Below are positions 1 through 32,350 of a stretch of DNA of 32,350 nucleotides, in pieces. Origin of the DNA: Rhodothermales bacterium (GTDB taxonomy: Bacteria > Bacteroidota > Rhodothermia > Rhodothermales > Bin80); the NCBI GenBank assembly GCA_022821875.1, contig JAJECV010000125.1, forward strand, positions 1 to 32,350, given 5' to 3'. Within the stretch, counting starts at the first letter, position 1. Each line of letters starts with the position of its first letter. The translations under genes were made by a program, and so were the position numbers. Under the pieces are notes generated by a model that saw nothing but the letters and a program-made list of their open reading frames with translations, was not told the DNA's origin and made no database searches.

Positions 1-288
1 ATTTTCTTCGCTGGGTGAACTCTTTGACTTACGTCGTCTCATTTCAAGACGAGCCGCGCGTTTCTTGGATGGATCAGACAGTAACACATCTACATACTCT
101 GATGGATCGTCCACCATCTGTGCAAAAATGACCGCACGAGCTACCGAAAGTGGCTTTCGAGACCACCAGAGGTGTAATGTGGATGGATGACTGTGGCGGA
201 TAGATTTTTCTCGTGCACCAGCCTCATTGATAGATTCAAGTGGTAATGCAGTTTCAATTAATTTCTTACGGTTTTTCTCCAATTGCAT
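1..288 (-). CDS. DUF1156-type DNA methyltransferase, N-terminal 96 codons only (runs off left edge)
   Basis: Manual minus-strand translation from ATG at 288: [96 protein letters not shown]; open to the edge. The 'K.LIE.ALPLE.IN..(A/S)[18 protein letters not shown](A/S)R(R/K)PL..ARAV.FAQ.VDDP' N-terminus is characteristic of DUF1156 proteins. Missing from ORF track because there is no stop in the window. Confidence 0.9.
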
Positions 289-583
289 GAGATATACAGG
301 GGGTGACGGTCAATCCGTAGAGACGATCTACATTTTGACCTTTCATGATTTTATTTTGACCAAAGCTGACAGCAAAAAGATCGTCCGCATGATTGCGGAT
401 GATCTTTCTCGCTGGATAGCATTCTTCGAAAGTACTCTGAAGACTGGAAGTACCAAAAGATGCGAATATTACCCGATTATCAAGGGACGGATGAAATGTG
501 GCCAAATAGACACTCAGAGAATCTTTTTTAGGTTCAAAATGAAGGCCTATCTGAGCATTAAGAGGACAGTTGCAGTTAGACAT
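266..583 (-). CDS. Hypothetical small protein (105 aa) between recombinase and DUF1156 gene
   Basis: ORF on the operon strand, 3' end overlaps the DUF1156 start by 23 nt; no recognised domain. Confidence 0.35.
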
Positions 584-689
584 GTCGGGACCTGACGCAA
601 TACCGGTGACGCACTCCTGTTCGCCTCCCTAATATAAAGCTTGGCCATAAAATAGTTGCAATAGAGAAGCCATTGAATGGTGTTTCGTG

Positions 690-1568
690 TCATTTTCCAC
701 AGTTTAGTACGGCTCCTATAGCAGTTCCGATCCGTTCCGCTGCTTCCTCTGTTTCACGGTCACAGACATGTGCATAACGTAAGGTCATGTGCTCCCGACT
801 ATGCCCAAGCAGACGTGCTACAACGGGCAGGGGGACCTTACTGATGACTGCATGGCTGGCAAATGTATGCCGGAGGTCGTGTAGACGGACATCCTCAAGC
901 TGAGCAACTCGCTTCACTTTTCGCCACAGAGATAACTCACTGGAGCGTGGTTTAGAAGTATCATGATGGGACGGAAAGATATAGATGTCACTAACTCTGG
1001 GCTGGCGGGCTAGAATTTCTTGGGATTGGGTGTTAAGGTGAACCGTACGTGATCCAGTTTTACTATCATGCAAATATAGCCTATCTCCATGATATTCAGA
1101 CCACCGCAAATGTATGATCTCCCCCTTGCGGCAGCCGGTAAACAATAGAAGTCGGATAATATCAACTTGCTGTTGACCGGAATCCCGCCCACAATGGGAA
1201 TCTAAAATTTTGTGTAACTGATGAATCTCTGCACGAGAAAGAAATCGAGTCAGCTTAAGGCGCGGATTTCGTTTCAGACCATTCGTAGGATTATTTTGAA
1301 TAAAACCACACTCAATTGCATAATTAAAAATCTGCTTTAATATATCGAGGGCACGATTTGCCCCTCCAGGGGCTGTCAGGCTATAGCGCTCAAACCAATT
1401 CAAAACGTCTACCGATTCAATGTGATCAAGACGCTTGATTCCAAACTCGGGGAGTAGTTGAGTTCGTAAAGCACTGTCTATGCGTGTGCGAGTTGATTTT
1501 TTGCATGGGCTATAACAAATTTTTTTCCAAGCACCAGCTATAAACTCATTTAATGTTGGGGAGCACAT
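690..1568 (-). CDS. Tyrosine recombinase/integrase (copy 2)
   Basis: Catalytic motifs: TGCRKGEI (Arg I), LHDLRHTFASH (HxxR), LLGHSREHMTLRYAHV (His, Tyr nucleophile); N-terminal SAM-like/core-binding region. Confidence 0.93.
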   Translation of the reverse strand: MCSPTLNEFIAGAWKKICYSPCKKSTRTRIDSALRTQLLPEFGIKRLDHIESVDVLNWFERYSLTAPGGANRALDILKQIFNYAIECGFIQNNPTNGLKRNPRLKLTRFLSRAEIHQLHKILDSHCGRDSGQQQVDIIRLLLFTGCRKGEIIHLRWSEYHGDRLYLHDSKTGSRTVHLNTQSQEILARQPRVSDIYIFPSHHDTSKPRSSELSLWRKVKRVAQLEDVRLHDLRHTFASHAVISKVPLPVVARLLGHSREHMTLRYAHVCDRETEEAAERIGTAIGAVLNCGK

Positions 1569-2449
1569 TGGTCAACATCAAGAGCTTTACCAATGGTTTC
1601 GACAGCACTGCGTTCCATTGAATCAGAAAAATGAGTGTACTTGAGTGTCGTACTTGGGTCTAAATGCCCGAGTAAACGCCCAATTGTAAGTAGCGACTCC
1701 CCTTCTCGAAGAGCGAAACTGGCATAATTATGCCTGAGATCATGTAAACGCACATCAGATATTCCAGCCTCATTTCGTACACTTCTCCAGCATCGATATA
1801 GCGTCTCTACAGACAAAGGAGCGGTTTTTCCATTGGCAGGAAACATCCACCTACTTCTGCGTGGTAACGTATCAAGTAGGGAGCGGGCAGAAGAAGAAAG
1901 CCAGACTGTGCGAGGGCCTGTTTTACTGTCCCGTAGAAACAGGTGACCCTCTCGATATTCTGACCAGAGCAATGTGCGAACTTCACTTTGGCGGCAACCG
2001 GTCAAAAGTAACAATCGGATTATCGTAACTGGAAGAGGCGAGCGTGATTCATGAGTGTCCAATATATTGCCGAGCTTGTGAATTTCGTCGAAGGTTAAAA
2101 AACGCTCACGACCAGAGCATGGATAGCGCCGGATTCTAGAGCATGGATTACTATTGAATGTCCGATAACCGTGAATTTCTGCCTGACGCATGATCAGGGA
2201 TAGGATGGATAGAGAGCGGTTAGCAGCAGCGGGTTTTTCATGTAGATTCGTGAACCACTGTTGTACATCTTGTCGGGTTATCTCACTGACAGATTGTCTT
2301 TGGAATGCCGGTAGAATCTGATTGCGAAGGTGTGACCGGTTCACTTTTAGAGTACTCGGCTTCCAAATGCGCTGATGATGGCGAAATACCATCTCGGTGA
2401 ATACCTCGAAGCAAGTATTCTCAGGATTTTTTTTGGATTCAGCGATCAC
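1550..2449 (-). CDS. Tyrosine recombinase/integrase (copy 1)
   Basis: Catalytic motifs: TGCRQSEVRTLLW, LHDLRHNYASFA, LLGHLDPSTTLKYTHF; overlaps the start of copy 2 by 19 nt. Confidence 0.93.
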   Translation of the reverse strand: MIAESKKNPENTCFEVFTEMVFRHHQRIWKPSTLKVNRSHLRNQILPAFQRQSVSEITRQDVQQWFTNLHEKPAAANRSLSILSLIMRQAEIHGYRTFNSNPCSRIRRYPCSGRERFLTFDEIHKLGNILDTHESRSPLPVTIIRLLLLTGCRQSEVRTLLWSEYREGHLFLRDSKTGPRTVWLSSSARSLLDTLPRRSRWMFPANGKTAPLSVETLYRCWRSVRNEAGISDVRLHDLRHNYASFALREGESLLTIGRLLGHLDPSTTLKYTHFSDSMERSAVETIGKALDVDQCAPQH

Positions 2450-2457
2450 GTAGAAGA

Positions 2458-5400
2458 CTATTTTGATTCAAATCCTTGTTTCTCAAAGCCCAATGTTCGG
2501 CAGTTTTCCAGTACTGTCCTTTCGGTATCAATAGGTGTTCCGTTTGGTATATGAGCAGTAATCTCTAAAGATACGGATACATCAGCATTTTCAAGTTTTA
2601 TTAGATGAGATATCACCTCCTCTACGATTTGTCCAGCGTCGCTACCGGCTCGAGTGGTATCAAGGGCTTTAGATCCATAAAATCGCTTATTGAGTTTTTG
2701 TTGATCTGGCGGAGGCTTGATAATTGGAGGCTTAGGTGGTTTTGTCCCTCCATCTCCGCCATTGATCAACTGCTGTTGAATTGCCGTACTGGATTTTACC
2801 AGTAAACTTGTTGTGTAAATGTCGGAAATGGCAATTGCCTCCTGTGTTCTCAGTCCGAAATACTTACCTGTTCCTTCGTCAAAACTGTCGGCATACGCGA
2901 AACTTTCATTATCTCCGCCGATCAGACTCAAGCCATTCTCAATAGATTGGAGCAATACTGTTGAGTCCCGAAGTCTCTGTAGATAGGGGTACTTAGCAAA
3001 GTATTCAACTAATTGCCGAATTTCTACATGGTTGCCGTTCCATAAGGGTACTCGGTCAAGTTCCATTTTGAGACGTGTACCAGCAAAGCTCGCCACCATA
3101 TACTCCTCCCTCTGCAAACGCTGAGAAACACGTTCGGCCAGCCCTCCATGTCCCCGCAAACGCATTGCTTCCCATGTAATGGGTTCGGTAGGGTCTGATT
3201 GGACAGGTACAAGCAGCCAGTGATAGGTTTCCGGTATTTGGACAGTTACTGCTTCTGCGGATGAGTCCCGTCGTTGTTTTGCTTGCTTAAGTTGCTGCCC
3301 AGACAAATTAAGTTCTTCACCTTCCTCCACGATGGACTTCCACGCAAGATAGCGACGAGTAGCTTCTTGCAGATCCTGTAATCGGGTTTGATCAGGGGCA
3401 AGAAAGATAAGCGCATTGCGATATTGGCGAGGAGAAGTGCCACGACTCTCTAAAATCTCTTTTGCGTGGATTTCTGCTTTCGAGTCACCATCTTTGTGAT
3501 AGACATGGTCAATTCCCAGTACCACTAACCTAGTTTCAAGGGTATCTTGTACGTCATGTCCAGTTTTCGGAGCAACATGGATACTCCCGAAACCACCTCT
3601 GTTAGTGAGTGCACTACGTAACTGTGATTCTATCTCAGATTGTACCCGATCAGGTTCCCGTGCAAACTGTTCTGCACGATCAGCGGCAAGTTTTCCTACT
3701 GTTGGCCTCGTATCATACCAGTAATTTTGTCCATCTTGGTAAAGATATGTGGAATCTGCCGCCAATCTTCTCAGTGCATCACCAAAAACAGCCTGCTGTT
3801 CACCCGGCAGGATACAACCCAACTTAATACGACGATCTTCAATTCCCCGGTGTGCTGATCCAGCGATTGGAGCTGAACCAAGGTAAATCGTTCTGGCAAC
3901 ACGACGACAAGCCGAATATTTGCCTAGACCCGATACCTCGGAATCAATTTTAGAGGGAAGTGATTGAGGCCCGTCTACATCTTTTTCAATGATCGGTGTC
4001 CAGTTATCGGACAGGTAACGAGTTAGTTCCGAAAGCACCTGATGTTCGTCAATTGCAATAGAAGCAGGTAGTATAAGAGGACTCTGATCCCCCCTTTCCC
4101 AGAGATTGTGGATAACAGCTGCCATCAACCGAAGGACTCCACGTGTCCGTTGAAATCGTACAAGTGTTGACCAGTCGTTGTATAGTCGGTCAAACACCTC
4201 AGGATGGATTGGGTATGCGTCCCGAATGCGCTTTTCATAGTCGGATTCTCGGCATTCAAGGGGAAAATCTTTGGAATTTCGGCGATAGAGTTCGACAAAT
4301 TCACGAGCGACTAAATCCCTGTCTTTAGACTGATCCGGATCTGTAAACGGTTGAAACAGTCGTCGTCGTACGATTTCAAATCCCTCGTCCGCACTTGCAG
4401 GCCTCCACGAGGATTCTATACGCCCAACTACATTACAGAGTCGATCCAGCGCTTCTCGACCACGCTGCCCTCCAACCTCAAGGTCATCCGCCTGCTGAAA
4501 TGGGGATGTTGAGGAATCTGATGCAGGTAGGCTCACAACTAGGAGGCAATTTTTAACTCCTTTTGCTGCTTCAGTGAGCGCCTGAGCAAATGTAAACTGA
4601 GTTTCAAAGCTACCAGCAGGCAAGTCACTCTGATCATGGAGTTGGCGCGCGTAAGCAACCCACTCGTCAATAAGAATGAGGCAAGGACCATAATCTGTTA
4701 GCAAATGGCGTAGCCTATCCCCAGGGCTCGTTGCAAGTTCGTCGTCTTTGGCAATCAACTGATATGCTTCCGCTCCTCCAAGCTGCCATGCAAGTTCTCC
4801 CCACAGAGTTCGTACAATTGTACCGTCGGATTTAGATACGGGGTTACCTGGAGAAATTTTATTGCCGACTAGAACCACACGCTTAACAGTCGGGAGTGCG
4901 GAAATATCAAGATTCCGCAGAATCACATCAACTCCTTCAAGCTGGTTCAGTCCAGTACCAGAAAACAGATGGTAGAGGGCTAGCATAGAGTGAGTCTTTC
5001 CACCACCAAAATTAGTCTGGAGCTGCACAACGGGATCCCCGCCCTTGCCAGTTATACGGAGGACAGAGCCGGATAGAATATCCCTGAGGCTATCCGTTAA
5101 GTATGTACGGCGGAAGAACTCAACTGGATCAAGGTATTCATTACTCCCTTCTCCCATATGAACTTGCCAGAGATCTGCGGCGAATTCTGCTTGTTGATAG
5201 TGTCCATTTGCTACATCTTTGTGAGGCGTGGCCACTAAACGCCATGGCTTCAGAGAAGAAGATGCTTTCCCAACAGCAGATGTGATTTTGCGTCGTTCAC
5301 TTCGCATCTGTTGGTCAAAGCGAGTACGGAGAAGTTCTAGTCGGAGTTTTTCAATTTCTGCAGATTGAGGTGCGGAAATTGAGGTTAATAGCCGTCCAGT

Positions 5401-5745
5401 TGTGTCAAGAACCCGGAGCGCATCATCACCTGAAAATTGTTCTTGATGTGCCCACTTATTACGATGCTCAAGTAATTCACTTACAAAACTACGTTCTGCT
5501 GGTCCGAGAGTTACACGGAATACATCACGCCAGGTTGCCATCATAATTTTGAGCAATGCCGCTACATCCCATTCATTAACAGGATGGTCGCCAATCTGAG
5601 GGTCCTCGACAAACCGGCGTAGAGTAGAGGTGTCTACCTTGTTTGATTTGATTGCAGCATGGATTTCGCGATCCACGAAGGGACCGAGTCCATCTTTTAG
5701 AAGGGTAAGCGCTTTTCCAACGCGCTCGTAATTCGTTAACGCCAT
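2458..5745 (-). CDS. DUF499 domain-containing AAA+ ATPase (anti-phage-associated family)
   Basis: 1095 aa; Walker A GGGKTHSMLALYHL, Walker B CLILIDEWVAYARQL; overall sequence typical of DUF499 proteins; 42 bp downstream of helicase and 8 bp upstream of recombinase. Confidence 0.88.
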   Translation of the reverse strand: MALTNYERVGKALTLLKDGLGPFVDREIHAAIKSNKVDTSTLRRFVEDPQIGDHPVNEWDVAALLKIMMATWRDVFRVTLGPAERSFVSELLEHRNKWAHQEQFSGDDALRVLDTTGRLLTSISAPQSAEIEKLRLELLRTRFDQQMRSERRKITSAVGKASSSLKPWRLVATPHKDVANGHYQQAEFAADLWQVHMGEGSNEYLDPVEFFRRTYLTDSLRDILSGSVLRITGKGGDPVVQLQTNFGGGKTHSMLALYHLFSGTGLNQLEGVDVILRNLDISALPTVKRVVLVGNKISPGNPVSKSDGTIVRTLWGELAWQLGGAEAYQLIAKDDELATSPGDRLRHLLTDYGPCLILIDEWVAYARQLHDQSDLPAGSFETQFTFAQALTEAAKGVKNCLLVVSLPASDSSTSPFQQADDLEVGGQRGREALDRLCNVVGRIESSWRPASADEGFEIVRRRLFQPFTDPDQSKDRDLVAREFVELYRRNSKDFPLECRESDYEKRIRDAYPIHPEVFDRLYNDWSTLVRFQRTRGVLRLMAAVIHNLWERGDQSPLILPASIAIDEHQVLSELTRYLSDNWTPIIEKDVDGPQSLPSKIDSEVSGLGKYSACRRVARTIYLGSAPIAGSAHRGIEDRRIKLGCILPGEQQAVFGDALRRLAADSTYLYQDGQNYWYDTRPTVGKLAADRAEQFAREPDRVQSEIESQLRSALTNRGGFGSIHVAPKTGHDVQDTLETRLVVLGIDHVYHKDGDSKAEIHAKEILESRGTSPRQYRNALIFLAPDQTRLQDLQEATRRYLAWKSIVEEGEELNLSGQQLKQAKQRRDSSAEAVTVQIPETYHWLLVPVQSDPTEPITWEAMRLRGHGGLAERVSQRLQREEYMVASFAGTRLKMELDRVPLWNGNHVEIRQLVEYFAKYPYLQRLRDSTVLLQSIENGLSLIGGDNESFAYADSFDEGTGKYFGLRTQEAIAISDIYTTSLLVKSSTAIQQQLINGGDGGTKPPKPPIIKPPPDQQKLNKRFYGSKALDTTRAGSDAGQIVEEVISHLIKLENADVSVSLEITAHIPNGTPIDTERTVLENCRTLGFEKQGFESK

Positions 5746-5787
5746 TTTAGGAATAACTCAGTGCCTGAGGGTAAAATCGAAGTGTTG

Positions 5788-8700
5788 TTAGGCCGTGATA
5801 TGCTGTTCTTTAAGAGGGTCGCTGGCTTTACTCAGCAATGTTTTCAAGTTATACTTAACACTCGTGACCCCAAAATCAGGTTCGCACCGGAAAGGAGTCC
5901 TAATGTAAGAGATTTTCGGAGTTTCGTCATGGTAAAACTGGACGATTGCAAGGATGAACTGGTCTGGCTTATTCAGAGAATAGAGGATCTCATTGTGCGT
6001 CACGGTGATATCCTCAGCATCACTTCTTCGCCCTTTGACTTCAATAAACCTAAGTTCCCCCGTCTTGGGATCACGGCTCTCAATATCGTAGCCAAGTTTT
6101 TCAAACTCACGGTCAGTCGGTTGGAAGCCAAGCTTACGCTCGGTTTCCATGATGATCTCCCTTGCTTTTGCAGCAACGACTAGAGTATCAACCCTTTTAG
6201 GTCTGATCTGCCCGGTCATTTTATCAATCAGGCCTTGAGGGATCACTAACAATCCTCCGAGTACAACTGGCGGAAGTGATGAAATTTGAGAATCTCGATC
6301 TAGCTGCTCCATCCGATTTTTCAATCTTGCGTATAACTTGTCGGCTCGTTGCCGTGCCTCGCTCCAATGCAGTCGCGCATTCACCTTACCAGCTTTTTCA
6401 TCCAACTTAAGTTGTTCAGATCTATTATCCCAGAAGCCGATCTCTCTAGTCAGTCGCTCCTTAACCGCGCTTCTGGTTTTTTCAACAAGTTCCAATTTAG
6501 CCGCCTTAACCTCACCAAGATGGACTGGGACTATATTTTCTATGGCATGTATCTGAGCTTTCTTCTCTAGATCCCGGTTGATCCACGAACATTCAGGTCT
6601 CTTGAGGATTTTGTGAACAGTTGGATCTTCTTCAGTCAGTGGGCGATAGTCAAGATATGGTGCGTATTGCAGGTGGCGCGGCTTGTTCTCTGTGTCAATT
6701 TCGACATAAAGCACTTTTTCCGAGATTGTTTGGCGCTCACGATCATTAATCTGGTTTCCATCCTGAATCACATGCCTAATGGAGAAAAGGACACGAGGTG
6801 TGGTGCTGGAATCTTTATCGTCAACAAGTATCGCTCCCCTTTTTAATAAATTGCGATCTCGCTCAAGAGTTAAATCCATGACAGCATTGAGCAACGGATG
6901 TCCGGGACTGACAAATGCTGCAGGAGGCTTCCCCTGTGGCTTGGATACTAACGATTTTTCAAATGCAATTCGCTCGTAGCGGCGTAATACCGGACTTCCC
7001 GTCCCAATTTGCCGATCACGATTTCTCACGGATTCTGGTACATGCTTTACTTCATAGCGATGGGGCTCACGTTGCTGTATGCGTCCTCCAAGCCTTTTGA
7101 ATGCTTCAAGGAAAAACGATTCAATGTAATGCGGCTGGAGGCGGCGGGCTTCTGCACGCTCCATTTCGTCACGAACTCGTTGCACTCGGGAGACATCCAT
7201 TGCATCAACCACCAACTGGTGCTCATCCAGCAATGCTTGAATCCTGTTGGAATCAAAAGTTTGATCAATGATCTTCGTAAGGCGTGCACGGACATCCGGC
7301 TGCTCTCCGTACCGAATTGCTTGCAGAAGCAGATCACGAAGAGGCTGTCCTTCAAATTCAAGTTTCCCCAAAACATCAAATACCCGCCCCCCGAGTGCTT
7401 TTCGTGCTTGATCTAGTTTCTCCAGTAGCCTCCGATATACATCCCCCTCCCGGGTATCGTCTGCGACTAAATTCCATAGATGACATACTTCTGTTTGTCC
7501 AATTCGGTGAATGCGGCCAAATCGCTGCTCTAATCGGTTCGGATTCCATGGAAGATCGTAGTTGACCATAAGATGTGCTCGCTGTAGATTGATACCTTCG
7601 CCGGCGGCATCAGTGGCCAATAAAATCTGGACTTCTGGGTTGTGCCGAAATGCTTCCTGTATGGCTAGCCTTTCTTCTCGCCCTACACTTCCATGAATCA
7701 CTTTTATAGCTTCTGGGCGTCCGATTCGCGTAGTGATTCGCTGATGTAGGTAATTGAGGGTGTCTCGGTGTTCAGTGAAGACAACCATCTTCCTTCCTCG
7801 AACGTCTCCCGAATGACCGTGGGACAAACTTTCGTGCCCAGTTTCTCGTCCATTGATGTCAGTCGATGGAACTGCGAAAATTTCATCCAGGATGGATGCC
7901 AACTCGTTCCATTTTGTGTCTTTACCAGAGCGGCGTACGTTCAATGCGTGTGATTCCAAGTCTTTGAGGGTATTGATTTCTGATTCAAGTTCCCTGATCG
8001 ATTGTGCAGCAGTTGCCAGATCAAGGATGTCTGATTCAACATCTTCAAACTCCTGCTCAGGTATGTCCTCAAGATCCTCAATCTGATCTGAATCCAGATC
8101 CTTAGTTTTCCAATCAATACTTACTTGGCTTCCTCTTTGTATCAGTCGTAATTCTCCAATTCGACTTTCAAGACGTTGCCGACGTCTTTGAAGAGACCGA
8201 TATATGGCCTCTGGTGAGGATGCGAGGCGTCTCTGAAGCATAGTGAGTGCAAATCCAACCGTTCCAGCTCTTTTATCATTTCCAAGTGCATCTATCCGGG
8301 AAAATTCTTCGCGCACATAAAACGTTACGGCTTTATACAGATAGGCTTCCTCATCTGATAGTTGGTAGGTCACAGTATAAGCTCGGCGTTCTGGAAAAAG
8401 AGGCTTACCGTCGAATTTCAGAAGTTTTTCTTTAACCATTCTACGCATCAGATCTGACACATCCGATGTATGGACACCATCCCGGAAGCGGCCTTCAAAT
8501 CGGTCACCATCAAGCAAAGCCATAAAGAGTTGAAAGTCCGTTTCTTTCCCATTATGCGGGGTGGCGGTCATGAGTAAGAGGTTGCGAGTCAGACCAGAAA
8601 GGAGTTGACCAAGGCGATAGCGTTTGGTGTACTTGATTTCGCCACCCCAGAATGTTGCGGACATTTTGTGGGCTTCATCGCAGACGACCAAATCCCACTC

Positions 8701-9381
8701 AGCATCAGGGGCTTTTAGTTTTTCCTGAACTTTTTCGTCGCGAGAAAGCTTGTCAAGTCGGGCGATTACTAAATTCGCCTCAAGGAACCAGTTGTGGGTA
8801 TGTGCAGCTTCAAGCTTGTCATTCGTCAGGATGTTAAAATGGAGATGGAACCGTTGGTATAATTCATCCTGCCACTGCTCAGCTAAGCTACCAGGGCAAA
8901 CTATGAGACATCGTTCCAGATCACCGCGAGCAATCAACTCCCTGATTAGAAGTCCAGCCATAATGGTTTTACCCGCGCCTGGATCATCTGCGAGAAGAAA
9001 TCTCAGCGGCTGGCGTGGAAGCATTTCTTCATAGACTGCCGTGATTTGGTGAGGTAGAGGATCTACGACAGATGTATGAATTGCCATTAATGGGTCAAAC
9101 AAATGAGCGAGACGGATGCGCTGAGCCTCGGAGACTAAGCGGAATTTCGCTCCATCTCCATCGAAACTCCATGGCCGTCCCTGTGTGACGATTTTCAGTC
9201 GTTTTTCGTCATCACGACAGAGCAATTCATTTGCAACGTCACCCGAAGCAGATTTATAAGTCAGTTCTATTGCACTTGAACCGTACCATTCGACACTAAT
9301 GACCGTGACGGGAGCATCGGGTAGTATTCCCGATACCGTACAGGCCGATTTTAGATCTTCAAGACGCACATTACACTCCAT
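5788..9381 (-). CDS. SNF2/DEAD-like helicase with C-terminal DUF3883-like domain
   Basis: Motif I LLADDPGAGKTIMAGLLI, motif II VVCDEAHKMS, motif III LLMTATPHNG, motif VI NRLEQRFGRIHRIGQ; C-terminus GYDIESRDPKTGELRFIEVKGR resembles DUF3883. ORF track starts at GTG 9390; the ATG at 9381 fits the predicted promoter better. Confidence 0.9.
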   Translation of the reverse strand: MECNVRLEDLKSACTVSGILPDAPVTVISVEWYGSSAIELTYKSASGDVANELLCRDDEKRLKIVTQGRPWSFDGDGAKFRLVSEAQRIRLAHLFDPLMAIHTSVVDPLPHQITAVYEEMLPRQPLRFLLADDPGAGKTIMAGLLIRELIARGDLERCLIVCPGSLAEQWQDELYQRFHLHFNILTNDKLEAAHTHNWFLEANLVIARLDKLSRDEKVQEKLKAPDAEWDLVVCDEAHKMSATFWGGEIKYTKRYRLGQLLSGLTRNLLLMTATPHNGKETDFQLFMALLDGDRFEGRFRDGVHTSDVSDLMRRMVKEKLLKFDGKPLFPERRAYTVTYQLSDEEAYLYKAVTFYVREEFSRIDALGNDKRAGTVGFALTMLQRRLASSPEAIYRSLQRRRQRLESRIGELRLIQRGSQVSIDWKTKDLDSDQIEDLEDIPEQEFEDVESDILDLATAAQSIRELESEINTLKDLESHALNVRRSGKDTKWNELASILDEIFAVPSTDINGRETGHESLSHGHSGDVRGRKMVVFTEHRDTLNYLHQRITTRIGRPEAIKVIHGSVGREERLAIQEAFRHNPEVQILLATDAAGEGINLQRAHLMVNYDLPWNPNRLEQRFGRIHRIGQTEVCHLWNLVADDTREGDVYRRLLEKLDQARKALGGRVFDVLGKLEFEGQPLRDLLLQAIRYGEQPDVRARLTKIIDQTFDSNRIQALLDEHQLVVDAMDVSRVQRVRDEMERAEARRLQPHYIESFFLEAFKRLGGRIQQREPHRYEVKHVPESVRNRDRQIGTGSPVLRRYERIAFEKSLVSKPQGKPPAAFVSPGHPLLNAVMDLTLERDRNLLKRGAILVDDKDSSTTPRVLFSIRHVIQDGNQINDRERQTISEKVLYVEIDTENKPRHLQYAPYLDYRPLTEEDPTVHKILKRPECSWINRDLEKKAQIHAIENIVPVHLGEVKAAKLELVEKTRSAVKERLTREIGFWDNRSEQLKLDEKAGKVNARLHWSEARQRADKLYARLKNRMEQLDRDSQISSLPPVVLGGLLVIPQGLIDKMTGQIRPKRVDTLVVAAKAREIIMETERKLGFQPTDREFEKLGYDIESRDPKTGELRFIEVKGRRSDAEDITVTHNEILYSLNKPDQFILAIVQFYHDETPKISYIRTPFRCEPDFGVTSVKYNLKTLLSKASDPLKEQHITA

Positions 9382-9393
9382 TGTTGGCACAAA

Positions 9394-9423
9394 TATACAA
9401 CGAACTTACCACACAACTGTCAA
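9394..9423 (-). promoter_or_regulatory. Predicted sigma70-like promoter of helicase-DUF499-recombinase-DUF1156 operon
   Basis: Minus strand TTGACA (9423-9418), 18 bp spacer, TGTATA (9399-9394), just upstream of the helicase start. Confidence 0.55.
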
Positions 9424-10287
9424 GCCCGCTGAAGGTGATGATGAAACTGCAGTATCTGATCGGGCTCCAATCCGCTCAGTGCTTTGTCTATCACGGTACT
9501 CAGACAGCGTTGTGCCCAGACGCATATTCCCCAAAAGCAGGGTACCGCTGTGTAGAGAGCCACATTCTCAGGAATCGTCACCATCATGGCGGAACCGAGT
9601 CCGCGACTCCTCAAATCATCCAGAACCGCTTTCATTCAGGATCCATCTTGCGGGCCGCACTTGGTCATCGTCACAGTGCGGTGATGCCTCTAAGATTGAC
9701 ATCGACTCCAATTAAAACATGCAATCCCAGTACATACGCGGGCTAGTGCCACAAATAGACAATGGTCTCGGTATGTCAGTCCTGATTCTGCAGTATAGCT
9801 GCCGCAGATTCTAAAGAAGAAGCGGGATCTAACGGCGCTTCAACGATATTGAGAAACTGACCGGGCTCCGCGGGAGCAGGCAGATCCAGAGTAGATGCCG
9901 CAGGTACGACAGAAGTGTGCTCGGTCAGCATGCGAAGGACATCCGCATAATGCCGAGGCCAGTTCTAAATGTAGTTCCTGAGAAGTTGGATTCTCTTGAA
10001 ATGGCGGAGATGGGGGGTGTTGTAAGTGCATAATTTTAAGTGAATAGGATTACACTTCCAAACTTCAACTAACAATGGTGCATCTCCGATCTTGCATTGG
10101 CAGGTAACCCGACGTATTGGAGTTATATCTAAATGATAATGCAGTATAAGTGACAGCATCTGAAACTAATCATTGCAAGTGTCATTATAGGTCATGTAAT
10201 ACTTGACAGTTCTATTTTGAACTTGGCTCTAAGGGGGCGGGTTGTCGGAGATTTGCTTATCTTGTTTGCCAGACTGAAGCACAGATC

Positions 10288-10545
10288 ATGAATGATCAAA
10301 CTCCAAATACTACACGCATGTTTTCACTCTTCCGTAAGCTGGTCAAGGACGGCAAGCAGTCTGCGGAGGAAACTCACGAACTTGTAGAACTTATTGAAAC
10401 CATGGCAGGAACAAATGTAATTGAGCGGCTGGAGTCGAAGATGGACGCTAAGATGGACGCGCTAAACACGAAGTACACGGTCCTAATCTGGGCAATTGGC
10501 TTTGCTGGATTGGTTATTTCACTTGCAATAATTTTTCAAGGATAA
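10288..10545 (+). CDS. Small coiled-coil protein with C-terminal transmembrane helix
   Basis: 85 aa; predicted coiled coil (LESKMDAKMDALNTKY) then hydrophobic tail; similar along its length to the ORFs at 20215 and 21353. Confidence 0.65.
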   Translation: MNDQTPNTTRMFSLFRKLVKDGKQSAEETHELVELIETMAGTNVIERLESKMDAKMDALNTKYTVLIWAIGFAGLVISLAIIFQG

Positions 10546-10594
10546 GTTTGCCGAAGGGGCCCTGCTCTTGATTGGGATTACGGTCATATAAACA

Positions 10595-10712
10595 GGTGGA
10601 GTGTGGGATGTTGCTAAGAGGCAGATTGATATGGAGTCAAAACTGGTGCAGCAGCTTCCGAGCTCTCTGGTGGAGTGTGGGATGTTGCTAAGAGGCAGAT
10701 TGATATGGAGTC
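10595..10712 (+). repeat. 44-bp perfect direct repeat (10595-10638 and 10669-10712) with 30-bp spacer
   Basis: ggtggagtgtgggatgttgctaagaggcagattgatatggagtc occurs twice. Confidence 0.95.
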
Positions 10713-11098
10713 TCTTATCTTTGGGTCTTATAGTTGGTATGATGCACCATTTTCTTGATCTTAAAAGATGACTTTGCAATCCTACAGTTTCTTGTTTCCC
10801 TGATTATGGATCCCCCGAAACAGATCCCGCAGTATCAAAGTCGGCATTATCCTTGTTCTCAGAGGAATTGACAACCAAGTAGAATCACAATCCCAGCAGT
10901 TGCTATCAGAGATAAAGATACGGTGGTGGAGATAGTGATTCTTCGTCCGGTGATTCCTGTCTTCTGCTTAACTGCAGGTTCTAACGAAATTTAACCATTC
11001 CATACAGATCACGATAGAACCGGTGAGGTATATACTTGGACTGTTGAAACTATCTCCACAATTGATCATTATACGCTACGACATGCAAAATCATGACA

Positions 11099-11248
11099 TC
11101 GGAATGTCCCTCCGGAATGGGCTAAAGGGCTTCCGATTGATTGCATCCTCGGAATGTCCATCCGGAATGGGCTAAAGGGCTTCCGACTGATTGCACCCTC
11201 GGAATGTCCCTCCGGAATGGGCCAAAGGGCTTCCGACTGATCAGCCCC
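11099..11248 (+). repeat. Tandem array A: 3 x 50 bp
   Basis: Unit tcggaatgtccctccggaatgggctaaagggcttccgactgattgcaccc begins at 11099, 11149, 11199; last copy diverges into the terminator. Confidence 0.97.
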
Positions 11249-11280
11249 CAAGGATATCTATAGTGTCCTTGGGGTTTTTT
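11246..11280 (+). terminator. Rho-independent terminator after array A
   Basis: CCCCAAGGA-(loop)-TCCTTGGGG followed by TTTTTT. Confidence 0.9.
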
Positions 11281-11907
11281 GTACTTAAAAGAAGCCAATT
11301 ATGCCAGATATTGAGTTTGTGTTTTTCTTGATTAATGGGGGATATAGATGTTCATATTGCCCGGGATCTGGAGTTTTCTGCTGACTGGAAAGATGCAGAA
11401 ATTACTCGTCCATGTCGTATCAGAAGTACCTAAGACTTCAAGACCGGTTGAGTTTCGGTGTCTAGCGTCAACTGAGAAGGCGGATGATGACAACTAAGAA
11501 AGGATTTCGTCCACAGGGGAAACAGAGAACGAGGGAACGGTGATTGTGGGAGAAAGCCTAGTTACTGTGACGGGCTTCTTACGACGTTGGTACATCCATA
11601 TAATTTTAAAGAGATACGTTTATACGTAAGTTATCATTGAAGGTATTCTGGGGGATGTCAGGCCATGAGATATCTGAAGTCCGTGCAAACGTAGTCCCGG
11701 CCTCCCTCCAAGAACCCAACACTCAACCAGCAGCCGTATGGGAAGCACCTCCGTTACGGCTCCAAAATCAGGAGCAAGGAAGGATGTTCCTTGGTTTTTG
11801 GACCGAATAGTCTCAGTTCTCTCCCGGAAAATGGACGATAACGTCGCTCCGAGGATTCACCTGAATACACAAAAGTCACTGTGAGGCCGGTTTTCTTTGA
11901 AACATTT

Positions 11908-11936
11908 TTGCATAATTGATCGTAATTGCCTATACT
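11908..11936 (+). promoter_or_regulatory. Predicted promoter for array B RNA
   Basis: TTGCAT (11908-11913), 17-bp spacer, TATACT (11931-11936); predicted TSS about 11943-11944, where the first repeat begins. Confidence 0.7.
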
Positions 11937-11943
11937 AGTATTG

Positions 11944-12041
11944 ATCTAACCCTCGGGTTGCCCTCCGAACTGGAATCAAAGGGCCCCGAATAATCTAACC
12001 CTCGGGTTACCCTCCGAACTGGAATCAAAGGGCCCCGAATA
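11944..12041 (+). repeat. Tandem array B: 2 x 49 bp plus partial third unit (atctaa)
   Basis: atctaaccctcgggttgccctccgaactggaatcaaagggccccgaata begins at 11944 and 11993; the unit start recurs at 12042. Copies differ by one visible substitution (g/a in gttgccc/gttaccc). Confidence 0.97.
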
Positions 12042-12047
12042 ATCTAA

Positions 12048-12070
12048 GGACGCTTTGAGCGTCCTTTTTT
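12048..12070 (+). terminator. Rho-independent terminator between array B and NYN gene
   Basis: GGACGC-TTTGA-GCGTCC followed by TTTTTT. Confidence 0.92.
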
Positions 12071-12072
12071 GT

Positions 12073-12696
12073 ATGAGATTGTCAGACATATCACATTGCC
12101 GTATTCGTATTTTCCTTGACTATTGGAATTTTGAACTTTCAATGCGTGCCATGGACAATAAATTTAATACCGATTGGGAAAAGATCGGACCTGTCCTTGT
12201 TCAGGCAACATCCGAAGTCATTCAAACATCACAGCCGGTGGAATTTCAGGGGCTTAAATTCTATGGATCCTATGGTCCTACAGAGCAGGGGTATAAGCGT
12301 AAAGAGTGGGTAAATAAGTTAGTTGCTATGCTACCGGGGGTGACCGCTCATATGTTTGCCAGACATCGGAAGAAAAATTATCCAGAATGTCCGCGGTGTA
12401 ACGCTAAGGTGAAGGCCTGCCCAAAATGTAGGGCTGATATGCGGGGAACTCAAGAAAAAGGAGTCGACGTACGGATTGCGACAGATATGATTACATTGGC
12501 GTGGGCCGATGATTATGACGTAGCCGTACTCGTCTCTTCAGATGCAGACTTTGTACCTGTAGCCGAATTCCTGGAGACGAGAGGAATCAAGGTGATCCAT
12601 GGATCTTTCCCTGGACAGGGGCACCATCTGAGTTCTCGCTGCTGGGCACGAATTGACCTGTTTCAGCTACGCAACAAATTCCGTTTTCAAAAATAA
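12073..12696 (+). CDS. NYN domain (LabA/DUF88, PIN-like) ribonuclease with internal CxxC zinc-ribbon-like insert
   Basis: RIRIFLDYWNF...ECPRCNAKVKACPKC...KGVDVRIATDMITLAWADDYDVAVLVSSDADFVPVAEFLETRGIKVI: conserved acidic residues of NYN proteins are present. ORF-track start at 12055 lies inside the terminator; in-frame ATG at 12073 is preferred. Confidence 0.9.
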   Translation: MRLSDISHCRIRIFLDYWNFELSMRAMDNKFNTDWEKIGPVLVQATSEVIQTSQPVEFQGLKFYGSYGPTEQGYKRKEWVNKLVAMLPGVTAHMFARHRKKNYPECPRCNAKVKACPKCRADMRGTQEKGVDVRIATDMITLAWADDYDVAVLVSSDADFVPVAEFLETRGIKVIHGSFPGQGHHLSSRCWARIDLFQLRNKFRFQK

Positions 12697-12866
12697 CGAA
12701 ACTGATTGCAGTTGCATCTTTGCGGAATTTGATGTCACACAGCATGAATTGACGGTTGTTAATCTATACATTTCAGAAAAACCTGGCCTGCTCCTTGCCA
12801 AGGCACGCATCAGGAAGTCAGAGGATTCAGGATGTGATGCATTTTGCCGGCCAAATTCAAATCAAT

Positions 12867-13745
12867 TCATTTACCGATGACCGAGATCCCCCCCTCCGTC
12901 GGGAAATTCTCCGGTACCGGCAATGTTACCGCACCTGCTGCCAGCCATTCGGTGCTACGTTGGAGCAGTGTCCGGAATCCCACGCATCGGAGTGCGCGGT
13001 CATCCTCCTGCCCATCCCATAGATGACCAGGCAGGAAAGTCAATACCTTACCCTCACCAAATTTGGTCCACCAGACCATGAGTTCATGCCTTCCAGTCCC
13101 GCCAGACTCCGTGTCACTCCACGCAGTGGCAAGGACATTCAATCCCTCCGCCGGACCACGCTGACCATGATAGAGTTCATCATGAGGGTGTAGCCATGTT
13201 TCCGGTAATCCAGCCATGATCGGGTGTTCAGAATCCCGGGTTGTGATGGTCCAGTCGTGCAGCCGCCCGTGGCCGGCACCGTGATCTTCGTCAGGGGCCA
13301 TACGGATTACCCCCTGCTCCTCATCCCAATAGGCGCCATATCCCGTGTCCTGATCTCTCCATAACAGTCCAACCATTGTCTCATAAGCCTCCCACTCCGG
13401 AAAGGGGTTGTTTGCCGCATGCTGAACCAGAACGCTTCCGCCTTTTGAAACATACTCCTCAAAACTTTTTCGTATACGCTCCGGCCACAACTCTCCGTTG
13501 TAGGCCAGCAGAACCACATCATAGGAGCCAAAATCGGGGTTCCAGTCCTCCCAGGCATCTGGATCAGCGTCCTTGCCAGGAGTCAAGGTCACATCAACAG
13601 AAAATATCTCTGCGTCCAGAAGCGTGCGCTCAAGATGGACGATAGTGCGCTCCCAATCGTGATTGTTCTGCCCCGACACAATCAGCACCGAGGATTGATC
13701 GGGAATCACGAGGATTAGTGCCAGTCCCCAAAGTAGGTGTAACAT
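12867..13745 (-). CDS. ThuA-like domain protein
   Basis: SSVLIVSGQNNHDWERTIVHLERTL...YDVVLLAYNGELWP...GGSVLVQHAANNPFPEW...HPIMAGLP...HDELYHGQRG...WTKFGEGKVLTFLPGHLWDG; ThuA family pattern. Confidence 0.88.
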   Translation of the reverse strand: MLHLLWGLALILVIPDQSSVLIVSGQNNHDWERTIVHLERTLLDAEIFSVDVTLTPGKDADPDAWEDWNPDFGSYDVVLLAYNGELWPERIRKSFEEYVSKGGSVLVQHAANNPFPEWEAYETMVGLLWRDQDTGYGAYWDEEQGVIRMAPDEDHGAGHGRLHDWTITTRDSEHPIMAGLPETWLHPHDELYHGQRGPAEGLNVLATAWSDTESGGTGRHELMVWWTKFGEGKVLTFLPGHLWDGQEDDRALRCVGFRTLLQRSTEWLAAGAVTLPVPENFPTEGGISVIGK

Positions 13746-14097
13746 GATAATCGTTCGTATCTTGGTGACAAGGGATGTCGTAGATTCCCATTATACGAAA
13801 CTGACACTTTATCATTGCGTGACCTGGAAAATATGGTTCCTGGAGTTTCGCAGTAGAATGCAGTATGAAAAAGCAAATACTGCGAATGTACAATTCAGCC
13901 GGTTCCCGGAATGTTCACGCTTATAGGGTCTTTGGTGCACCAAGTCCAATCCAACCCCCAGGTTATCAGGGCGGTATTCCAGGATATCTGATGTGCCCGC
14001 TGGATGAGGCAGAGAATATGCGTTTCGGAACACGCCGGGAAGCGTTCACATGAGATAGAACGTCAGTTAGAACCAATAAATCTCCTCAAAGATCAAG

Positions 14098-15537
14098 ATG
14101 GAATGGACAGGGCTGCAGCCCGAAATGATTCGAAGTGAACTCGCAGAAATCGTCGGCGAGTCAAATGTATCCACCGACGAAGCAGATCGGCTTGTGTATT
14201 CCACGGACTGGTTCTGGCTGCCCCAGATGTGGCTTGACCGCGGAGAAACCCCGCGCAAGCCAGACTACATCGTCCGCCCGGGGAATGCAGAAGAGATTTC
14301 AGAAATCCTCAAGATTGCCAACAGTTATCGCATTCCAGTCATTCCATGGGGAGGCGGGTCCGGGTCTCAAGGTGGTGCCTTACCCGTATTTGGAGGCATC
14401 ATTCTGGATACAAAACGGATGAACCGGGTTCTTGAGATTGATGAAAAATCTCTCACGGTTACCGCAGAGGCAGGGATCAACGGGAAGCAGCTGGAATGGG
14501 CGGTAAACGAGAAAGGGCTCATGCTTCCACACTACCCCGCATCGGCAAATTGTGCGACGCTTGGGGGATATTTAGCACCACGCGGCACAGGAACCATCAG
14601 CAATAAGTACGGGAAAGCCGAGGACCTTGTGCTGCGGATGCAGGTGGTATTGCCCGATGGTCACATTTTGCGTACACCGATTGTGCCCCAACACGCGGCA
14701 GGGCCTGATTTTTATCGTCTCTTCCTAGGATCTGAGGGCACATTCGGCGTAATCACCGAAGCAACAATGCAACTGGACTATCTGCCCAGCTGTCGCCTTC
14801 TTCGTGCAGTACTCTTTGATGACTTGACGAAAGCACTTGAAGCCGGTCGCCAGATCATGACACGGCGACTGGATCCTTTTGTGATTCGCCTGTATGATCC
14901 TAGATCAACTGCCTCACGGGTAAAGAAAATTCTGGGATATGAATTGGAAGGTGCCTACATGGTCATTGGGTTTGACGGGGATGAAGAGATTGCGGCACTG
15001 CAGGAGCAGAAAGCCATGGAGATCATTCATAGTTTTGGGGCGAGAGATCTTGGGCGCGAACCGGGAGAAGCCTGGTGGAATCAGCGGTACGATTTTTACT
15101 ATCCACCCCAAAGTCTGAAACTGCCCTGGATGTACGGAACCACAGAAACCGTGACCACCTATGATAAAATCGAAAAGCTCTACTTTGCAGAAAAGAAAGC
15201 GGTGGAAGAAGGGTTCAAGGAGTGGGATATTGACTTCATCGGACATTTTTCCCACTGGTTTCACTGGGGTGTGATGGTCTATACACGGTTCATTATCCAG
15301 AATCCTCCCGAAGATGCCCGTGAAGCCGTAAAACTGCATAATCAGGTTTGGAATACGGCAATGACCGCAGTACTGGAAAACGGTGGAATGGTGAATGAGC
15401 ATCACGGGGTCGGACTGAAGCTCTCCCGCTTCATGCGCCGCCAGTATGGAGACGCATGGCCATTATTAGAGAAGATCAAAAAAACACTGGATCCAAACGG
15501 GATCATGAATCCTGGCAAAGTTGGGTTTGGATATTAG
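14098..15537 (+). CDS. FAD-binding oxidase (GlcD/FAD_binding_4 family)
   Basis: PDYIVRPGNAEEISEILKIANSYRIPVIPWGGGSGSQGGALPVFGGIILDTKRMNRVLEID and C-terminal LDPNGIMNPGKVGF. Confidence 0.93.
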   Translation: MEWTGLQPEMIRSELAEIVGESNVSTDEADRLVYSTDWFWLPQMWLDRGETPRKPDYIVRPGNAEEISEILKIANSYRIPVIPWGGGSGSQGGALPVFGGIILDTKRMNRVLEIDEKSLTVTAEAGINGKQLEWAVNEKGLMLPHYPASANCATLGGYLAPRGTGTISNKYGKAEDLVLRMQVVLPDGHILRTPIVPQHAAGPDFYRLFLGSEGTFGVITEATMQLDYLPSCRLLRAVLFDDLTKALEAGRQIMTRRLDPFVIRLYDPRSTASRVKKILGYELEGAYMVIGFDGDEEIAALQEQKAMEIIHSFGARDLGREPGEAWWNQRYDFYYPPQSLKLPWMYGTTETVTTYDKIEKLYFAEKKAVEEGFKEWDIDFIGHFSHWFHWGVMVYTRFIIQNPPEDAREAVKLHNQVWNTAMTAVLENGGMVNEHHGVGLKLSRFMRRQYGDAWPLLEKIKKTLDPNGIMNPGKVGFGY

Positions 15538-15546
15538 TCTGCATTC

Positions 15547-16638
15547 ATGAATACAGTGATCAATGCTATAGAGAATTGCCGATTCTGTCTGATGTGCCGT
15601 CATGTGGCACCCGTGGGGTATGTGACGCATAATGAGTCATTCACACCGCATGGCATTGCGCTGGTTGCCTCCATGCAGCGTCGTGGAAAGATTGCATGGA
15701 ATGCCAGTACTCTGGATGTCCTCTATGCAGAACCTGATGGAGGCAATTGCCGGGCACACTGTGTGACGGATCAGCCCCTGCCTGCTGCGATTGCTGCCAT
15801 TCGTGCAGAAGTAGCGGCGGAGGGACTCGCTCCTGCCGCAATCACACAGGTGCATGACCAGATCGTCCGTAATCATTCTGCCTTTGGAAATTATCAGCCG
15901 TCCGCGTTGAAAGGGGAGTACGGGCTGTTTGTCGGAGATGCCGGCTTCCACCTTTCGCAAAGCACCATGGAGGCTGCTGCAGGATTGCTTGGTGCCTCCG
16001 GGGTGGATGCGGTTCCTGTAGGCTGCGGGCTTGACAGCGGGTTTATTCCGTGCTCCCTTGGGTATCCTGATACGGCGCGTAAGCAGGCGCAATTATGCAT
16101 TCATGAATTGCAAAAGGTCGGTGTGAAGAAACTGTTTGTCCTTTCACCGCAGGATCTTTTTTCCTTTCGGCAGATGTATAAAGAGCGATTAGGCATCTCC
16201 TGGCCGAAAGAAATCGTTTTGATTGATCTAGTTGATTTTCTGTCGGAACAGGTTCAGAAAGATCGTCTCAGAATTAGGCCGCTGTCAGAAGCCGCACAGA
16301 ATAATACCGCCTATGTAGATCCGACACATGCGGTTCGGCTTCCTGCCCGATTCGATAGCGCACGCAGGCTTTGCGAAGCTATCCTGGAAAAATCACCGAT
16401 TGAATTATTCTGGCACAGAGAGCGTGCACATCCGGCTGGAAGTACGGCAATCCAGTTTACCCGGCCGGATATCGGCACTCAACTGACCGAGGCGAGGTTG
16501 GAGGATGCAAGGAGCCGCGGGGCAAAAATTCTGCTGTGCGATGACCCCGCAACCCTCCATGAACTCCGCCTCCGTAATCAGCACTCCCTGCAGATTCAGG
16601 ACCTCTATAAAACGCTACTTGGACAATTAGAGGTCTGA
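15547..16638 (+). CDS. Fe-S oxidoreductase subunit-like protein ((Fe-S)-binding, CCG/GlpC-like)
   Basis: Cysteines CRFCLMCRHVAP, GCGLDSGFIPCSLGYPDTA; directly downstream of the FAD oxidase. Confidence 0.65.
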   Translation: MNTVINAIENCRFCLMCRHVAPVGYVTHNESFTPHGIALVASMQRRGKIAWNASTLDVLYAEPDGGNCRAHCVTDQPLPAAIAAIRAEVAAEGLAPAAITQVHDQIVRNHSAFGNYQPSALKGEYGLFVGDAGFHLSQSTMEAAAGLLGASGVDAVPVGCGLDSGFIPCSLGYPDTARKQAQLCIHELQKVGVKKLFVLSPQDLFSFRQMYKERLGISWPKEIVLIDLVDFLSEQVQKDRLRIRPLSEAAQNNTAYVDPTHAVRLPARFDSARRLCEAILEKSPIELFWHRERAHPAGSTAIQFTRPDIGTQLTEARLEDARSRGAKILLCDDPATLHELRLRNQHSLQIQDLYKTLLGQLEV

Positions 16639-16640
16639 CG

Positions 16641-17858
16641 ATGAAGAAGACCGTTGTACTGATTGGTACGCTGGACACGAAAGGCCCCGAAATGGCCTAC
16701 CTGCGTGATCGTCTCCAGGAGCTGGGGTTATCCACTGTCGTGATCGATTCTGGAATTCTTGGGGAGCCGCTGGACATCGTGCCCGATATACCCCACGAAA
16801 AATCAGCCACATACGCCGGTTCAAACCTTGATGCCATGCGCTCGGCAGGCAGCCGGGGAAAGGCGGTTGCCCTGATGCGGGAATCACTCCGTAACCTCAT
16901 GTTGGAGTTGTACCAAAGTGGAAATCTGCATGCAGCAGTGAGCATGGGCGGCGCAGAGGGGGCCGTCATGGGAGCGGCCGCAATGATGGTTCTTCCAGTT
17001 GGGGTACCGAAAGTATTGGTCTCTCCGATTGCCTCAGGGTACCATTTTTTCGAGCCGCTAGTTGGTACGCGTGATATGATGATTGTCCACTCTGTGGTGG
17101 ATATTCTAGGACTCAATCCCATTGCCTGCAGCGTGTTTGATAATGTGGCGGCAGCACTGTACGGGATGGTCACGCACGGACGGGGGCTTGCTGAGCCGAA
17201 GGGCCGTAATGTTGCCATCACGATGTTAGGCAATACCACCACAGCGGTCATGGCCGCAAAAACCCGTCTGGAAAGCGCCGGGTACGAGGCCGTGATTTTT
17301 CATTCCAATGGTGTAGGCGGCCCCGCCATGGAAGAACTGGCAGCACAAAACCAGTTTGTTGGAGTGGTGGATTTCACTACCAACGAAGTGTACGATCCGC
17401 TTGTGGGCGGAATTCATGACGGCGGGCCGGAGCGATTAGAGGTGGTCGGCCGCCTCGGGTTGCCGCAGGTGGTTGTTCCTGGATGTATAGATTTCAGTGT
17501 CTGGAACGCGGGGACCGTGCCCGCTGCGCTGCGTGATCGTCCCATGTATGATCATAACCCGGAATACGTGCTCGTTCGCGCTTCCAGCGACGAAATGGCA
17601 GAACTGGGAAGAATCTTTGCCCGAAAACTCAATCCAGCCAAGGGGCCTGTTAAAATGGCAGTCCCTACTCAGGGGTTATCCATTCCCAATGTTCCGGGTG
17701 GCGTATTTTGGGATCCTGATGCCGATGCCAGATTCGTCGGCGAATTGAAACAGCACTTACGGACGGATATTCCCGTCGAACTTTACGAATGCCATGTTAA
17801 TGATCCTCTTTTTGGAGAAGCCGTGGCAGACTTATTCATTCAGCTCATAGAATCATGA
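16641..17858 (+). CDS. Tm-1-like ATP-binding domain protein (UPF0261)
   Basis: KTVVLIGTLDTKGPEMAYLRDRLQELGLSTVVIDSGILG...GGAEGAVMGAAAMMVLPVGVPKVLVSPIASG...ITMLGNTTTAVMAAKTRLESAGYEAVIFHSNGVGGPAMEELA. Confidence 0.95.
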   Translation: MKKTVVLIGTLDTKGPEMAYLRDRLQELGLSTVVIDSGILGEPLDIVPDIPHEKSATYAGSNLDAMRSAGSRGKAVALMRESLRNLMLELYQSGNLHAAVSMGGAEGAVMGAAAMMVLPVGVPKVLVSPIASGYHFFEPLVGTRDMMIVHSVVDILGLNPIACSVFDNVAAALYGMVTHGRGLAEPKGRNVAITMLGNTTTAVMAAKTRLESAGYEAVIFHSNGVGGPAMEELAAQNQFVGVVDFTTNEVYDPLVGGIHDGGPERLEVVGRLGLPQVVVPGCIDFSVWNAGTVPAALRDRPMYDHNPEYVLVRASSDEMAELGRIFARKLNPAKGPVKMAVPTQGLSIPNVPGGVFWDPDADARFVGELKQHLRTDIPVELYECHVNDPLFGEAVADLFIQLIES

Positions 17859-18781
17859 TTGCATCATCACCAAACGATCTCAGTCACCTGCCCAGACTTA
17901 CAGAGGGAGACGATGACTTCCGGGCACAATTTCTGTCATGGGATTTAGGAGATCTGACCATCACAGACATCCGGGCCTATCTCAAACAAAAGGATATAAT
18001 TTTGGTCCCTGTAGCAAGTCTGGAGCAGCATGGATCCCATTTACCGCTTTATACGGATACCGTCACCGCGGTCCATATCTCCCAGCGAATTTCGCATCTG
18101 ATTGGTGTCCTGCATGCTCCGCCCATCTGGATGGGATATTCTCCTCAGCACATGCACGAGCCGGGAGAAGGGCGCGGCACCATCACAGTGCGCAGTACCA
18201 CATTACTGGCCGTGATGCATGATGTTGCCCGCAGCCTGATCCATCACGGATTCAACCGGATCATCTTCATTAATGGTCACGGTTCAAATATCAAGGTAGT
18301 GGATCCAGTTCTGCGGAAACTCCGCTACGAAACAGGTGCTCTGATCAGTTTTGTAAAACCATACATGGAGCGCTACACAGGTATCCTCAAGGGGCTCATG
18401 GAGAATCCGCCTGAGGAGACACCGGGCTGGCATGCGAGTGAGTTGGAGACATCACAGGATCTTGCGTGGAATGAGGACCTGGTTCGAATGGAGCGTGCCG
18501 CCTATACCAAGGCGCATATTCCTGATTTTCTGCCACGCTCGTTTGCCAAGAAGGACGGAATGCCGGATGTGGAGTTTGAGGGCTATACGTATTTCAACTT
18601 CCCGATGGATCACCATGAGTTTATTGAGAGCGGAGTCATCGGCAATCCGCTGCGTGCGACCAAAGAAAAGGGAGAAGAAGCGTTCCGGCGCTTATCGGAG
18701 CATGTGGCCCGCGGCATTCTGGAACTCATGGAGGTTCCGGTAACGGTCCATAATCGTGAGTTTGTTGATCGGGTGATGTAA
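17855..18781 (+). CDS. Creatininase family amidohydrolase
   Basis: ILVPVASLEQHGSHLPLYTDT...GYSPQHMHEPGEGRGTITV...NRIIFINGHGSNIK...GWHASELETS; start overlaps the UPF0261 stop by 4 nt. Confidence 0.93.
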   Translation: MIASSPNDLSHLPRLTEGDDDFRAQFLSWDLGDLTITDIRAYLKQKDIILVPVASLEQHGSHLPLYTDTVTAVHISQRISHLIGVLHAPPIWMGYSPQHMHEPGEGRGTITVRSTTLLAVMHDVARSLIHHGFNRIIFINGHGSNIKVVDPVLRKLRYETGALISFVKPYMERYTGILKGLMENPPEETPGWHASELETSQDLAWNEDLVRMERAAYTKAHIPDFLPRSFAKKDGMPDVEFEGYTYFNFPMDHHEFIESGVIGNPLRATKEKGEEAFRRLSEHVARGILELMEVPVTVHNREFVDRVM

Positions 18782-18838
18782 CCCGCAGTCGCGGCAAACA
18801 CGGCGCAAGCCGCATCTTCCTCACACCATTTGACCGAA

Positions 18839-19723
18839 TCAGATCAGTGGCAGCAGGGTTTCGGCGGAGCGCCGGACATGCATTTCGTAGAAGTCCGTGC
18901 TGAAGACACTGCTCCCGTGATCTTCTAAAAACTTGCGCTCCGACTCCGAGATTCCTTCGGGGTTCAGGTCAACGCTGTCTGGAAATCTATTGGCCGGGGT
19001 TCGGTCCAGAGGGGGACAGAACTCAACGGACAGGGCACCGTCATAGCCGGTCTCTTTGAGTGCCTGAATAATTGCCGGCCAGTCAAAGGAGCCCATCCCG
19101 CATGCCATCCGGTTATTGTCCGCAACATGAAAATTGACTAAGCGGCTGCCGGCCTCATGGATTGCAGCAATCGGATCGTCTTCCTCCAGGTTCATGTGGA
19201 AGATGTCCAGACAGACCCCACAGTCAGGGGCCACGGCTTCCGCAAGTGCCAGCGCCTGTGCTCCGCGGTTGATGAAATAGGTTTCGAAGCGGTTGATCGG
19301 CTCAATTCCAATCTTTACATTCCATTCGCGTCCGCAGGTGTTGATTTCTTTCAGTGCGGCCACGCACCAGTCCCATTCGTTTTCCGGTGTTGAGTCCGGG
19401 ACAACTTTGCCGACCGTGCCGGGAACCACCGAAATCACCTGCCCGCCCAGTTCGCCTACCATCCGGATACAGTCTTTTACATAGGTCACCGACTGTGCAC
19501 GCCGCCCCTCATCTTCTGCCAGCAGGTTGCGCTCGTCCAGCATCAGGGTCACACTTCCCCAGCATCGCGCTCCATGATTATCCAGAAGCTTCTTGACGGC
19601 AGTTGTATCATACTTATAGGGTTCGCCCTGGATTTCCAGGGCTTTATAGCCATATTTGACCAACCGCTTGACAGTGACTTCAAGCGGTTCTACTTTCATC
19701 CAGTTATGAATTGCAAGGTACAT
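18839..19723 (-). CDS. Sugar phosphate isomerase/epimerase (xylose isomerase-like TIM barrel)
   Basis: KIGIEPINRFETYFINRGAQALALAEAVAPDCGVCLDIFHMNLEEDDP...VNFHVADNNRMACGMGSFDW...GYDGALSVEF. Confidence 0.92.
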   Translation of the reverse strand: MYLAIHNWMKVEPLEVTVKRLVKYGYKALEIQGEPYKYDTTAVKKLLDNHGARCWGSVTLMLDERNLLAEDEGRRAQSVTYVKDCIRMVGELGGQVISVVPGTVGKVVPDSTPENEWDWCVAALKEINTCGREWNVKIGIEPINRFETYFINRGAQALALAEAVAPDCGVCLDIFHMNLEEDDPIAAIHEAGSRLVNFHVADNNRMACGMGSFDWPAIIQALKETGYDGALSVEFCPPLDRTPANRFPDSVDLNPEGISESERKFLEDHGSSVFSTDFYEMHVRRSAETLLPLI

Positions 19724-20153
19724 AAGTCAGCGTACGTGTATTGGTTACTTGAATCTTGTAACTCTGCCGCAACCATGTCACCATCTTTCTGCAAACGCAG
19801 ATATTATGGTAGTACAGCACCTGCGAGGCGGGTTGATCTTAACCTGCCCATCATAGTTGCGGCAGCACTTTGCAATGAAGAGGGTGCTTACTATAAGTGT
19901 CCTCAATGCTTACCGGCATCAATATACACATAGCACGAAGAAACATTATGCGCTACTTGACAGAGTAGCGACGGGAGGCGGGATTTTAAGGAATAGCCGT
20001 GTCCTCAATATCCCCGGTTATTCTCAGGCATCCGTCGCCGTGGGCAATTTGTTTTAACCAGTGGCAGGCTTATGATGGATGAAAAGCAAAATCGTGGCTC
20101 GTGAATCGTTAAACTGTCGGCTTCGGTTGGTATTTTGTCCAAGTCTCCTTACA

Positions 20154-20775
20154 TTAGTTCCTGATACACTTGGTTGGGTCTGTAGATTCAGGGAACTGAT
20201 CTCCAGATGACCCAATGGCCATCACCACGCGTGCCTTCACCTTACTTCGTAGGATAGGTGAGGGAAAGACGTTAAAACCAGACCAAGTCCACGAACTGTT
20301 AGAGCTTTTGAAGACCATGTTAGGATCAAACGTAACCACTATACTTGACTCTTTTCGTGCGGAGATGAACAGCAAACTTGCTGCCATTGACTCTTTTCGT
20401 GCGGAGATGAACAGCAAGATTAATTCTATTCGGTGGCTAATTGGAATTGTCGGTGGTGCCATGACGATCCTGTTTGCCGCAATGACGGTGTTTGTTGCGA
20501 TCCTTGCACTCGGCGGGTAGAGTCCTGCAAACATGCTTTTATACTGCGTAGCTGCGGTGTCTGTCATCGCTATTCCCTGTGAACTTCCGTCAAGATCTCC
20601 GTGCAATCAGGTTTTTGGAGTTTATCATCTGGATTTTGAAGCAAACGTGTCTGATGGAAGATGTGTCTGTGCCTTGAACGGACAGTAGTAGGATCAGACG
20701 ATGTGGACACGATTGTTTGCGAAACTGTATTAAAATCTTCAGACTTGTTATTGTGGGCAGAAGTGTAGTTGCCTG
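20154..20775. repeat. Diverged segmental duplication, copy 1
   Basis: Homologous by eye to 21190-21866, including the small ORF and its downstream flank (agtcctgcaaacatgctt..., cacgattgtttgcgaaactgtat..., gggcagaagtgtag). Confidence 0.85.
20215..20520 (+). CDS. Small coiled-coil/transmembrane protein with 14-aa internal repeat
   Basis: DSFRAEMNSKLAAI/DSFRAEMNSKINSI repeat (42 nt unit) followed by hydrophobic WLIGIVGGAMTILFAAMTVFVAILAL. Confidence 0.65.
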   Translation: MAITTRAFTLLRRIGEGKTLKPDQVHELLELLKTMLGSNVTTILDSFRAEMNSKLAAIDSFRAEMNSKINSIRWLIGIVGGAMTILFAAMTVFVAILALGG

Positions 20776-21189
20776 AAGAAACTCGTTACTTGCAGTTATC
20801 CCCCCGTTGTTTCATCAGTCCTGACTTCGACGGTCACACTCCAAATGGAGGTGTGCAGATCGGGATTTTCGGGAAAATGAACACTGCATGTTCCCTTCTC
20901 AGGGGAGAGCCTTCAATCAGCAAACACGCTCTGGATGTATGGATGTAGTTTTTCGGGGATTATTCTTTCCTTGAAGAACACGGTCTGGCGCTATAGGATT
21001 TTGTGGAGCAGTAGAGATACGGAATACATGCCAGATCCCCCAGAGTTCTGAACACTACAAACAGGTGAAATAAAAAATCCGTCTATAAAACTTGGAAATG
21101 GGGATTTTTACAAATAGACGGCCGTTGGACCGTTGAAGTCATGATCATCCAGAAGCTTTTTGACGGCAGTTGATAACCACTCACTATAT

Positions 21190-21866
21190 CAGTTCTCGGT
21201 ACACTTGGGTCTATGGATTCAGGGAACGGATCTCCAGATTACAGGCATGAAGGGATCATTGCATGGCTAGATTCATCAACATGTCAGAACCCGTCAGCCC
21301 GATGATATAACGTTCATCACCATGTGTGCCTTTACCTTACTGCACAGGATAAGTGAGGGAAAAGACGTTAAAATCAGACCAAGTCCATGAACTGTTAGAG
21401 CTTTCGAAGACCATGTCAGGATCAAACGTAACCACCATACTTGACTCTTTTCGTGCGGAGATGAACAATAAACTTGCTGCCATTGACTCTTTTCGTGTGG
21501 AGATGAACAGTAAGATTAATTCTATTCGGTGGCTAATTGGAATTTTCGGTGGTGCCATGACGATCCTGTTTGCCGCAATAACGGTGTTTGTTGTGATCCT
21601 TGCACTCGACGGGTAGAGTCCTGCAAACATGCTTTCATGCTGCGTAGCTGCAGTGTCAGGGCTGCCCCCTGTGAACTTGCGCAAGATCTTTGTGCAATCA
21701 GGTTTTTAGATTCCTGCCATCTGCGAGAATTTTGAAGCAAAGGCATCTGAGGAGAAGTGGGTCCGGCCTTGAATGGTGGTAGGCTCAGATGATGAAGACA
21801 CGATTGTTTGCGAAACTGTATCAAAGACACCAGACTTATCATTGCGGGCAGAAGTGTAGAGACAGT
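21190..21866. repeat. Diverged segmental duplication, copy 2
   Basis: See copy 1; offset of the ORF core is 1096 bp. Confidence 0.85.
21353..21616 (+). CDS. Small coiled-coil/transmembrane protein, paralogue of 20215 ORF
   Basis: Near-identical protein after a changed N-terminus (apparent frame disruption upstream of KTLKSDQVHELLELSKTM). Confidence 0.55.
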   Translation: MREKTLKSDQVHELLELSKTMSGSNVTTILDSFRAEMNNKLAAIDSFRVEMNSKINSIRWLIGIFGGAMTILFAAITVFVVILALDG

Positions 21867-22314
21867 TGAAAAGACATGACCGGCAACTCTCCTGTGTCCG
21901 CTCGGAATAAAGTTACTGACACTAGACCGATTGCACAGGAGACGCAGCCGGTTCCCCAATGAAATCTGAACAGGCGATCTTGCCGCCAGCCCCCTCAGAC
22001 AGGACAAATTTAGAAGAATCGTTGCCGAAAACAGGTTAGCACTTATGCCCGTTTAGCGGCATTCTGTTCCCCGCTGGTCGTATTCATCGGAGACGCGAAT
22101 CCGATATGGAACCTGTGCGCATATAAGAATCCCGGAAACAGACATCCCGGATTGTCTGCCCCCTTCAACAGCGAAAATCTGATGCAACAGTTACACTGTT
22201 CTTTTATGAAAGAACCTCAATGCAACCAGAGGTTGGTACTCTATATCAGGCGTGTGCCATCGAAACAGTCCTCATCAAACAAAATTTTTCAAGATGAATT
22301 ATCAGGAAGTCAGA

Positions 22315-23436
22315 GAGATGAGGCGATTTGATGTTGTTATTGTTGGAGCTGGTGCAGCAGGGATAGGGATTGCTGCGATGCTTAAAGAGTTAGGAGTAGA
22401 GCGGATGGTTGTTCTTGAGCGGGGAGAAGTCGGTGCGACATTCAATAAATGGCCGAAGGAGATGCAACTCATAACTCCTTCATTTACAACTAATTTTTAT
22501 GGCCATCTCGACCTTAATGCAGTTGTAGCCAGTACCTCGCCGGCATATATGCTTCGAAAGGAACATCCTACCGGCAGGGAGTATGCGCAGTATCTGAAAG
22601 ATGTAGCCGAGTATTTTGATTTGCCGGTGATTGAACAGGTAAATGTGGAGAAGGTGCTTCATGCTGGAGGCTCGTTCAAGGTTCAGATTACAAACGAAAC
22701 CCCGATAGAATCTCGTTTTGTAGTTTGGGCGGCCGGAGAATTTCAATATCCGAATACAAATTCTTTTGCAGGTGCTGAATTTTGCCTGCATAATAGCCTG
22801 GTAAAAAGCTGGAAGTATGTTAAAGGGGATGAAATTTATATTATCGGAGGTTATGAGAGCGGCATTGATGCCGCCATCCATTTGAGCCGGTCAGGTAAAA
22901 AGGTTCGCGTATTGGACCGCGACAGGGTTTGGAGCAAAAGGACAACCGACCCAAGTGAAAACTTATCGCCATTTACGTTTGAGAGACTGGAGAAGGAAAT
23001 GAATCATAAGAGGATTGAGCTTTTTGGTCAGTCTGTCGTCAGAGAAGTAAGGATGGAGCAGGGCAGGTATTTGATCTATGTTAAAGGCAAATCATTGCCT
23101 TACCAAAGTCCCACATCCCCCATTTTAGCCACAGGATTCAAAAGTAGTTTGACCCTTGTCAAAGAGTTGTTTGATTGGGAAAAAGAGAAATCCTACTGCC
23201 TGCTGAATGAGGAGGATGAATCAATCAAAACCCCCGGCTTGTTTCTCGTTGGACCACAAGTCCGCCATGATGATCTTATTTTCTGCTTCATTTACAAGTA
23301 TCGGCAGAGATTTGGGGTGGTTGCGAATGCAATCGGAAACCGACTGGGGCTGGAGACAGAACTACTTGAGTCCTATCGTGATGAGGGCCTCTATCTGGAC
23401 GATTTGAGTTGTTGCGGAGCAGAGTGTGTATGCTGA
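22315..23436 (+). CDS. FAD/NAD(P)-binding flavoprotein oxidoreductase with Cys-rich tail
   Basis: MRRFDVVIVGAGAAGIGIAAMLKELGVERMVVLERGEVGATFNKWP; IYIIGGYESGIDAAIHLSRSGKKVRVLDR (second Rossmann fold); C-terminus DDLSCCGAECVC. ORF track start is 22252; ATG near 22318 is more likely. Confidence 0.85.
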   Translation, partial: EMRRFDVVIVGAGAAGIGIAAMLKELGVERMVVLERGEVGATFNKWPKEMQLITPSFTTNFYGHLDLNAVVASTSPAYMLRKEHPTGREYAQYLKDVAEYFDLPVIEQVNVEKVLHAGGSFKVQITNETPIESRFVVWAAGEFQYPNTNSFAGAEFCLHNSLVKSWKYVKGDEIYIIGGYESGIDAAIHLSRSGKKVRVLDRDRVWSKRTTDPSENLSPFTFERLEKEMNHKRIELFGQSVVREVRMEQGRYLIYVKGKSLPYQSPTSPILATGFKSSLTLVKELFDWEKEKSYCLLNEEDESIKTPGLFLVGPQVRHDDLIFCFIYKYRQRFGVVANAIGNRLGLETELLESYRDEGLYLDDLSCCGAECVC

Positions 23437-23642
23437 TGCAAAAAGAACTGGTTCAGAAAGAAATGAAAGCCGGTAACGGCATGAGTATACCATGGTTATG
23501 CCAGCTGGTTGCCAGTTTGTCCTGGATGGCTTCCGTGATTGTTTACGGATCATTTGAGCTGGGCGATTGCCTGCAACTGCTGGCTGCATCCGCATGGACG
23601 GTATCTAACATTATGAGTTATCTAGAGAGATTATATCCGTGA
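23436..23642 (+). CDS. Small membrane protein coupled to flavoprotein
   Basis: ATGCAAAAAG overlaps flavoprotein stop (tgATG); MQKELVQKEMKAGNGMSIPWLCQLVASLSWMASVIVYGSFELGDCLQLLAASAWTVSNIMSYLERLYP, two hydrophobic segments. Confidence 0.65.
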   Translation: MQKELVQKEMKAGNGMSIPWLCQLVASLSWMASVIVYGSFELGDCLQLLAASAWTVSNIMSYLERLYP

Positions 23643-24173
23643 ATAACCCCGCAATACACAGCAGTCCAGATCAGTTTCAAATCATTGGAATCCTTGTGGA
23701 ACCGCCCCTGCTTACCGTGTAGCAGCACCAATGCTGAACGTCGAAGGCAGGTATGGCCAAGGGGTGCCCTGCGCCGGGAATGCCTCCATGTTGTACGGCG
23801 ACTCACCGGTATAATTTTGCCCTTAGGTTAGTTCAGAAAAAGGGGGTTCCGGCCGGTGAGCAAAACTTGGTCAAGGGAGCGCCATGGTTATCGGAAAACA
23901 GCAGGATCAACGATGCGTGAAGCCATCACGGACGGACGGGGAATAACTGCGACACTGAAAATTGGCGGGAGCATAGTTTTGGTCTTTTTCAGTGCTCATA
24001 TCCGATAGCACAAACAATATGTTGTACCGCATGATTGAATCGTGGCGGGATACGAGGCTTTGAGGGGGATGTATCCTGCTCTGCCGCTGCTTGCAGGAAC
24101 AATTCTATTTTCGGCCTGTTCGCCCCCCAATCACTGAATATTCAATCATCCACTGGCACAATGCTGTGAACCT

Positions 24174-25355
24174 ATGATCCACCTGTCCAAGCGTCCCCGA
24201 CCGGTAGATGACCGGGGCGTAGCCGTGTGCTTCCGCGGGCGTGAAGATATCTTGAAGCGTTTCAAGGCCCGTTTGCTCCAGGCGGCGAGGGATCAATCCG
24301 GTACTACGATCCTGCTCCAGTCGGCCACTGGTGCGGGCAAGACCGCACTGCTTGCCGAATTTGCGGGGGCGGCTGCCGAGCGAGGGTGGGCTGTCGCAAG
24401 TATTTACCCGAGGGTTCTTACGGATCCTTATCTGCTCTCTGATGCCGTGGAGAACGGGTGGAAGCAGTGGCGGCGGAGGCTCCGGCGGATGTTTCGGGAT
24501 ATCTATCTGGCGGACCACGATATGGGGAAGGAACTGGGGGACGGTTCACGGGCAGCCCTGGATGTGCTTCGCACCGGGAGGGCTCCCCTGCTGCTGCTTC
24601 TGGACGAGGCGCAACGTCTAGGAGATCTCACCGAACTGCAATGCGGGGAATTCCGAGTTGTACGGCCCCTGCTCCATGCGATCCATCATGGCACGCTGGG
24701 ACGGCCCGTGATTCTGGTTGCGTCGGGGCTGGAAACTACCGAACGGGTCCTGGCACGGGCGCAGATTACGGAATTCGAGGAAGATTGCCGGATCTATCTG
24801 GGTGCATTGGATGATCAATCCGGGTGGTGGCTCCTGGAGGACTGGTTCTGCCCGGAACACGCCGAAGGTGATCCCGATGAATGGATTGATTACATCCTGC
24901 AGGCCACACGCGGCTGGCCTCAGTTCATGATGGCCCATATCGGGGTGGCATTCCGGCAGATCAGGGACGATGGCGAGGTCATGACCCTGGAGGGGCTCGG
25001 AGCCGTGTTGGAAAAAGGGCGGGAGAAGCGGCGAACGCGACTGCATGAGCGGACCGGCAGCTTCTCCACGGATGAACTCCACTGTTTTGCGCGGGTGCTG
25101 GAGGGGCTGGAACCAGGCATTAGTGTGCCCCAGGGGGAGATCCGGGGGTCCCTGTCACTGGAGTTCACTGCAGAGGAGGTAGAGGAGCAGATCCTGTTTG
25201 CCATCCATAAGGGAGTACTAGGCGAGCGGGGGAACCGCTTTGTGATCCCGATCCCCACGATGCATGAATGGCTGGTAGACGGGTATGCTGACCACAGGAT
25301 TCGCCGCCCCGCGCGGAAGGCCAGGCACTACCGTCCCAGCGGGTTCCCGGTCTGA
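24174..25355 (+). CDS. AAA ATPase (AAA_16/ORC-like or STAND-like)
   Basis: Walker A LLQSATGAGKTALLAEF, Walker B APLLLLLDEAQRL; FRGREDILKRF N-terminal motif. Confidence 0.8.
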   Translation: MIHLSKRPRPVDDRGVAVCFRGREDILKRFKARLLQAARDQSGTTILLQSATGAGKTALLAEFAGAAAERGWAVASIYPRVLTDPYLLSDAVENGWKQWRRRLRRMFRDIYLADHDMGKELGDGSRAALDVLRTGRAPLLLLLDEAQRLGDLTELQCGEFRVVRPLLHAIHHGTLGRPVILVASGLETTERVLARAQITEFEEDCRIYLGALDDQSGWWLLEDWFCPEHAEGDPDEWIDYILQATRGWPQFMMAHIGVAFRQIRDDGEVMTLEGLGAVLEKGREKRRTRLHERTGSFSTDELHCFARVLEGLEPGISVPQGEIRGSLSLEFTAEEVEEQILFAIHKGVLGERGNRFVIPIPTMHEWLVDGYADHRIRRPARKARHYRPSGFPV

Positions 25356-25683
25356 TCCGACAGGCGGGGCAGGGACCGTGCAGGTGCAAAGCGAAGCAGA
25401 TGTACTTCGCATCCTGCAGTAATGAGGGATTCGGCGGGTTGTTTGGGAATTAGATCCGTGCGTCCCTGAAGACACGAAAGTGAAATCCTTTTTGTGGAGG
25501 CCAGATATCCCTGCCCGTTCATTCTCTGATGTGGCAGGGCGAAAAGATGTGTACGCATCGGCCGAAATGAATCATTCCGGATCGGATTCTCGGATGAATC
25601 CCATCTGGAAAAGGTTGGAAACAAGGGGGATGCTTTGAAGCATCCGTTCAATGGGATTCCCTGAGTGCACCGCGTCTGCAGGC

Positions 25684-27132
25684 TCACGATAAAATTCCCT
25701 GGATGATATTCCCGCCCACATCCGTAAGACGTATATCGCGTCCACTGAACCGGTAGGTCAGATGCTCATGCTCGAGTCCGAGCAGGTGCAGCATGGTTGC
25801 ATGCAGGTCGTGGATGGTGGTCTCCTTGTCGGTGACACGGTAACCATACTCATCGGTCGCTCCGTAGATGGTTCCTCCTTTGATCCCCGCTCCGGCAAGC
25901 CAGATACTGAATGCAGACGGGTTATGGTCTCTCCCGTTTGTGCCCTGGGCAAACGGGGTTCGTCCAAATTCTCCCGCCCAGACAATGAGTGTATCCTCAA
26001 AGAGCCCACGGCCTTTCAGATCTCTGATTAAGCCTGCAATCGGCTGATCTACCGCGTGGGCATTCAGTTCATGCCCTTCCTTGAGGTTGGAATGCTGATC
26101 CCATCGATCCGCTGCCACATTGGGGCAGGTAAGTTCAATGAACCGGACCCCGCGTTCGACCAGACGCCTTGCCAGAAGACACTCGGCCGCATAAATACGC
26201 GTATTGGGATCAGAGGAATCCATCCCATAGAGTTTCTTGGTGGCCTCTGTTTCACCGGAAAGATCCGTCAGTTCGGGAACCGAGGCCTGCATCCGGTAGG
26301 CCAGTTCATAATTCGTGATTGCAGACTCCACATGATCGGCATGACCAATCCGGCCGAGCAAATGCCTGTCGGTTCGGCTCATGAGATTCAGTTTTCTGCG
26401 CTGCAGATCAGAGGTCGGCTCCTGAGGCTCAATATTCGGAAGCGGCAGATCCCCCGATCTGAAAATGGACCCCTGATAGGCAGCAGGCAAAAACCCGCTG
26501 TTGAAATTATCCAGTCCACCAGGCGGGATCAATCCGCCATCCAGAACCACATATCCCGGCAGATCCTGATTTTCGCTGCCGAGGCCATAATTGATCCAGG
26601 CCCCCATAGAGGGGCGGCCCTGAATACCAATCCCTGTATGAAGGAAGTAATTTGCGTTCGTATGTTCGGGAAAGTCCGCCACCATGGACCGGACCACCGC
26701 AAGATCGTCCACACATTGACCGACATGAGGAAACAGATCGCTTACCTCAATCCCGCTCTCCCCATAGCGCCGGAACTCCCAGGGGCTTTGCAGGATCTTG
26801 CCGATACTGTTGAACTGTGTGGCATCCACCGCAAACTTGTCATACGGATTTTCCCCGTTCTCTCTGGCGAGACGCGGTTTTGGGTCAAAGCTGTCCACCT
26901 GTGATACGCCTCCGTCCATGTACAGGAAGATGATGCTCCGCGCCTTCGGAATTAATCCTCCCGGCCTGGGGTGTAAAGGGTTCGTCTCAGGCGGGGCCAC
27001 CTGTGCCACCATATTGCCGAAGGTGGAACTTCCCATCAGCCCGAGAAGGGCGACCCCTCCAAAGCCGTTCCGGCACATGGTCAGCATTTCGCGACGCGTC
27101 ATTCGGCAGGTTAACCGGTGTGGACCACTCAT
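25684..27132 (-). CDS. DUF1501 domain-containing protein (sulfatase-like)
   Basis: MTRREMLTMCRNGFGGVALLGLMGS...KARSIIFLYMDGGVSQVDSFDPKP...VWAGEFGRTPFAQGTNGRDHNPSAFSIWLAGAGIKGGTIYGATDEYGY. Confidence 0.95.
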   Translation of the reverse strand: MSGPHRLTCRMTRREMLTMCRNGFGGVALLGLMGSSTFGNMVAQVAPPETNPLHPRPGGLIPKARSIIFLYMDGGVSQVDSFDPKPRLARENGENPYDKFAVDATQFNSIGKILQSPWEFRRYGESGIEVSDLFPHVGQCVDDLAVVRSMVADFPEHTNANYFLHTGIGIQGRPSMGAWINYGLGSENQDLPGYVVLDGGLIPPGGLDNFNSGFLPAAYQGSIFRSGDLPLPNIEPQEPTSDLQRRKLNLMSRTDRHLLGRIGHADHVESAITNYELAYRMQASVPELTDLSGETEATKKLYGMDSSDPNTRIYAAECLLARRLVERGVRFIELTCPNVAADRWDQHSNLKEGHELNAHAVDQPIAGLIRDLKGRGLFEDTLIVWAGEFGRTPFAQGTNGRDHNPSAFSIWLAGAGIKGGTIYGATDEYGYRVTDKETTIHDLHATMLHLLGLEHEHLTYRFSGRDIRLTDVGGNIIQGILS

Positions 27133-30125
27133 CAGATCAGGTAGATAAATTCCTTCTGGTTAAAAATTACATGGCAATAGGCCGCCCAGATCTCCACTGA
27201 ATCCATGACCTCCTCCGGCTTCAAACCGGATTCTTCTGCTTCCGTGTTGAGAAAGGACTCCGCTTCCATCAGTTCGTTTGAATCTGGAAGTCGGGCAAAT
27301 GCCTTTAAGTAAATATGCACAATTCGATCCTTAAGTTCAAGGTGCTGCTGGTTTACCAAATGTTCTGCCCAGTGTCTGGCCTGCTCCGCAATAAAGGAAT
27401 CGTTGAGCATTGTAAGGGATTGTGCGGGGACATTACTGGAATTGCGAGCCCCGAATGCAGAGAATGGAATGGGCATATCAAAGGAGAGCATCATTGGCGA
27501 GAGAAAATTGCGGCGGATCGCAATATAAAGACTTCGCCTCCCGTCTCCATCCAGAGGGCCGCTGGCGGCAGGACGGCCCCGTCCCTTCATGAAGTCCGTC
27601 AGATGAACAGGGACCGGGGGGCCGTACATCGCAGGGTTCAACTTCCCGGATACGGCCAGAATCCCGTCGCGAATTGCCTCTGCCTCCAGTCTGCGGACCG
27701 GATAATGGGATAGAAGCAGATTGGACGGGTCCACCTGAAGAATGCCCGCGGGGGGTCCGGAAGATCGCTGAAATGCATCGGAGAGGAGGATTTCCCGGAG
27801 GCTTGACTTGATCGACCAGCCAGACTCCATAAAGCGCAGCGCCAGTTCGTCCAGTAGTTCGGGATGAGTCGGCAGGCTTCCCTGTGCGCCAAAATTATCC
27901 ACCGTTTCAACGATTCCTCTGCCGAATGCATGATGCCAAAGCCGATTCACCATGACGCGTGCAGTGAGCGGGTTGGCAGGATCTATGATCGCCTCCGCAA
28001 ATTCCAGCCGACCGCTGGAGGTCTTCGTAAACGGGGTGCCGGCAGTGTCCAGCGCGGTAAAGAATCCGTGAGGAACGGGCTCCCCGACGGGAGTTTTGTA
28101 GTTACCGCGTCCAAAGACAGCACTCCTTACCTGATCCCCTTCGGTCATGCCGGTTACAAATTCTGCAAGGTGCATGCGCTGTCTGACTTGCTGTCTCCGA
28201 TGGATTGATGCCCCGACCGGAGGGCGCTGGAGCTGTCCGGATTCCAAGGCATCATTGATTGCCGCAATCTGTGCCGTGCCGGCCTTTTCTGCTGCCCAGG
28301 CATTGATGGCAGGGCCAAGCGGAGCGTTCTGATGGTCCGTGTCTGGCAAAGAGGGAGCGGTGTCATTATGGGCCACCGCATAGGCGATTTCAAAGTAGGA
28401 CGAATCACGGACGGTGAGCATGTGCTGATCCGTCACAAAGCGGTTCTTATCATAGGTCCCGACCAGTAACTCCAGATATGCTTTATGGCCCTTCCATAAA
28501 CTCACATCAAATTGATAGGGCCGCAGTGCATCACTGCTGAGTTCCTGATCAAGTGCTCCGTGAATGGGTGCACGGATTAACTGGAAATTATCAATCACCA
28601 GCCGCAATGCGGATTTGTATCCTTTGGCCATGACCGTAATAGAGTCATGGTCAAGTTTAAAGGTTGGCGAGCGAAGTGCGCCGGGAAGCCCTTCCGAAAT
28701 CTGCCGACTGCTTGCGACACCTTGTGTGAGCTGGAGCAAGCGCTCTTCCATGATCAGGGGTGCACCGTGCAGGGGGGCATCCCGAAATGCAACACCATCG
28801 GGAATCCATCCACTCCGTGTACCATGCCGGAAATCCCCCAGAAATTTCCAGTCTCCGGTGGTGGCCGGTACGATTGGCAAAGAAGCGTTCACCTGACTCA
28901 CAGCAACGGCCGGGTTTAGGCCCATGGATGACTGCCAGTTGCGGGCTATCTCTGAGCGCAGGGTCTGATTGAGATGGATGAGCGCTTCCACACCTTCAAT
29001 ATAGTCATCCGAGAGAATAGGAACCGGAGTAAAGCGTGCACTTTCTATTATGCCATAGAGCGAGTAGTAGTCACGAGTTGGGATTGGATCAAACTTATGA
29101 TCATGGCAGCGGGCACAGGCGACGGTTAAGCCCTGGAAGGTTTTTGTGGTTACATCAATGATGTTGTCAATACGGTCTGCCTCCTCAATGCGCGTGTCCA
29201 CCGGGCTGTGCTTTCCTTCTCCAAGAGCGAAGTGTGCTGTGCCGATTACCGACTCATTGAATCCGTAATCGGGATTACGCCGGGGATTTTTCAGAAGATC
29301 ACCCGCAAGGTGCTCCAGAATAAATTGATCGTATGGGACATCTTCATTAAATGCCCGGATAAGGTAGTCACGGTACTGCCATGCCCCTTGAATTGTAAAA
29401 TCAAATTCATGCCCTCTGGACTCTGAATATCGGACAAGGTCCATCCAGTGACGTGCCCAGCGCTCCCCGTATGCGTTCGCGGCGAGTAGGCTGTCAACAA
29501 CCCGTACATAAGCGTCCGGGGATTCAGCCCGTTCAAATGCCTGAACGGAACCGGGGGAGGGCGGAAGGCCGGTCAGTACATAGGAGGCCCGTCGGATTAA
29601 GCTGGATCGGGATGCCGGGCCGGCGGGCGTGACCTGTTTCTCCGAAAATTTTTCCTGCAAATGCTCATCAATGGAGAACTCCCCGTCCGTTTTCTGTGGA
29701 GGGATCAGTGCCCAGTGCGTTTTGTATTCCGCTCCCTGATCAATCCATTTGGATATCAGCGCAATCTCGTATTCGGTGAGCGTTTTATTGAGTTGGGGAG
29801 GGGGCATCCGTTTTTCGGGATCGTCCGCCTGAATACGCTGAATGAGCAGACTGCGTTTTGGGCTTCCTGGAACAATTGCCCGCCCGTCAGGCCGCTTGGC
29901 AGTTGCACCGGCATAGGTGTCCAGGCGCAGATCGGCTTCGCGTGTGCTGATGTCCGGGCCGTGGCACACATAGCAGGAGTTTGAGAGGATCGGGCGAATA
30001 TGATAATTGAAATCTACCTGATCTGGCAGTGCCGGAACAGGTTCGGGACTCGAACACCCCAGCACCGAAATCGCAAATCCCAGGGCAATCCAGATGGAAC
30101 GACAGCGGGTCAGGTTTTCTTTCAT
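27132..30125 (-). CDS. Planctomycete-type cytochrome c/DUF1549/DUF1553 protein, lipoprotein
   Basis: Signal IWIALGFAISVLGCSS; DFNYHIRPILSNSCYVCHGPD (CxxCH); RASYVLTGLPPSP; NRLWHHAFGRGIVETVDNFGAQGSLPTHPELLDELA. Confidence 0.95.
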   Translation of the reverse strand: MKENLTRCRSIWIALGFAISVLGCSSPEPVPALPDQVDFNYHIRPILSNSCYVCHGPDISTREADLRLDTYAGATAKRPDGRAIVPGSPKRSLLIQRIQADDPEKRMPPPQLNKTLTEYEIALISKWIDQGAEYKTHWALIPPQKTDGEFSIDEHLQEKFSEKQVTPAGPASRSSLIRRASYVLTGLPPSPGSVQAFERAESPDAYVRVVDSLLAANAYGERWARHWMDLVRYSESRGHEFDFTIQGAWQYRDYLIRAFNEDVPYDQFILEHLAGDLLKNPRRNPDYGFNESVIGTAHFALGEGKHSPVDTRIEEADRIDNIIDVTTKTFQGLTVACARCHDHKFDPIPTRDYYSLYGIIESARFTPVPILSDDYIEGVEALIHLNQTLRSEIARNWQSSMGLNPAVAVSQVNASLPIVPATTGDWKFLGDFRHGTRSGWIPDGVAFRDAPLHGAPLIMEERLLQLTQGVASSRQISEGLPGALRSPTFKLDHDSITVMAKGYKSALRLVIDNFQLIRAPIHGALDQELSSDALRPYQFDVSLWKGHKAYLELLVGTYDKNRFVTDQHMLTVRDSSYFEIAYAVAHNDTAPSLPDTDHQNAPLGPAINAWAAEKAGTAQIAAINDALESGQLQRPPVGASIHRRQQVRQRMHLAEFVTGMTEGDQVRSAVFGRGNYKTPVGEPVPHGFFTALDTAGTPFTKTSSGRLEFAEAIIDPANPLTARVMVNRLWHHAFGRGIVETVDNFGAQGSLPTHPELLDELALRFMESGWSIKSSLREILLSDAFQRSSGPPAGILQVDPSNLLLSHYPVRRLEAEAIRDGILAVSGKLNPAMYGPPVPVHLTDFMKGRGRPAASGPLDGDGRRSLYIAIRRNFLSPMMLSFDMPIPFSAFGARNSSNVPAQSLTMLNDSFIAEQARHWAEHLVNQQHLELKDRIVHIYLKAFARLPDSNELMEAESFLNTEAEESGLKPEEVMDSVEIWAAYCHVIFNQKEFIYLI

Positions 30126-30242
30126 GGACGAAGATCAATCCTCTTAATGTACCCTAAATATAGGGTTTCAAAGACAGGATTGGTATTTTGAGGCTTGTAA
30201 TTTCCAATTCGGAGTATTTTGACAACACGATCCCGGAAGCAG

Positions 30243-31313
30243 ATGCATCTCAAATATTCATTCTTTATTCTCTGTGCAGCCTTTATGGTTGGGTGCAATG
30301 AGAGCGCGGTCACCGAAGAAAGCCCCGAAGGGACGCAGCCATATACAGCCCTGCGCTCCGTGGCCCCGTTTCCGGTTGGTGTGGCGGTTCAGTCAGGCCG
30401 GTTAGGCGCTGCGGTTCATTCAGGAGTTGTCCGTACGGTTTTTAACAGTGTGACTGCTGAGTATGAGATGAAGATGCAGCATCTGACTGATGCCTCTGGC
30501 AATTTTATCTGGTCCCCTGCGGATGCACTCATTGCCTTTGCCAAAGAGCACGATATGCAGATTCACGGGCATACACTGGTGTGGCATCAGTCTACGCCAG
30601 CCTGGTTGGCAAACTTTGGTGGAACGGATGCGGAATTTGAAGATGCAGTCAGGGACTATATCACGACCGTTGTCACACGCTACAAGGAGGATGTCGTAAG
30701 TTGGGATGTGATTAACGAGGCATTTGAGGACGGAACGGGGGCGCTTCGTAATTCGGTATTCCGCCGCAGAATGGGGCCGGATTATATTGCCCGTCTATTT
30801 CAGTATACCAGAGCGGCTGATCCGGATGTTCTGTTATTCTACAACGATTATGGTACGATTTGGGATGCGGCGAAGCGTGATTCTATGTTTGCCATGGTAG
30901 ACGATTTACAATCCCGGGGCATTCCGATTGACGGGATCGGACTTCAGATGCATATCACCCACACATTTCCTGCGCTTCAGAATATTGTCGAGGTCATGGA
31001 TGCGATGGTTCAGCGGGGACTCAAGATTCATATTTCGGAGATGGATGTCCGCGTCAATCCTGAGGGAGATCTGTTGGTGCTTACGGACGCTCGGAGTCAG
31101 TTACAAAAGAAGCGTGTCAGCGAAATTGCCGCTGCATTTATGGATCTGCCTGAAGAGTATCGGTTTGCCATTACGTGGTGGGGTTTGCGGGATCCGGAGA
31201 GCTGGTTAATTGATTTTTGGGGGAACCCGGAGTGGGGGCTGCTTTTTAATGCGGAGTATCAGCCCAAACCGGCCTATGAGGGATTTCTGGAGGCATTGAC
31301 AGGAAGAGGTTGA
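30243..31313 (+). CDS. GH10 endo-1,4-beta-xylanase family lipoprotein
   Basis: Signal/lipobox MHLKYSFFILCAAFMVGC; NSVTAEYEMKMQHL; HGHTLVWHQSTPAWL; WDVINEAFED (acid/base Glu); IHISEMDVRV (nucleophile Glu); TWWGLRDPESW. ORF track start is 30219. Confidence 0.93.
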   Translation: MHLKYSFFILCAAFMVGCNESAVTEESPEGTQPYTALRSVAPFPVGVAVQSGRLGAAVHSGVVRTVFNSVTAEYEMKMQHLTDASGNFIWSPADALIAFAKEHDMQIHGHTLVWHQSTPAWLANFGGTDAEFEDAVRDYITTVVTRYKEDVVSWDVINEAFEDGTGALRNSVFRRRMGPDYIARLFQYTRAADPDVLLFYNDYGTIWDAAKRDSMFAMVDDLQSRGIPIDGIGLQMHITHTFPALQNIVEVMDAMVQRGLKIHISEMDVRVNPEGDLLVLTDARSQLQKKRVSEIAAAFMDLPEEYRFAITWWGLRDPESWLIDFWGNPEWGLLFNAEYQPKPAYEGFLEALTGRG

Positions 31314-31594
31314 GGAGTCTTCACAAATTTAGTAAGTCCAGTGTTTGAACGGTTTTTACTTCTGAAGAGGGTGCGCTTCATGGGGGTGGGTTGCTGTGAT
31401 TCGGCGGCATCTGGATATATTCGAATGCCGCCGTGCGTGTGAATTTTGGGTTTCGGATGGAGATTAAGGATCTATTCAAATCTTTAGCGCAGCGTGTGTC
31501 TGTTCAAAATCTCTATCAGCGATCCCCGTATGAGGTTGTAGTACATCCAGTTAATTCGTATTTTACCGTTCACACTTGAACCTGCGAAAATATC

Positions 31595-32350
31595 ATGCAA
31601 TGTAACCATTCAAGGGGCCATCACTCCCCGTTCAATTTCGTCATTTTGCCCCCCCCATTTTTTTCGAGGGGATTAAGTAGTTTTCGCTTTCTGCTACTAC
31701 TCTTGCTGGTCGTTCCGATTGGAGCATCGGCACAGGAAAATAGAAATATCTGGTTGGATTCCCCTCAGGGTTTGTCTGCAGGGCGCATCCGGATTGATCA
31801 GTCTAGGGATGATCTACCGGTCATTGATCATGATGCTGCACTTGCTAGGCATAGGGTTTTGGGCTACGATACATCAAAGTCTCCATTAGATGATGGGGGT
31901 GGTCTGACTGATCCTGATACACATACGGGAGGAGTCGGCAGTGGTTATATGCACACCGGGCCTGACGCTGGTCCCCCTGCTGCACCAAGAGATCTAATAG
32001 CACGCGGAACCAAGGATGAAATCAAAGTTTCGTGGACCCCTCCCGCCGATGACGGTGGATCGCCGATTACGGGGTACCGTCTTCAGTGGTCTTCCGATGC
32101 AGGGGCCAAGTGGGCCGATCTAGTCTCAAATCTAGATCCGAGTGCCACATCGGTCACGCATTCGAATCGTCAACGAGGGCAGACGATTCATTACCGCGTC
32201 CGCGCCATCAACAACGATGGCAACAGCGGTTGGTCCAATATAGCCAGTGCAGCCGCGGGCACACCGGGTGGTGTCACCAGACTAAGTGCGACCCCTTCCG
32301 GGCAGAATCAGATCAACCTTTCCTGGACCGCTCCCTCTGAGGATGCTGGA
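31595..32350 (+). CDS. Secreted fibronectin type III repeat protein, N-terminal part (runs off right edge)
   Basis: Manual translation from ATG 31595, open to the edge: ...FRFLLLLLLVVPIGASAQENRNIWLDSPQG... signal peptide, then Fn3 APRDLIARGTKDEIKVSWTPPADDGGSPITGYRLQWSSDAGAKW...IHYRVRAINNDGNSGWSNIA and a second Fn3 start. Confidence 0.85.
   Translation, partial: MQCNHSRGHHSPFNFVILPPPFFSRGLSSFRFLLLLLLVVPIGASAQENRNIWLDSPQGLSAGRIRIDQSRDDLPVIDHDAALARHRVLGYDTSKSPLDDGGGLTDPDTHTGGVGSGYMHTGPDAGPPAAPRDLIARGTKDEIKVSWTPPADDGGSPITGYRLQWSSDAGAKWADLVSNLDPSATSVTHSNRQRGQTIHYRVRAINNDGNSGWSNIASAAAGTPGGVTRLSATPSGQNQINLSWTAPSEDAG

Follow-up and report, generated by a model that had tools for sequence, protein, structure and literature searches.

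The window, a stretch of DNA of 32,350 nucleotides, is a single contig of a metagenome-assembled genome. Its plus strand carries an intact cassette at 11908–12696 that combines a promoter, a repeat RNA, a terminator and an NYN-domain gene:

11908–11936, plus strand: promoter TTGCAT-N17-TATACT of the RNA gene, with TTGCAT at 11908–11913 and TATACT at 11931–11936 (from the sequence and the block in relatives)
11944–11992, plus strand: RNA unit 1, 49 nt, consisting of 5' ATCTAACCC, a hairpin and AATAATCTAA (sequence, Tandem Repeats Finder, RNA model)
11993–12041, plus strand: RNA unit 2, 49 nt (close relatives have a single unit only)
12046–12070, plus strand: intrinsic terminator AAGGACGC-TTTGA-GCGTCCTT with T-tract, between the RNA and the NYN gene
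12073–12696, plus strand: intact NYN-domain ribonuclease gene, 207 aa (Pfam NYN, PADLOC HEC-09, alignment)

The promoter is sigma-70-like, and its position places the expected transcription start near 11943–11944. As the original prediction had it, TTGCAT-N17-TATACT leads into a 49-bp repeat, and the promoter block is kept in five relatives (G003, G004, G006, G007, G008); taken by itself, the promoter does not exceed chance expectation, with four promoter-like sites in 1.7 kb versus 2.6 in shuffles. Tandem Repeats Finder delineates the array at 11944–12047 (period 49, 2.1 copies, 98% matches, score 201), including a partial third copy, ATCTAA, at 12042–12047, and finds only two arrays in the whole window. 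Unit 1 is matched at E = 3.2e-16 by the RNA model R3, which was built partly from the window's own units. The predicted tandem repeat is therefore present here, and its two-copy form is peculiar to the window genome, the nearest relative having one unit. The terminator stem spans 12046–12066, the T-tract runs to 12070, and the ATG of the NYN gene follows at 12073, 3 nt past the T-tract (stop 12694–12696), as had been described. The missing Shine-Dalgarno, which the original prediction pointed out, is uninformative, as the window's phylum makes little use of Shine-Dalgarno sequences. An integron attC site, a chance repeat and a CRISPR array were each considered and rejected, the last on a whole 49-nt unit repeated at 98% without spacers; no Cas proteins were found among the window proteins scanned (Pfam, PADLOC).

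The window NYN protein matches Pfam NYN PF01936 (E = 2.8e-13) and, over its C-terminal half only, the PADLOC HEC-09 profile PDLC04163 (E = 5.1e-13). This profile is matched full length by the homologues at L057, L061, L062, L074 and L038, and its E values over the window and plasmid NYNs range from 5e-13 to 1e-94. Residues D16, N19, D132, D157 and D159 are invariant among the aligned homologues, the aspartates being acidic residues of catalytic type. The zinc-ribbon-like CxxC...CxxC insert of the original prediction lies at res. 106–119 (about 12388–12429); it is kept throughout the alignment of the window's subfamily, which the four cysteines mark. An AlphaFold2 model (pLDDT 76) has a single confident PDB match, 2qip, a protein of unknown function. 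Between the window and G006 proteins, pN is 0.19 with synonymous change saturated, and hence NYN is under purifying selection. For another NYN protein, an Mn-dependent endonuclease activity on single-stranded RNA without sequence specificity is reported (PMC11346440). The window protein has no match among viral contigs, and only three phage records have an NYN protein match. Family members in plasmid records such as CP027479 and OW967273 carry the name 6-hydroxy-3-succinoylpyridine hydroxylase (HspA), an annotation that seems to have been transferred by mistake.

A second, older cassette, overlooked by the original prediction, lies upstream of the intact locus at 11099–~11465:

11099–11245, plus strand: array 1, 50-nt units in 2.9 copies related to the 49-nt RNA (array 11099–11241)
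11246–11280, plus strand: array 1's own terminator
11281–11465, plus strand: NYN pseudogene remnant that follows array 1 and is collinear with the intact copy (tblastn, DNA alignment)

Array 1 is a diverged form of the 49-nt RNA, with a promoter that is decayed in the window and intact-looking in L009. The remnant retains 52% identity over 25 aa by tblastn, and its DNA can be aligned with that of the intact copy up to 2 nt from the T-tract. The local score of this DNA alignment is 53, versus ≤36 in window segments without a remnant; the only control segment to reach 53 as well is one that includes the NYN remnant. The window thus holds two RNA-terminator-NYN cassettes, one of them dead.

The minus strand encodes an Hma defence system (55–9390):

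5788–9390, minus strand: HmaA helicase (PADLOC, E = 0)
2458–5745, minus strand: HmaC ATPase, HEPN_Swt1 + DUF499 (Pfam/PADLOC profiles)
55–276, minus strand: N-terminal part of HmaB, off the contig edge

Two tandem tyrosine recombinase genes (690–2449) are located between HmaC and HmaB. Elsewhere in the window, two short ORFs (20215–20520 and 21353–21616, about 100 and 87 aa) are related to each other and end in a membrane-like C terminus; 10288–10545 may hold a third member.

Six of the nine congeneric genomes have NYN homologues, most of them interrupted or frameshifted; one copy has two single-base indels that could be assembly errors. The RNA, a matching promoter block and the terminator lie upstream of NYN in five of these six genomes, in addition to the window. 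An insertion separates RNA and NYN in G003, and the NYN gene of G002 (45% identity) has no recognisable RNA. A covariance model of the window-type RNA returns strong matches only at the NYN loci of six genomes, and the terminator hairpin is found once per RNA-carrying genome (n = 6) and is absent from all other genomes of the genus. The module of promoter, hairpin, terminator and NYN resides in two different genomic neighbourhoods within the genus, and therefore RNA and NYN behave as a single unit. Tandem duplication is confined in the genus to the window array and array 1, the usual state being one hairpin unit. The conserved unit is a single, predicted structured hairpin RNA, not a tandem array.

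Beyond the genus, HEC-09 matches are found in 50/396 genomes of a phylum sample, and a relative of the HEC-09 profile matches 450 plasmid records. The original prediction had proposed a scan upstream of NYN homologues for tandem repeats plus a terminator. In loci picked by protein match, not by upstream sequence, RNA and terminator proved frequent (16/18 plasmid and 37/46 Bacteroidota loci) and tandem repeats mostly absent. On plasmids, the 16 intrinsic terminators end ≤33 nt before NYN; such a terminator precedes 1/40 neighbouring CDS and 0/67 long ORFs (1/107 controls in total). At the 37 Bacteroidota loci, a small RNA and a terminator next to it are present, compared with 6/102 controls. 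They comprise 20/46 loci in the co-directional, type III-like order (0/102 controls) and 17/46 in which the RNA is divergent and its terminator points away from NYN (6/102 controls). The predicted promoter-RNA-terminator-ribonuclease architecture is thus real and widespread, with the qualification that the RNA is divergent at these 17 loci and in two close relatives, from Aeromonas and Cobetia.

The closest NYN relatives are encoded by small plasmids of Pararoseomonas, Novacetimonas and Paracoccus, where promoter, RNA, terminator and NYN are all present; the RNAs of these alphaproteobacterial plasmids have the outer stems CUCGG/CCGAG, CUUGU/ACAAG and CUCAU/AUGAG. Most loci contain a single RNA unit. 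Two small E. coli plasmids have a 33-nt hairpin repeat ahead of the NYN gene, in four copies in L062 (NZ_LR890655, 4.6 kb) and five in L085 (NZ_CP127036). The E. coli array itself shows a compensatory change, and these plasmids offer a ready experimental model. No RNA is visible at the NYN genes of L092, L094 and L097 among the Bacteroidota loci read, and neither a terminator nor an RNA was found upstream of the actinobacterial homologues L060, L075 and L083, a branch that may work differently.

The RNA could be a cis-acting leader or attenuator only, whose terminator and hairpin set NYN expression via read-through with no role in trans. A terminator a few nucleotides before NYN, as in the window and at 20/46 and 16/18 loci, is compatible with such a role. 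It does not accommodate the 17/46 Bacteroidota loci, nor Aeromonas and Cobetia, where the RNA is on the opposite strand and points away from NYN: covarying stems would not be kept at divergent loci, and tandem duplication is likewise unexpected for an attenuator. Because of the divergent loci, we regard a pure leader as distinctly unlikely.

In each of three RNA types, covariation supports the nested helices that were examined. In type B (11 Bacteroidota/Rhodothermota sequences and one from Leptospira), 93% of cells are paired and two-sided changes occur in 11/15 pairs; slid controls reach ≤54% pairing and 0/500 shuffles are as high in covariation, although the shared ancestry of the sequences means that shuffle counts cannot be read as probabilities. 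Type A is 94% paired, with two-sided changes in 7/8 pairs. The window-type RNA is also 94% paired and is the weaker case, with two-sided changes in 3/9 pairs. Window-type and plasmid RNAs, put into one long alignment, left too many gaps for pairs to be counted, and their stems were compared by hand on folds. Folding z-scores for single sequences are weak (−1.1 to +0.3), so the case for structure rests on covariation, not energy. Rfam covariance models gave no match in the window and only unrelated or weak matches in the loci scanned; at a permissive threshold these were RNAI of ColE1-type plasmids and chance matches.

A small RNA adjoining a putative toxin gene is also what a type I-like system would present, the RNA being antisense to the NYN mRNA and blocking its translation. 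The RNA and the NYN gene do not overlap, however, and the energies of duplexes between RNA and NYN mRNA are no different from those obtained with shuffled RNA (10/10 pairs, z −1.3 to +1.6), making antisense pairing extremely improbable.

Searches that started from the RNA returned the same association and also RNA without NYN. Model R1 (type B, cut-off 1e-13, 396 genomes) yielded 17 strong matches, 10 before intact NYN, six before broken NYN genes or remnants and one orphan; five loci were new relative to the protein search, four of them with NYN remnants behind the RNA. Model R2 (type A) yielded 42 strong matches at a cut-off of 1e-8, weak RNA-model matches (E > 1e-5) looking mostly like chance. 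Sixteen of the 42 are at intact NYN; of the remainder, 17 were read and nine left out, with contig ends limiting some. Most of the 17 have broken NYN or NYN remnants. At five of them the RNA adjoins another defence gene (DUF3800, HsdM, HsdR, a methylase, and AbiE behind an NYN start remnant), and two have NYN remnants followed by Abi_2.

A divergent type A RNA is directly beside the DUF3800, methylase, HsdM and HsdR genes at L151, L161, L164 and L168, where a search for an NYN homologue found none; either NYN was replaced at these loci or the RNA may have other partners. In L114 and L166, AbiE-like genes adjoin the RNA where the start of NYN is truncated; the insertion in L114 follows the first NYN codons. 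These two loci suggest that NYN loci are hotspots for defence-gene exchange.

Given type A RNA beside DUF3800, HsdM, HsdR, methylase, Abi_2 and AbiE genes, the RNA may serve defence genes in general, as a partner or regulator, or mark a recombination hotspot at defence islands, with NYN merely its commonest neighbour. In several cases, an NYN remnant stands in between (G314, G269, G210, G201, G235), so that NYN replacement explains these neighbours, and the window-type RNA has NYN as its sole observed partner. A general role of this kind therefore appears very unlikely.

Overall, RNA without NYN is common and NYN without RNA rarer. That the RNA outlives NYN more often than the reverse is what one would predict for an RNA that guards against the protein, as an antitoxin does against a toxin. 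The main rival of the antitoxin reading is an activating cofactor or guide: an NYN-RNA ribonucleoprotein effector, crRNA-like or retron-like, would process its own RNA and need it for activity. NYN proteins do process CRISPR RNA (PMC11346440), and a guide would fit both the conservation of loops and of unpaired 5' segments (ACCC, CUCA) and the encoding of the RNA in trans at divergent loci. Against this, the RNA has no variable spacer-like part and has been retained at many loci that have a broken NYN or none at all, as would not be expected of a cofactor. We consider a cofactor role unlikely.

We favour, as fairly probable on the comparative sequence evidence, a trans-acting RNA antitoxin that restrains the NYN endoribonuclease, akin to type III toxin-antitoxin systems or AbiF/RCd22. 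This reading draws on the anatomy of the loci, the conserved RNA structure, the co-distribution of RNA and NYN, the intact catalytic residues and the asymmetry in RNA and NYN loss, and we also count in its favour the variable repeat number on E. coli plasmids, the lack of an antisense match to NYN mRNA, the endonuclease activity reported for another NYN protein, and the presence of the NYN family on plasmids and of the window NYN beside Hma defence genes. Counted against it are the single-unit loci, the NYN genes without visible RNA, type A RNA beside other defence genes, and a survey of Pseudomonas in which HEC-09 correlated with susceptibility to phages (PMC12447246). The original proposal of an RNA-antitoxin analogue with an unrelated NYN nuclease thus holds for the architecture, while tandem repeats and operon order are not the rule.

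On the antitoxin reading, the locus would be a module of two components, an NYN-fold endoribonuclease and the gene of a small RNA with a high degree of structure. Transcription would mostly stop at the terminator, producing an excess of free hairpin RNA, and a minority of transcripts would read through into NYN mRNA. The hairpin RNA would bind NYN in trans and block its active site, keeping an otherwise toxic nuclease harmless. Should the RNA supply stop, upon plasmid loss or phage takeover, NYN would cut cellular or phage RNA, a trigger that would suit plasmid maintenance or antiviral defence. At divergent loci, the RNA's own promoter would stand in for control by the read-through ratio. Whether RNA-restrained NYN nucleases form a separate, widespread RNA-antitoxin class unrelated to ToxN seems to us evenly balanced; such a class would be found in Bacteroidota/Rhodothermota, Pseudomonadota and Spirochaetota at the least, its RNA genes would be operonic in some loci and divergent in others, and the RNA would stay behind at defence islands where other defence genes have taken the place of the nuclease. 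If true, RNA antitoxins would be joined to another ribonuclease fold, three covarying RNA families without an Rfam match would be gained, and the RNA would give an immediate handle on the function of a plasmid-common family otherwise annotated only as 'NYN domain-containing' and listed as a single-gene defence candidate. Should these NYNs depend on a small RNA, assays done with the protein by itself would meet with toxicity or mislead.

HEC-09 is itself a published candidate, not new here: an Hma-embedded candidate in PADLOC, the concept being cited in PMC12988326. The window and plasmid NYNs match its profile and the window gene is near HmaA/HmaC; PADLOC lists a protein profile only, of which an RNA partner is not part. 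The CRISPR-associated NYN ribonuclease of B. fragilis shares the NYN fold and has an RNA-processing role there (PMC11346440). Unlike that system, the loci described here have no Cas genes or spacers, and nothing suggests crRNA. Rfam contains DUF3800-associated RNA motifs, in which a structured RNA gene lies beside a nuclease-like defence protein; RNA and protein both differ from ours, although one type A RNA adjoins a DUF3800 gene, and we found nothing specific in the literature on these motifs. In line with the original prediction, which knew of no described family, the combination has no Rfam match, and no paper describing it was found in the open literature searched. No paper joining NYN with type III toxin-antitoxin systems was found either; subscription papers and bioRxiv preprints were outside the search, and a prior description is possible.

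What defines type III systems (ToxIN, CptIN, TenpIN) is the combination of a repeat RNA and a terminator with a toxin of the ToxN fold (PMC5086642). The NYN loci resemble them in having one promoter, a small structured repeat RNA, a Rho-independent terminator and a downstream, here putative, endoribonuclease (PMC5086642), and also in unit length (33–50 nt), variable repeat number and occurrence on plasmids. The terminator between RNA and toxin genes is present in the window and at 16/18 plasmid and 20/46 Bacteroidota loci, but not at divergent loci. Tandem arrays of RNA units, as in type III, are present in the window (2.1 copies), array 1 (2.9) and the E. coli plasmids (4–5); most loci have a single unit. 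Type III antitoxin RNAs are also pseudoknotted and neutralise a toxic endoribonuclease by binding it directly; the structural comparison here covered nested helices. The nuclease is NYN/PIN-like (Pfam NYN, 2qip match) rather than of the ToxN fold, and in many loci the RNA is divergent. Because the fold and, mostly, the repeats differ, the module is not filed under type III; with another predicted fold, repeats mostly missing and the RNA often divergent, it is not a ToxIN family member. The nearest published analogue is AbiF with RCd22, in which a SigA-type promoter, an about 100-nt ncRNA with stem-loop motifs and a terminator precede a nuclease-like defence gene of the AbiF/Abi_2 type expressed via read-through (PMC12373285). 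Their protein belongs to the Abi_2 family and the RNA motif is unrelated (no Rfam match here), but the order is the same in both: promoter, stem-loop ncRNA, terminator and then a nuclease-like gene.
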